Positions 1 through 52,132 of a DNA stretch of 52,132 nucleotides are shown here, one piece after another. Below the pieces are notes generated by a model that saw only the letters and a program-made list of their open reading frames with translations, searched no databases and was not told where the DNA came from. A program made the translations under genes and the position numbers. Origin of the DNA: Anaerolineae bacterium CG2_30_57_67 (GTDB lineage Bacteria > Chloroflexota > Anaerolineae > Anaerolineales > Villigracilaceae); assembly GCA_001872455.1 (NCBI GenBank), contig MNXJ01000001.1, positions 1 through 52,132 of the forward strand, read 5' to 3'. Each line of letters opens with the position of its first letter. Positions within the stretch are counted from its first letter, which is position 1.

Positions 1-289
1 AGCGGTCGTCCGTGAAATCCAGCTCGCCAACTTTCATTCCAGTGATCCTTTCAATCGTTTCACCAGCCTGACGTACCCAAGCCCGCACGGGCAACTTGCG
101 ATGATCGCTCTCTGTCAGGATGTGCGCCAGCCAGATGGCAGCAATCCAGCCCCAACTCAGACCCTGATGCAACCCGTGACGCTTCAGGTGCTGGTCTATC
201 AGGTCTGGAAGACCCAGCCGTATCATGACTTCGAGCAAAAGCGGAAAGTCGTCAATCCGTTCTGTGGTTATAGCGATCTCAGGGTTCAT
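1..289 (-). CDS. IS1634-type transposase, N-terminal part (cut by window edge)
   Basis: This is the first 96 residues of a transposase read leftward; the rest lies beyond base 1. The translation starts MNPEIAITTERIDDFPLLLE and contains LSWGWIAAIWLAHILTESDH, followed by a WVRQAG segment and a terminal DFTDDR. This pattern matches the DUF4277 N-terminal domain of IS1634-family (IS4 superfamily) DDE transposases, where it precedes the catalytic domain. The catalytic residues are outside the window. The ATG at 287-289 is the only good start in this frame. No terminal inverted repeat could be fixed with confidence in the 200 bases upstream, so the end of the element is undefined. I am fairly sure of the family and cannot say whether the element is intact. 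Confidence 0.75.
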   Translation of the reverse strand, partial: MNPEIAITTERIDDFPLLLEVMIRLGLPDLIDQHLKRHGLHQGLSWGWIAAIWLAHILTESDHRKLPVRAWVRQAGETIERITGMKVGELDFTDDR

Positions 290-476
290 GCCCTGAGGAT
301 ATCAGGAAATTCGCGATTTCGCCAAAATTTTCAGCGAAAAGTCAGCTATCATGATACTTCTGACATAATTATTTTTATCGTAACGCTGGCTGTCAATCTT
401 CACTCCATAATACGGCGATTTACGAAAAACCTCCGCGAAACTCCGTCAACTTCGTGGTGGGGCGGCATTCATGTCG

Positions 477-516
477 CTGGTGATTACCCACAAGCCGCCA
501 ATTTTTGTCCTGCGGA
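477..516 (+). repeat. Half copy of the CTGGTGATTACCCACA palindromic repeat
   Basis: This stretch aligns with the reverse complement of the 67-bp palindromic element at 46756-46822. The first 17 bases are identical, then about 17 of the next 23 match. The second terminal arm is missing, so it looks like a decayed or half element. Confidence 0.7.
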
Positions 517-518
517 CA

Positions 519-566
519 AAAGCGACATAAATGTCGTGCTACGTTGTGCGATATTTATGTCGCTTT
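519..566. repeat. 14-bp perfect inverted repeat (GCGACATAAAT hairpin)
   Basis: AAAGCGACATAAAT at 519-532 is matched by its exact reverse complement at 553-566, leaving a 20-base loop. A smaller hairpin (TTTTGTCC/GGACAAAA) lies just before it. There is no T-tract, so a terminator role is not supported. Confidence 0.6.
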
Positions 567-627
567 GCAATGTCAAATCGAAAAGGGGATAAGTGTCATC
601 CGAATAAGGTGCTTTGTCTGCGCCAAA

Positions 628-643
628 GGTGACGCCTGTCACT
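628..643. promoter_or_regulatory. Candidate CRP/FNR-type operator, GGTGA-N6-TCACT
   Basis: The half-site spacing equals that of the CRP/FNR superfamily (TGTGA-N6-TCACA). A weak -10 (TACAAT, 666-671) would put the start near 678 and the operator centre near -42, the classic class II activator position. A similar site (GGTGA-N6-TCACC) lies in front of the isocitrate dehydrogenase gene. The regulator itself is not in the window, so this is inference from spacing and symmetry. Confidence 0.35.
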
Positions 644-694
644 GGCAGTTTTGATGCCCGCCGTCTACAATAACAACATCAACTGGAGGTATTT

Positions 695-910
695 ATGGCT
701 CTCAAACAATGGGAAGTTACAAAAATTCGCTACTGCGACCATGTTGGCCACGAAGTCGCTTTTGAAACCGAAATCGTCTACCCGGAAGATTTTCTCCCCG
801 ATGCGCCGCGCGTCAGCGCCCGGCGCTGTTCCAATGCCAAAGAATGCAATTTGTTTGATAATCCCACGTGTGTCTGGTGCGGTACTAACCCCAATCACAA
901 TCCTTTGTAA
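695..910 (+). CDS. Conserved-looking small Cys-rich protein, 71 aa
   Basis: A short protein beginning MALKQWEVTKIRYCDHVGHE with a good ribosome-binding site (GGAGG, 684-688). It has five cysteines, ending in a CVWCG pair followed by TNPNHNPL. The spread of Cys and His could bind a metal ion, but no named family is recognised; I believe similar short proteins occur in other Chloroflexota, which I cannot verify here. There is no signal peptide or membrane segment, so it should be cytoplasmic. It stands alone, facing the leftward tungstate operon, behind a candidate CRP/FNR-type operator. Function unknown. Confidence 0.7.
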   Translation: MALKQWEVTKIRYCDHVGHEVAFETEIVYPEDFLPDAPRVSARRCSNAKECNLFDNPTCVWCGTNPNHNPL

Positions 911-1010
911 AGCGCGGGCGGGTTCTTCCTCCTACCGTCCCGTTTAAAAACTCTCTCCTCCCTCTGAGCTGGTCATGGCAGCGCTCGCTGAAAACAGCGG
1001 GCGTTTGCCA

Positions 1011-1727
1011 TTAAATTCCCAAAAACGCGCGCACTTCTTGTGAAACTGGTTGCGAAAAAATCTGCTCCGGCGCGTCCACTTGCGCCAGACGCCCACCCAG
1101 GATAATCGCCAGACGGGTGGCAATCTGACGCGCTTCTTCCAAATCATGCGTGACGAAAAGGGTCGTCGTGCCGGTTTCGGCCAGCAGACGGCGTAAATCG
1201 TCCAGCAGATGGGCGCGGGTGGGCGCATCCAGCGCTGAAAAAGGCTCGTCGAGCAGCAACAGTTCCGGCTCCAGCGCCAGCGCCCGCGCCAGGCTGACGC
1301 GCTGCCCCTCGCCGCCCGAAAGTTCTGCGGCGCGGCGCTTTGCCAGCGGAAAAATTTTCAGACGTTCCAGCCATTTTTCCACCCGTGAGCGGATTTCCTT
1401 TTCGGGCAGGCCGCGAAAGCGCAGGCCGCAGGCGACGTTTTCGTAGACGGAAGTATCAAACAGCAGCGGAGATTGCATCACCAGGCCGAGCCGCCGCCGG
1501 TAGCGCAGCGCCGATTCGGCGCAGGCCGGGCGGCCATTGAGCCAGATTTCGCCCCGCTCGAGCGGAATCAGCCGCGCCAGCGCCATCAGCAGGGTACTTT
1601 TTCCGGCGCCGTTGGGGCCCGCCACCGCCAGGACGCCGCCCGCTTCCAGCTGGAGCGATTCGACGGTCAGCGCGAGTCGCTTTCCGCGCCGCACCCGCCA
1701 GTCAGTCAATTTGAGAAATTCGCTCAT
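1011..1727 (-). CDS. tupC: Tungstate ABC transporter ATP-binding protein TupC
   Basis: This 238-residue ABC ATPase should power tungstate (possibly molybdate) import on the cytoplasmic face of the membrane. Walker A is GPNGAGKST (residues 37-45), the signature is LSGGEGQRVSLARAL, Walker B is LLLLDEPFSALD, and the switch histidine sits in FVTHD. Length fits a single nucleotide-binding domain with no regulatory C-terminal TOBE domain, as is usual for TupC and unlike ModC. Its ATG overlaps the tupB stop (ATGA), so the two are translationally coupled. Substrate is inferred from the binding protein encoded at 2384-3229, not from the ATPase itself. Confidence 0.9.
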   Translation of the reverse strand: MSEFLKLTDWRVRRGKRLALTVESLQLEAGGVLAVAGPNGAGKSTLLMALARLIPLERGEIWLNGRPACAESALRYRRRLGLVMQSPLLFDTSVYENVACGLRFRGLPEKEIRSRVEKWLERLKIFPLAKRRAAELSGGEGQRVSLARALALEPELLLLDEPFSALDAPTRAHLLDDLRRLLAETGTTTLFVTHDLEEARQIATRLAIILGGRLAQVDAPEQIFSQPVSQEVRAFLGI

Positions 1728-2368
1728 TCTTTTCTGCCACGTTGTTGCAGGGCGGTCAGCGCCCAGTTGACGAGGAAGGTGATGGTGAGCAGAAGTACTC
1801 CCAGCCCAATTGCCAGGTCAAAATTGCCTTTGCCGGTTTCCAAAACGATGGCGGTGGTCAGCACGCGTGTTTGATAGCGAATGTTGCCGCCGACCATCAT
1901 GCTGGCGCCGACTTCAGAAATGACCGAGCCAAAGCCAGCCATCAGCGCGGCCAAAAGCGGCAGGCGCGCCTCGCGCCACAACATCCACACCATTTGCGGG
2001 GTGGAGGCGCCCAGGCCGAGCAGCTGCAGGCGCAGGCGCGGGTCGAGCGCTTGCAGGGCAGAAGTCGTCAGCCCGGCGATGACCGGGAAGGCGATGATGA
2101 CCTGGGCGAGGATGATGGCGGCGGGCGTGTAAATCAGCCGCAGTTCGCCGAGCGGCCCGGAGCGCCACAGCATGATTGCCACGAACAGGCCGACAACGAC
2201 GGGTGGCAGGCCCATGCCGGTGTTGACCAGGCTGAGAATTACGGCCCGCCCGGGGAATTTTCCCAGGGCGAGCAGGGTTCCCAGCGGCAGGCCAATCAGC
2301 AGGCTGAGGCCGGTCGCCAGCCCGGAAATTTGCAGCGAGAGCAGGGTGATTTGGAGCAGTTCTGGCAC
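1724..2368 (-). CDS. tupB: Tungstate ABC transporter permease TupB
   Basis: A 214-residue inner-membrane permease with about five hydrophobic segments. It carries the cytoplasmic coupling loop of ABC importers, here ASTPQMVWMLWREARLPLL, which contacts the ATPase, and the family segment FGSVISEVGASMMVGGNI seen in TupB/WtpB-like permeases. The neighbours are the ATPase (overlapping by 4 bases) and the lipoprotein 15 bases upstream. The three together form a complete importer. The start MPELLQITLLSLQISG fits the family. Confidence 0.9.
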   Translation of the reverse strand: MPELLQITLLSLQISGLATGLSLLIGLPLGTLLALGKFPGRAVILSLVNTGMGLPPVVVGLFVAIMLWRSGPLGELRLIYTPAAIILAQVIIAFPVIAGLTTSALQALDPRLRLQLLGLGASTPQMVWMLWREARLPLLAALMAGFGSVISEVGASMMVGGNIRYQTRVLTTAIVLETGKGNFDLAIGLGVLLLTITFLVNWALTALQQRGRKE

Positions 2369-2383
2369 GGTAAATGTTGGGGG

Positions 2384-3229
2384 CTACAGGCCTAAATCGG
2401 CATCGGTTTTGTCGGCATCAGGGAAGAAGAGCGGCTGACCGTATTGCTCTGCGCCAAAGGTGGCAATGATTTTTTGCACATCCGGCGATGTGATCCATCT
2501 GGCAAAAGCCAGCGCGCCGCCGGAATTGGTGTTCGGCCATTTGGCGGGGTTGACGGTGATGACGTGATAGACATTCAACAGGCTGTTATCGCCTTCGACG
2601 AGAATCTCCAGTTTCAGGTTGGTTTTGTTCGCCAGATAGGTGGCGCGGTCGGTGAGCGTGTAGGCGCTTTTTTCGGAGGCAATTGTCAGCGTTGCGCCCA
2701 TGCCCTGCCCGCTGGAGATGTACCAGCCGGGCGAGAAAGCCGCCGGGTCGAGTTCCGCTTTTTTCCACAGCGTCAGCTCGGCCTTGTTTGTGCCAGAGTC
2801 ATCGCCGCGGGAGATGAAGGGCGCCTGCGCGCTGGCAATCGCTTTGAACGCGTCCAAAACGGCCAGGCCTTTGATGCCTGCCGGGTCAGCCGCCGGGCCG
2901 ACGACGATGAAATCGTTGTGCATCACCAGAAAGCGCTCTTTGCCGAAACCGGCGTCCATCAGCGTTTTTTCGGCGGCGGGCGCGTGAACCAGTAAAACGT
3001 CGGCGTTGCCTTCTTCGCCCATTTTGAGCGCTGCACCTGTGCCGACGGCGACCGTCTGCACTTTGTAACCGGTCTGTGCTTCAAAGAGCGGAATCAACAC
3101 GTCGAGCAGGCCCGAATCTTGGGTGGAGGTGGTGGTGGCGAGGATGAGTGCCGGGTTGGCCGGGGCAGCCGGCGCACAGGCCGCCAAAAGCATGGAAATT
3201 AAAAATAAACTGGCGAAAATACGTTTCAT
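2384..3229 (-). CDS. tupA: Tungstate-binding lipoprotein TupA
   Basis: A 281-residue substrate-binding protein. The N-terminus is a lipoprotein signal peptide with lipobox LLAAC (Cys18), so the mature protein is lipid-anchored outside the membrane. The oxyanion-binding motif TTTST (residues 32-36) followed by QDSGLLD is typical of TupA and is the main reason for preferring tungstate over molybdate. Further family segments are GTGAALKMGEEGNADVLLVH and SRGDDSGTNKAEL. A strong Shine-Dalgarno (AAGGAGA) lies just upstream of the ATG. Tungstate uptake would supply tungsten-pterin enzymes such as aldehyde:ferredoxin oxidoreductases, none of which is in this window. Confidence 0.92.
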   Translation of the reverse strand: MKRIFASLFLISMLLAACAPAAPANPALILATTTSTQDSGLLDVLIPLFEAQTGYKVQTVAVGTGAALKMGEEGNADVLLVHAPAAEKTLMDAGFGKERFLVMHNDFIVVGPAADPAGIKGLAVLDAFKAIASAQAPFISRGDDSGTNKAELTLWKKAELDPAAFSPGWYISSGQGMGATLTIASEKSAYTLTDRATYLANKTNLKLEILVEGDNSLLNVYHVITVNPAKWPNTNSGGALAFARWITSPDVQKIIATFGAEQYGQPLFFPDADKTDADLGL

Positions 3230-3265
3230 GGTTATCTCCTTGAAAAGTGGTGCGTGGTTTCGCGT

Positions 3266-4240
3266 TTAAAGCGAGATTTGTTCCCCGCTGTGGGTGGTGG
3301 TGTAGCCGGTCAGTGATTCGGCGGCATGACGAAAAGAGGCCGTTTGCAGAGCGTCCAGCAAAGGCGCGAGGGCGGCATGGTAAACCAGCGGAATAATCAG
3401 GTCGTAGCGCTCTTCAAACAGAGGTAGGAAACCGATGCCCTGATTTTGGGCCGCGGCCTGAATACCGAGACTGACATCGGCCTGCCCGCGCCGGATGGCT
3501 TCAGCCGCCTGGCTGTGAGTTGGGACGCAGTTCTCGTAGCCGCGAATGGCGCTGATGGGCAGTTCCCGCCGCGCCAGTTCGCGCTCCAGCCAGATGCGTG
3601 TGCCAGAGCCGGGGTTGCGGTTGAGAAAAACAACATCGGCGCGGGTTAGATCTTCCAGCGAGCGAATTCCCAGCGGGTTGCCGGGGGCAACCATCAGCCC
3701 CTGGGCGCGGGTCGCCAGCGTCATCAGGCGGACGTTTTGCTCAGGAAAGATGCGGCGCACGGTGGGCAGGTTATATTCGCCGTTTTCATCCAAAATATGT
3801 GCGCCGCTTACCTGGCAAAGGCCCTGGCGCAGGTTGATTAATCCATCCAGCGAGCCAACCGGCAGGGCCAGCAGGTGCAGCTGCGGTCTCAGACGCTCTG
3901 CCAGCGCTTCCAGTGCCAGGTCGTGACTGCCGGAAAAAACCAGCGTAGGGATTTTCCCCTGCGGCAGAATCAACTCCTGCAGGAGAAATCCCCCGGCTTT
4001 GGCGCGATAGAATTTCTCCATCACCCCGGCGCTGAGGCGTGTTTCGGCAAGCTCGACCAGCCCGCCAGCTTCGAGTGCCTTGATGTGATGCTGAACCCAG
4101 GCCGGGTGCTTGCCGAGGGCGTGTCCCAACTGGCTAAGGGTGGCGGGCGCGGCCATCAGCAGGCGCAAAATTGCCAGTCGGCGGGCGTCGGCCAGCAGTT
4201 TGATTTGGTCAAACGTATGCAAAGGAGTAATTGTGTCCAT
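3266..4240 (-). CDS. HTH regulator with periplasmic-binding-like sensor domain, probable tup operon regulator
   Basis: A 324-residue one-component regulator. Residues 10-75 form an ArsR-like winged helix (LADARRLAILRLLMAAPATL, then HPAWVQHHIKALEAGGLVEL). Residues from about 95 to the end form a PBP-like domain (PF12727-type) with the segment NRNPGSGTRIWLERELARRE, found in ModE-like and molybdate-responsive proteins. No signal peptide is present, so the binding domain works in the cytoplasm. The gene ends 36 bases before tupA on the same strand, so it is probably the first gene of the operon and senses tungstate or molybdate. The pairing of ArsR-type HTH with this domain, rather than a LysR-type HTH, is notable. 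Ligand and target are inferred from position. Confidence 0.8.
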   Translation of the reverse strand: MDTITPLHTFDQIKLLADARRLAILRLLMAAPATLSQLGHALGKHPAWVQHHIKALEAGGLVELAETRLSAGVMEKFYRAKAGGFLLQELILPQGKIPTLVFSGSHDLALEALAERLRPQLHLLALPVGSLDGLINLRQGLCQVSGAHILDENGEYNLPTVRRIFPEQNVRLMTLATRAQGLMVAPGNPLGIRSLEDLTRADVVFLNRNPGSGTRIWLERELARRELPISAIRGYENCVPTHSQAAEAIRRGQADVSLGIQAAAQNQGIGFLPLFEERYDLIIPLVYHAALAPLLDALQTASFRHAAESLTGYTTTHSGEQISL

Positions 4241-4248
4241 ATTCGTTA

Positions 4249-4304
4249 GTTAAGGAAAAACTTAACACGTTCCAAGTGTAGCACAAACTTTCAAAATTAA
4301 TCAT
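4249..4304 (-). promoter_or_regulatory. Candidate promoter and operator of the regulator-tup operon
   Basis: Read leftward there is a TACACT -10 (4275-4280) with ATGATT as a weak -35 (4299-4304), spacing 18. Between it and the gene is a short palindrome GTTAAG-N6-CTTAAC (4249-4266), a plausible self-operator for the HTH regulator. The -35 directly abuts the inserted element at 4311. Confidence 0.35.
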
Positions 4305-4310
4305 AAAGCC

Positions 4311-4402
4311 CAATACTGTTAGTTAGCGGTTTCGGAGTCCAACGTCTCCCGACGTTGGCGCCAAAGTCTGGAGACGTTGGACTCCTTATCTAAACAGTAT
4401 TG
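4311..4402. mobile_element. MITE-like element, 92 bp, with 9-bp target duplication
   Basis: Terminal arms CAATACTGTT (4311-4320) and AACAGTATTG (4393-4402) are perfect inverted repeats. Inside is a second 16-bp perfect inverted repeat, GGAGTCCAACGTCTCC (4334-4349) with its complement at 4370-4385. The element is flanked by direct repeats CATAAAGCC at 4302-4310 and 4404-4412, which read as a target-site duplication, with one extra C at 4403. No coding capacity. It lies between divergent genes and could affect both promoters. Confidence 0.7.
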
Positions 4403-4485
4403 CCATAAAGCCGACTCTCATTTGCGCTTAATTTACGTCCCTGGAAGAGGTCGTACAATTTGTTCTTCAAAGGAGATTTGATTTT

Positions 4486-5078
4486 ATGAAAAAAACGCGT
4501 AAATCTGAGCCGCCCGTGTGGAGAGAATTGGCAAAACGTAATAAGTTTTTTCTAGGTGGTGTAGCGGCGGTTGTCTTGCTGGGCTTGACCAGCATGTTGA
4601 TTGGCACGCAGCTGGAAAATCGCAATAGTTTTTGTGCATCCTGCCATACGGAAGGCGAAAGTACGTTTTATCAGCCCCGCTGGACCTGGCAACTTTTCAC
4701 GAAATCAAGGGCACAACCCGCTGTATTGATTGTCATACCGGGCCGGGCATCACTGGGCGCGTCGGCGGGCTGATCGCGGGAGCATCCGACCTGGTTGCCT
4801 ATTTTAGCGGGCGTTATCCACAACCAGCGGTGGTGGAAGGCCAAATTAGCGACGGAAACTGTCTGAAGTGCCACGCAACGATTGCCCAAAAACAAGACAT
4901 GAGCAATCATTTTCACGTCTTTTTGTCACAATGGCAAAAAGCCGACCCCAACGCGGCGACCTGTGTTAGTTGCCATAACGGTCACAATCTGGCTGGCGAT
5001 GAAAAAATTAAATTTTTGAACGAAAAAGACACGGTTGTTATCTGTAAGAAATGTCACGCGGTGGCTGGAGCAGAATAA
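4486..5078 (+). CDS. NapC/NirT-type membrane-anchored multihaem cytochrome c (frame broken)
   Basis: A quinol-oxidising or electron-shuttling cytochrome with an N-terminal membrane anchor (about residues 22-44) and five CXXCH haem sites: CASCH, CIDCH, CLKCH, CVSCH and CKKCH. The reading frame changes after TEGESTFYQ: the first frame starts at 4486, and the rest continues one frame over to the stop at 5076-5078. One missing C in the CCCC run at 4675-4678 would restore a single protein of about 197 residues reading FYQPPLDLATFHEIKG. All haem motifs are intact on both sides, so a base-calling error is as likely as a real lesion. A ribosome-binding site (AAAGGAG) precedes the ATG, and a weak promoter (TTTACG-16-TACAAT, 4432-4459) lies upstream. 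NapC/NrfH proteins usually carry four haems; five is less common. No partner reductase is adjacent. Confidence 0.75.
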
Positions 5079-5101
5079 CGGCTTGACGCCAAAATTGGTC
5101 T

Positions 5102-5130
5102 TTGACGAATTTTCCTTTCCGTGTTATTAT
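5102..5130 (+). promoter_or_regulatory. Sigma-70 promoter of the cold-shock gene
   Basis: TTGACG (5102-5107), a 17-base spacer and TATTAT (5125-5130) predict a start near 5137. This leaves a leader of about 140 bases before the ATG at 5277, similar to the long leaders of cspA-type genes. Confidence 0.75.
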
Positions 5131-5175
5131 GTCCAGGAAGGACACCAGTAAGTTCGCGTTGAAAAGAAACGATGT

Positions 5176-5205
5176 GGCTCATGGTTCAAATCCGTGGGCC
5201 TTTTT
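5176..5205 (+). terminator. Terminator-like hairpin inside the csp leader
   Basis: GGCTCATGG (5176-5184) pairs with CCGTGGGCC (5192-5200), with two G-U pairs, around a 7-base loop, and TTTTTGTTT follows. This has the form of an intrinsic terminator upstream of the coding region. The left arm GGCTC could alternatively pair with GAGCC at 5225-5229, which would open the terminator. Confidence 0.6.
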
Positions 5206-5276
5206 GTTTGACTGGCCGTGAAACGAGCCGCGTGTCTACCTAATTTCTTTCTGTTTTTTGCAACAAGGAGCAAAAC

Positions 5277-5489
5277 ATGACCACTCGTATCACCGGCACA
5301 GTCAAATGGTTCAACGGCACCAAAGGCTACGGCTTCATCTCCCGCGAAGGCGGCGAGGATGTATTCGTTCACTTCTCCGCCATTCAGGGCGATGGCTTCA
5401 AAAACCTGAATGAAGGCCAGAAGGTCGAATTTTCCGTGGAAAAGGGCCCCAAAGGCGCCCAGGCCAGCAACGTTGTCGTTCTTGGCTAA
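5277..5489 (+). CDS. csp: Cold-shock protein, CspA family
   Basis: A 70-residue single cold-shock domain that binds single-stranded RNA and DNA and melts secondary structure in mRNA. RNP1 is KGYGFI (16-21) and RNP2 is VFVHF (29-33); the N-terminal [16 protein letters not shown] block is standard. A strong ribosome-binding site (AAGGAG) precedes the ATG. It has its own promoter, long structured leader and downstream terminator, so it is monocistronic. Several csp paralogues are common in a genome, so the exact paralogue is not assignable. Confidence 0.96.
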
Positions 5490-5509
5490 TTCCCAGGCTT
5501 GACCATTGG

Positions 5510-5539
5510 CTCCCCGGCAGGAAACTGTCGGGGAGTTTT
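5510..5539 (+). terminator. Intrinsic terminator after csp
   Basis: CTCCCCGGCAG / CTGTCGGGGAG with a GAAA tetraloop and TTTT tail, 20 bases after the csp stop. Confidence 0.85.
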
Positions 5540-5553
5540 GATTCGCGTCTGCG

Positions 5554-5621
5554 GGTGATTTATGTCACCTTTTTCTGTTACCTGTGGCGTGAAAAGTGAC
5601 AGCAAGCGCAGGTGATATAAT
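5554..5621 (+). promoter_or_regulatory. icd promoter region: CRP/FNR-type palindrome and extended -10
   Basis: GGTGA-N6-TCACC at 5554-5569 has CRP/FNR half-site spacing. TGATATAAT (5613-5621) is an extended -10 with no good -35, consistent with an activator-dependent promoter. The predicted start near 5628 puts the palindrome centre near -66. Compare the similar site at 628-643. Confidence 0.45.
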
Positions 5622-5654
5622 TTCGTTAGAAATTTCACTAAAGGAGACAAACAC

Positions 5655-7055
<1,401 letters not shown>

Positions 7056-7104
7056 GTTTATGGTTAGTGTACAGTAAACCGTAGCGTCCATCCAAAATAA
7101 GGTG

Positions 7105-7159
7105 GAACGCAGTAAAACAGTCCAAACCTACCAAAGGTTTGGATTGTTTTACTGCGTTC
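7105..7159. repeat. 25-bp near-perfect inverted repeat
   Basis: The arm at 7105-7129 (beginning GAACGCAGTAAAACAG) matches the complement of 7135-7159 with one mismatch, leaving a 5-base loop. The RNA hairpin would be very stable. It could end icd transcription, but there is no T-tract; a REP or MITE-like repeat is equally possible. Confidence 0.7.
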
Positions 7160-7304
7160 ACAAAATGAACTTTGCACGAGGTTGCTGGAATAATCAAGGC
7201 TTTCGTGGCTGGCGGTTTTCCACAAGCGGTCCAGGCATTTGTCACCCAGGTGAATAGAAAAACCGCTGTTTAAACCCTAACTCGGATAAGCCGAAAGAGA
7301 TTTG

Positions 7305-7370
7305 ACCACGAAGGCCGCGAAGCAACACAAAGGAAAACCAAAAAACTTTGTGACTCTTTGTGGTTAATTT
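7305..7370. repeat. Imperfect inverted repeat of the ACCACAAAG type
   Basis: ACCACGAAG with CGCGAAG and ACACAAAGG near 7305-7333 is roughly inverted as CTTTGTGACTCTTTGTGGTT at 7346-7365. I recall similar ACCACGAAGG/CACAAAG repeats from intergenic regions of many environmental bacteria. Function unknown. Confidence 0.45.
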
Positions 7371-7480
7371 CCTTGCTTTTTGTGCAAGAATTTCACTGAT
7401 AAGATACTAAAATAGGGATAGTGAAAAACAGGTAATTATGGAGAAACTGTCAGAATTCTGTATGAGAGTTTATTCTCGCC

Positions 7481-7509
7481 TTGACGCTACTCTCCAAGAC
7501 AAGTATCAT
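7481..7509 (+). promoter_or_regulatory. groESL promoter
   Basis: TTGACG (7481-7486), a 17-base spacer and TATCAT (7504-7509). The predicted start falls at about 7516, at the beginning of the CIRCE element, so HrcA binding would block initiation. Confidence 0.85.
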
Positions 7510-7514
7510 AGCAG

Positions 7515-7541
7515 TTAGCACTCGAAAGGAATGAGTGCTAA
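7515..7541. promoter_or_regulatory. CIRCE operator (HrcA site)
   Basis: A perfect consensus TTAGCACTC-N9-GAGTGCTAA. It marks groESL as controlled by the heat-shock repressor HrcA, which is not encoded in this window. Confidence 0.97.
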
Positions 7542-7591
7542 TCGTTTCTATCGTTTATTCAACTTTTCAACATCTGTTACAGGAGGCGTGT

Positions 7592-7891
7592 ATGAGCATT
7601 TCTATCAAACCCCTCGGCAATCGCGTCGTGGTGGAACCCATCGAACAGGAAGACGTTACTCCAAGCGGTATTGTCCTGCCGGACACCGCCAAAGAGAAAC
7701 CGCAACAAGGCATGGTTCTGGCCGCCGGCCCTGGCGAACGCGATGAAGATGGCGACCGCATCGCCATGGATGTCAAAACTGGCGACAAAGTTCTCTTCGC
7801 CAAATATGCTGGCACCGAGCTGAAAATGGATGGCAAGAAACTGCTCATCCTGCGCGAAACCGACCTGCTCGGTATTCTTGAATCAAAATAA
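7592..7891 (+). CDS. groES: Co-chaperonin GroES
   Basis: A 99-residue lid subunit of the chaperonin, cytoplasmic heptamer. The N-terminus [20 protein letters not shown] and the mobile loop region ([20 protein letters not shown]) are standard. The start is set at 7592 because AGGAGG lies 6 bases upstream and the family begins here; an in-frame upstream ATG at 7535 sits inside the CIRCE region and is not credible. groEL follows after 19 bases. Confidence 0.97.
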
Positions 7892-7910
7892 TCCACTGGA
7901 GGAATGACGT

Positions 7911-9542
7911 ATGGCCGCGAAACAACTCGTTTTCACTGAAGAAGCCCGCCGCAAACTAAAAAACGGCATGGATATGGTTGCCAATGCTGTCGGCACCACT
8001 CTCGGCCCCAAAGGCCGTAACGTAGCCATTGACCGTAAATTTGGCTCCCCCACCATCACTCACGATGGCGTCTCAGTTGCCAAAGAAATCGAACTCGAAG
8101 ATCCGTTTGAAAACATGGGCGCGCAACTTCTCAAAGAGGCCGCTCAGAAAACTAACGACATCGCCGGTGATGGCACCACCACCAGCACCGTCTTGGCGCA
8201 CGCCATCGTCACCGAAGGCCTCAAGGCTCTGGCCGCCAGCTATAACCCGATGATGCTCAAACACGGCATCGAAAAATCTACCGACGCCATCGTGGCGGAA
8301 CTGCGCAAGATGGCCGTTGCCATTGAGACCAAGGAAGAGATCGCCTCGGTTGCCACCAACTCCGCTGCTGATGCCGAAATTGGCGGGCTGATTGCCGACG
8401 TGATGGCCAAAGTTGGCAAAGACGGCGTCATCACCGTCGAAGAATCCAAATCCATGCAGTTTGAGACTGAATTTGTTGAAGGTATGCAGTTTGACCGCGG
8501 CTACATCTCGGCCTACTTCATCACCGACACCGAACACATGGAAGCAGTCATTTCTGAACCCTACGTCCTCATCAACGAAAAGAAAATCTCCGCCGCGCAA
8601 GACATTGTTCCCCTGCTCGAAAAACTTGTTCAGCTCGGCAAGCGCGAACTGGTCATCATCGCCGAGGACATTGACGGCGAAGCCCTGGCAACACTCGTGC
8701 TGAATAAACTGCGCGGTATGCTCAATGTTCTGGCGATTAAAGCCCCCGGCTTCGGCGACCGCCGCAAGGCCATGTTGCAAGATATCGCCATTCTCACCGG
8801 CGGCACCGTCATCAGCGAAGAAACTGGCCGCAAACTCGAAACCGCCACGATTGCAGACCTGGGACGCGCCGACAAAGTCTCTGCCGATAAAGATAACACC
8901 ACCATCATCGGCGGCAAGGGCGACGAAGCTCTGATTAAGGGGCGTGTTGACCAGATTCGGATCGAAATCGAGAAAAGCACCAGCGATTACGATAAGGAAA
9001 AACTTCAGGAACGCGTTGCTAAACTGGCTGGTGGCGTTGCCATCATCCGCGTTGGCGCGGCGACTGAGACCGAGCTGAAGGAAAAGAAGCACCGCGTCGA
9101 AGACGCCCTCTCCGCCGCGCGCGCCGCTGTCGAAGAAGGCATCGTAGCCGGTGGCGAAATCTCGCTCATCAACGCTGCATCCGCCCTCGATGGACTCAAG
9201 ATGGACTCCGATGACGCTCAAATTGGTGTCAGCATCGTCCGCAAAGCGCTCGAAGCCCCCATCCGCAGACTGGCTTCCAATGCCGGGCAAGACGGCTCTG
9301 TCATCATTGACAGCGTCCGCCGCACAGCAATCGCCAAGAAGAACAAAAACATTGGCTACAACGTTCTCACCGGCGAATTCACCGACATGATCAAGGCTGG
9401 CGTTATTGACCCGGTCAAGGTTGTGCGCGGAGCGCTTGAAAACGCCGCTTCCATCGCCGCCATGATGCTGACGACTGAAGTCCTCATCACCGATGTGCCG
9501 GAGAAGGACAAACCCGCCGCTCCGCAAATGCCGGAATACTAA
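7911..9542 (+). CDS. groEL: Chaperonin GroEL
   Basis: A 543-residue Hsp60 subunit that folds proteins in an ATP-driven double ring with GroES. The ATP-binding [15 protein letters not shown] segment, the [14 protein letters not shown] apical segment and the conserved start [16 protein letters not shown] are present. The C-terminus ends [10 protein letters not shown] and lacks the Gly-Gly-Met repeat tail found on most GroELs. A strong ribosome-binding site (GGAGG) precedes the ATG. It forms a bicistronic operon with groES under CIRCE control. Confidence 0.97.
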
Positions 9543-9555
9543 GATTCAAGTGATT

Positions 9556-9592
9556 AAAAAAAGCGCTGGCTTGCAAGCCAGCGCTTTTTTTT
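9556..9592 (+). terminator. Intrinsic terminator after groEL
   Basis: Stem GCGCTGGCTT/AAGCCAGCGC (9563-9584), preceded by an A-run and followed by eight T. Confidence 0.95.
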
Positions 9593-9864
9593 GTTGGGGA
9601 AAACTTTCAATCTTTGTCTTTCGACCACATTGCTTGGCATTCTATGCCAAGTTCGATTAAAATATCCCTTTTGTTTTGTAAATTTCTCGTAGCTGTTCAG
9701 CTAGGGCGTTTTTTTACCGTTTTCGGCGGGCTGCCCTTTTATGCACTGATGCAGGGATTTATCCCACCGATGCATGGTTAGAGACAAGATGGCTGAACAA
9801 TTATAATTTCTCTTTCTTAATGTTTATAGCACCAAAGGTTATATAAAGCAGGAGGCAGCTTGAA

Positions 9865-11442
9865 ATGGCTGGGACCGCTCACCGTGTATTTTTGATTTTG
9901 ATGACTATCGCTTTTTTAGCGCCGGTTGCTCCCCCAAATCTGCCGCTTCCTGGGCGCGACGAGGGCGTTTTTCTGTATGTGGGTCAACAAATTAACGCCG
10001 GGCAAATTCCGTATCGTGATGTTTGGGACCATAAGGGCCCGTTAATTTATTACATCAATGCGCTGGGGCTGGCGCTCACCGGATCGGTTTGGGGCGTGTG
10101 GCTGTTGGAAGTCGCTTTTTTGTTGGCTGGCAGTTGGCTGGCTTACGCTACGTTGAAAAAACTCTTTGGCGCGCCGATTGCGTTTGCCAGTTCAGTTTGT
10201 TGGCTGGCTGGTTTGCAAATAACGCTGGACGGTGGCAACACCATCGAAGAATTTGCGCTTTTGTTTGAGTTTTTGGCTCTTTATTTGTTTTTTCGTGTCG
10301 CTGCGGAAACCCGTCATTTTTGGAACGAGTTTTTCATTGGCGTTTGCGCCGCGTTGGCGTTTGCGCTACGTCCGAATAACATTGGCATTTACCTGGCGAT
10401 TGGCTCTTTTTTTCTACTGATAATTGTTTTCTCCAAAGCGGAGCGCTCACATGCCGCGCGGCAGTTGCTTGGCATGGCGCTGGGGTGTATTGGCGTTCTG
10501 ACGGCATTGGGCCTGTATTTCATTTGGCAAAACGCATTTGCGCAGCTATACGATGCCCTGTTTGTGTATAACTACTATTATTCCCGGCAAGTGCTGGCGC
10601 GCAAGGCCGCCCTGAAAATTTTCAACAGCCTGGTGTACGGGTTACAACGCTTGCAATTTTTACCCATTTTAGGCGCGGCAGGCATCCTGAACGCGGGCGG
10701 CTATCTCGCATTAAACCGAACGTTTACCAACCCGCGCGCTCGTCTGGCGTTGTTGCTGGCGTTGGCAGTTCCCATGCAACTGATTCTGGCGGTCATGTCG
10801 GGTCGGCAATATTTGCATTACTATGCCGCCTGGCTTTCTGTGCTGGCATTTTTAATTGGTTTCTTGCTCTTTGGTATCCAGCTATTGATTGAAAGAGCCT
10901 TTCAGCCAGGCAAGGTTGTAGCCAGAGTGAACATTGTGTTGATTTATGGATTTGCGCTTTGGACAGGATTTTCGCCCGCAGTGCGCGTTGCGCCTACGTT
11001 ACAGCATCTGGTAGTTTTTTTGCAGACCGAAAAAGCGCTGACCGCGCCAGATGTTTCCGCCACTGAACTGGCCCCGTATCTGGAATATGTTACGCGCGAG
11101 ATAGATGTATCCAGACCGGTGCTGATTTGGAACAACCTGGCAATTGTAAATTTTCTCTCTGGCAGAAGAGCGCCAGGACGATTTGTGTACACCTACGCGC
11201 TGAATACGCCTGGCTATCTGACTCCCGCTTTGGCAGATGAATTTCTCGCTGCCCTGAAAAGTCAAAAACCCGTTATTCTTGACGCTACGTCAACAGATTC
11301 GTCCATGAGCGGCATTGACTCGTTGGCCTGGAAAAAACAGCCGCTTACGCAAAAAATAATTCTTTACATCGAAGAACACTACCAGCACGTGACCGATATT
11401 GGCCCGGCACGTTGGCCGGTATGGGTGTTCAAGGGAGAATAG
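9865..11442 (+). CDS. GT39/PMT-type membrane glycosyltransferase
   Basis: A 525-residue polytopic membrane protein, probably transferring a sugar from a polyprenyl-phosphate donor on the outer face of the membrane. The first external loop has the GT-C signature: RDEGVFLYVGQQINAGQIPY at residues 31-50 (Asp32-Glu33 as likely catalytic acids), followed by DVWDHKGP. About ten hydrophobic helices follow and a C-terminal soluble part of about 130 residues (from about residue 385). AGGAGG precedes the ATG. A TATAAT box at 9802-9807 may be its -10. It stands apart from the larger glycan cluster at 27-40 kb. Acceptor and sugar are unknown. Confidence 0.8.
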   Translation: MAGTAHRVFLILMTIAFLAPVAPPNLPLPGRDEGVFLYVGQQINAGQIPYRDVWDHKGPLIYYINALGLALTGSVWGVWLLEVAFLLAGSWLAYATLKKLFGAPIAFASSVCWLAGLQITLDGGNTIEEFALLFEFLALYLFFRVAAETRHFWNEFFIGVCAALAFALRPNNIGIYLAIGSFFLLIIVFSKAERSHAARQLLGMALGCIGVLTALGLYFIWQNAFAQLYDALFVYNYYYSRQVLARKAALKIFNSLVYGLQRLQFLPILGAAGILNAGGYLALNRTFTNPRARLALLLALAVPMQLILAVMSGRQYLHYYAAWLSVLAFLIGFLLFGIQLLIERAFQPGKVVARVNIVLIYGFALWTGFSPAVRVAPTLQHLVVFLQTEKALTAPDVSATELAPYLEYVTREIDVSRPVLIWNNLAIVNFLSGRRAPGRFVYTYALNTPGYLTPALADEFLAALKSQKPVILDATSTDSSMSGIDSLAWKKQPLTQKIILYIEEHYQHVTDIGPARWPVWVFKGE

Positions 11443-11444
11443 CT

Positions 11445-11709
11445 ATGAAAACCCTGCCAGTGGGCGCTTCATTCAAGCCGACATCTTCCGCCCCCGGGTG
11501 GGATGGAGCGCATCTTCCTGCAGGCGCGTGAATTTACGCCCAGCCTCGATGCGCTGGTCAATAACGCCGCGTACCAGGTGGCGAAGCCGCTACTGGAAAC
11601 CAGCGTGGAAGAATGGGATGCGGTCATGGCCTCCAATTGCGCTTGGTTTTTTTATGGTGAAACTGACGCACCCGCTTTTGAGGAGGCGGGCGGCGGCAGG
11701 GAAATCTAA
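11445..11709 (+). pseudogene. Remnant of a short-chain dehydrogenase (SDR) gene
   Basis: Pieces of an SDR fold survive in two frames. GRFIQADIF (from about 11468) matches the end of the third strand, and the frame at 11503 gives FTPSLDALVNNAAYQVAKPL with LETSVEEWDAVMASN, which is the NNAG-motif region of SDRs. The nucleotide-binding TGxxxGIG part and the catalytic Tyr-x3-Lys part are missing, and a stop follows AGGGREI. This is a decayed internal fragment with at least one frameshift. An ATG at 11445 with a GGGAG in front may be an old start. Confidence 0.7.
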
Positions 11710-11761
11710 AATTTTTAAATTTTGGCTACGTTCCCTTTGAAAAACCAAAGGACCGGATGGT

Positions 11762-13828
11762 TTACGGGGTGGCCGTTGGAGAGGGGGTATCTGTTGGCGG
11801 GATGATGGGGGTATTGGTCGGGATGGCAGTTGGCGGACCCGTCGGCGAGGGCGTCGCTGTCGCAGGGATGGGCGTAGCGGTAGCGGCGAGGGGGCGCACG
11901 ATGCGTGGCGCAACCCATACTGCTCGATCACTGCTGGAAGCGCCCGCTGAAAGCACCGTCAGAATGAATTTGACATTTTGACCGGCCAGCGAACTCAGGT
12001 CAATATCCGTGTTATAAACCAGGCCTTCGTAGCGCTCGTTGAAAACCCACAGGATTTGCACCGGGCTGGAGCCGATTTGATATTCCAAACGATAGGTGAC
12101 GTAGCAGGCGGTTGCGCCATATTCGCAGCCCAAAGTTGCCAAAAAGTGGTCGCCTGTTTGCACGCTGAAGGCCGGGTAAATGCCCTGAATGTAGGTATTC
12201 GTGCCAGATTGGGGAAACGTCAGCAGGCTGGCGCGGCCATCGGTGACGCCGCTCTCCAGATGGGCATTGCCCATGACCAAGACGAATCCGCGTGCGTCGT
12301 TATCAGCGCCGGGGCAGGGTAAAACGCCTGCACCGCTGACCCATTGCGCCGCGCAGGCAGTGCTGACGAAGTCATAGGCCGTGCCGGGGGCAGGTGTCAC
12401 CGTCAGAACGAGGGTGGGCGTAGGCGTCAGGCTGGCGAGGCTGCTGACTTGAATATCCACCCAGAAGGGTTTGTTATAGCCCGCGCCAATGCCAAAAATT
12501 TGTCCGGTGGCGTTTTTGAGAATCCAGTAGCCACGGTAGGTTCCGTTGCTGGCAGGTGAAGTCAGGTTGGCGCTTAAGTCCACCATCTGACCGGGCGCAA
12601 CAGAGCCTGGGAAGGCGGTCACATCGGGACCGTTCATCTTGTCGCCGCTCTGGAAGACCAGGCTGTAGGATGCGTTCCAGGTGCAAGTTCCCACGTTTTT
12701 AATCCGCCAGGTTTTTAAGAAAGCCGTTGAGGGTGGATAGTTTGTGCCATCCGGCACGGTTACGTCGGCGACAAAACTGGCGCGGTCACAGCTGGTATTG
12801 GGTGTGGGGGTTACGGTTACCGTTCCCGGCGTGGATGTGACCGTTGGCGTCACCGGCGTTACCGTCACGCTGGGACCCACGCGGGCGATGCGTGGGCTGG
12901 CCCACAACGCGCGGTCGCCGCTGGCTGAACCAGCCGCGCCGACCCATAAAATAAATTTAACATTGTTGCCCGCTAGCGAACTCAAATTTATGTTGGCAAA
13001 ATAGGTGTAGCCTTCGTAACGTTCATTGAAAGACCAGAGAATTTGTGGGGTGGCCGTGCCAATTTGGTACATCAGCCGGAAATTGACGTAGCATGACGTT
13101 GCGCCGTATTCGCACCCCACAACCGCCTGGAAGCGGTCGCCAGCTTGCACAGTGTAAGCCGGGTAAACACCTTGAATGTAACCGTTATTGACATTTTGCG
13201 GCGCAGTCAACAAACCGGGAACGCTATCCGTAAAGCCAGTTTCCAGCCTGGGAGTGTTCAATTTCAGCACATAACCGCGCGCGTCGCCATCTGTGCCAGG
13301 GAAAGAGAGTGTGCCGGCGCCACTTGACCACTGCGCGGCGGCAACGTTGGCAGCGAAATCGTATGTAGCGCTGGGCGCGCCGCTGGAGACTTTAATCTCC
13401 ACCCAGAAAGATTTATTGGCGTTGGAGCCGATGCCGAACAATACCCCGCTGGCGTTTTTCAACTGCCAGTAGCCGCGATATGTGCCTTGCGCCGCTGGAG
13501 CCGTCATGGTTGCTGAAACATCCACCGTTTGGCCGGGTGCAACGGCCTGGGGTAACGCGACCAGTGCCGGGGCAGAGAGTTGCTCGCCGCTGACAAAGGC
13601 CAGGTTGTAGCCTGCACCCCACGTGCACGAACCAATATTTTTTAGCCGCCAGGTTTTGACAAACGAAACCCCTGGCTGAAAGGCCATTCCATCTGGGACA
13701 CTGACATCGGCGATAAACTGCGCCCAGTTACAAACTGTCGTGGTCTGAGGTGCGGCGCTAACCGGCGCAAGTGGCAAAAGTAACATCGTCAATATCAGCG
13801 CCACAGTTAGTAAATAGGTTTTTTTCAT
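11762..13828 (-). CDS. Secreted protein with two NBR1-Ig-like units and a Thr/Pro-rich tail
   Basis: A 688-residue exported protein. A signal peptide (MKKTYLLTVALILTMLLLPL, cut near VSA-AP) is followed by a tandem duplication of one two-domain unit. Each unit starts with an NBR1-Ig-like domain (SFVKTWRLKNIGSCTW at about residue 58, AFLKTWRIKNVGTCTW in the second) ending GTYRGYW...GIG...FWV. Each then has a domain of about 160 residues of unknown family (ARGYVLKLNTPRLETG / ARGFVLVMGNAHLESG; ILWSFNERYEG / ILWVFNERYEG). Thr-Pro-Val linkers separate the units, and the protein ends in a Thr/Pro tail of about 45 residues. The start at 13828 is chosen because AGGAG lies 7 bases from it; the ATG 6 bases upstream is too close. 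Likely a surface or matrix protein binding glycan or protein; the role is unknown. Confidence 0.85.
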   Translation of the reverse strand: MKKTYLLTVALILTMLLLPLAPVSAAPQTTTVCNWAQFIADVSVPDGMAFQPGVSFVKTWRLKNIGSCTWGAGYNLAFVSGEQLSAPALVALPQAVAPGQTVDVSATMTAPAAQGTYRGYWQLKNASGVLFGIGSNANKSFWVEIKVSSGAPSATYDFAANVAAAQWSSGAGTLSFPGTDGDARGYVLKLNTPRLETGFTDSVPGLLTAPQNVNNGYIQGVYPAYTVQAGDRFQAVVGCEYGATSCYVNFRLMYQIGTATPQILWSFNERYEGYTYFANINLSSLAGNNVKFILWVGAAGSASGDRALWASPRIARVGPSVTVTPVTPTVTSTPGTVTVTPTPNTSCDRASFVADVTVPDGTNYPPSTAFLKTWRIKNVGTCTWNASYSLVFQSGDKMNGPDVTAFPGSVAPGQMVDLSANLTSPASNGTYRGYWILKNATGQIFGIGAGYNKPFWVDIQVSSLASLTPTPTLVLTVTPAPGTAYDFVSTACAAQWVSGAGVLPCPGADNDARGFVLVMGNAHLESGVTDGRASLLTFPQSGTNTYIQGIYPAFSVQTGDHFLATLGCEYGATACYVTYRLEYQIGSSPVQILWVFNERYEGLVYNTDIDLSSLAGQNVKFILTVLSAGASSSDRAVWVAPRIVRPLAATATPIPATATPSPTGPPTAIPTNTPIIPPTDTPSPTATP

Positions 13829-14028
13829 TGTCATTCTCCTGAATAAAAGACAGCAATCATCCTAAAGTGCCGGACGGTAAGCGCGTACAATTCGTTCCGA
13901 CAGAATATTGCAAAAGCATTTCATCTCGCACTTATTGTATAACAAATTGCGTTACACGAAAATCGCAGAACCGTTGCGATGTAGCAAACATTTAACGCTT
14001 GTTCTATAATTTATGCTATACTTTTAAT

Positions 14029-14268
14029 GTGGTTTACTCTTCCCGCCCCTACTGGTTTGCTTGGACGCAAGCCTTGCAGGAAAAAGGGTTTAAACAAAGC
14101 GTCGCATGGCTTTTAGATGTTGCCGGCCCCCTGAACCTGTTGGGAGCGCAAGCGCTTTATATCGCCAGCCCATTGTTTGACCAGCGCGCCAGCCTTTGTG
14201 CGCTTGCTTCGTTGCTCGAAAATGAGCAAGACACCCAAGCCTTTTTAGAACTTTTGCGAGGAAATTAA
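14029..14268 (+). CDS. 79-aa protein heading the DUF6754/MutL operon
   Basis: A short, mostly helical protein starting at GTG 14029 (VVYSSRPYWFAWTQALQEKG), with GFKQSVAWLLDVAGPLNLLG in the middle and a charged C-terminal part (LLENEQDTQAFLELLRGN). The central helix is amphipathic, so a peripheral membrane or protein contact is possible; no classic membrane segment is present. Its stop lies 2 bases before the next start, so it belongs to the operon that follows. An upstream TTG at 13999 would add ten residues. No named family is recognised; its place at the head of the operon is the best clue. Confidence 0.6.
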   Translation: MVYSSRPYWFAWTQALQEKGFKQSVAWLLDVAGPLNLLGAQALYIASPLFDQRASLCALASLLENEQDTQAFLELLRGN

Positions 14269-14270
14269 CT

Positions 14271-15017
14271 GTGGAATCGCTCCATTGGCTTGCCCTCGGC
14301 ATCGTCGTCCTGACCAGTATCGGCATTGTCATCGCCGCCCTGCTGGTTGGCCGCAAACCCCCTACGTTTCGAGATATTCCCGCTTTCCGGCAAATTCGTC
14401 GCGCGGTCAGCATGGTTGTTGAAGATGGCAGCCGTCTGCACATCTCGCTGGGGCGCGGCAGCTTGTTGACCCCTTTTGGCGCTTCGGCATTGGCGGGCTT
14501 GAGCATGTTGCGCCAACTGGGCGAAACCACATCCCTTAGCGACCGGCCCTCCATTGCCACCAGCGGCGACGGCGTCGTCAACCTGGCGGCGCAGGATACG
14601 CTCCGTTCTGCACACGAAGCCCTACGCATCTCCAAACCTTTTGATATCAACCGCGGGCAGCTTACCGGCCTGACGCCCTTCTCCTATGCCGCCGGAGCAT
14701 TGCCCATTATGCGCGATAATCAAATTTCCACCAACGTACTGATTGGCAACTATGGCATTGAAATTGCCTTGATGACGGAAGCCGCTGAGCGCGAAGGCTC
14801 GGCGGTCGTCGCTGCCAGTGACAACTTGCCTGCTCAGGCTGTGCTATATGCCACCACTCCCGGCACACTCATCGGCGAAGAACTCTTCGCCGCCGGAGCC
14901 TACAACCAGGCTGGGAATTTCCACATCGCCAGCCTGTTGGCGCAAGATGTACTGCGCTGGCTGGTCATCCTTGCACTGCTGGCTGGCGCAATTCTCAAGG
15001 CGCTGGGAGTGTTCTAA
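14271..15017 (+). CDS. DUF6754-type membrane protein
   Basis: A 248-residue protein starting at GTG 14271. It has one N-terminal membrane helix (about 5-27), a large soluble domain, and a C-terminal helix (about 227-246). The soluble part includes VEDGSRLHISLGRGSLLTPF, STNVLIGNYGIEIALMTEAA and SAVVAASDNLPAQAVLYATT, a pattern I associate with DUF6754 of Chloroflexota. The domain has a regular alpha/beta look, but I cannot assign a reaction. Gene order puts it 2 bases after the 79-aa protein and next to the polytopic protein at 15018 (stop and start are adjacent), so these are co-translated. Confidence 0.75.
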   Translation: MESLHWLALGIVVLTSIGIVIAALLVGRKPPTFRDIPAFRQIRRAVSMVVEDGSRLHISLGRGSLLTPFGASALAGLSMLRQLGETTSLSDRPSIATSGDGVVNLAAQDTLRSAHEALRISKPFDINRGQLTGLTPFSYAAGALPIMRDNQISTNVLIGNYGIEIALMTEAAEREGSAVVAASDNLPAQAVLYATTPGTLIGEELFAAGAYNQAGNFHIASLLAQDVLRWLVILALLAGAILKALGVF

Positions 15018-15644
15018 ATGAATCGCATTGCCTCCGCCGGTTTTGCCGTACTTGCCATTGCCACAGGCATCCTCATTTTGCTTGGCTACTTCATCAACGT
15101 CCCTGCCGTTGCCGATTTTCGTCTGATTTTGCTGGAGTGGGCGGTCATCCTGGCCGGAGTGGCCGCACTGGTTGGCGTTGGTAATCTTTTTTCGGTACAT
15201 TTGCAGCGGGTGCGTCAGCGCGTGAAAGGCTCAACCTATAGCTTGCTTTTGCTGGTTTCTTTGCTGATTTCCCTCTTTCTGGGCGTTACGCCAGGGCTGG
15301 AAGCTGCTCAACACATCATGCTCAACGCCATCATGATTCCCATCGAAATTAGTCTGATGGCTTTGCTGGCCGTCAGCCTGACTTACGCTGGTATCCGGCT
15401 TTTGCGCCACCGCCCGACCCCGATTGCAATTTTGTTCATTGTTACAGTCTTGCTGGTCTTGCTGGGCACTGGCGCATGGCCGCTTATCGGCCAACTGTCA
15501 GTGTTTAGTGATTTGCGCGCCATTGTTGCCCAAGTCCTGGCGGCAGGCGGCGCGCGCGGCATTCTCATCGGCGTCGCTCTTGGAACACTCACCACCGGCC
15601 TGCGCGTTCTGCTTGGCGCAGATCGGCCTTACGGAGGCAAATAA
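15018..15644 (+). CDS. Polytopic membrane protein of the MutL operon
   Basis: A 208-residue integral membrane protein with about six hydrophobic helices, starting MNRIASAGFAVLAIATGILI. The short loops are basic on the predicted inner side (HLQRVRQRVKG, RLLRHRPTP). The last segment ends AGGARGILIGVALGTLTTGL. No transporter or enzyme signature is visible. Its stop overlaps the ATG of the zinc-ribbon protein that follows (TAATG). Its role is probably as a membrane platform for the neighbouring soluble parts; this is inference from operon structure. Confidence 0.75.
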   Translation: MNRIASAGFAVLAIATGILILLGYFINVPAVADFRLILLEWAVILAGVAALVGVGNLFSVHLQRVRQRVKGSTYSLLLLVSLLISLFLGVTPGLEAAQHIMLNAIMIPIEISLMALLAVSLTYAGIRLLRHRPTPIAILFIVTVLLVLLGTGAWPLIGQLSVFSDLRAIVAQVLAAGGARGILIGVALGTLTTGLRVLLGADRPYGGK

Positions 15645-18190
15645 TGGCCGACGTAAAATGTTCGATGTGTTCTGCCAGCAATCCGGCTGAAGCTGAAGTT
15701 TGTCAGCAGTGCGGAGCGCGTCTCAAGCCCCTGACCGCCCCGCTTGACTCGATTCATCCCGGTGAAACTCCCACCAAAATTAGTACGTCTGACCTCGAAA
15801 ACACCCTGCCTTCCTGGTTGCGTGATGTGCGCCAGGCGGCAGAAGAATCACCCGCCGCGCTGCCTGCCGCAACCCCTGAATTTCTAGCCGCGCCTGTTGC
15901 GCCCACTCCAAACACCCCGCTTGACTTTCTCTCTGGTCTCTCCGCCGCCAAAGATGATAGCGATGAACCTGTTCCCGATTGGTTGGCTGGCTTGCGCGAC
16001 AGCCTGCCCACCGAGGAAGTTTCCCAGAGCCAGAACCCCGTTCAGGATCTGCTCACCAGTCTGACGCCGCCTGCGCCGATTGAGCCGCAACCCGTAGAAC
16101 CTCCCGCCGAAGAAGAACCAACTTGGGACTTTCACGACTCGGCCACTGCTGAAACCCCCGATTGGCTGGCCGCGCTCAAAGCCCAGGAAAACACCCCGGC
16201 AGCGCCCAAAATTGAAGAAAAAGCGGAGATGAGCGCCACATCGGGAGATTTTCCCGATTGGTTGAGTCAACTTTCGTCCCAGACGTCGCCTGCTGCCACT
16301 TTGCCGGAGTCAGCGCCAAATACGTCATCATCTGCTACTGGCGATTTACCCGACTGGATAACCTCCTTGCGCGACGACTCTGCCGCGCCGGTGGCACAAC
16401 CCGCTTCCGCCGAAGCAACTGCCCCGCAAGGCGACCTGCCGGATTGGATGGCTTCGTTGCGCGACGACTCTGCCGCGCCGGTGGCACAACCCGCTCCCGC
16501 CAAAGTAACTGCCCCGCAAGGCGACCTGCCGGATTGGATGGCTTCGTTGCGCGACGACTCTGCCGCGCCGGTGGAACAACCCGCTCCCGCCGAAGCAACT
16601 GCCCCGCAAGGTGACCTGCCGGATTGGCTCGCCAATATCTCACCAAATGTCGAGCAATCGCCCAGCGTTGAAAAACCTGCCAAGGCCTTCGACACGGGCG
16701 CGTTTGCAGAATCTGCCTTGCCGGGTGAAGCCGAGCCAAATTGGCTGTCAGGCATTACTTCCAGTGCGCCGCAACCTGCCGCGCCAGAAGCCGAACCTGC
16801 CAGCGCTTTACCGGGCTGGCTGGACGCATTTTTCGTGCCAGGCGCAGAAAAACCCTCCGAAGCAGTTAACCAGGCGGCAGTGGAGATGCCCCCGGTGGCC
16901 GAAACGTTGCCAGCCGAGACTTCCGCCGCACCAACGGGAGCCGCTTCCGACGCCATTTTCTCCATGGACATGCCCGATTGGTTGGCCGGTTTTACGCCCA
17001 GCGACCTTGACATGCCCGCGCCCAAGGCTGAGATGGCATCTACTGCCTCAACGGAAACCCCAGAAATTACTCCGGTCAATCTTCCTTCGTGGGTGCAGGC
17101 CATGCGCCCGATGGAAGCGGTGATTGCCGACGCGGAAGATGTTGAAAACGAGCAAATGGTGGAAAAAAGCGGCCCATTGGCCGGGTTGCGCGCTGTTTTG
17201 CCGATGATTGTTGGCGGCATGACGATGCGCAAGCCAAAAACGTATTCCATCAAATTAAACATGGATGACGCTCAGCAAGCGCAGGTGGCTTTGCTGGAAA
17301 AATTACTGGCAACCGAAACAAAAGCGCAAGATTTGCCTGCCCGCGAAAAAAACCGCGCCGAGCGCCCGTTGCGCTGGGTGATTGCGCTGATTTTATTGCT
17401 GGTAACGGTCATTCCGTTGCTGATGGGCAGTCGCTGGCTGGACGTGCCGCAACTGGCCGGGGCAGATTTGCAAGCCTTTACCGAAACGCTCGGAAAAATT
17501 GAACCCAATGCGCCAGTGTTGGTCGTTTTTGACTATCAGCCCGCGCTGGCGGGCGAGTTGGAGCCGATTGCCGCCAGCGCCGTGCGCGAGTTGATGCTTA
17601 AGCAGGCGCGATTGGTGTTTGTGAGTACCACGCCCACCGGCGCGTTGATGTCAGAACGGTTGATGGCGCGGCTTGACCCGCAACAGACGTATACTTCCAG
17701 CGCGCAACTGGGCTATTTGCCTGGCGGCGCGGCGGGAATTCAAGTCTTTGCCAGCGCCCCAACGCGTATTGAGCGTGATGGTTTGAATGGCGCTGTTTTG
17801 GAATCGCCGACTCTGGCGGGTGTGACGACGCTGAATGATTTTGCCGCGGCGCTGATTTTGACCGATTCGCCGGACGAAGGCCGTCTCTGGGTCGAACAGG
17901 CTGCGCCCGAATTGCGCGGTAAGCCGCTGTTGATGGTCTTGAGCGCTCAGGCGGAACCGTTGCTGCGGCCTTACTTTGACTCTGGTCAGGTGCAGGGCTT
18001 AATGGTTGGCTTGAATAGCGGCGCGGTCTTCGAACAACAAGTTTCGCCAGATGGCCCGGTGCGTCAGGTTTGGGATGCCTTCGGTCTGGGATTGATTGCA
18101 ATGGAAGCGTTGATTTTTATCGGCGGCATCTGGGGGCTGGTGAGCGCCTGGCTGTCTGCGCGCGCCGCCCAGAAACAGGAAGAGGCCTGA
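15644..18190 (+). CDS. Zinc-ribbon scaffold protein with a dozen P-x-W motifs and two membrane helices
   Basis: An 848-residue protein. An N-terminal zinc ribbon (CSMC and CQQC, Cys 6, 9, 20, 23) is followed by some 500 residues of Pro/Ala/Glu-rich, probably disordered sequence. About twelve copies of a short motif are spread through it, at about residues 55, 110, 172, 204, 236, 266, 296, 326, 365, 387, 444 and 482: LPSWL, VPDWL, TPDWL, FPDWL, LPDWI, LPDWM (twice), LPDWL, EPNWL, LPGWL, MPDWL and LPSWV, usually followed by two residues and a hydrophobe. A membrane helix at about 573-592 leads to an extracytoplasmic domain of about 220 residues and a second helix near 812-836. The repeated motif suggests many docking sites for a partner. 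The function is unknown; the neighbours point to a scaffold for the MutL-like ATPase system. Confidence 0.8.
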   Translation: MADVKCSMCSASNPAEAEVCQQCGARLKPLTAPLDSIHPGETPTKISTSDLENTLPSWLRDVRQAAEESPAALPAATPEFLAAPVAPTPNTPLDFLSGLSAAKDDSDEPVPDWLAGLRDSLPTEEVSQSQNPVQDLLTSLTPPAPIEPQPVEPPAEEEPTWDFHDSATAETPDWLAALKAQENTPAAPKIEEKAEMSATSGDFPDWLSQLSSQTSPAATLPESAPNTSSSATGDLPDWITSLRDDSAAPVAQPASAEATAPQGDLPDWMASLRDDSAAPVAQPAPAKVTAPQGDLPDWMASLRDDSAAPVEQPAPAEATAPQGDLPDWLANISPNVEQSPSVEKPAKAFDTGAFAESALPGEAEPNWLSGITSSAPQPAAPEAEPASALPGWLDAFFVPGAEKPSEAVNQAAVEMPPVAETLPAETSAAPTGAASDAIFSMDMPDWLAGFTPSDLDMPAPKAEMASTASTETPEITPVNLPSWVQAMRPMEAVIADAEDVENEQMVEKSGPLAGLRAVLPMIVGGMTMRKPKTYSIKLNMDDAQQAQVALLEKLLATETKAQDLPAREKNRAERPLRWVIALILLLVTVIPLLMGSRWLDVPQLAGADLQAFTETLGKIEPNAPVLVVFDYQPALAGELEPIAASAVRELMLKQARLVFVSTTPTGALMSERLMARLDPQQTYTSSAQLGYLPGGAAGIQVFASAPTRIERDGLNGAVLESPTLAGVTTLNDFAAALILTDSPDEGRLWVEQAAPELRGKPLLMVLSAQAEPLLRPYFDSGQVQGLMVGLNSGAVFEQQVSPDGPVRQVWDAFGLGLIAMEALIFIGGIWGLVSAWLSARAAQKQEEA
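16367..16627 (+). repeat. 90-bp in-frame tandem repeat (2.9 copies)
   Basis: Units begin at 16371, 16461 and 16551 with GCGACGACTC and are almost identical. They encode a 30-residue block holding one LPDWM/L motif each, so copy number can change by slippage without breaking the frame. Confidence 0.9.
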
Positions 18191-18193
18191 GCC

Positions 18194-18862
18194 ATGACCA
18201 TCTCCACCGATTTAATCACCGGCATTCTTGGCTTTGTTTTTACCCTGCTGGTACTCAGTTACCTGGTGGAAGACAATCCGCTTTTTCGTGTAGCGGTGCA
18301 TATTTTTGTCGGTCTTTCGGCGGGCTACGTGGCTGTGGTGGTTTGGCAGCAGGTGATTATCAGTAAATTGCTGGTACCCATGCTGATGGGTGACTGGTTG
18401 CAACGCGCCTTCCTGCTGATTCCGCTGCTGATGAGTATTTTGTTGCTGGGAAAAATGTCACCGCGTTATCAGGCGTTTGGACGCCCGGTGGTGGCTTTTC
18501 TGGTGGGCGCTGGCGCGGCGGTGGCCATTGGCGGTGCCTTGCTCGGAACGCTTCTGCCGCAAATTCAGGCTTCCATTGCGCTCTTTGATTTTTCTGCAAC
18601 CAACGCGCGCCCACTGACGGAGACACTAACCGAAGCAATTTTTATTCTGCTTGGAACAGTTTCCACGCTGGCGTATTTCCAATTTACTGTGCGCGGAAAA
18701 AGCGGCAAACGCAACGCACTGTTGACCATCGTTGGACAAGTGTTCATCGCCATCACCTTTGGCGTTTTATTTGCCGGGGCGCTTACCGCCGCGCTGACGG
18801 CGCTAATTGACCGGGTAGCATTCCTGGTGCAATTTTTTGATACCATTTTCTTTTCCCTGTAA
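18194..18862 (+). CDS. Second polytopic membrane protein of the MutL operon
   Basis: A 222-residue integral membrane protein with about six or seven hydrophobic helices, starting MTISTDLITGILGFVFTLLV. It lies 3 bases after the scaffold gene and 5 bases before the MutL-like gene. A glycine/alanine-rich helix (VVAFLVGAGAAVAIGGALLG) could line a packed bundle or channel. No transport or enzyme family is recognised. It probably anchors the complex in the membrane. Confidence 0.75.
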   Translation: MTISTDLITGILGFVFTLLVLSYLVEDNPLFRVAVHIFVGLSAGYVAVVVWQQVIISKLLVPMLMGDWLQRAFLLIPLLMSILLLGKMSPRYQAFGRPVVAFLVGAGAAVAIGGALLGTLLPQIQASIALFDFSATNARPLTETLTEAIFILLGTVSTLAYFQFTVRGKSGKRNALLTIVGQVFIAITFGVLFAGALTAALTALIDRVAFLVQFFDTIFFSL

Positions 18863-18867
18863 AAACT

Positions 18868-20619
18868 ATGCCCGCATCTCTGGTTGAAGGCAATTCTCTT
18901 CTCGCTGTTGATATCGGCTCCATCACCACCCGCGCCGCTCTCTTTGACGTGGTGGAAAGCCAGTATCGCTTTATTGGCCTGGAATCAGCGCCGACCACTG
19001 CTGTTGCACCGCTTGGTAATGTGGCCTATGGTGTACAACACGCCATCGAAGCCCTGCAAAACACCCTTGGACGCCCGCTTACCAACGCCGATGGGCATCT
19101 CATCGTCCCATCCCTGCCGGACGGCTCGGGTGTAGACCAGTTTTCGGCTACGTTCTCGGTTGGAAACCCGATAAAGACTATCATCGTTGGTTTGCTGCCG
19201 GATGTCTCGCTCAAAAGCGTTGAGACTCTGGCGCATTCCACCTACACGCGTATTGTTGATGCTATTCACATGAACGACACCCGCCGTCCCGAAGAACAAC
19301 TAGACGCAGTGCTGAAATACAGCCCCGAATTGGTATTGATGGCCGGAGGCACAAACGGCGGCGCGACTCATTCCATTCAGAAAACGCTGGAACTGATTGG
19401 GCTGGCCGCCTACCTGATTCCGCAGGCCGAACGCCCGGCCTTGCTGTTTGCCGGGAACGAAGCCCTGCAGGCGAGTGTGCGCTCTTCGATGAAAAACCTC
19501 ACTTCGGGCGTGGCTGTCGCGCCGAATGTGCGCCCTCTGCCCGAAGTGGAAGACCTATCCCCGGCGCAATACACCCTCGCGCAAGTCATCACCAACCTGC
19601 GCGAGCGAGAAATGCCCGAATTGCAAGAAATTCGGGCGCTTGCTGGCGGATTTCTGCTCCCAGGCGCGTATGCTCAAGGGCGCATGGTACGCTTTCTGGC
19701 GCAATACTTCAACACCGGGCGCGGCGTGCTGGGCGTAGACCTGGGCGCTTCAGCGCTGACCATGACTGCTTCTTTTGGCGCGGACTTACATCTCAACGTC
19801 TTGCCGCAATTTGGCATTGGCGAACCTTTGGCAGCGCTCTTGCATCATACCAACCTGGATGAACTTGCCCGCTGGTTTCCGCTTGACCAACCTGTCGAAC
19901 GCTTGCACGAATACCTGCTACAAAAATCACTCTACCCTGCCGCCCTGCCCGCAACGGCAGATGAATTGGCGATGGAACATACGCTGGCGCGTCACCTGCT
20001 CCAACTGGCAGCGCGTACCATGCTCGGACGGCTTCCTCCGCAATACCGGCCAAAATCTAGCCTGCTCCCGTACTTCGAGCCGATTCTGGCTTCGGGCGCA
20101 ACGCTCACCAACGCCCCGACCCTCGGTCAGCGCCTGATGATTTTGCTCGACGGCCTGCAACCGGCAGGAATCACCACTCTGGCGCTCGACCAGAACAACC
20201 TGCTTGCCATGCTGGGCGGCGCGGCGGAGCAAAATAGCCTGCTTCCCGTCCAGGTCATTGACTCTGGCGCGTTGGCCTACCTGGCAACAGTCATTTCGCC
20301 GGTCAGTAACCAGGCCTATGGCGTGCCAATTCTGCGCGCCAAGCTGATTCGCGCTGACGGCACGGAAAGCGAAACTGAAGTAAAAATGGGCGGCCTGCAT
20401 GTTCTACCGCTCGAAAGCGGGAAAACAGCCCGACTGCAACTGCGCCCATTACAACGCGCCGACGTTGGCCTTGGCGCCGGCAAGGCCGGGGAAGTGGATG
20501 TAATTGGCAGCGCCATGGGAATCGTCATTGATGCGCGTGGACGCCCCATTCGCCTGCCCCCTGAACCTGACAAACGCCGCGAATTATTGCAACGTTGGCG
20601 TTCTCGCATGGAAGGCTGA
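18868..20619 (+). CDS. MutL-like ASKHA-fold ATPase (annotated elsewhere as 'glutamate mutase MutL')
   Basis: A 583-residue protein of the MutL family (PF13941), with the actin/Hsp70/sugar-kinase fold. Phosphate-1 is VDIGSITTRAALFDVVE (from residue 14), phosphate-2 is GVDLGASALTMTASF (about 288-302), and a glycine loop LMAGGTNGGA lies near 157. The family is named from a gene beside B12-dependent glutamate mutase (glmS/glmE), thought to reactivate or chaperone it. No mutase, B12 or glutamate-fermentation gene is near. All its neighbours are membrane or scaffold proteins, so here it more likely powers assembly or remodelling of a membrane complex. Nucleotide binding is well supported; the partner is inference. 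Confidence 0.85.
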   Translation: MPASLVEGNSLLAVDIGSITTRAALFDVVESQYRFIGLESAPTTAVAPLGNVAYGVQHAIEALQNTLGRPLTNADGHLIVPSLPDGSGVDQFSATFSVGNPIKTIIVGLLPDVSLKSVETLAHSTYTRIVDAIHMNDTRRPEEQLDAVLKYSPELVLMAGGTNGGATHSIQKTLELIGLAAYLIPQAERPALLFAGNEALQASVRSSMKNLTSGVAVAPNVRPLPEVEDLSPAQYTLAQVITNLREREMPELQEIRALAGGFLLPGAYAQGRMVRFLAQYFNTGRGVLGVDLGASALTMTASFGADLHLNVLPQFGIGEPLAALLHHTNLDELARWFPLDQPVERLHEYLLQKSLYPAALPATADELAMEHTLARHLLQLAARTMLGRLPPQYRPKSSLLPYFEPILASGATLTNAPTLGQRLMILLDGLQPAGITTLALDQNNLLAMLGGAAEQNSLLPVQVIDSGALAYLATVISPVSNQAYGVPILRAKLIRADGTESETEVKMGGLHVLPLESGKTARLQLRPLQRADVGLGAGKAGEVDVIGSAMGIVIDARGRPIRLPPEPDKRRELLQRWRSRMEG

Positions 20620-20623
20620 TTTG

Positions 20624-21700
20624 ATGATTGCCCCCACTTTACGCGTTCTCGCGCTCACCACTTTGTTGCGTACTCGTATTTTGCCCGTTGATGGGCGTGT
20701 TTTGGCGCGCCCGGGTCAAAAAGTCTCTCCGGCTGATGTAATTGCCGAAGCCGTCGTTGGACAAAAACACATCATTTTGGATATTGCCAGCGAATTGGGC
20801 ATCCCTGCCGCCAAAGCCGACGCGCTTCTCAAGGTCAAACGCGGCCAAAAAATTTCCAAGGGAGAGGCGCTGGGCGAATCGGGCGGGATTTTTGGCCGCG
20901 AGGCGCTTTCTCCGCTGGAAGGCTGGGTGGTTGCCACGGGCGGCGGCAAAGTAGTGCTAGAGACGGGTGGCGCGCCATTGTCAATTCGCGCCGGGCTGGG
21001 GGGCGTTGTTACTCAGGTGGTAGAAAATCGTGGTGTAACCATTCGCGCTTCAGGCGCGCTTGTGCAAGGCGCATGGGGAAATGGAAAAATAGATTCGGGC
21101 ATTCTTGCCAGCCTGATTGAAAGTCCGGACGACACGCTTGAGCCAGCGCGGCTGGATGTCAGCCAGCGCGGCTCGATGATTTTAGGCGGTCACGTTTCAG
21201 AATTAAAGGTGTTGCAAAACGCCGCCGAACTGTTGGTGCGCGGATTAATTCTTTCCAGCCTATCGCCAAATCTCGTATCAGCCGCTTACCAAGCGCCGTA
21301 TCCCATTCTTTTGCTGGAAGGTTTTGGCAAACGGCCGATGGGCGCGCAAGCCTACAAGCTGCTCACTACCAACCTGAAACGCGAGGTTTCCCTCAACGCG
21401 GAAGTATCCAACCGGATGAAGGGAACCCGCCCCGAAGTATTTATTACCCTGCCAGTGACGCAAGAGCCGCCGGAACCGCGTGATGTGGAAACATTTGCCC
21501 CCGGCCAAACCGTGCGAATTTGCTGGCTGGCCCGCCCGGCGCAAATTGGCATGCTGACGCAACTCCAATTAGAGTCGCCCCCGTTCCCCGGGGATTTTTC
21601 GGCCTCAAGCGTTCGAATTTCGGGCACAAGCGCCCAAGTGCGCCTGGAAAGTGGCGAAATGGTGCTTGCGCCACTCTCCAATCTTGAAACGCTGGGGTAA
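20624..21700 (+). CDS. Probable barrel-sandwich-hybrid protein paired with the MutL-like ATPase
   Basis: A 358-residue soluble protein starting MIAPTLRVLALTTLLRTRIL. The N-terminal part has repeated beta-hairpin turns, ILPVDGRVLARPGQKVSPAD and KVKRGQKISKGEALGESGG, then SPLEGWVVATGGGKVVLETG. These resemble the sandwich-hybrid folds found in lipoyl, KOW, NqrA and RnfC-type domains, but there is no modifiable ExKM or DKA lysine motif. The middle part (SQRGSMILGGHVSELKVLQN, then YPILLLEGFGKRPMG) looks like an enclosed alpha/beta domain. It lies 4 bases after the MutL-like gene. A TTG just in front (20621) is a possible alternative start. I do not recognise a named family. Confidence 0.6.
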   Translation: MIAPTLRVLALTTLLRTRILPVDGRVLARPGQKVSPADVIAEAVVGQKHIILDIASELGIPAAKADALLKVKRGQKISKGEALGESGGIFGREALSPLEGWVVATGGGKVVLETGGAPLSIRAGLGGVVTQVVENRGVTIRASGALVQGAWGNGKIDSGILASLIESPDDTLEPARLDVSQRGSMILGGHVSELKVLQNAAELLVRGLILSSLSPNLVSAAYQAPYPILLLEGFGKRPMGAQAYKLLTTNLKREVSLNAEVSNRMKGTRPEVFITLPVTQEPPEPRDVETFAPGQTVRICWLARPAQIGMLTQLQLESPPFPGDFSASSVRISGTSAQVRLESGEMVLAPLSNLETLG

Positions 21701-21727
21701 AATAGGACATTCATCGAGGAGAAAACC

Positions 21728-22366
21728 ATGTCAAACGCTTTCAATTTTGAAGATGACGAGCAGGTCCCGTTTGGCGAGCAACCGACGGAAGGCGAGCCTG
21801 GCGGAGACGCCCCGCAGGATGGCGGCGAAGGCGGTAACAAAAACTTTATGATTGCCGCAATCGCACTTGGCAGTATCTTCCTGCTTACGTTGCTGTGCGC
21901 GGCGGGCTACTTCCTGCTGGTTTTTCCCAAGCAACAGGCCGGGAAACTTTCTGCGGCGCAGACGGCGACATCCGTTATGGTTGACGCGGCGACTTCTGTG
22001 GCGCAGACCAAAGAGGTGCAAGACTACACGCCAACGCTAGAGCCGACGGCCACCTTCACACCCATTCCGACCAATACGCCCGTTTTTATTGACCCATCTA
22101 CTGCAACATCGGTGGCGACTTTAACGGGTGGCGCTGGTGCGCCTTTGGCGGGGGGGGCAGGCGCTACGCAAATCCAGCAGTCAGTAAATTCGACTGCCAC
22201 GCGTCAACGCCAAATGACCACTACGCTGACGCCCCAAGGAACCAGCACAAGCCTGGCCACTACCGGCTTTGCTGATGATGTTGGCCTGCCGTTGTTATTG
22301 GCCTCCGCGTTGATGATGGTCGCCATTCTCTTTTTGGCGCGTCGCCTGCGCCTCTCTCAAAAATAG
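21728..22366 (+). CDS. Double-anchored surface protein with LATTG sorting-like C-terminus
   Basis: A 212-residue protein: an acidic N-terminus (about 40 residues), a membrane helix (about 40-64), a Thr/Ala-rich stalk of about 110 residues that should lie outside, then LATTGFADDVGLPLLLASAL and a basic tail RRLRLSQK. LATTG, a hydrophobic stretch and a basic tail is the layout of a sortase signal (LPXTG/LAXTG class). The N-terminal helix has no obvious signal peptidase site. AGGAG precedes the ATG. It is the last gene of the operon, 27 bases after its neighbour and before a bidirectional terminator. Sortase processing is inference; no sortase gene is present here. Confidence 0.7.
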   Translation: MSNAFNFEDDEQVPFGEQPTEGEPGGDAPQDGGEGGNKNFMIAAIALGSIFLLTLLCAAGYFLLVFPKQQAGKLSAAQTATSVMVDAATSVAQTKEVQDYTPTLEPTATFTPIPTNTPVFIDPSTATSVATLTGGAGAPLAGGAGATQIQQSVNSTATRQRQMTTTLTPQGTSTSLATTGFADDVGLPLLLASALMMVAILFLARRLRLSQK

Positions 22367-22393
22367 TGCATGGCGGCAGGAATGCCCGTAAGA

Positions 22394-22435
22394 GTAACAA
22401 AAAGCGCCGGTCATTAGACCGGCGCTTTTTGTTAC
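22394..22435. terminator. Bidirectional intrinsic terminator
   Basis: A GCGCCGGTC/GACCGGCGC stem with an ATTA loop, flanked by A5 and T5, sits between the convergent operon end (22366) and the phosphohexomutase stop (22445). It can end transcription on both strands. Confidence 0.95.
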
Positions 22436-22444
22436 CTTGCCATT

Positions 22445-23899
22445 TTACACAATGCTGGATGCCACTTTTTGGCCGTAGCCTAGCAATTCTTTAACCATGT
22501 TTGTGCTGCGCCCTTCGGCGTAGACGCGCAAAACAGGCTCCGTGCCGGATGGACGAATCAGCAACCAGGAATCATCAGCCATGATGTATTTGACGCCATC
22601 CAGTGTGGAGATTTCGGCTACTTTTTGCTCGCCAATTTCTGCCGGAGCGTGCGTGGTCAAAAATTTAGTCATTTCTTTTTTTGCAACCGGGCGCGCCAGG
22701 CGTAAGTCGGTGCGCTCGTAAAAGGCTGGGCCAACATCTTCCAGCAGGTCTTTGACCATCTCGTAGAGTGGTTTGCGCGCGTCGGCAATCATTTCTACCA
22801 GCAACAGCCCCATAATGGGTCCATCGCCTTCGGGAATGTGCCCCTTGAAGGAAATTCCGCCCGATTCTTCGCCGCCAATCAAGACATCTTCGGCCATCAT
22901 GAGGTCGGCAATGTGATTGAAGCCTACCGGCGTTTCGTACACCTTCAGCCCGTAACGTTTGGCAAGACGGTCAATCATGCGGGTGGTGGAAACGGTGCGA
23001 ACTGCCGCGCCGCTCAACCCGCGTTTCTCGACCAGATAGCGTAAGGCCAGCGCCATGATTTTGTGTGGGTCAACGAAATTGCCGCGCTCGTCCATTGCGC
23101 CGATGCGGTCCGCATCGCCATCCGTTGCCAGACCAAAATTACCCATCCCTGCGCCAATGGCTCCGGCCAGCGCGCCCAAGTTTTTGGCAATCGGTTCGGG
23201 GTGCGTGCCGCCAAAACCTGGGTTCATCTCGCCACGAATTTCGGCAATTTCACAACCGGTGCCTTGTAAAAAGGAATGAATGACACCGCGTCCAGAACCA
23301 TACATCGAATCGACCACGAAGCGTTGAGGCGCTTCGGCGATGATGTCGGTGCGAATTAGATGCGAGAGATGTTCAAAATAAGCGGGCAGAGGGTTGAACT
23401 TTTGAATCAGACCCGTTTGACGGGCCTTATCAAAATCCATCAAATTTGGGCCGCGAGCGCGCTCTTCGTTGTCGTTGATGTAGACTTCCACGCGGCGGCA
23501 TTCCTCCGGCAGGGCCGAGCCGCCATATGCGGCTTTGAGTTTGACACCGTTGTAGCGCGGGGCGTTGTGCGAAGCGGTAATCATCACCCCCCCGGCGGCC
23601 TGGTGATATTTGACAGCAAAAGAAATGACCGGGGTGGGCGCGTCGGCTTGCGCCAGCAAAACTGTGAATCCGTTGCCAGCCAGCACGCGGGCAACTTCGG
23701 CGGCGTAGCGGTCAGACAGGAAACGTGTGTCGTAGCCCACTACAAATTTATGGGAATCAATGTTTGGAATGCTGGATGTGTCCCACTGTTCTGAAGCGGC
23801 GGCGTCGGCAATCGCCTGAGCAACCATGCGCAGGTTGCTAAAGGTAAAACTATCTGATATGACGGCGCGCCAGCCGTCAGTTCCAAAGTGGATTGGCAT
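22445..23899 (-). CDS. Phosphohexomutase (phosphoglucomutase/phosphomannomutase family)
   Basis: A 484-residue cytoplasmic enzyme interconverting hexose 1- and 6-phosphates. All four family loops are visible: the phosphoserine loop ITASHNAPRYNGVK (about residue 102), the metal loop ATDGDADRIGAMDE, the sugar-specificity loop GGEESGGISFKGH and the phosphate-binding RPSGTEPVLRVYAEG. GEESGG fits phosphoglucomutase or dual-specificity enzymes. GGAG lies upstream of the ATG. It faces the MutL operon and could supply sugar phosphates for the glycan cluster downstream. Confidence 0.92.
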   Translation of the reverse strand: MPIHFGTDGWRAVISDSFTFSNLRMVAQAIADAAASEQWDTSSIPNIDSHKFVVGYDTRFLSDRYAAEVARVLAGNGFTVLLAQADAPTPVISFAVKYHQAAGGVMITASHNAPRYNGVKLKAAYGGSALPEECRRVEVYINDNEERARGPNLMDFDKARQTGLIQKFNPLPAYFEHLSHLIRTDIIAEAPQRFVVDSMYGSGRGVIHSFLQGTGCEIAEIRGEMNPGFGGTHPEPIAKNLGALAGAIGAGMGNFGLATDGDADRIGAMDERGNFVDPHKIMALALRYLVEKRGLSGAAVRTVSTTRMIDRLAKRYGLKVYETPVGFNHIADLMMAEDVLIGGEESGGISFKGHIPEGDGPIMGLLLVEMIADARKPLYEMVKDLLEDVGPAFYERTDLRLARPVAKKEMTKFLTTHAPAEIGEQKVAEISTLDGVKYIMADDSWLLIRPSGTEPVLRVYAEGRSTNMVKELLGYGQKVASSIV

Positions 23900-24030
23900 G
23901 AAAGGTTACTCCATTAATTTTGTGGCAACTATCTGCTCCAACCCTCTCTGGTGAGGAGGCGAAACACTCCTACAATGCCTGGCCTTTGCGGAAAATTGCG
24001 CTATGACATGCCGCTTTCCAGAGAGCCAAT

Positions 24031-25395
24031 TTAGGGCGTGGGTGTGATGACCAGGTTGAGTTGTACCCAGCCTTCGATGATTTGCGTGGTGGTGTTAACG
24101 CGCACATGAATCCAGATGGTGCCGCTGGCGGTGGTGACCGGCGCATCGGGCAAGATTTCGACCAGATAGCCGTTTTGAATGGTGGTGATGGCCGGACCGT
24201 CCGGCGTTTGGCGAATGACGGCGCCATCGCCGCGCGATTGAATCTTCCCATAAGCGGGCGTGGGCATGGTGGTAATGGTGGCTTTCGGGGTGGATGTCGC
24301 CGCTAAAACGGTGGGCGCTGGCGGGGTGGACGTTGCCAAGGCGAGGGAAATCTTTGGCGTAAGCGTTGGCAGGCTGACGGTGGCGGGTGGAGTGACGAGG
24401 GCCGCTTGGGCGCTGGCTGCGGCCTGTCGGGCAAGAACCGTTCCCAACCCGGCGATTCCCCCAATCAGCACCAAACTGACGACTATCGCGCCCGCGCCCC
24501 AGATGTAGCCGGAAGGCTCAATCGGGCGAAAACGCATGTAGTAGAAAACAGCCAGCGCCAGTAAGAGTGCCAACGCCAGATGCACCAAAAAAATCAGCAA
24601 GGCTTGCGGAAAAATGCCTTCGACACCGTTGCCAATGCCGAAACCGGCGGCGCTGATGGGCAGATAAAGTGCGTAAGAAAGCATCAGCCCGGGCAAAACA
24701 GGTTTTTCTTCACTCTGGATAAAGGTGATAACGAAAATCACTGCGCCTACGGCCAACAGGAGCAGGTCGGGCCACCACAGGCTGGCATGCCGGTGCGCCT
24801 CGCTGAAGGTCAACGGCAGGAAAAGACGTGACGCTAGCCCGGCCAACATGCCAATCAGCAGGATGATGAGCAGTGATGTGAACAGCCCGCCCAGGGTTTG
24901 GCCGAGATAACGCGCTTCTCCAACCGCGAGGGCGAGCGCCGCGCCAATCCAGGGGGTGAGCAGCGGCGCGGCGAGGATGCCAAAAAAGAGAATAGCGGGT
25001 GAATCGAGCAGGTACCCTGCGCCCAGCAAAGCCCCGGCGACGATGGAAAAGACGAAGTAGTCGAAAGTGGGGGTGGCGCGGCGCGCCAGATTCTCCAGCC
25101 GGTCGGCGATTTCGTCTTCGGCGGGGCGGGCGACAACCGGTCGGCGCCCGCGGCGGCGGCGGGTGGGGCTGGTGTCGCCGATGGAAAGAGGCGTGAATCC
25201 AAGGTCGCTGAGTTCTGTCTCGGTGGGGCGGGCGCTGAAATCAAATTGCGGCGTTTCGCCCGTATCTAGGACAGAAAAACCATCGCCATTTTCCCTGTTG
25301 GAGAGGTCATCCGCCGGCGGAGGTGAGTCATTCTGTCCAGCGTCAGGCTGCGGATCTGAATTTTTGGGCAAGTTGTTTCCTTCAAAATCGTTCAT
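24031..25395 (-). CDS. DUF389-like membrane protein fused to a C-terminal SH3-like domain
   Basis: A protein of about 454 residues. The N-terminal 110 residues are acidic, then Arg-rich (RRRRGRRP). A membrane region of seven to nine helices follows, including LDSPAILFFGILAAPLLTPW, which resembles the core motif of DUF389 membrane proteins. A Thr/Pro linker leads to a 65-residue SH3-like domain (GDGAVIRQTPDG, IWIHVRVN, IEGWVQ) of the bacterial SH3b type, which usually binds cell-wall peptides. The start at 25395 (MNDFEGNNLP) is a choice; an in-frame ATG at 25461 would add 22 residues, and neither has a good ribosome-binding site. Confidence 0.7.
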   Translation of the reverse strand: MNDFEGNNLPKNSDPQPDAGQNDSPPPADDLSNRENGDGFSVLDTGETPQFDFSARPTETELSDLGFTPLSIGDTSPTRRRRGRRPVVARPAEDEIADRLENLARRATPTFDYFVFSIVAGALLGAGYLLDSPAILFFGILAAPLLTPWIGAALALAVGEARYLGQTLGGLFTSLLIILLIGMLAGLASRLFLPLTFSEAHRHASLWWPDLLLLAVGAVIFVITFIQSEEKPVLPGLMLSYALYLPISAAGFGIGNGVEGIFPQALLIFLVHLALALLLALAVFYYMRFRPIEPSGYIWGAGAIVVSLVLIGGIAGLGTVLARQAAASAQAALVTPPATVSLPTLTPKISLALATSTPPAPTVLAATSTPKATITTMPTPAYGKIQSRGDGAVIRQTPDGPAITTIQNGYLVEILPDAPVTTASGTIWIHVRVNTTTQIIEGWVQLNLVITPTP

Positions 25396-25512
25396 GGGCG
25401 TAGGCTCGCGATTTGTGACAGTTGATTTTAGAATAACACCGTTTTGTTGTCCTGGTGGCATCTGGCAGATTGCGTTTGCTTTGGGGATGTCGAATGCAAC
25501 TGCGGTAAGTGA

Positions 25513-25644
25513 TTATAACAGGGCAATTTGGAGCAGTACCACCATTCCGGTGCTGCTGCGCTGAACGGAACGCAACACGTGCCAAGCATAAAAGAAAAAC
25601 CCCAGAAAGATGAGCGAAAACGTGCTATAAGGAATTTCTGACAT
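25513..25644 (-). CDS. 43-aa single-helix membrane microprotein
   Basis: Reads MSEIPYSTFSLIFLGFFFYA followed by WHVLRSVQRSSTG and a second hydrophobic end MVVLLQIALL. A Shine-Dalgarno GGAG, overlapping the stop region of the M42 peptidase gene, lies 7 bases before the ATG, and the gap between the two genes is 4 bases. That placement and a hydrophobic helix with a basic flank support a real small gene translated with the peptidase. Family and function are unknown. Confidence 0.55.
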   Translation of the reverse strand: MSEIPYSTFSLIFLGFFFYAWHVLRSVQRSSTGMVVLLQIALL

Positions 25645-25648
25645 AGAT

Positions 25649-26698
25649 TTACTCCGTCAGCAGGTAGGCCATCAGCCAGCGCGAGGTGGCTTCCAGCGCC
25701 TCGGTGTGGGTACGTTCGTAGTTGTGCGAGGCATCCACGCCGGGGCCAATCAGCGCCACCGCCGCATCGCCGCCCGCGTGCCAGAAGGCTTCACCGTCCG
25801 AGCCGTAGTTGGGATAAATATCAATTTTATGGGGGATGGAATAGGTTTGCGCCAGCGCCCGCAGTTTGGTGCTCAGCCCCTGATGATACGTTCCGCCCGA
25901 ATCTTTGACGCACAGCGTGGCGTGATACTCGTCCGATTCTTGCCCGTCACCGACGGCGGCCATGTCCACCGTCACCAATTCGGTGACCTCCGCCGGAATG
26001 CCCGCGGACGCGCCGTGACCAACTTCCTCATAATTGCTGATGAACAAATAGGTGGTTTGGGCTGGTTTCAGCCCGGCATCGCTCACCGTGCGGACGGCGG
26101 CCAGAATGTTGGCAACGCAGGCTTTGTCGTCCAAAAAACGGGAGCGCACAAACCCGTTGACAATTTCGGTGCGCGTATCGAAGGCGACAAAATCGCCCAC
26201 CTGAATGCCGAGGGCGCGGGTTTCAGCGGCGCTTTGCGCGCGCGCGTCGAGACGCACTTCCATGTTGCTTTCTTCGCGGCGCGTCTCATTGGAGGCGGCT
26301 CCGTAAACGTGGCCGGAGGCTTTGTGGAACATGTACGCGCCGCGCACTTTTTCGCCGCTGGCAGTGAAGACCCAGCAGCCTTCGGTTTCGACGCCGTTCA
26401 GCACCAGCCCACCGATGCGGGTCAGTTTGAGACGACCATCCGGCAAAATTTCTTTGACCATCGCGCCGAGCGTATCCACATGCGCCGTCAGGGCGCGCGG
26501 CGCGTCGTCTTTGACGCCCTGCCAGCGGGCCACCAGCGCTCCCTTGCGGGTACGTTGAAATGTCAGGCCGGGAAACTGCGCCAGTTCGCGCTGCGTCAGG
26601 TCAATCGCGGCGGCGGCGAATCCCGTCGGCGAGGGTGTATTCAGCAGGCGGGTGAGAAAATCGAGCAGGTAGGAGGTGGAGAGGGGAGGGAGAGTCAT
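25649..26698 (-). CDS. M42-family metallo-aminopeptidase
   Basis: A 349-residue cytoplasmic enzyme of the M42 (glutamyl aminopeptidase/cellulase M) family that trims peptides using two metal ions. Visible ligands are the His and Asp in ALTAHVDTLGAMV, the Asp in RFLDDKACVANIL, the Glu pair in YEEVGHGAS (catalytic base and ligand), the Asp in VTVDMAAVGD, and the His in NYERTHTEAL near the C-terminus. The start at 26698 (MTLPPLSTSYLLDFL) has a purine-rich GGGAGGGAGA in front. The frame can be extended upstream to 26824, but that stretch is translated heptanucleotide repeat and is not credible. Confidence 0.88.
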   Translation of the reverse strand: MTLPPLSTSYLLDFLTRLLNTPSPTGFAAAAIDLTQRELAQFPGLTFQRTRKGALVARWQGVKDDAPRALTAHVDTLGAMVKEILPDGRLKLTRIGGLVLNGVETEGCWVFTASGEKVRGAYMFHKASGHVYGAASNETRREESNMEVRLDARAQSAAETRALGIQVGDFVAFDTRTEIVNGFVRSRFLDDKACVANILAAVRTVSDAGLKPAQTTYLFISNYEEVGHGASAGIPAEVTELVTVDMAAVGDGQESDEYHATLCVKDSGGTYHQGLSTKLRALAQTYSIPHKIDIYPNYGSDGEAFWHAGGDAAVALIGPGVDASHNYERTHTEALEATSRWLMAYLLTE

Positions 26699-26705
26699 AG
26701 ATATC

Positions 26706-26808
26706 CAGTGAACAGTGAGCAGTGAGCAGTGAGCAGTAATCAGTGAATTGTCAATATAGCTGATAACTGACAACTGACAACTGGTAACTGACAACCGGCT
26801 ACCGACAC
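26706..26808. repeat. Heptanucleotide tandem-repeat tract
   Basis: AGTGAGC units (with AGTAATC and AGTGAAT variants) run at 26706-26746, and ACTGACA units (with ACTGGTA and ACCGACA variants) at 26763-26808. The period is seven bases, like the short tandemly repeated repetitive (STRR) sequences of cyanobacteria. The tract fills the gap between the thioesterase and the peptidase and supplies the thioesterase stop codon. Confidence 0.8.
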
Positions 26809-27230
26809 CCGTCAAACGCGCCAATTTTCTCGCGCCATTCGGCAGGGACGGGGACGGTTTTTCCAGTGTGGTAATCGTAGGTCACCAGCACAATTTCGGC
26901 GCGCGCCATTTCTTCGCCGCTTTCGGCGTTGAAGAGGCTGTTCAGCACCGTCATGGATTTGTTGCCGATGCGGCTGGTTTTGACGCCCACCGTCACCGGC
27001 GTCTGCCAGGTGACCGGCGCCAAAAACGTCAGATGAACATCCGCCAAAATAATGCCGATGTCGTCAAACGATTGTTCGCGCCGGAACAGGCCCAAATGCA
27101 GTAGGTAGTGGATGCGCGCCTGCTCGAAAAACGTCAGATATTTGGCGTTATTCATGTGACCCTGTGCGTCAATATCGGCATAGCGCACTTCGATGGGGTG
27201 ATAAAAGTTGAATTCGGTCATGGCCGCCAT
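26799..27230 (-). CDS. Acyl-CoA thioesterase, 4HBT (YbgC/FadM-like) family
   Basis: A 143-residue hot-dog-fold enzyme that hydrolyses acyl-CoA thioesters in the cytoplasm. The catalytic region VRYADIDAQGHMNNAKYLTF, with Asp in the DxDxxGH motif and Asn after it, is the 4HBT hallmark. The start at 27230 (MAAMTEFNFYHPI) has GGAGG at 9 bases. The last codons (CR-stop) lie in the heptanucleotide repeat, so the native C-terminus may have been replaced by repeat sequence. Acyl specificity cannot be told from sequence. Confidence 0.88.
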   Translation of the reverse strand: MAAMTEFNFYHPIEVRYADIDAQGHMNNAKYLTFFEQARIHYLLHLGLFRREQSFDDIGIILADVHLTFLAPVTWQTPVTVGVKTSRIGNKSMTVLNSLFNAESGEEMARAEIVLVTYDYHTGKTVPVPAEWREKIGAFDGCR

Positions 27231-27283
27231 TATACTTGCCCTCCCACGCATCGGGTATAATCCCCTCTCGTTAATTCCTTCCT

Positions 27284-28429
27284 ATGAAAATACTGACCGT
27301 TCTCACCTACTACCGCCCGCACACCTCCGGGCTGACGATTTACGCCGAGCGGCTGGCCGAAGCCTTCGCCCGGCGCGGCCACCAGGTGACGGTGCTGACC
27401 GCGCACTTCGACCCGGCCACCCCGCGCGAAGAAACCCGCAACGGCGTCAGAATTATCCGCGCGCCAGTTTTGCTGCGCGTCAGCAAAGGCGTCATCATGC
27501 CCACGCTGGGCTGGTTGGCCTGGAAATACGTCGCCGAAAATGACGTGGTGCAGTTGCACCTGCCCCAATTTGATGCGCCCGGTTTCGCCGCCCGCGCCCG
27601 CCTGCTGGGCAAAAAAACCATTCTCACCTACCATTGTGACATTCAACTGCCGCCGGGATTCTTCAACCGCGTGGTCAATGCGGTGGTTGATTTTCAAAAT
27701 CACATGGCCGGAATGCTGGCAGACCACATCGTCACCTACACCCAAGATTACGCCGACCACTCGGCCTACCTCGCCCATTACCGCCACAAATTAACGCCCA
27801 TTCTGCCGCCGGTGGTTTTGCCGCCCGCCGAAGAACAGGCCACGCGCGACTTTTTCAATGAACACGTTGGCGAAAACCGCCCGATTATCGGCATGGCCGC
27901 GCGCTTCGCCGCCGAAAAAGGCGTGGAAATTCTGCTCGACGCGCTCCCCGCCATTTTGCAGAAATACCCCAAAGCGCGCGTACTCTTCGCCGGACAGCAC
28001 CAAAACGTTCTTGGCGAAAAAGCCTACGCCGCGCGTCTCCAGCCCAAAATCCGGGCGTATGAAGATTCCGGCCACTGGCAATGGCTCGGCGTGCTGAATC
28101 CGACTCAGATGGCGGCTTTTTATCCCAATCTGAACGCGCTGGTCGTCCCCAGCCTGAATTCCACCGAAGCCTTTGGCCTGGTGCAAATCGAAGCCATGCT
28201 CAACGGCGTACCCTGTGTGGCCTCGGCCCTGCCGGGCGTGCGCCGCCCGGTGCAAATGACCGGCATGGGCAAAGTCGCCCCGATTGGCGATTCTGCCGCC
28301 CTGGCCCAGGCGCTGCTGGAAATTTTCGCCGCCCCGGCCAACTTCCACCGCGACCCCGCCGAAATCGCCCGCCCCTACGACCCCGACGCCGTCGCCGCTG
28401 CATATGAAGAAATGATGAATGCAAAATAA
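27284..28429 (+). CDS. GT4-family glycosyltransferase
   Basis: A 381-residue retaining GT-B enzyme, cytoplasmic or membrane-associated, that adds a sugar from a nucleotide-sugar. The N-terminal Rossmann domain starts MKILTVLTYYRPHTSGLTIY, and the C-terminal domain has GMAARFAAEKGVEILLDAL and the EX7E pair in TEAFGLVQIEAML (about residue 297). A TATAAT box at 27256-27261 lies 23 bases before the ATG, overlapping the start region of the divergent thioesterase. It is the first gene of the cluster that continues to 40108. Confidence 0.9.
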   Translation: MKILTVLTYYRPHTSGLTIYAERLAEAFARRGHQVTVLTAHFDPATPREETRNGVRIIRAPVLLRVSKGVIMPTLGWLAWKYVAENDVVQLHLPQFDAPGFAARARLLGKKTILTYHCDIQLPPGFFNRVVNAVVDFQNHMAGMLADHIVTYTQDYADHSAYLAHYRHKLTPILPPVVLPPAEEQATRDFFNEHVGENRPIIGMAARFAAEKGVEILLDALPAILQKYPKARVLFAGQHQNVLGEKAYAARLQPKIRAYEDSGHWQWLGVLNPTQMAAFYPNLNALVVPSLNSTEAFGLVQIEAMLNGVPCVASALPGVRRPVQMTGMGKVAPIGDSAALAQALLEIFAAPANFHRDPAEIARPYDPDAVAAAYEEMMNAK

Positions 28430-28443
28430 ATGCAGAATGATGA

Positions 28444-29268
28444 ATGATGAAAAAACAACTGACAACTGACAACCCCCAACCCGCAACCAACAAAGACTTT
28501 CTTCGCCTGCAAGTGCAAGACCTGCCCTACTTCCGCGCCCTGCTGCGCGCGGTGGAATCTTCCTATTACCAGGAAATTAATCTGCCCGCCCCCACGCTGG
28601 ATGTCGGCTGCGGCGACGGGCATTTCACCCAACTGACCTTTGACCGCCCACTGGATGTTGGCCTCGACCCCTGGGAAGGCCCCATCCGCGAGGCCGGAAC
28701 GCGCGGCGTCTACCGCCTGCTGACGCGCGCCGACGGCGGCGACATGCCCTACCCCGACGCCTGTTTTGCCAGCGCCATCAGCAACTCGGTGCTCGAACAC
28801 ATTCCGCAGGTGGAAGCCGTGCTGGCAGAAACCGCGCGCGTGCTGAAACCGGGCGCAATTTTCGCCTTTTGCGTGCCCAACGACCGCTTCAACCCCACCC
28901 TTTCGGTGGCGCGCGCCCTCGACCGGCTCGGCCTGCGCGGGCTGGCAAACGCCTACCGCAAATTTTTCACCGTCATCTCGCGCCACGTCCACATGGACGA
29001 CCCCCAAACCTGGCAAAACCGCCTCGAAAAAGCCGGTTTCCGCCTCGAAAAATACTGGCATTACTTCCCGCCGCGCGCCCAGGCCGTGCTGGAGTGGGGA
29101 CACTATTTCGGCCTGCCATCACTCATCAGCCGCAAATTGTTTGGGCGCTGGATTTTGGTGCAAAGCGATTGGAATCTCAACGGGCTGACAGCGCTGCTGC
29201 GCCCCTACGCCGATAACTCCCCCACGCCCGATGGGGTTTACACCTTCTACATCGCGCGCCGGGTGTAG
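28444..29268 (+). CDS. Class I SAM-dependent methyltransferase
   Basis: A 274-residue methyltransferase. Motif I is LDVGCGDGHFTQLTF (about residues 51-65), with DVGLDPWEGP as the acidic strand 2 and NSVLEHIPQVEAVLAETARV as the post-motif region of Methyltransf_11-type enzymes. It probably methylates a sugar or polyprenyl-linked glycan, given its neighbours. The first 16 residues (MMKKQLTTDNPQPATN) are encoded by ACTGACA heptanucleotide repeats, so either the start has been extended by the repeat or the true start is lost. No clear ribosome-binding site. Confidence 0.85.
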   Translation: MMKKQLTTDNPQPATNKDFLRLQVQDLPYFRALLRAVESSYYQEINLPAPTLDVGCGDGHFTQLTFDRPLDVGLDPWEGPIREAGTRGVYRLLTRADGGDMPYPDACFASAISNSVLEHIPQVEAVLAETARVLKPGAIFAFCVPNDRFNPTLSVARALDRLGLRGLANAYRKFFTVISRHVHMDDPQTWQNRLEKAGFRLEKYWHYFPPRAQAVLEWGHYFGLPSLISRKLFGRWILVQSDWNLNGLTALLRPYADNSPTPDGVYTFYIARRV

Positions 29269-29300
29269 CCTCGGACGTGGCCGCGTGCCGCAAACCCACC

Positions 29301-30095
29301 ATGCAAAAACTGGTCTACTACCTCGTTTCCATCGTCAAAATCTTGTTCGGCTTTCAACGCCCCTGGCAGGTTTTCTGGCTGATGGCGCAGCGGCGCAAAT
29401 TTTCGGCGCGTCCCATTCGCCTGCGCGAGGGAACCATTTTCAACGTGCGCTCGCGCATGGATATTTGGAGCATCAAAAAAACCTGGCTCGACCGCATCTA
29501 CCAGCGCTACGGCTTTGAAATTCAGCCGGAATGGTGCGTGCTGGATGTCGGCGCCGCCCCCGGCGACTTCGCCATTTTCGCCGCCCGCGCCGCCAACAGC
29601 CGCGTGCTCGCCGTCGAACCCTTCCCCGAATCGTTTGCCCTGCTCAACGAAAATCTGACGCTCAACCACGTCAAAAACGCGCAGACGCTGGAAACCGCCC
29701 TCGGCAAACAAGGCGGCACGCTCAAGATGGATATTGCCAGCGGCGAACCGGTCAAATTTACCAGCCGCGAGGGCAGCGACAGCCCCGAAGCAGGCGCCGT
29801 GACCGTGTTCGCCATCTCACTGGCCGAACTGCTCGAAAAACAATCCATCCGCAGCTGCGACCTGCTCAAACTGGACTGCGAAGGCGCCGAATATGACATT
29901 CTCTTACCGGCCAGCGCCGAAACGCTGGCGCGCATCCAGCGCATCGTGCTCGAATATCACGACAACCGCCCGCCGCACCAGCACGCCGAACTGACCGCCC
30001 TGCTGCAAGCCAACGGCTTTCAGACGCAAACCTTCCCCAACCCGGCGCATTCCCATCTCGGCTACTTGCGCGCCGAACAAACGCCAAAGGCCTGA
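29301..30095 (+). CDS. FkbM-family methyltransferase
   Basis: A 264-residue SAM-dependent O-methyltransferase of the FkbM type. Motif I is VLDVGAAPGDFAIFAARAA (about 78-96), and the FkbM signature CDLLKLDCEGAEYDILLPAS is near 185-204. The start at 29301 (MQKLVYYLVSIVKILFGF) is an ATG with a short hydrophobic beginning; GTG 29277 is possible. FkbM enzymes often methylate sugars in surface glycans, which fits between the GT4 enzyme and the GT39 protein. Two methyltransferases in a row suggest a multiply methylated sugar. Confidence 0.88.
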   Translation: MQKLVYYLVSIVKILFGFQRPWQVFWLMAQRRKFSARPIRLREGTIFNVRSRMDIWSIKKTWLDRIYQRYGFEIQPEWCVLDVGAAPGDFAIFAARAANSRVLAVEPFPESFALLNENLTLNHVKNAQTLETALGKQGGTLKMDIASGEPVKFTSREGSDSPEAGAVTVFAISLAELLEKQSIRSCDLLKLDCEGAEYDILLPASAETLARIQRIVLEYHDNRPPHQHAELTALLQANGFQTQTFPNPAHSHLGYLRAEQTPKA

Positions 30096-30097
30096 CC

Positions 30098-32275
30098 ATG
30101 CCCGAAGAACCCAGTGTTTTGGATTACGTCAACGCCCAACGACGCTACTGGAAAAATCGCCTGCTGAGGCGCGCCACAGCCAGCGACGCGCCCAGCCTCG
30201 GGCTGAATTCCGAATCCGCTGAGGCGGAAGCGCCAGAGATGGAACTTTCCACCCCGGCGGCGGAGTTTTCCTTCCGGCTGGCGACTCTGCCCTGGCGGCC
30301 GCTCGCCATTTTGGCGCTGGCGCTCACCGGCCAGGTTTTCTTCGAGCCGCCGCACCCCGCCCCCATCGCGGCGGTGGCTTTTTATCTGCTGGCATTTTTT
30401 CTGCTGCTGTGGGTCTTGTGGAAAAAAGAAGTGCCGCTCGCCCCGCTCCCGCCGCAGGAAGAGCGCGCCGATCCCGGCGAATTGCGCCGCCGCGCCAGCC
30501 TGGCCGGAATCACGCTGGCGGTGGGCGCTTTTTTGCTCTTTGGCGGCGGAAATTTCAACCCGCTCAATCTGACGCTCTGGCTGGCGGGCATCGCCCTGCT
30601 GACGGTTGGCGTCTGGCGCGGTGAATTTGACCTGCCGGGGCAGTTCGCCCGCCTGCGCGATTTCGTCACCCGCCGCGAATGGACGCTGCGCCTCTCGCGC
30701 TGGACGATTCTCCTGCTGGCGGTGACGGCGCTGGCGCTTTTCTTCCGCCTCTACCGGCTGGCGGGCATTCCTGCCGAACCCATCAGCGACCACGCCGAAA
30801 AGTTGTTCGACATCAACGACATTCTCAACGGAAATTTTCCCATTTTCTTCCCGCGCAACACGGGTCGCGAATTTTTTCAGATGTACTGGACGGTTTTCGT
30901 CCTGAAAGTTTTTCAAATCGGCGCTTCGTTTTTCTCGCTCAAACTTGGCACGGCGCTGATTGGGCTGCTGACCCTGCCGTATGTCTACCTGTTCGGCAAG
31001 GAAATTGGCGGCAAACGGGTGGCGCTGCTGGCGCTGATTTTTACCGCTTTCGCCTACTGGCCGAATGTCATCTCGCGCGTCGGATTGCGTTTTCCGCTTT
31101 ACCCGCTTTTCACAGCGCCGGTCTTGTTTCATCTCGTGCGCGGATTGCGCACGCAGAACCGCAACGATTTTATTCTGGCCGGGCTGTTTTTGGGGCTGGG
31201 GCTGAATGGTTACAGCCCCTACCGGATTGTGCCTTTTTTGGTGGTGCTTGGCGTGGGCCTGTTCATCCTTCATCAGCGCTCCATTCTGCTTAAAAAGCAA
31301 GCCGTCATTCTGCTGGCGCTGACAAGTTTTTTCGCCTTGCTGGTTTTTCTGCCGCTGCTGCGCTACACACTGGAACAACCAGACTATGTTTTCATCCGCA
31401 CGTTGACGCGCATGGGCGAAACCGAGCGCCCCTACCCTGGCAATCCGCTGGAGATTTTCGCGCAGAACAATTGGCGCGCGGCGCAAATGTTCAACATCAA
31501 CAACAACGATGTCTGGCTGAACTCGGTCATGAACCGCCCGGCGCTGGATATTGTTTCGGGGGCGTTGTTTGTGCTGGGGCTTTGGCTGGTAGTGGCGCGC
31601 TATCTCCGTCAGCGCGACTGGCGCGATTTGTTTTTGCTGCTCAGCCTGCCGGTGCTGATGCTCCCCTCGACGCTTTCGCTGGCCTTTCCGGTGGAGAATC
31701 CATCCATCAACCGGGCGGGCGGCGTGTACATCATCGTTTTTGTGCTGGTTGCCCTGGCGCTGGAAGCCATCATGGCGCAGCTACGCAGCACTGGCTGGCG
31801 CGGCTTGGCGTTCGGGCTGACGGCCTGCCTGCTGCTCTGGTCTGGTGCGCAAAATTATGACCTAGTTTTCAACCAGTATGACCTGCAAATTCGCTACAGC
31901 AACTGGAATTACAGCGACCTGGCGCGTGTGGCCGAGGCTTTCACCGAGGCCGGTAACCCGCTGGGCAACGCCCGCGTGGTGGCGTTCCCCTACTGGGTGG
32001 ATACGCGCCTGGTGCCGGTGCTGCTCGGCCACCCGGAGGTTGACCTGACCGTCTGGCCGGAAGCTATTCCGGCAACGGCCAGCCTGCCCGGCAACAAACT
32101 TTTCCTGGTCAACGAAAACGACCAATCGGCGCTGAGCATTTTGCGGCAAACCTACCCCGGCGGACAGGTCAGTTTGTTCAGCCAGCCGCTGGGCAACAAA
32201 AACTTTTGGGTTTTCTCCGTTCCGGCGCAGAATTTTGCCCCGGCCAATAATTCGCTGCAGCCGATTGCGCCGTAA
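30098..32275 (+). CDS. GT39-type membrane glycosyltransferase, 725 aa
   Basis: A polytopic protein with about 13 helices. A soluble N-terminal 65 residues and two or three extra helices precede the GT-C core. The core begins with the external loop EPISDHAEKLFDINDILNGN (about residue 227), where Asp/Glu would be catalytic, and ends in a soluble part (AFPYWVDTRLVPVLLGHPEV) on the outer side. It lies 2 bases after the FkbM gene. It should transfer a polyprenyl-phosphate-linked sugar to a glycan or protein outside. Sugar and acceptor are unknown. Confidence 0.8.
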   Translation: MPEEPSVLDYVNAQRRYWKNRLLRRATASDAPSLGLNSESAEAEAPEMELSTPAAEFSFRLATLPWRPLAILALALTGQVFFEPPHPAPIAAVAFYLLAFFLLLWVLWKKEVPLAPLPPQEERADPGELRRRASLAGITLAVGAFLLFGGGNFNPLNLTLWLAGIALLTVGVWRGEFDLPGQFARLRDFVTRREWTLRLSRWTILLLAVTALALFFRLYRLAGIPAEPISDHAEKLFDINDILNGNFPIFFPRNTGREFFQMYWTVFVLKVFQIGASFFSLKLGTALIGLLTLPYVYLFGKEIGGKRVALLALIFTAFAYWPNVISRVGLRFPLYPLFTAPVLFHLVRGLRTQNRNDFILAGLFLGLGLNGYSPYRIVPFLVVLGVGLFILHQRSILLKKQAVILLALTSFFALLVFLPLLRYTLEQPDYVFIRTLTRMGETERPYPGNPLEIFAQNNWRAAQMFNINNNDVWLNSVMNRPALDIVSGALFVLGLWLVVARYLRQRDWRDLFLLLSLPVLMLPSTLSLAFPVENPSINRAGGVYIIVFVLVALALEAIMAQLRSTGWRGLAFGLTACLLLWSGAQNYDLVFNQYDLQIRYSNWNYSDLARVAEAFTEAGNPLGNARVVAFPYWVDTRLVPVLLGHPEVDLTVWPEAIPATASLPGNKLFLVNENDQSALSILRQTYPGGQVSLFSQPLGNKNFWVFSVPAQNFAPANNSLQPIAP

Positions 32276-32348
32276 CATCCGTTGCCGGTTGTCGGTTGCC
32301 AGTTATCAATTCTCTTTCCTACTCCCTAATTCCTAACTTTCGCATCCC

Positions 32349-35300
32349 ATGAAACGTTCATCACTTAACTGGATTTTTGACCTGCTGCTGATTGTCGTTT
32401 TGGCAACCGGCGGCTATTTGCGCGTCATCGGCCTGAACTGGGACGAGAGCCAGCATTTGCACCCCGACGAGCGCTTTATGACGATGGTCACCACCTCGCT
32501 CAGCCCGGCGACTTCGGTTGGCAATTATTTCGATACGGCCAATTCACACCTGAACCCGGCCAATACCGGCTACACATTTTTTGTCTACGGAACATTTCCG
32601 CTTTTTTTGACGCGCTATGTCGGCGAATGGGTCGCACAAACCGGCTATGACGAAATCACCCTGGTCGGGCGGCAGCTTTCCGCGTTGGCCGATTTGCTGG
32701 CCGTGCTGGCGCTCTACCTGCTGACAGCGCGCCTGTATGGGCGCAAAACCGCCTTCGTGGCGGCGGCTTTTTCGGCGTTTGCGGTGATGCAAATTCAGGA
32801 ATCCCATTTTTACACGGTGGACAATTACGCCACACTCTTCATGACGCTGGCGGCCTACTTCGCCGTGCGAATTCTCACCCAGGCGCGGGACGAAAATCAG
32901 CCCGGCGGCTGGCGGAACCCGGATTTGTGGAACAGCGTTCTGTTTGGCCTGGCCACCGGGCTGGCGATTGCTTCCAAAATTAACGCCGCGCCGGTGGCGA
33001 TTCTCCTGCCGGGAGCTTTTTTACTGCGCTGGCTTTCTTCTGAACGCGGCGAACCGAAAGCTTTTCCGTTTTTTGAAACGGCCACTTTTTTCGTGATCGT
33101 TGGCGCGGTTTTCACCCTGCTGGCCTTTCGCATCGGCCAACCCTACGCCTTCAGCGGGCCCGGATTCTTCGGTGTGTCGCTCAACCCGCAGTGGGTGGCA
33201 ACCATCGCGGAACAACGCGCTCAGGCCAGCGGCGACGTGGATTTTCCTCCCGCGCTGCAGTGGGCGCGCCGCCCCTTCACATTTTTGCTGGAGAATATGG
33301 TTATCTGGGGGCTGGGCTGGCCGCTTGGCCTGACGGCGTTGGCCGGGGCCGCCTGGATGGCCTGGGAGGTGCTGCGCAAACAGGCCTGGAAGCATTTGCT
33401 GCTGCTCGGCTGGCTGGCTTTTTATGTGCTGTGGCAAATGACCCAGTGGAATCCGACCATGCGCTACCAACTACCTGCCTACCCGCTGATGGCGTTGATG
33501 GCCGCCTGGGGGCTGGTGCGTCTGGGCGCAGCGCTGCAGCCAAAGCGGCTGACGTTTCTGGCTGGCCTGCTGACAGCGGCAATTTTGCTGGCTACCTTTG
33601 GCTGGGCGTATGCCTTCACACGCATTTACACCCGTCCGCATACCCGTGTTGCTGCCAGCCGCTGGATTTTTGAGCAGCTGCCCGGGCCGATTACCCTGGG
33701 CTACGCCGATGGCGCTCAGCCACTGCCGATTCCCGCCGGGCTGAGCATCGTCCCAGAGCAGGATTTCATCACCCAATTTGTTCCTTTTCACGCCGCCAGC
33801 CCGCTGACCAAAATCAGTTTGGGGCACGCCGCCGGAACGGGCCAACAAACCGTGCGCCTGACGCTGGCTTCCTCGCCCGATTTCCCGCCCGAAAGCGTGC
33901 TGGCGCAGATGGAAAGTACTGCCAATTTTGCGCCGCAAACCGACCCGCGCGGCGCGGCCTGGGATTTCCCGCTGCAAACGCCGCTGAGCCTGGCCGCCGA
34001 AAAAACCTACTACCTGCGCATTCAATCCAGCGCCCCGCTGACAATTATTGGCGCGGCGCCGATTAATGAATCATCGTGGGATGACGGCCTGCCACTGCGC
34101 ATGGACGGCTATGACGCCTACGGCGGCATTTATCAGGGCGAATTAAACCTGGAAATGTACTGGGACGACAATGCCGACAAATTGCTGCGCTTTGAAACCA
34201 ACCTCGACCAGGGCGATTATTTGTTTATTTCGTCCAACCGCCAGTGGGGCACCACCGTGCGCGTGCCAGAGCGCTACCCGCTGACGACAGTTTTTTACCG
34301 CGCCCTGCTGGGCTGCCCCGCCGGAGCCGATGTGCTGACCTGCTACCGCGAGGCGCGCCCCGGCATGTTCACCGGCCAGTTGGGCTACGAACTGGTACAA
34401 ACCTTTGAATCCTATCCCACGCTCGACCTGGGCGCGCTGGGAAAGTACGAATTTAACACCCAATACGCTGAGGAAGCCTTCACCGTTTACGACCATCCCA
34501 AAGTGCTGATTTTCAAAAAAACGGCCAGTTACAACCCGCAAAGCGCGCACGCCATTTTGGACGCGGTGGATTTGACGCAAGTGGTCCATCTCACCCCGCG
34601 CCAGGCGGGGAAATTCCCGTCGGGCCAGATGGCGCCGCGCGTGTGCTGGGGGCTGCCCGGGCTGTGTCAGTTTTTGGGCGCGCCCGAAGCCTCCGGGCTG
34701 AGCGAAGAATCGCTTTCCCTGCAATCGTTTGGCATGAAACTTTCACCGGAACGGCTGGCCGTTCAACAGGCGGGCGGAACCTGGTCGGCGTTGTTTTCCT
34801 ACCAGGCGATTCAAAACCGTTTTCCGCTGATTGGGCTGTTACTCTGGTACGGATTTCTCGCCCTGCTCGGGGCGCTGACCTACCCGCTGATGCGCGCCGC
34901 CCTGCCGGGGCTGGGAGTCAACGCCTGGGCCTTTGCCCGCACCGGCGGATTGGTTTTGCTGGCCTGGCTGTCGTGGTTCCCGGCCTCGGTTGGCGGGGTG
35001 TACACCCGCTTCAGCATCGGCCTGGCGGTCGGCCTGATTTTGATTTCCAGCGCGTTCTTGTTTCTTCGGCGCAGGCGGCAGCTTTCGGCGGAGATGAGCG
35101 CCAACCGACGGCGCATTTTGCTCTTCGAGGCCGTCTTCCTGATTTTCTTCTTGGTGGATTTTTTCATCCGCGTGGGCAACCCCGATTTGTGGCATCCGGG
35201 CCGCGGCGGCGAGCGCCCGATGGATTTTTCGTATTTGAACGCGGTGCTGAAAAGTACTACTTTCCCGCCGTATGACCCGTGGTTTGCGGGCGGGTACATC

Positions 35301-37304
35301 AACTATTACTATTACGGCTATGTGCTGGTCGGCACGCCGGTCAAACTGCTGGGAATTGTGCCGAGCATCGCCTACAATTTTATTTTGCCCACGCTCTACG
35401 CGCTGATTGCGCTGGGAGGTTTCGGCGTGGCCTTTACCCTGGTTCACAAACCGGGCCGCGAACGCCTGGCGTTGACGGCGGGGCTGGCGGCGGCGGTGGG
35501 CCTGGTGTTAATCGGTAATTTGGGCACGATTCAACTGATTTTTCAGGCGCTGCAAAAAATGGCCGTGCCTTCCGAACAGGTTTCTGCCGCCGGGGTGTGG
35601 ATTTTCCAACGCTGGGGCTGGGCCGCGCAGGGAATTTTCAAACTACTGACCGGTCAGGGCGAGCTACCCATTGGCTGGGGCGAGTGGTACTGGAATCCCA
35701 GCCGCGTCATCCCATCCGGGCCGGGCAACGAAATCACCGAATTTCCGCTGTTCACCTTTTTGTACAGCGATTTGCACGCCCACATGATTTCTCTGCCGCT
35801 GGCCACGCTGATGCTGGGCTGGGCGCTTTCCACGCTGCGCGCGCGGCGGCTTTCCTGGCTGCGCTGGCTGGCGACGCTGGCTTTTGGCGGTCTGGTGATT
35901 GGCGCGTTCCGCCCGACCAACACTTGGGATTTTCCCACCTATCTGCTGTTTGCCGCGCTCGTGACCGGCTACTCACTGTTCCGCCATGGAAAAACGGAGC
36001 GGGTAACGGATGGGGAAACGGAAAAACGGATAACGGATGAACCGGAAAACCGCGCAACTGAAGAACTGGAAAACCGGAGCACCGGAACACTGGAAAATCG
36101 TCCAACCGAAGAACTGGAACACTGGTCAACCGGCAAACTGCTTCCGGCGCTGGCGGGCATGGCGACTTTGACCGGTTTCGCGCTGGTGCTGTATGCGCCC
36201 TACGCCCAATGGTTTGGGCTGGGCTACTCCAACATTCAACTCTGGGAAGGCGACAAAACGCCCATCTGGTCGTACCTGACGATGTGGCTGCCCTTCCTGT
36301 TTGTGATTTTCTTCTGGCTGCTGTGGGAAACACGGCAGTGGATGGCGCAGACGCCGCTCTCGGCGTTGAGAAGTTTCCTCAGCGCGTATCAGCCGCTGGT
36401 GAGCGCCGCCGGCCTGCTGGCGTTGGCGCTCACGCTGGGAACGTGGCTTTTCTTTCAGGTGACGGTGGCGCTGATTGCCCTGCCGCTGCTCTTTTGGACG
36501 CTGATTTTGTTGCTGCGTCCGCGCCTGCCGGACGCCAAACGCCTGACGCTGTTCATGGCCGTCACCGCGCTGGCGCTGACCGTGTTTGTCGAGCTGGTCG
36601 TGCTTTCCGGCGACATCGGGCGCATGAACACCATCTTCAAACTGTACCTGCAGGCCTGGGTTTTCCTGGCAGTTGCCAGCGGTGCGGCTTTCGCCTGGAC
36701 ATTGGCCGAGCTGAAAGTGTGGCGCGGCTTCTGGCAGACGGGCGTGATGGTGCTTTTCGCGGGCGCCTTCCTGTTCACCATCACCGCCAGCGGCGATAAA
36801 ATCCGTGACCGGATTTCACCCACCACCCCGCTGACGCTCGACAGCATGGAATACATGCTCCATTCCATCTACTGGGACGGGCAAGACATGGATTTAAGCC
36901 AGGATTACCGCGCCATCCGCTGGTTGCAAGACAACGTGAGCGGCTCGCCGGTGATTGTCGAAGGCTACACCAGCGAATACCGCTGGGGCGCGCGCTACGC
37001 CATTTACACCGGCCTGCCGGATGTCCTCGGCTGGAACTGGCATCAGCGCCAACAGCGCACGCTGACCCCCGAAACCTGGGTCTTCGACCGCGCCAACGCC
37101 ATCAATGCGTTTTACGAAACCACCGACCTGATTGCCGCGCGCGCGTTTTTGCGGGAGTACAACGCCCGCTACATCGTCGTCGGCCAGATGGAACGCAATT
37201 ACTATCAGCCCGCTGGCCTGGCAAAATTTGAAAGCCAAAACGGTACGTTATGGCGCGAAGTCTACCGCGACGGGCTGACCGTGATTTACGAGGTGCTGCC
37301 GTGA
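32349..37304 (+). CDS. 1651-aa fusion of a GT39-like half and a DUF2298 (Chlor_Arch_YYY) half
   Basis: A giant membrane protein. The N-terminal half is GT-C/PMT-like, with the external loop LNWDESQHLHPDERFMTMVT (from about residue 29; Asp/Glu as probable catalytic acids) and ten or so helices, then a large soluble region to about residue 830. The second half is DUF2298: its signature FAGGYINYYYYGYVLVGTPV is near residue 980 and many helices follow. A low-complexity stretch (GKTERVTDGETEKRITDE and on, about 1213-1262) sits between two helices and is encoded by tandem repeats. Function is unknown; DUF2298 proteins are predicted GT-C-like transferases, so this may be a two-active-site enzyme. 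Confidence 0.85.
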   Translation: MKRSSLNWIFDLLLIVVLATGGYLRVIGLNWDESQHLHPDERFMTMVTTSLSPATSVGNYFDTANSHLNPANTGYTFFVYGTFPLFLTRYVGEWVAQTGYDEITLVGRQLSALADLLAVLALYLLTARLYGRKTAFVAAAFSAFAVMQIQESHFYTVDNYATLFMTLAAYFAVRILTQARDENQPGGWRNPDLWNSVLFGLATGLAIASKINAAPVAILLPGAFLLRWLSSERGEPKAFPFFETATFFVIVGAVFTLLAFRIGQPYAFSGPGFFGVSLNPQWVATIAEQRAQASGDVDFPPALQWARRPFTFLLENMVIWGLGWPLGLTALAGAAWMAWEVLRKQAWKHLLLLGWLAFYVLWQMTQWNPTMRYQLPAYPLMALMAAWGLVRLGAALQPKRLTFLAGLLTAAILLATFGWAYAFTRIYTRPHTRVAASRWIFEQLPGPITLGYADGAQPLPIPAGLSIVPEQDFITQFVPFHAASPLTKISLGHAAGTGQQTVRLTLASSPDFPPESVLAQMESTANFAPQTDPRGAAWDFPLQTPLSLAAEKTYYLRIQSSAPLTIIGAAPINESSWDDGLPLRMDGYDAYGGIYQGELNLEMYWDDNADKLLRFETNLDQGDYLFISSNRQWGTTVRVPERYPLTTVFYRALLGCPAGADVLTCYREARPGMFTGQLGYELVQTFESYPTLDLGALGKYEFNTQYAEEAFTVYDHPKVLIFKKTASYNPQSAHAILDAVDLTQVVHLTPRQAGKFPSGQMAPRVCWGLPGLCQFLGAPEASGLSEESLSLQSFGMKLSPERLAVQQAGGTWSALFSYQAIQNRFPLIGLLLWYGFLALLGALTYPLMRAALPGLGVNAWAFARTGGLVLLAWLSWFPASVGGVYTRFSIGLAVGLILISSAFLFLRRRRQLSAEMSANRRRILLFEAVFLIFFLVDFFIRVGNPDLWHPGRGGERPMDFSYLNAVLKSTTFPPYDPWFAGGYINYYYYGYVLVGTPVKLLGIVPSIAYNFILPTLYALIALGGFGVAFTLVHKPGRERLALTAGLAAAVGLVLIGNLGTIQLIFQALQKMAVPSEQVSAAGVWIFQRWGWAAQGIFKLLTGQGELPIGWGEWYWNPSRVIPSGPGNEITEFPLFTFLYSDLHAHMISLPLATLMLGWALSTLRARRLSWLRWLATLAFGGLVIGAFRPTNTWDFPTYLLFAALVTGYSLFRHGKTERVTDGETEKRITDEPENRATEELENRSTGTLENRPTEELEHWSTGKLLPALAGMATLTGFALVLYAPYAQWFGLGYSNIQLWEGDKTPIWSYLTMWLPFLFVIFFWLLWETRQWMAQTPLSALRSFLSAYQPLVSAAGLLALALTLGTWLFFQVTVALIALPLLFWTLILLLRPRLPDAKRLTLFMAVTALALTVFVELVVLSGDIGRMNTIFKLYLQAWVFLAVASGAAFAWTLAELKVWRGFWQTGVMVLFAGAFLFTITASGDKIRDRISPTTPLTLDSMEYMLHSIYWDGQDMDLSQDYRAIRWLQDNVSGSPVIVEGYTSEYRWGARYAIYTGLPDVLGWNWHQRQQRTLTPETWVFDRANAINAFYETTDLIAARAFLREYNARYIVVGQMERNYYQPAGLAKFESQNGTLWREVYRDGLTVIYEVLP
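35990..36142 (+). repeat. Tandem-repeat insertion inside the DUF2298 fusion gene
   Basis: Short units of the type AACGGAT, AACTGGA and ACCGGAA recur through this stretch with a loose period of seven bases. It encodes a polar loop of about 50 residues rich in Thr, Glu and Asn between two membrane helices, in frame. It resembles the intergenic heptanucleotide repeats at 26706-26808. Confidence 0.6.
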
Positions 37305-37681
37305 CGAAAATCTACCACATCATCTCCGCCGCCGCGCTGACCGAGGCCCGCGCGCGCGGCGAATATCGCCCCGACAGTTTGGCGCGCGAGGGATTCATTC
37401 ACTTCTCGCAAAAACACCAGATTCTCAGCGTGGCGAATGCCTTTTACCGCGGGCAGGCCGGGCTGGTGATTCTCGTCGTGGCGCCGGAACGCCTGCGGGC
37501 GGCGCTGCGCTGCGAGCCGCCGGTCCACCCCGCGGGAGCGGCTGCCTCCGCCGCGCTGCCTGCCGCCGAATCGCTTTTTCCGCATCTCTACGGCGCGTTA
37601 AATCTGGACGCGGTGACGGAAATCATCCACTTTCCCGCCAACCCCGACGGTTCTTTTTCCCTGCCGCCAGAACTTGAATAA
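37301..37681 (+). CDS. DUF952 family protein
   Basis: A 126-residue soluble protein starting at GTG 37301, overlapping the previous stop (GTGA). VTKIYHIISAAALTEARARG, the block LAREGFIHFSQKHQILSVAN and the end FPHLYGALNLDAVTEIIHFP are DUF952, a small family often annotated as 'glutathione S-transferase-like' and related to the ADP-ribosyltransferase-type fold. No reaction is established. Its place between two DUF2298 genes is unexpected, since DUF952 genes are usually free-standing. Confidence 0.88.
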   Translation: MTKIYHIISAAALTEARARGEYRPDSLAREGFIHFSQKHQILSVANAFYRGQAGLVILVVAPERLRAALRCEPPVHPAGAAASAALPAAESLFPHLYGALNLDAVTEIIHFPANPDGSFSLPPELE

Positions 37682-37684
37682 GCC

Positions 37685-40108
37685 ATGCTCAATTTTTTCC
37701 TGTGGTACCTGCTGATTTCGGCCCTCGGCGCGCTGACGTTTCCGCTGGCGCGCCGATTTTTCCCGGCGCTAGCCGACGAAGGCTACAGCCTGAGCCGCGC
37801 GCTGGGGCTTTTGCTGTGGGGATTTTTCTTCTGGCTGGCGGTTTCGCTCGGCTTTTTGCAGAACGACCCCGCCGGGCTGATTTTCTCGCTGCTGGCGCTG
37901 GCCGGGCTGATGGTTTTCTGGCGCAAGCCGGGGACGCGCGCCTGGCTGAAAGAAAACTGGCGTTTTGTGGCGCTGACAGAGACGCTTTTTCTGTTGGCGT
38001 TTGCCGCACTGGCCTTTTTGCGCGCCAACGCGCCCGAGGCGCTTGGCACCGAAAAGCCGATGGAGTTGGCCTTCATCAATGCCGTACTGCGCTCGCCGAC
38101 TTTTCCGCCGCACGACCCCTGGCTGGCGGGGTACGGCATTTCGTATTACTACTTTGGCTATGTGCTGACCGGGATGTTGGCAAAATTGACCGCCACCTCG
38201 GGCGGCGTGGCCTTCAACCTGATGATTGCGCTGGTCTTTGCCCTGAGCGCCATCGGCGCGTTTGGCTTGCTTTACAACCTGCTGGCGGTTTTTCAGCCCG
38301 CCAAAAATGCAAAGCCGCTGGCGACAGCGTTTTTCGGGCCGCTGTTTTTGCTGGTCATCAGCAACCTGGAAGGGTTTCTGGAAGTTCTTCACCGGCGCGG
38401 CATTGGCTGGACGTTTTTGCCAGACGGCACGGCGGTTTCCACTTTTTGGGCCTGGCTGCGCATGAAAGAGTTGAGCGACCCGCCGCTTCAACCGCTGGGC
38501 TGGCTTCCCGACCGTTTTTGGTGGTGGTGGCGCGCGGCGCGCGTGCTGCACGACTATGATTTGCGCGGCAATTTTAGCGAAGTGATTGACGAGTTTCCGT
38601 TTTTCTCGTACCTGCTGGCCGATTTGCACCCGCATGTGCTCGCCATGCCGTTTGGTCTGCTGGCGCTGGCGCTGGCGCTCAACCTGTATCTGGGCGGCGG
38701 GCGCGGCGAAATCAACTTGAAATGGTTCAAAATTCCGCTGGCCGCGCCGATGTTCGGCCTGCTGGCGGTGACGCTGGGCGGTCTGGCCTTTCTCAACACC
38801 TGGGATTTTCCCACTTATCTGGCGCTGACGGTGGCGGCCTTCGTTCTGCTGCGCGCGCGCGAAAGCGGCTGGGGCTGGGCGCGCGCCGAGGAAGCCCTGG
38901 CGCTGGCGATTCCGCTCGGGCTGGTTTCCGTTTTGCTCTATCTGCCGTTTTATTTGGGCTTTTCTTCGCAGGCGGGCGGAATTTTGCCCAACGTCATTCA
39001 CCCCACACGCGGCGCGTATTTGTGGATTATGTTCGGCACATTGTTTGTGCCGATTTTCCTGCTGATGGGGCAAATGCGCTCACAGCCGCGCAATCTCAAA
39101 CTTGGATTCGGCCTGGCGGCGGCGCTGACCGGCGGCCTGTGGCTTTTCTCGTTGCTGATGAGTTTAATTGCCGCCAACACAGAGATTGGACGCTGGTTCA
39201 TCACCGCGCAGGGCGAAACCAGCACGCTGACGGTTTTGCTGGCCGCGACGGCGCGCCGCTTTGAATATGGCGCCGGTCTGCTGACGATTTTCCTGCTGAT
39301 TGGCGGCGCGGCGGCCTTGCTGATTGGGGCAAAAACTGACCGCGCCCTGCCCGCTTCGAGCGAATCGCCTGAAGCGGATGCACTTTCGCGCCAATCTGAA
39401 ACGCCGCTGCCCTTCCTCTGGCTGTTAATTTTGTTGGGCGGACTGCTAGTGCTGGCCCCCGAATTTATTTTCCTACGTGACCTGTTCAGCGCGCGCATGA
39501 ACACGGTTTTCAAGTTTTACTATCAGGCCTGGGCGCTCTGGTCGCTGGCGGCGGCTTTCGCCGCGGTGATGATTTTCTCGCGTTCCGGCTGGCTGGCGCG
39601 CGCCGCGCTGCTGACGGTGATGGCGATGGGGCTGGTCTACCCCATTCTCAGCCCGTTCAGCCGCGCCAACGGCTTCGCTCCTTCCACCGGGCGGACGCTG
39701 GATGCGGCGGCTTATCACGCCCAATTTTCAACGGAGGAAGCCCGCGCTGTGGCTTTTCTGCAAACACAGCCGCTGGGTGTGGTGGCCGAGGCCGCAACCG
39801 CTGGCAGTTACAACGACTTTGGCCGCATCGCCACCCTTTCGGGGTTTCCGGCGGTACTGGGCTGGCGCGGCCACGAACAGCAGTGGCGCGGCAGTCTGGC
39901 CGAGGCCGGGACACGCCTGGAAGATATGCAAACCCTGTACGAAACCCCTTCCCTGACGCAAGCGCAGGAAATTTTGAAACTGTACAACGTGCGCTATATC
40001 GTCGTCGGCGGCCTGGAGCGGCGCACCTACCACGTCAACGAGACCAAATTCAGCGCCTTCCCGGTCGTTTTCAGCGAGGGCGAGACGGTGATTTATCTCG
40101 TGCCGTGA
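37685..40108 (+). CDS. DUF2298 (Chlor_Arch_YYY) membrane protein, 807 aa
   Basis: A second, stand-alone DUF2298 protein with about 15 helices, aligning with the C-terminal half of the 1651-residue fusion. The signature YGISYYYFGYVLTGMLAKLT is near residue 155 and FPFFSYLLADLHPHVLAMPF near 303 (compare FPLFTFLYSDLHAHMISLPL in the fusion). A conserved C-terminal segment (ILKLYNVRYIVVGGLERRTY) is shared with the end of the fusion protein (FLREYNARYIVVGQMERNYY). The two probably arose by duplication. It starts 3 bases after DUF952 and is last in the cluster. Confidence 0.88.
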   Translation: MLNFFLWYLLISALGALTFPLARRFFPALADEGYSLSRALGLLLWGFFFWLAVSLGFLQNDPAGLIFSLLALAGLMVFWRKPGTRAWLKENWRFVALTETLFLLAFAALAFLRANAPEALGTEKPMELAFINAVLRSPTFPPHDPWLAGYGISYYYFGYVLTGMLAKLTATSGGVAFNLMIALVFALSAIGAFGLLYNLLAVFQPAKNAKPLATAFFGPLFLLVISNLEGFLEVLHRRGIGWTFLPDGTAVSTFWAWLRMKELSDPPLQPLGWLPDRFWWWWRAARVLHDYDLRGNFSEVIDEFPFFSYLLADLHPHVLAMPFGLLALALALNLYLGGGRGEINLKWFKIPLAAPMFGLLAVTLGGLAFLNTWDFPTYLALTVAAFVLLRARESGWGWARAEEALALAIPLGLVSVLLYLPFYLGFSSQAGGILPNVIHPTRGAYLWIMFGTLFVPIFLLMGQMRSQPRNLKLGFGLAAALTGGLWLFSLLMSLIAANTEIGRWFITAQGETSTLTVLLAATARRFEYGAGLLTIFLLIGGAAALLIGAKTDRALPASSESPEADALSRQSETPLPFLWLLILLGGLLVLAPEFIFLRDLFSARMNTVFKFYYQAWALWSLAAAFAAVMIFSRSGWLARAALLTVMAMGLVYPILSPFSRANGFAPSTGRTLDAAAYHAQFSTEEARAVAFLQTQPLGVVAEAATAGSYNDFGRIATLSGFPAVLGWRGHEQQWRGSLAEAGTRLEDMQTLYETPSLTQAQEILKLYNVRYIVVGGLERRTYHVNETKFSAFPVVFSEGETVIYLVP

Positions 40109-40115
40109 AAGATGA

Positions 40116-40172
40116 TGACAGGATGAAGAGGATTTAAATCTTTTCATCCCATTTATCCCCTTCACCCTGTCA
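40116..40172. terminator. Inverted repeat between convergent genes
   Basis: TGACAGGATGAAGAGGAT (40116-40133) pairs with the complement at 40155-40172, with two mismatches that are G-U in RNA. A smaller inner repeat GATTTAAATC is also present. It lies between the DUF2298 stop and the M20 stop and probably acts in both directions. The ACAGGAT-type sequence recurs loosely at 48811. Confidence 0.5.
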
Positions 40173-41261
40173 CCAATTGAGCAGCAGCGCCTCCAGCAGG
40201 CGGGCGCGCTCTTCCAAACTGACGGTGAAAATCCACTCGCGCTCTGAATGATAATCCGCGCCGACTGCGCCCAGACCGTCCAGCACCGGCACGCCCAGCG
40301 GAGCGATGAAATTGGCGTCCGAGCCGCCGCCGGAGCCGCCCGCCTTCAAGTCAATCCCCACGCCCGCCGCTATCTGGCGGGCTTTTTCGTAGGTGATTTT
40401 CATCGTTGCGTCGAAAGGCATTGGCGCGCGGTTGAGCAAGCCTTCCGCCGTGACAGTCGTTCCCGGCAGATGCGGACGCAGCGCCTTCAGCGCGGCGAGG
40501 ATGCGCGGCGCTTCGGCGGGGTCGAGTACACGCAAATCGCCGCGCGCTTCGGCCTCGGCGGGGACGACATTTTCCACCGTTCCGCCGCGAATGACGCCGA
40601 TGTTGAGCGTTGTGCCTTTGGCGTAATCCGTCCAACGTTGAATTTCCAGCACCTGATGCGCCAACTCTTCGATGGCGTTGCGCCCTTTTTCGTGTTCGCC
40701 GCCCGAATGCGCCGCCACGCCGCGCACGCGCACCACAAAATCGCCGACGCCTTTGCGCCAGGTTTTGATGGCCCCGTCGAGCAGGCCAGATTCCAGCACC
40801 AGCGCCAGCAGGCTTTCGCGCGAGAGATTCTCAATCAGCGCGCGGGAACTGCCCGATCCGATTTCCTCGTCGGTGGTGAAAAGCGCCACCAGCGGGCGGG
40901 TCAGCGCGCCGGCGCGGCGCAGGCGTTCAATCGCCGCTAGCGTAATCACAATTCCGCCTTTCATATCCAGCACACCGGGGCCGTAGGTTTTTTCGGCGTC
41001 CGAGCGGAAGGGCATTCCGGCCAGCGTGCCGCGCGGGAAAACCGTGTCCATGTGGTGCAAAAGCAGGATGGGTTTTCCCGGCGCGGAGGCGTTCCAGCGC
41101 GCGACGAGCTGCCCGCCGCTTTCGGCGCTGACCTGCGCCCCCAGCCGGGCGGCCTGCGCCGCGACGAGGCGGCCAACCGCCTGCACGGCGGCGGGGTCGC
41201 TGGAAGGCGATTCGGTTTCGACCAGTTCTTTCAGCAAAGCCAGCATTTCAGTCAGGTTCAT
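40170..41261 (-). CDS. M20-family metallopeptidase (CPG2-like)
   Basis: A 363-residue zinc hydrolase of the carboxypeptidase G2/ArgE/DapE family. The ligands and acids are in LLHHMDTVFPRG (His, Asp), YGPGVLDMKGGIV (bridging Asp), TTDEEIGS (catalytic Glu and ligand), and the Asp/His set further on; the dimerisation domain has AHSGGEHEKGRNAIEEL. The start at 41261 (MNLTEMLALLKELVE) has GGGAGA 5 bases upstream. No signal peptide, so cytoplasmic. It probably removes C-terminal or N-acyl amino acids; the substrate is not determined. Confidence 0.88.
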   Translation of the reverse strand: MNLTEMLALLKELVETESPSSDPAAVQAVGRLVAAQAARLGAQVSAESGGQLVARWNASAPGKPILLLHHMDTVFPRGTLAGMPFRSDAEKTYGPGVLDMKGGIVITLAAIERLRRAGALTRPLVALFTTDEEIGSGSSRALIENLSRESLLALVLESGLLDGAIKTWRKGVGDFVVRVRGVAAHSGGEHEKGRNAIEELAHQVLEIQRWTDYAKGTTLNIGVIRGGTVENVVPAEAEARGDLRVLDPAEAPRILAALKALRPHLPGTTVTAEGLLNRAPMPFDATMKITYEKARQIAAGVGIDLKAGGSGGGSDANFIAPLGVPVLDGLGAVGADYHSEREWIFTVSLEERARLLEALLLNW

Positions 41262-41323
41262 AAAATCTCCCGTGTTTTCTGCCAAGTTCGGGTTCAGAAG
41301 CGCATTCCCATTATAATCCCCGC

Positions 41324-43762
41324 ATGATTTTCGCCCGCGTTGCCGTCAACCTGCCCGCCGTCAGCGGCGAATTCGATTACCGCCTGCCAGATTCGCTCGC
41401 CGGGCGCGCCGCTGTCGGCAGTTTGATAACCGTTCCCTTTGGCGGCCAAATTGTGCAGGGCGTGATTCTCGACCTGCTGGAAACGCCCGCTGTCGAAAAT
41501 CCGCGCCAGGCGCTGGAACTGCTGGCTCCCGAGCCGATTCTGACGCTGGAGCAAATCGCCCTGGCGCGCGCGCTGGCAGCGCAAACCTTGCAGCCGCTGG
41601 CGCTGTTCATCGGACAGATGATTCCCCCCGGGCTGAATCAACACGCCGACACGCTCTTCACGCTGACAAATCCCGACGCCGCGCCGGAAGGCAAAATCGC
41701 CCAACGGCTTTTCACGCTGCTGACGGCGCGCGACGCCCTGCGCGGACGGCAGATTGACGCCCATTTTGCCCGCGTCGAATGGCGCGCCGCCGCCGAAACG
41801 CTCATCAAACGCGGCTGGCTCAAAAAAAAATCCGTGCTGCCGCCCGCCGGAGCGCGCCCCAAATTCATCCGCGCCGCGCAGCTGACGGTTGCGCCCGAAA
41901 AATTCCCCGAAATCCTCCCCGCGCTGGGCAAAACCGAAGCCACCCGCGCGCGCCGCGCCGCCGCCCTGCAAATTCTGCTGCGCGAGGCGACGCTCGTGCC
42001 GGTGCAATGGCTCTACGCCGAAAGCGGCTGTACCCTGGCCGACCTGCAATTGCTGGATGAACTCGGCCTGATTGCGCTTTCTGAAACCGAAATTTTCCGC
42101 GACCCGCTGCGCAAAATCGGCGTGGACGAGCTGCAGCGCGAAAGCGCGTGGGCGCAGTTGACCGCCGAACAGCAGGCCGCCTGGCAGCAAATCGAACCCG
42201 CCCTGCGCAGCGGCGCGCCGCACAAATTTCTGCTGCACGGCGTCACCGCCTCCGGCAAAACCGAATTGTATTTGCGCGCCGCTCGTGAAAGCCTGCAACT
42301 GGGCAAAACCGCGTTAATTTTGGTGCCCGAAATTGCCCTGACGCCGCAGTTGGTGCGCCGTTTTTTGGCGCGTTTTCCGGGGCAGGTGGGCATTTTGCAC
42401 AGCAAACTTTCGGAGGGCGAGCGCTACGATACCTGGCGGCGGGTGCGTTCGGGCGCGCTGAAAATTTTGCTGGGCGCGCGCTCGGCGCTGTTTGCGCCCC
42501 TGCCGCGTTTGGGGCTGATTGTGCTGGATGAATGTCACGACCCTTCGTATTATCAGGCCGAGCCGCCGTTTTATCACGCGCTGAGGGCGGCGCCGCTGTA
42601 CGGTGAAATTTGCGGCGCGGTGACTCTGCTCGGCAGCGCGACACCGCCGATTGAAACGCGATTCAACGCCCAGCGGGGATTTTTGCGGCTACTGGAACTT
42701 CCCCGGCGGGTGACGCCCTCGGGCGCGGAGGGAACTTCCGGCCTGCCTCCCGTGCAAATCGTCAACATGAAAAAAGAATTGCAGACGGGCAATCGTTCCG
42801 TTTTCAGCCGGGCGCTGGCCGAAAGCCTGGCCGAAACCCTGGAGCGCGGCGAGCAGGCGATTTTATATCTCAACCGGCGCGGCACGGCCACCTATGTTTT
42901 TTGCCGCAGCTGCGGTCACAGCGTGGATTGCCCGACCTGCGAAATTCCGCTCACCCAACATTTGCTGGCTGCGGCGGGAAACTCGGCCAACCTGGTCTGT
43001 CACCGCTGCGGCTACACCCGCCAGATGCCGAAAACCTGCCCGCACTGCAAAAGCCCGCAAATCCGCGCCTATGGGCTGGGCAGTGAAAAGGTGGAAAGCG
43101 AGGTGCAGGCGTTGCTGCCGCAGGCGCGCGTCTTGCGCTGGGACGCCGACACCACGCACGGGCGCGACGCGCACGAACTGATTTTGACGCATTTCGCCAA
43201 TCATCAGGCCGATATTTTGGTGGGAACTCAAATGCTCGCCAAGGGGCTGGATTTACCGCTGGTGACGCTGGTTGGCGCAGTGCTGGCCGAAGTGGGCCTG
43301 GCGCTGCCCGATCCCTTTGCCGGAGAGCGGATTTTTCAGCTGCTGACGCAGGTGGCCGGGCGCGCGGGCCGCTCGGCGCTGGGCGGCAAGGTGATTTTGC
43401 AAACTTTTTTGCCGGAAAACCCGGTCATTCAATTTGCGGCGCGGCACGATTACGCCGGTTTCTACGAATGGGAATTGCAAAATCGGCGCGCGCTGGGCTA
43501 CCCGCCTTTTTTGCGCCTGGCGCGGCTGGAATTTCGTCACCGCGACGCGGCGCAGGCCGAAAAACAGGCCGAGACGCTGGCGGCGCGGCTGAAAGCGACC
43601 GGCGCCGAGGTGATTGGCGCGGCGCCCTGCTTTTTCGCCAAAGTGGGCGATTTCTTCCGCTGGCAGGTGATCCTCCGCGCCGCCGACCCAGCCGCGCTAC
43701 TGCGCGAGTTTCGCCTGCCCGACGGTTGGCGGGTTGAAGTGGAGCCGGTCAATTTGCTATAA
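41324..43762 (+). CDS. priA: Primosomal helicase PriA (replication restart)
   Basis: An 812-residue superfamily 2 helicase that reloads the replisome at stalled forks. The 3'-DNA-binding domain is at the N-terminus (MIFARVAVNLPAVSGEFDYR). Walker A is GVTASGKTELY (about 306-316). Motif II is DECHDPSYY (about 402), where most PriA have DEEHD. The zinc-binding region has CRSCGHSVDCPTC (about 527) and CHRCGY followed by CPHC. The C-terminal part keeps GTQMLAKGLDLPLVTLV and QVAGRAGRSALGG. The length fits the family. No ribosome-binding site is obvious before the ATG. Confidence 0.93.
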   Translation: MIFARVAVNLPAVSGEFDYRLPDSLAGRAAVGSLITVPFGGQIVQGVILDLLETPAVENPRQALELLAPEPILTLEQIALARALAAQTLQPLALFIGQMIPPGLNQHADTLFTLTNPDAAPEGKIAQRLFTLLTARDALRGRQIDAHFARVEWRAAAETLIKRGWLKKKSVLPPAGARPKFIRAAQLTVAPEKFPEILPALGKTEATRARRAAALQILLREATLVPVQWLYAESGCTLADLQLLDELGLIALSETEIFRDPLRKIGVDELQRESAWAQLTAEQQAAWQQIEPALRSGAPHKFLLHGVTASGKTELYLRAARESLQLGKTALILVPEIALTPQLVRRFLARFPGQVGILHSKLSEGERYDTWRRVRSGALKILLGARSALFAPLPRLGLIVLDECHDPSYYQAEPPFYHALRAAPLYGEICGAVTLLGSATPPIETRFNAQRGFLRLLELPRRVTPSGAEGTSGLPPVQIVNMKKELQTGNRSVFSRALAESLAETLERGEQAILYLNRRGTATYVFCRSCGHSVDCPTCEIPLTQHLLAAAGNSANLVCHRCGYTRQMPKTCPHCKSPQIRAYGLGSEKVESEVQALLPQARVLRWDADTTHGRDAHELILTHFANHQADILVGTQMLAKGLDLPLVTLVGAVLAEVGLALPDPFAGERIFQLLTQVAGRAGRSALGGKVILQTFLPENPVIQFAARHDYAGFYEWELQNRRALGYPPFLRLARLEFRHRDAAQAEKQAETLAARLKATGAEVIGAAPCFFAKVGDFFRWQVILRAADPAALLREFRLPDGWRVEVEPVNLL

Positions 43763-43807
43763 TGATGGTCAATCTCAAACGCCTGTTTTCTGGAGTCAAT
43801 TTCATTC

Positions 43808-44332
43808 ATGCCCACCAATCCCCCTTCCCGCCGTATTTTTCTTTCCTGGGACGATGTTGACCGTCTCATTGACAAATTGATGCCGCAATTTAAACGCGAG
43901 TTTGATGCCATGGTGCTGATTACGCGCGGCGGAATCATCCCCGGCGGGCTGCTGGCCGAGGCGATGGGCATCACCCACATTCTCACCGCGGCGGTGGATT
44001 TCCCCGCGCAGTTGGAAAGTGAGCGCAATCAATTAATGGCCTGGCCGGAGTTCATTCAATTTCCCGCTGAAGATAAGTTAATTGGGCGGGCCTGCCTGGT
44101 GGTGGATGATGTTTGGGGGTCAGGACGCACCATCGGCGCGGTCAAACATCGCGTCTCGGCGGCGGGCGGTTTCCCCGAAACCTGCGTGCTACACTTCAAC
44201 CCGTATCGCGCGCTGTTAGGCGGCTCGCGCCCCGATTATTTTGCCGACGTGACCGACGCGCGCGTGATTTACCCCTGGGAAATTGATCGCGGCGCGGACC
44301 GAATTTTGCTCGGCGAGGGCGACCGGCTGTGA
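43808..44332 (+). CDS. Phosphoribosyltransferase (PRTase type I)
   Basis: A 174-residue cytoplasmic enzyme of the type I PRTase fold. The PRPP motif is CLVVDDVWGSGRTI (about 96-109), and the N-terminal strand-helix VLITRGGIIPGGLLAEAMG is that of xanthine/hypoxanthine-type (Gpt-like) PRTases. The base hood is degenerate and the nucleobase substrate cannot be told. It may be in a salvage route. It starts 45 bases after priA and ends 1 base from the convergent histidine kinase. Confidence 0.85.
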   Translation: MPTNPPSRRIFLSWDDVDRLIDKLMPQFKREFDAMVLITRGGIIPGGLLAEAMGITHILTAAVDFPAQLESERNQLMAWPEFIQFPAEDKLIGRACLVVDDVWGSGRTIGAVKHRVSAAGGFPETCVLHFNPYRALLGGSRPDYFADVTDARVIYPWEIDRGADRILLGEGDRL

Positions 44333-44333
44333 T

Positions 44334-45695
44334 TTATTCGCAGGGCAGGCTGATGATAAACGTTGTGCCCTGACCTTCGCGCGATTCGACTTCCAGTTTC
44401 CCCTTGTGCGCTTCGACAATCCAATAGGCGATGGAAAGCCCCAGCCCAAACCCGCTGGTTTTGGAGCGGGTACGGGCTTTTTCGCCGCGATAGAAGCGGT
44501 CGAAGATGTGCGGAAAATCGGCGGCGGAGATGCCGGGGCCAGTGTCGCGGATTTGGATGCGGACGGCTTGTTCGCTGCCGGTCATGCTCAGTGTCACCTG
44601 GCCGCCTTCGGGGGTGTAGTGAATGGCGTTGGAAACCAGGTTAATCAGCACCTGCTTCAGCCGGTCGCAGTCCGCGGTGACGGTCAGCGGGGTGATTTCG
44701 GTCAATTTGAGCGCAATTTTGTCGCCCGCCAGCACGCGCATTTGTTGAAAAACTTCCAGCAGCAGCGAATCCATTTCAACCGAAGACAGGTTCAGGTTGA
44801 GTTTGCCCGATTCGGCCTGGGCAATCAGCAGCAGTTCGCCGACCATGCGCGTCAGCCGGTCGGCCTCGTCTCGAATCGAATCGAGCGATTCGGCGTCGGG
44901 GCCAAGTTTGCGAATCAAATCCACATTGCCTTTGATGACGGTCAGTGGGGTGCGCAGTTCGTGGGAAACATCGGCCAGAAAGCGCTGCTGCGAGGTGAAC
45001 AGACTTTCCAGGCGTTCCAGCGAGCGATTGAAGGCGCGAATGAGTGTGCCGATTTCGTCGTCGGGCGGGCCGTTGTAGAAGATGCGGCGCGAAAGGTCAT
45101 CGGCGCGGGTGATTTGTTCCGCTGTTTCGGTGGCGGTTTCCAGCGGGGCGAGTGCCTGCCCCAGGCTGACCCACGAAGCGATGGCGGCCAGAAACATAGA
45201 GACAAATGCCAGCCCGAGCAGCGTGAGTACCAGTGTGTTGCGCACTGAATCAACCAGCGTCAGCGGTGTGGCGGCCTGCAAAACGCCGACGCGCCGCGTC
45301 TCCACGCGCAAGGGAACCGTCAAGACGCGCAGGTGTGTATTTTGGATGATATTGTCGCCAAAAATGGGGGCGATGGCTTCCATGCTGGTTTTTGCCAGCG
45401 GCTGAGTGATGTCATCCAGCCCGGGCGAGGCCATGCGCAGACTGCCTTGTCGGTCCCACAATTGCACATAGACGGTGGTGGTTAACTCCAGCGAGGGCAG
45501 GGTGATGACCCCCAATTCGCCAACCGCGTCTACGCGTGAGTTGGTGAGAATTTGTTGCGCGGCGGCGTTGAGGGTTTTATCTACCTGGTCGAGCAGCAAG
45601 GCGCTGACAAGCACATAGACCAGCACCCCGAACAAAAGCAGGATGCCGCCCAGTAGGGAGGTATAAAGTAACGTGAGACGAGCGCGCAGTGGCAA
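44334..45695 (-). CDS. HAMP sensor histidine kinase of an OmpR-type pair
   Basis: A 453-residue membrane kinase. TM1 (about 10-33) and TM2 (about 165-188) flank an extracytoplasmic sensor of about 130 residues, followed by HAMP, then the H-box FLADVSHELRTPLTVIKGN (His about 248), the N-box LINLVSNAIHYTPEGG, and G boxes IRDTGPGISAADF and GFGLGLSIAYWIV. It is coupled to the response regulator 6 bases upstream. The signal is not known. The layout (regulator first, HAMP kinase second) matches many envelope-stress or nutrient systems. Confidence 0.95.
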   Translation of the reverse strand: MPLRARLTLLYTSLLGGILLLFGVLVYVLVSALLLDQVDKTLNAAAQQILTNSRVDAVGELGVITLPSLELTTTVYVQLWDRQGSLRMASPGLDDITQPLAKTSMEAIAPIFGDNIIQNTHLRVLTVPLRVETRRVGVLQAATPLTLVDSVRNTLVLTLLGLAFVSMFLAAIASWVSLGQALAPLETATETAEQITRADDLSRRIFYNGPPDDEIGTLIRAFNRSLERLESLFTSQQRFLADVSHELRTPLTVIKGNVDLIRKLGPDAESLDSIRDEADRLTRMVGELLLIAQAESGKLNLNLSSVEMDSLLLEVFQQMRVLAGDKIALKLTEITPLTVTADCDRLKQVLINLVSNAIHYTPEGGQVTLSMTGSEQAVRIQIRDTGPGISAADFPHIFDRFYRGEKARTRSKTSGFGLGLSIAYWIVEAHKGKLEVESREGQGTTFIISLPCE

Positions 45696-45701
45696 GGCTG
45701 G

Positions 45702-46382
45702 TTAGGGGGTTTCGCGCAAAACGTAGCCGACGCCGCGCACGGTGTAAATCAGACGCGGCAGGCTATCGTTTTCTTCCAATTTTTGGCGCAAATAGCGAAT
45801 GTAGACTTCCAGCACGTTGGATTCGCCGCCGAAATCGTACCCCCAAACGCGGTCGAAAATGATGTCGCGGGTTAGCACTTGGCGCGGATGGCGCAGGAAA
45901 AGTTCCAACAGGTCGTATTCTTTGGCTGTTAGCGCAATGATTTTGCCATTGCGGGCGGCTTCACGTGCGCTGGTGTCCAGCGTCAGGTCGGCAAATTTAA
46001 GTACCGTCACACGCTCAGGCTGGGTGCGGCGCAACAGGGCGCGCACGCGCGCGGTCAACTCGTCCAAATTGAACGGTTTGACCATGTAATCATCCGCCCC
46101 GGCATCCAGGCCTTGCACGCGGTCTTGAATGGTGTCTTTGGCAGTTAGCATCAGTACCGGGGTTGCGCCGCCCATGCGAATGCGGTGACAGACTTCCAGC
46201 CCGTCCATGCCGGGCAGCATCCAGTCTAGCACCACCAAATCAGGGCTGTGGTCGCGCGCCAGGTTCAGCCCGGCGCGGCCATCGGCGGCAACTTCCACCG
46301 TGTAACCTTCATAGGAAAGACCACGTTGGAGCAATTTAGCAATGGCTGGGTCATCTTCGATTACGAGAATTTTTTTGTTCAT
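45702..46382 (-). CDS. OmpR/PhoB-family response regulator
   Basis: A 226-residue DNA-binding regulator. The receiver has acidic Asp10-Asp11, phosphorylation Asp53 (in [12 protein letters not shown]), the Thr/Lys switch region and VKPFNLDEL; the C-terminal winged helix has [20 protein letters not shown] and [12 protein letters not shown]. The start at 46382 has GGAG 6 bases upstream; an in-frame start at 46418 is less likely. It precedes its kinase in one operon. Targets are unknown. Confidence 0.95.
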
Positions 46383-46468
46383 AGAAAACTCCAATTCCAT
46401 TATACCCAGAACGGCCAAATTTCGTACCTGCTGATTGAGGAGGTGTGGACGCTTTCCAACCTGTAATT

Positions 46469-46510
46469 AAAAAAAATCACCCCGCGTAATTTGCGCGAGG
46501 CGATTTTTTT
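46469..46510 (-). terminator. Intrinsic terminator after the Pmp3-like gene
   Basis: An imperfect hairpin: AAAAATC with CCCCGCG pairs with CGCGAGG and GATTTTTTT. Downstream of the leftward gene that stops at 46513, it gives a U-rich end. Confidence 0.7.
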
Positions 46511-46512
46511 GA

Positions 46513-46677
46513 TTACATCAAAACAACATACAGCGCGTGCAACATACCGGGAATGCCGCCGAAAAGAGTCAGCACAACATTGATCCAAAAAGTGTTGTCA
46601 ATTTTTCCTTTCTTCATGTAGATGGCGAGCGGTGGAATGAAAAGACTGACAATGACCTGCACAACCTTGTTGTCCAT
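46513..46677 (-). CDS. Pmp3/YqaE (UPF0057) small membrane protein
   Basis: A 54-residue protein with two helices (VVQVIVSLFIPPLAIYMK and FWINVVLTLFGGIPGMLHAL), matching the Pmp3 family, short proteolipids that affect membrane potential and stress tolerance. The start at 46677 (MDNKVVQ) has AAGGAG at 6 bases; a longer frame to 46737 overlaps the promoter. It has its own promoter and terminator, so it is monocistronic. Confidence 0.92.
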   Translation of the reverse strand: MDNKVVQVIVSLFIPPLAIYMKKGKIDNTFWINVVLTLFGGIPGMLHALYVVLM

Positions 46678-46722
46678 TAGAATCTCCTTGTTTGGGGTAG
46701 ATAGAATAAAACATTCTTTAAA

Positions 46723-46750
46723 ATTATACAATGTCAATTTGGAAAGTCAA
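46723..46750 (-). promoter_or_regulatory. Promoter of the Pmp3-like gene
   Basis: Read leftward: TTGACT (46745-46750), a 16-base spacer and TATAAT (46723-46728). The palindromic repeat at 46756 begins 5 bases upstream of the -35. Confidence 0.75.
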
Positions 46751-46755
46751 GTATC

Positions 46756-46822
46756 CTGGTGATTACCCACATCTTTGCTCCATCCTGTGGACGAAAATTG
46801 GCGATTTGTGGGTAATCACCAG
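46756..46822. mobile_element. 67-bp palindromic repeat element
   Basis: Perfect 16-bp arms CTGGTGATTACCCACA (46756-46771) and the complement (46807-46822) enclose 35 bases with GGACGAAAATTGGCGATT. A half copy with the same arm lies at 477-516. This is the form of a REP/MITE-type dispersed repeat. Confidence 0.75.
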
Positions 46823-46898
46823 TTCAGTAAAGAGTAGCCATCCTCATGGCGTTGCGCAAGGTTGAGCTTGCGCAACACTGCATGGTAAAATTTTCACC

Positions 46899-47540
46899 AT
46901 GTTGGTTTTCAAACGTCTTTTTGACCTGTTCGTTTCTGCCCTTTTACTGACGGCGCTTTCCCCGCTGCTGCTGATACTGGCCGCGTTGGTGCGAATTTTT
47001 CATGGGGCGCCAATTTTTTTTAAGCAGGAACGCCCTGGCTTGCATGGTGCGCCTTTTTTTATTTTGAAATTTCGCACGATGAAAGATTCGCGCGACGTCG
47101 CTGGAAATTTACTTCCCGATATGCAGCGTTTAACCCGGCTGGGGAAGTTCCTCCGCGCCGCCAGCCTGGACGAACTGCCGGAACTGCTGAATGTCTTACG
47201 CGGCGAGATGAGCCTGGTCGGCCCGCGCCCGCTGTTGATGAGCTACCTGCCGCTCTACTCGCCCGAACAGGCGCGCCGCCATCAGATTTTGCCGGGCATT
47301 ACCGGCTGGGCGCAAATCAACGGGCGCAATGCCATCACCTGGGACGAGAAATTTCGCCTGGACGTGTGGTACGTTGATCACCGGTCGTTCTGGCTAGATG
47401 TGAAAATTTTATTTTTGACGGTTTGGAAGGTTTTTCGGCGCGATGGCATTAATCAGCCCGGCCACGCCACGATGGAAGAATTTACCGGCGCATCCACAGT
47501 TTCTTTATCCAATCCAGTTAGTGGAAAGGAAAGGATATAA
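46899..47540 (+). CDS. PglC-like phosphoglycosyl transferase (sugar transferase)
   Basis: A 213-residue small monotopic phosphoglycosyl transferase that moves a sugar phosphate from UDP-sugar to undecaprenyl phosphate, the first step of a lipid-linked glycan. The reentrant membrane helix (LFVSALLLTALSPLLLILAA), the KFRTMKD loop, the catalytic Asp-Glu dyad in LDELPELLNVLRGEMSLVGP and the Arg-rich PRPLLMSYLPLY are in family order. The C-terminus has EEFTG, seen in PglC/WcaJ-like proteins. The sugar (probably a di-N-acetylated or galactose type) cannot be told. It could start the glycans made by the GT4/GT39 cluster, about 7 kb away. Confidence 0.9.
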   Translation: MLVFKRLFDLFVSALLLTALSPLLLILAALVRIFHGAPIFFKQERPGLHGAPFFILKFRTMKDSRDVAGNLLPDMQRLTRLGKFLRAASLDELPELLNVLRGEMSLVGPRPLLMSYLPLYSPEQARRHQILPGITGWAQINGRNAITWDEKFRLDVWYVDHRSFWLDVKILFLTVWKVFRRDGINQPGHATMEEFTGASTVSLSNPVSGKERI

Positions 47541-47566
47541 TCAATTCCCGGAAGGAACACAGCGCC

Positions 47567-47983
47567 ATGAATTGCCCAAAATGCGCCACTCCGCTCACTC
47601 AAAAATATTACAAAGGCATGATGGAAGTGGATGCTTGCCCGGCCTGCCGTGGCATGTGGCTGGATTTTGACGAGCTTGACCGGTTGGAAGATGTCGCCTT
47701 TGACGATGACGCCCGCAAAGGCTCGCTTCTGCATCACGGAACAGGGGGCGAGAGTCTTTGCCCGGCCTGCAACGCCGCGCTGATGGAATTTCAGTATCGC
47801 TTGTACGACCTGCGGCTGGAGGCCTGCCCGCAAAATCACGGCTTCTGGTTGGACGCGGGCGAAGATGAGCGCGTGTTGGAAATCATGCGTGAGCGCGCCG
47901 GGCAGATTCAGCGCAAGCTGGGCGTTGAACAGCAATGGCGGCAAACTTTGTCCGACCTGCATCATTTTCTAACAAAAAACTGA
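47567..47983 (+). CDS. TFIIB-type zinc-ribbon protein
   Basis: A 138-residue protein with two zinc-ribbon halves. The first is MNCPKCATPLTQ with CPACRGMWLDFDELDRLED (zf-TFIIB family), and the second is CPACNAALMEF with CPQNHGFWLDAG, where a cysteine is replaced by Asn-His. GMWLD and GFWLD are the family signature. The function is unknown; such proteins bind metal and perhaps other proteins. It follows the sugar transferase by 26 bases and may share its transcript. Confidence 0.85.
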   Translation: MNCPKCATPLTQKYYKGMMEVDACPACRGMWLDFDELDRLEDVAFDDDARKGSLLHHGTGGESLCPACNAALMEFQYRLYDLRLEACPQNHGFWLDAGEDERVLEIMRERAGQIQRKLGVEQQWRQTLSDLHHFLTKN

Positions 47984-47986
47984 TGA

Positions 47987-48047
47987 CTCATGTGTAAAGA
48001 GTGTGCAGGCTGTAAGACTGGCTTACTGCACAGAGTCTACACATGAG
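47987..48047. repeat. Long nested intergenic hairpin
   Basis: CTCATGTGTA (47987-47996) pairs with 48038-48047, and inside it TGTGCAG pairs with CTGCACA and TGTAAG with CTTAC. It fills the gap between two genes. There is no T-run. It may be a transcript-processing signal or a dispersed repeat. Confidence 0.55.
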
Positions 48048-48059
48048 CCTAATTTGGAA

Positions 48060-48800
48060 ATGAAACAAAACTTGATTTTCGGCTTCCCCTTCCTCAACGC
48101 CGCCGGCAGCCTGGGTTTTGCGCCCGATTTTCACGCGCCGCTCAACTGGGATGAATTCGGCGCTTTTATTACCAACCCCATCAGCCTGCGCCCGCGTTTG
48201 CCTGCCGTCGCCCCGCAAATTTTTCCGCTGCCTGGCGGATTTCTCCTGCACAGCGGGTTGCCCAACCCGGGCTTTTCCGCCGCGCTCAAACTGTACGCCG
48301 CCCGCTGGCAGCGCGCCCGCCTGCCGGTCATCGTTCACCTGATGGCCGATCGCCCCGAAGAAGCCGCCCGCATGGTGCGCGCGCTCGAAAATTTGGAAAA
48401 TATTCTGGCGGTCGAGTTGGGATTCGCCCCGCGCCTAGCCGATGACATCCCCGTTTTAGCGGTGGAAATGTGCCGGGGCGAACTGCCGCTGATTGTTGCC
48501 CTGCCCGAAGAGCAGATTTTCACTGCCGGACGGCGCTGCCTCGAGGCGGGGGCCAGCGCCCTCAGCCTGGCCGCTCCGCGTGGGGCGATTGCCCTCGAGA
48601 ACGGCGACCAAGTCAGCGGGCGCTTGTTCGGCCCCGCCCTCTTCGCCCGCTCGCTGCTGACGGTGCGCGAAGCGGCCCGGGCGGCGCTTCCGCTGATTGG
48701 CGCGGGCGGGGTTTATTCCAAAGAAAACGCCAGTGCGATGTTGGCGGCTGGCGCGTTGGCGGTGCAGGTGGATGCGGTTTTGTGGCGCGGGGGATTTTAG
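48060..48800 (+). CDS. Dihydroorotate dehydrogenase-like TIM barrel, degenerate
   Basis: A 246-residue protein aligning with class 1 DHODH: the N-terminal FPFLNAAGSLGF (family NASGTFG), ITNPISLRPRLPA (family VTKTxTLxPRxGN), LLHSGLPNPGF (family xxIGLQNPGV) and GAGGVYSKENASAMLAAGALAVQV (family GGI...). The FMN-contacting Lys of VTK is Asn here, and the family block ExNxSCPN is replaced by AVELGFAPRL, so the catalytic centre is not intact. It probably keeps a phosphate or flavin site but does a different reaction, or binds only. The start at 48060 (MKQNLIFGFPF) is chosen over a longer frame that would run through the hairpin. Confidence 0.7.
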   Translation: MKQNLIFGFPFLNAAGSLGFAPDFHAPLNWDEFGAFITNPISLRPRLPAVAPQIFPLPGGFLLHSGLPNPGFSAALKLYAARWQRARLPVIVHLMADRPEEAARMVRALENLENILAVELGFAPRLADDIPVLAVEMCRGELPLIVALPEEQIFTAGRRCLEAGASALSLAAPRGAIALENGDQVSGRLFGPALFARSLLTVREAARAALPLIGAGGVYSKENASAMLAAGALAVQVDAVLWRGGF

Positions 48801-48843
48801 CCGGTTGCACAGGATAAACGAGATAAAGGGAATGGTAAAAAAC

Positions 48844-49818
48844 TCAGCCGGTAAACCAGAAGCGCTCGTCGCGGTTGAAACGCGCGGCGTATTCCTGGGC
48901 GATGTATGGCACGCGCCGCACCAGCGTTTCCTGTGAAGCGGCGTCGTTAATCCACAGCGCAAAAGTGACGATGGAACTGGCGATGAAATAGGCTTCCACC
49001 AGCGGCTCGTAGCCGCGCACGAGCGGAAAACTTTGCGTGTAGCGTTCCAGAAAAACGGGGTGATGCGCCACGCGCACGTTGGAAAGGCAGGTCGCCAGGT
49101 CGTAGGCAAAATGCCCGAAGCCCGACATGGAAAAATCAATCAGGCGCACCTGGCGGCGGTAGACGAGAAAATTGCCGCGATGCAAATCGCCGTGCATTAA
49201 CCCGGCGGTGGCGCGCGTTTGGCTGAGGTTGCGCACTTGCGAGGTCAGCCAGCCGAGCGCGTTTTGCAATTCCTGATAGTCGCGCGCGGCGATGCGGCCA
49301 TCTTCGACGGCGGGCCACAGCGCGAGCAGGGCGTTTTCAAAATAGGCCGAGTCGCGCCGGGGGCGGGTGAAGTTTTTGGGCAGCGGCCAGCGGCTGGCCT
49401 GCTGGTGCAGGCGGCCAACCAGCGTTCCCATTTGGGCGGCGATTTCTTCGGTCTCGGTTTCCAGCGTCAGTAACGTTCCCGCCTGCCATTTAAGCAATGT
49501 AGCGTTCAATTCGCCAACCTGGGTTACATATTCTTTTTGGCGGTTTTTGACCGGCGGCGGCACCGGCAGGCGGTTTTTTTTGAGCGCCTCCAGCCACAGC
49601 ATTTCCGAATTGACCGCACGCAAATTTCCGCCGTGATTGCCGAAGGCGGGCGCAACCGGCGTGTGCAGGCGCAGCAGGTACTTGACGTGGGCGGCCTCCA
49701 CGCGAAAAGTCACATTTTCGCTGTGTTGCAGAAAGGTCACTTTTTGCGGTTGAATGGTGTAATTTTCCAGGGCCTGTTCAACCGCCTGTTGCCATTGGGT
49801 GGGAAATATCTCTTCCAT
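48844..49818 (-). CDS. APH-family phosphotransferase
   Basis: A 324-residue kinase-fold enzyme of the aminoglycoside phosphotransferase/choline kinase superfamily. The catalytic loop is HGDLHRGNFLVY (about residue 207) and the metal loop is LIDFSMSGFGHFAYDLA (about 227), where the usual DFDDAG is DFSMSG. The N-lobe has VTFRVEAAHVKYLLRLHTP with the ATP Lys. The start at 49818 (MEEIFPTQWQ) is chosen; upstream in-frame codons overlap dtd control DNA. The substrate could be a small alcohol, sugar or thiamine-like compound. Confidence 0.82.
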   Translation of the reverse strand: MEEIFPTQWQQAVEQALENYTIQPQKVTFLQHSENVTFRVEAAHVKYLLRLHTPVAPAFGNHGGNLRAVNSEMLWLEALKKNRLPVPPPVKNRQKEYVTQVGELNATLLKWQAGTLLTLETETEEIAAQMGTLVGRLHQQASRWPLPKNFTRPRRDSAYFENALLALWPAVEDGRIAARDYQELQNALGWLTSQVRNLSQTRATAGLMHGDLHRGNFLVYRRQVRLIDFSMSGFGHFAYDLATCLSNVRVAHHPVFLERYTQSFPLVRGYEPLVEAYFIASSIVTFALWINDAASQETLVRRVPYIAQEYAARFNRDERFWFTG

Positions 49819-49835
49819 GCGCCGATTGTACTCTG

Positions 49836-50273
49836 TTATCGTTCCAGCCAAATAGTGACCGGGCCGTCGTTGTGAATTTCGACCAGCATATCGGCCCCAA
49901 AAATTCCCTGCTGAACGGGGAGTCCTTGCTGACGAAGCAGGTTGGCAAATGTTTCGACCAGCGGGGCGGCCACTGCGGGCAAAGCGGCTTCGATAAAGGA
50001 GGGGCGGCGGCCATGCTCGCTGTTTGCGTAGAGCGTAAACTGGCTGACAACGAGCGCCGCCCCGCCAATTTCGCGCACTGAACGGTTCATTTTCCCGGCC
50101 TCGTCCTCGAAAATACGCAGATTGGCGATTTTTTCTGCCATCCAGGCGGCTTGCGTCTCGCTGTCGCCATGCCCCACGCCGATAAAAACCACCAGGCCGG
50201 GGCCGATTTCGCCCACGACCTGGTGGTTGACCGTTACTTTGGCTTGTGTCACCCGCTGAAGAAGCGCCCGCAT
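49836..50273 (-). CDS. dtd: D-aminoacyl-tRNA deacylase (Dtd)
   Basis: A 145-residue cytoplasmic enzyme that removes D-amino acids from tRNA. It starts [37 protein letters not shown] and the C-terminal [10 protein letters not shown] (Gly-cisPro motif) are family landmarks. It begins 2 bases after the trpS stop, so the two genes are in one operon with a translation-quality-control theme. Confidence 0.95.
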
Positions 50274-50275
50274 CG

Positions 50276-51265
50276 CTATTTTGGTAACTGAATGGCGGCG
50301 CGCACTTCGCTCATGGTTTCTTCGGCGATGGCGCGGGCGCGTTTGCCGCCCTCGTGCAGTACATCCCAGACGTAATTTTCGTTGCTGGCGATTTCGGCGC
50401 GTTTGGCGCGGAAAGGCTCCAGGTTGGCGTTCAGGTTTGCGGCGAAGCGCTTCTTGCAATCCACGCAGCCGATGCCAGCGCGGCGGCATTCGGTGTCAAT
50501 CATTTGCACTTCCTCGGCGGGCGAGAAAATCTTGTGCATCGAGAAGACGTTGCAAATCTCCGGGTTGCCGGGGTCGGTGCGTTTGGCGCGCTGCGGGTCG
50601 GTCACCATCTGCATCACACGCTGGCGGGTTTCATCGGGCGTAGCGGCCAACTCAATGTGATTGTTCAGGCTTTTGCCCATTTTTTGTACACCGTCAATTC
50701 CCAGCACTTTTGGAATTTCGGTGTTCTTCATTTGTGGTTCTTTCAAAACCTTTGTGCCATAACGGTAGTTGAAAGAGCGCACAATTTCGCGCGCAAATTC
50801 CAAATGCGGCGCCTGGTCCACGCCCACCGGCACCACGTCCGATTTGTATAGCACGATGTCCGCGGTCATCAGTACCGGGTAACCCACCAGGCCGTAGTTG
50901 ATGTTGTCCGGGTGGTCGCGCACTTTTTCTTTGAAGGTGGGCAGGTCGGTTAATTTCCCCAGTGGCGTCACCATCGAGAGATAAGTGTGTAATTCCATCA
51001 CCTGTGGCACATGGCTTTGCACAAAAACAATTGATTCCTCGGGCCGAATGCCCGCCGCCAGCCAATCCACGGTCATATCGTAGGTATTTTGCACCAAGTC
51101 TTGGGTGGTTTCCATCGTTGTCAGGGCATGAACGTCCACAATACAGTAAACGCACTCATAATTTTCCTGCAAGGCGACATAATTCTTGATTGCGCCCAGA
51201 TAATTTCCTAAATGTTGCCGCCCAGTTGGGCGCGCGCCTGAGAAAACACGACCTTTTTTTGACAT
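50276..51265 (-). CDS. trpS: Tryptophanyl-tRNA synthetase
   Basis: A 329-residue class I synthetase that charges tRNA-Trp. The HIGH-type motif is in [18 protein letters not shown] (HLGN at 18-21), and the KMSKS loop is KMGKSLNN (about 196). [20 protein letters not shown] is the dimer/Trp region. The length fits the bacterial family (about 330). dtd follows on the same strand. No leader peptide or T-box is visible in the region upstream. Confidence 0.96.
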
Positions 51266-51442
51266 TTTGCCTCGTAATAGGTTTTAATCTTGCCAATCTG
51301 GGGAAAATCCGGTGGAAGGTGGCAAAATTATACCATGCGCCACTTGACGCTCTGCCAGAATCCTGATAGACTTCGCACCCGCTGAAACAAGCCTTGGTGC
51401 GCCAAGGCAAATCTTCTGCCGAAAATTGCTCCTGTCCTAGCC

Positions 51443-51471
51443 TTGCCCGTGAGGAAGGCCTTTGGTATAAT
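51443..51471 (+). promoter_or_regulatory. Promoter of the tRNA-tuf operon
   Basis: TTGCCC (51443-51448), a 17-base spacer and a perfect TATAAT (51466-51471) lie 33 bases before the first tRNA. Confidence 0.8.
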
Positions 51472-51504
51472 CTCCACGCTTAAAGCGCAGTCAGGTAAGC
51501 GCCC

Positions 51505-51577
51505 GCCGACGTAGCTCAATCGGTAGAGCACCCGCCTTGTAAGCGGGCGGTCACGAGTTCGAGTCTCGTCGTCGGCT
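51505..51577 (+). tRNA. tRNA-Thr (TGT anticodon)
   Basis: A 73-base cloverleaf: acceptor GCCGACG/CGTCGGC, D-stem GCTC/GAGC, anticodon stem CCCGC/GCGGG with loop CTTGTAA giving TGT, T-arm ACGAG-TTCGAGT-CTCGT. The CCA end is not encoded. Confidence 0.97.
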
Positions 51578-51606
51578 CTGTACGTTGAAAAAACCTGGCC
51601 ACCTGC

Positions 51607-51641
51607 TCGCTTCGCCGGATAGAAAACATCAGACGAAGCGA
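51607..51641 (+). repeat. Hairpin in the tRNA spacer
   Basis: TCGCTTCG (51607-51614) pairs with CGAAGCGA (51634-51641) in the 95-base spacer between tRNA-Thr and tRNA-Tyr. CTAG-rich repeats follow. It may guide RNase cleavage of the precursor. Confidence 0.5.
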
Positions 51642-51672
51642 CTAGCTGACTAGAAAACTAGCGACTAAAAAT

Positions 51673-51755
51673 GGGCAGTTACCCAAGTGGCCAAAGGGGG
51701 CTGACTGTAAATCAGCTGGCAAACGCCTTCGGAGGTTCGAATCCTTCACTGCCCA
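51673..51755 (+). tRNA. tRNA-Tyr (GTA anticodon)
   Basis: An 83-base class II tRNA with a long variable arm. Acceptor GGGCAGT/ACTGCCC; anticodon stem CTGA/TCAG with loop CTGTAAA giving GTA; T-loop TTCGAAT; discriminator A. Confidence 0.96.
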
Positions 51756-51795
51756 CCTGTTTCACTGGAAAATTTTTCCGGTGAATGTCCAAAAG

Positions 51796-51868
51796 GCCCT
51801 CATAGCTCAGTTGGTAGAGCACACCCTTGGTAAGGGTGAGGTCATGAGTTCGAGTCTCATTGAGGGCT
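51796..51868 (+). tRNA. tRNA-Thr (GGT anticodon)
   Basis: A 73-base cloverleaf: acceptor GCCCTCA/TGAGGGC, anticodon stem CACCC/GGGTG with loop TTGGTAA giving GGT, T-arm ATGAG-TTCGAGT-CTCAT. The CCA end is not encoded. Confidence 0.97.
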
Positions 51869-51916
51869 CTTTTGAATTTATCACCTCTGTTTCATTTTTT
51901 CTAAGGAGAGTGAAAG

Positions 51917-52132
51917 ATGGCGAAGCAAAAGTTTGACCGTTCCAAACCGCACCTGAACGTAGGGACGATGGGACACATCGACCACGGCAAGACGACCCTG
52001 ACAGCGGCCATCACCAAAGTGGCGGGTTTGATGGGCAATGCGGAATTTAAAGCCTACGACCAAATTGACAGCGCCCCGGAAGAAAAAGCGCGCGGCATTA
52101 CGATTAACATCGCGCACGTGGAATACCAGACG
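51917..52132 (+). CDS. tuf: Elongation factor Tu, N-terminal part (cut by window edge)
   Basis: The first 72 residues of EF-Tu, which carries aminoacyl-tRNA to the ribosome with GTP. The G1 loop GHIDHGKTT (about residues 19-27) and the switch I region [16 protein letters not shown] are present. A strong ribosome-binding site (AAGGAG) lies 10 bases before the ATG. It follows two tRNA-Thr and one tRNA-Tyr, the same arrangement as the E. coli thrU-tyrU-glyT-thrT-tufB operon but without the tRNA-Gly. Confidence 0.97.

Follow-up and report, generated by a model that had tools for sequence, protein, structure and literature searches.

Gene content and conservation of the operon

The window analysed here is a stretch of 52,132 nucleotides from the genome of Anaerolineae bacterium CG2_30_57_67 (contig MNXJ01000001.1). 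According to the ORF calls, its positions 14029-22366 carry eight open reading frames, all on the + strand and referred to below as g1 to g8, which are followed by a hairpin:

g1, 14029..14268, + strand: small protein of 79 aa with a GTG start
g2 (DUF6754), 14271..15017, + strand: 248 aa; a transmembrane (TM) segment, a predicted Rossmann-like (RCK-like) alpha/beta domain and a second TM segment
g3, 15018..15644, + strand: polytopic membrane protein of 208 aa with a conserved GGARGILIGVALG..DRPYGG end
g4, 15644..18190, + strand: 848 aa; a zinc ribbon at the N-terminus, then a disordered-looking linker with 12 P-x-W-[LMIV] motifs, a TM segment, an alpha/beta-looking domain and a second TM segment
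g5, 18194..18862, + strand: polytopic membrane protein of 222 aa with FSYLiGDNPLFR..FVGvSAGY
g6, 18868..20619, + strand: 583 aa; actin-fold (ASKHA) protein of the MutL family, extended at its C-terminus by a DARGRP domain of ~115 aa
g7, 20624..21700, + strand: 358 aa; predicted barrel-sandwich-hybrid domains, a swivelling domain and a probable C-terminal KOW domain
g8, 21728..22366, + strand: 212 aa; acidic N-end, TM segment, Thr/Pro-rich stalk, C-terminal TM segment
hairpin, 22394..22435, no strand assigned: 19 bp, -34.1 kcal/mol, z -10; closes the operon and is probably a bidirectional terminator

The successive gaps from g1 to g8 amount to 2, 0, -1, 3, 5, 4 and 27 bases. Only two of the eight proteins, g2 and g6, score above the cut-off of any Pfam family, while the other six match none, and no homology was found among the operon proteins themselves, including g2 against the C-terminal part of g4 (g4C).

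The complete order from g1 to g8 was recovered by a strict script at 42 of the best 80 loci from named genomes; among the remaining loci at least 12 visibly reach a contig end, and some genes were overlooked by the simple ORF caller. Homologues of g1 were labelled at 64 of the 80. In a sample of 151 Chloroflexota genomes, DUF6754 (PF20539) is present in 38, all of which also possess the MutL-like g6. By a count from our tables, g2 and g6 reside on the same contig, at most 10 kb apart, in 30 of these 38 genomes, and in the other eight a contig end follows g2 at a distance of about 3 kb or less. PF20539 was found in none of 14 control genomes from outside the phylum sample, and a search of the literature retrieved no paper naming DUF6754. 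The first-pass annotation, which had described a rightward run of eight genes with tiny gaps, rich in membrane parts, agrees with the spacing of -1 to +27 bases, and the cluster is conserved in Chloroflexota. Of the two outcomes that the annotation had named as refuting it, an order confined to this genome and a constant association of the ATPase with glutamate mutase, neither came about. The annotation was correct as to the cluster, but overlooked a wider core formed by g6 and g7, the restriction of the membrane genes to a subset of genomes, and an array of short motifs in g4.

Upstream of the operon, other genomes carry genes for RadA-like, PIN-TRAM, D-Tyr-tRNA deacylase, macro domain, phosphofructokinase and polyketide cyclase proteins; as the upstream genes differ between genomes, they provide no clue to function. 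The search for plasmid carriage returned nothing for g2 and one distant GlmL for g6.

The membrane proteins

The DUF6754 assignment of g2 is clear (80 bits, Pfam cut-off 27). Its structure model (pLDDT 84) is predicted to be closest to the RCK domain of KtrA, the best VIA match among the families listed, with Z 10.4 and 2.8 A over 116 residues at 10% identity, and other Rossmann folds follow at Z 8-9; the Foldseek E-value is never better than 3.6e-3. The Pfam scan of 18 g3 members gave a best E of 0.024, and neither g3 nor g5 matches a transporter family. In the homologues a rough hydropathy script finds mostly 5-7 membrane segments in g3 and g5 and two in g8, while those of the window copies were assessed by visual inspection only. 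A sortase-like LPxTG is present in g8 in 34 of the 65 sequences of the set, and two sortase matches were found in the genome; the window copy has LATTG instead and therefore falls outside the sortase-anchored proteins, as defined by a C-terminal LPxTG, a TM segment and a positive tail. Sequence searches yielded no convincing solved relatives for g2, g3, g4C (used as a single sequence), g5 or g6.

An array of PDWL motifs in g4

The domain and TM layout of g4 was read by eye. Its zinc ribbon scores 19.8 bits in Pfam, below the cut-off of 25, but of the 98 N-terminal stretches in a g4 family set that includes fragments, 83 have CxxC..CxxC. The zinc ribbon is joined to the membrane domain by an array of [DE]hPDWL motifs, 12 in the window protein as against 0.29 in shuffled sequences. 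When the analysis was limited to the 66 g4 proteins of at least 600 aa from the 80 named loci, shorter fragments being left out, three or more motifs were found in 65 of them, with a median of 11 and a shuffled mean of 0.23.

The array is not confined to g4. It occurs in a zinc-ribbon protein without predicted TM segments that adjoins g6 at six loci (L053-L056, L058 and L059; 3-14 motifs), the corresponding protein of L057 having just one motif, and two of 100 g6 proteins, those of L037 and L038, themselves carry two motifs, which in L037 are located in the C-terminal tail. A second array protein, with the arrangement TPR-array-TPR, is encoded elsewhere in the genome studied here and recurs in related genomes, and a TPR-array protein accompanies the g6-g7 pair in a genome without DUF6754 (G088). 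A strict motif scan found clustered matches (two within 2 kb) in at least 15 genomes from five families, and g6 is present in all 15. Single matches occur also in genomes that lack g6 (e.g. G017), and in a codon-pattern scan of the 151 genomes, which asked whether motif pairs are restricted to those with g6, the controls equalled the matches in many genomes. At five loci in genomes that have g6 (L036, L042, L045, L051 and L052) g4 is short and has no array, which means that the core can do without it; the g4 of L050 is also devoid of it, but this copy is clipped by the contig start. The PDWL array is a candidate docking signal, most likely for bringing in a partner in many copies.

The MutL-family protein g6 and its partner g7

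That g6 is a MutL-like protein with an ATPase fold, as had been annotated, is evident from its match to PF13941 (174.8 bits, cut-off 27, residues 12-465), a family matched at E<=1 by all 29 g6 members scanned. The Asp of the phosphate-1 motif is D in 73, E in 15 and N in 3 of 91 g6 proteins, and that of the phosphate-2 motif is D in 80 of the 91; the occurrence of E or N at the former position in 18 proteins argues against conserved ATP hydrolysis. The tree that we built from 53 g6 proteins by a quick method has 17 open forks, and its "membrane set" label, taken from the fetched loci, misses at least two loci in genomes that have DUF6754 (L041 in G083 and L046 in G015).

Among the 151 genomes, 85 have both g6 and g7, five only g6, two only g7 and 59 neither (Fisher p 2e-33, with relatedness ignored). 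In two genomes (G110 and G118) the two genes lie more than one megabase apart, yet both are present. Hence, g7 is a near-obligate partner of g6, and the two form the wider core, to which the membrane genes are added in a subset of genomes.

The fold of g7 is a prediction from a structure model. It scores 13.4 bits against RnfC_N (cut-off 25.6), and the model shows a sandwich-hybrid fold, with a VIA Z of 9.3 that is little above the 7-8 typical of models without clear matches. The putative KOW domain gave a best E of 4.5e-6 to Spt5, whose stretches taken singly miss the limit, in a profile search that also placed an unrelated-looking lysozyme entry at 6.9e-6 on another part of g7, and because these two score alike the E-values are unsafe. 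The first Foldseek match of the model is NusG (TM 0.15); in Pfam, KOW is not matched by the window g7 and reaches 19 bits against a cut-off of 22.3 in the g7 of L057. Domain folds resembling those in the model are found in the N-terminal sandwich-hybrid of RnfC/NqrA, the AcnX small subunit/UPF0107 and, as regards the putative KOW domain, NusG/Spt5; however, among the matches listed no solved protein spans all of g7 soundly, and g7 has neither a cofactor nor an RNA-polymerase context.

Known systems and alternative interpretations

In the PilM-PilNOP and FtsA-FtsZ systems an actin-fold protein binds a short peptide of its partner. The present operon is similar in idea only: it comprises an actin-fold protein, membrane partners and a P-x-aromatic-L peptide core like that in the FtsZ tail (in this genome DLDIPTFLRNRR). 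However, its motifs come in arrays rather than singly, and a normal FtsZ is present. Neither PilM nor FtsA was matched in Pfam at E<=1 by any of the 29 g6 members, so the annotated resemblance to these systems does not extend to membership, and the other seven operon genes match no pilus families. The idea of g6 as an FtsA substitute was dropped, as the genome has FtsZ and, by eye, FtsA and FtsQ adjoining it. Myxococcus GltJ combines a cytoplasmic zinc ribbon, a linker, a TM segment and an extracytoplasmic part, the same layout as in g4 as read here, but g4 does not match the GltJ model. Of the eight proteins only g8 does, with a weak match of 20.7 bits in the Thr/Pro-rich stretch, and none of the eight reaches the cut-off of 450, which speaks against membership in the Glt/Agl gliding complex.

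The family name and a partial match to GlmL models might suggest that g6 is a genuine accessory protein of the B12-dependent glutamate mutase. Its ASKHA core is indeed shared with GlmL/MutL (PF13941, NF040745; residues 12-465, 175 bits), but g6 has an extra C-terminal domain, the near-fixed partner g7 and no mutase partner, and scores 62.8 bits against the GlmL equivalog model NF040745 (cut-off 475). This genome contains no match to GlmE (PF06368), which exceeds the cut-off in two of the 151, G089 and G137, neither of which has DUF6754. At E<=0.001 PF06368 is matched in nine genomes, seven of them below the cut-off of 26.6 bits; five of the latter do have DUF6754 (G034, G043, G078, G102 and G110), at 20-22 bits. 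Moreover, G089 encodes two GlmL-type proteins, each adjoining a GlmE match on its contig, and their fit to the g6 profile, which has 579 residues, stops at about residue 465. Our literature search retrieved nothing joining Chloroflexota, glutamate mutase and MutL. The model score and the co-occurrence data lead us to reject this role, which is largely refuted and very improbable, in line with the annotation, which had noted no mutase or B12 gene nearby. On the other hand, the MutL family is a chaperone-like ASKHA group, and GlmL and the diol-dehydratase reactivases have been proposed as chaperones or reactivating factors, so that g6 and g7, without any structural role, might act in this way on a membrane enzyme or transporter assembled from g2, g3, g4C and g5. 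Many fetched loci have g6-g7 without recognised membrane genes alongside, as a general chaperone might; nevertheless, none of the operon's proteins can be recognised as an enzyme-like subunit, and we know of no reactivase with a motif array or a zinc ribbon. We regard this reading as unlikely, albeit with a real chance of being correct.

Alternatively, the RCK-like g2, whose predicted fold is closest to the RCK domains of KtrA/TrkA/MthK, might sense a nucleotide or ion and gate g3 and g5 in a ligand-gated transporter or sensor. Given its low identity to KtrA, the nearby scores of other Rossmann folds, the Foldseek values and the absence of transporter matches for g3 and g5, this appears improbable. 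The operon might also be the machine for gliding or polarity that is missing in filamentous Chloroflexota, running from a cytoplasmic zinc-ribbon scaffold across the membrane to the surface and steered by Mgl-type signalling; PMC3368417 states that the gliding genes of Chloroflexi are unidentified. The operon is present in G110, which we take to be Herpetosiphon aurantiacus, and in two related families. In addition, in eight genomes examined from three families (f18, f28 and f57) the unlinked g7 is adjoined, directly or one gene off, by a gene for a receiver protein whose end is MglB-like (in one, L225, the ORF caller missed g7, whose place comes from the separate g7 genome search). Two of these eight receiver proteins were scanned against NF052242, whose cut-off is 200 bits, and scored 36.1 and 28.1; an MglB-like fold is no more than plausible. 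However, none of the other fetched loci has such a gene close to g6 or g7, no motor was recognised, and the operon is widespread in Anaerolineales, which to our knowledge are not a gliding group. We consider a gliding machine distinctly improbable.

A possible envelope complex

The interpretation that we tentatively put forward, as possible rather than probable, is that the gene products make up a complex of the cell envelope, with a multivalent membrane scaffold as the docking site of the ATP-binding g6-g7 pair. The membrane module would consist of g2, g3, g5 and the C-terminal half of g4, with which g6 and g7 would associate as a soluble pair. From this module g4 would reach into the cytoplasm with its zinc ribbon and a flexible tail bearing about a dozen [DE]-hydrophobic-P-D-W-L peptides; the partner most likely recruited there in many copies would, as a guess, be the g6-g7 pair. 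The nucleotide state of g6 would control clustering or assembly at the membrane, and g8 would connect the complex to the outside. The annotation had called a novel envelope-associated complex plausible: the conserved membrane-rich cluster stands, while a single complex, the orientation of its parts, the binding of the motifs to g6-g7, the control by ATP and the role of the whole are inferred.

Such ATPases should not be called glutamate-mutase proteins from the family name alone. The PDWL array offers a concrete candidate docking signal that is open to test and, since the cluster is taken as present in Herpetosiphon aurantiacus, this may be done in a cultured organism. More speculatively, and with little probability at present, the operon might represent an undescribed envelope machine, widespread in Chloroflexota, in which a mutase-free MutL-type protein and g7 assemble on a membrane scaffold by means of a PDWL code common to several proteins, and which in the filamentous gliders would serve surface movement or polarity; the receiver protein with its MglB-like end next to g7 would then be a way into the question of how Chloroflexota filaments move.

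Organization of the operon and its surroundings

The first-pass annotation described a tightly packed rightward run of eight genes, and this was borne out: eight ORFs on the + strand occupy positions 14029-22366 of the window, with intergenic spacing of -1 to 27 bases. They encode a 79-aa protein (g1), a DUF6754 protein (g2), two polytopic membrane proteins (g3 and g5), a zinc-ribbon scaffold (g4), a MutL-like ATPase (g6), its partner (g7) and a surface-type protein (g8). Among the eight products, Pfam matches above the cut-off were obtained only for g2 (DUF6754) and g6 (MutL), while the other six had sub-cut-off matches or none.

Features flanking the operon
11762-13834, - strand: upstream ORF, 690 aa
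22394-22435: A/T-flanked perfect 19-bp hairpin 3' of the operon, where convergent ORFs meet
22445-23899, - strand: ORF beyond the hairpin

The hairpin, absent from the output of a simple terminator scan, is a probable bidirectional terminator. The product of the upstream ORF comprises two tandem secreted-looking domain repeats, similar by eye to NBR1-type Ig-like modules, and a Thr/Pro-rich tail.

Conservation of the gene order

DUF6754 was found in 38 of the 151 genomes of our Chloroflexota sample and in none of 14 control genomes. All 38 possess g6, and in 30 of them (counted from the scan tables) g2 and g6 lie on the same contig at most 10 kb apart; in the remaining eight the contig ends about 3 kb or less downstream of g2. 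Across named genomes, 392 relatives of g2 were confirmed. The analysis covered the best 80 of these, with record titles of Anaerolineae, Anaerolineales or other Chloroflexota. The gene order is kept beyond the source genome: a strict script recovered the full g1-g8 order in 42 of these best 80 loci. Labels were assigned to g1 in 64 loci, g3 in 74, g4 in 74, g5 in 65, g6 in 65, g7 in 62 and g8 in 57, in a set where at least 12 loci visibly stop at a contig end and where the greedy ORF caller overlooked genes (g2, present in all 80 by selection, was labelled in just 77). Several other families retain the order g2-g3-g4-g5-g6, often with g1 ahead, and with g7 behind or elsewhere. A macro-domain gene lies a short distance upstream of g1 in one fetched locus (L036:4611-5123), and a D-Tyr-tRNA deacylase gene adjoins g1 in two others (L037:5407-5916 and L038:13120-13581).

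In a quick tree, 53 g6 proteins group broadly by family, and the operon's set of membrane genes changes about seven times on this tree, at least three of these changes being supported by well-supported branches. Because the membrane-set labels are incomplete, this pattern fits, rather than proves, an old cluster with losses.

The g6-g7 pair as a separate module

Profile searches detected g6 in 90 of the 151 genomes (profile A6, E<=1e-10) and g7 in 87 (profile A2, E<=1e-5); both are present in 85 and neither in 59. Five genomes have g6 without g7 (G002, G015, G116, G136 and G089, whose matches are of the type of GlmL, the glutamate mutase accessory protein), and two have g7 without g6 (G123 and G137). 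The co-presence persists where the genes are more than 1 megabase apart, e.g. in G118, which we take to be Chloroflexus aurantiacus, and in G110. Nothing else in our data points as strongly to joint function as this co-occurrence (Fisher p of 2e-33, a value that ignores relatedness). Many fetched loci carry g6-g7 without a recognized membrane gene of the operon set alongside, and some pairs are preceded by a small zinc-ribbon gene. In G139, a 320-aa ORF (L210:5144-6106) with a g1-like match of 2e-9 and no Pfam match lies immediately upstream of a divergent g6.

Unlinked g7 was surveyed in eight genomes of families f18, f28 and f57, presumably Chloroflexia (loci L223-L230). In all eight loci a protein with a receiver domain and an MglB-like C-terminus adjoins g7 or sits one gene off (in L225, where the ORF caller skipped g7, its position was taken from the profile search), the MglB-like match being far under the cut-off in both proteins scanned (two of the eight). 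A histidine kinase relative lies between or beside the two genes in five of the eight loci.

Sequence and predicted structure of g6, g7, g2 and g8

The MutL match spans residues 12-465 of the window g6 and is followed by about 115 residues that include a DARGRP motif, whose Asp is present in 87 of 91 g6 proteins and falls in a gap in the other four. In contrast, in the GlmL-type proteins of G089 the match to the g6 profile stops at 460-465. The GlmL model NF040745 gives the window g6 62.8 bits, against a cut-off of 475. The mutase subunit GlmE exceeds the cut-off in two of the 151 genomes, G089 among them; its profile PF06368 has sub-cut-off matches in seven more, five of them with DUF6754 and scoring 20-22 bits. 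No match to FtsA or PilM was found in 29 g6-family members at E<=1. Two Asp positions correspond, in our reading of the family, to nucleotide loops: of 91 proteins, 73 have D, 15 have E and three have N at the first, and 80 have D at the second. Because of these frequencies, g6 likely binds ATP, and conserved hydrolysis appears doubtful.

The g7 profile reaches KOW domains of NusG/Spt5 with a best E-value of 4.5e-6, at a level where E-values are unsafe, as a lysozyme entry follows at 6.9e-6; it also weakly reaches the sandwich-hybrid part of the RNA polymerase beta' subunit. In the predicted g7 model (pLDDT 88.9), residues 14-141 resemble biotinyl-type domains and 46-115 the RnfC sandwich hybrid, and 145-276 a swivelling domain (UPF0107 superposes with 2.4 A over 112 residues at Z 9.3; an AcnX chain reaches Z 8.6). 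The g2 model (pLDDT 84, pTM 0.72) comprises a Rossmann-like alpha/beta domain between two hydrophobic terminal helices. Its closest structural neighbours are RCK domains at Z 10.4. Many Rossmann proteins follow at slightly lower scores, and Foldseek returned no match below 0.001; the predicted likeness to RCK is thus a statement about fold only.

An LPxTG motif occurs in 34 sequences of a 65-sequence g8 set, and in the displayed members it is followed by a hydrophobic segment and a basic tail, so many g8 proteins look like sortase substrates. The window g8 has LATTG at this site, and the source genome has two sortase matches over the cut-off.

A repeated motif in g4 and in a TPR protein

In the window g4, the zinc ribbon is separated from the first transmembrane segment by a region with 12 copies of P-x-W-[LMIV], against 0.29 expected from shuffling; the family consensus is approximately [ED]-[LTV]-P-D-W-L. 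Among 66 g4 proteins of at least 600 aa from the best 80 named loci, 65 have at least three motifs (median 11, maximum 19, minimum 2; shuffled mean 0.23). The g4 proteins of G118 and of G034, a member of the same family as G110, have 46 and 41, respectively. Motifs are absent from five complete short g4 proteins (L036, L042, L045, L051 and L052), and none is visible in that of L050, which is clipped by the contig start. A search of the source genome for the PDWL codon pattern gave 60 matches, versus 35 for the reversed-pattern control; g4 accounts for five of the 60 and a TPR gene for 12.

TPR gene with its own PDWL array in the source genome
L176:4178-6146 (contig C28)
L177:3832-5778 (contig C75)

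The contig ends show no overlap; the two pieces are apparently one gene split by an assembly gap, because whole homologues carry both ends. Of 12 fetched stretches, six contained a homologue that has the array as well as both ends, and in L191-L195 the homologue stands beside a 431-433-aa ORF. A strict motif scan found, among the matches listed, clustered motifs in 15 genomes, all 15 with g6. In a second, looser scan the controls matched as often as the motif in many genomes. G088, which has g6-g7 and lacks DUF6754, encodes a shorter TPR-array protein, a pattern compatible with the g6-g7 pair being the receptor of the motif.

Possible function

Passages of the literature state that the gliding genes of Herpetosiphon (chromosome of 6,346,587 bp) and other Chloroflexi were unidentified (PMC3368417), place gliding Chloroflexota among additional reports outside canonical systems (a 2026 review, PMC13104615) and report small MglA-type GTPases from Chloroflexi (PMC4316618); the genome paper of C. 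aurantiacus (PMC3150298) does not discuss the operon genes in the passages found. Because of these reports on gliding and MglA, a role in gliding or polarity is worth a test, no more.

Our data support the view of the operon as one conserved system, in which a probable ATP-binding soluble core of g6 and g7 is combined with a membrane module of g2, g3, the C-terminal half of g4, and g5. Its products would assemble into a complex, where the PDWL array, whose motif resembles, by analogy only, the FtsZ tail of the source genome (DLDIPTFLRNRR), may cluster the g6-g7 pair.
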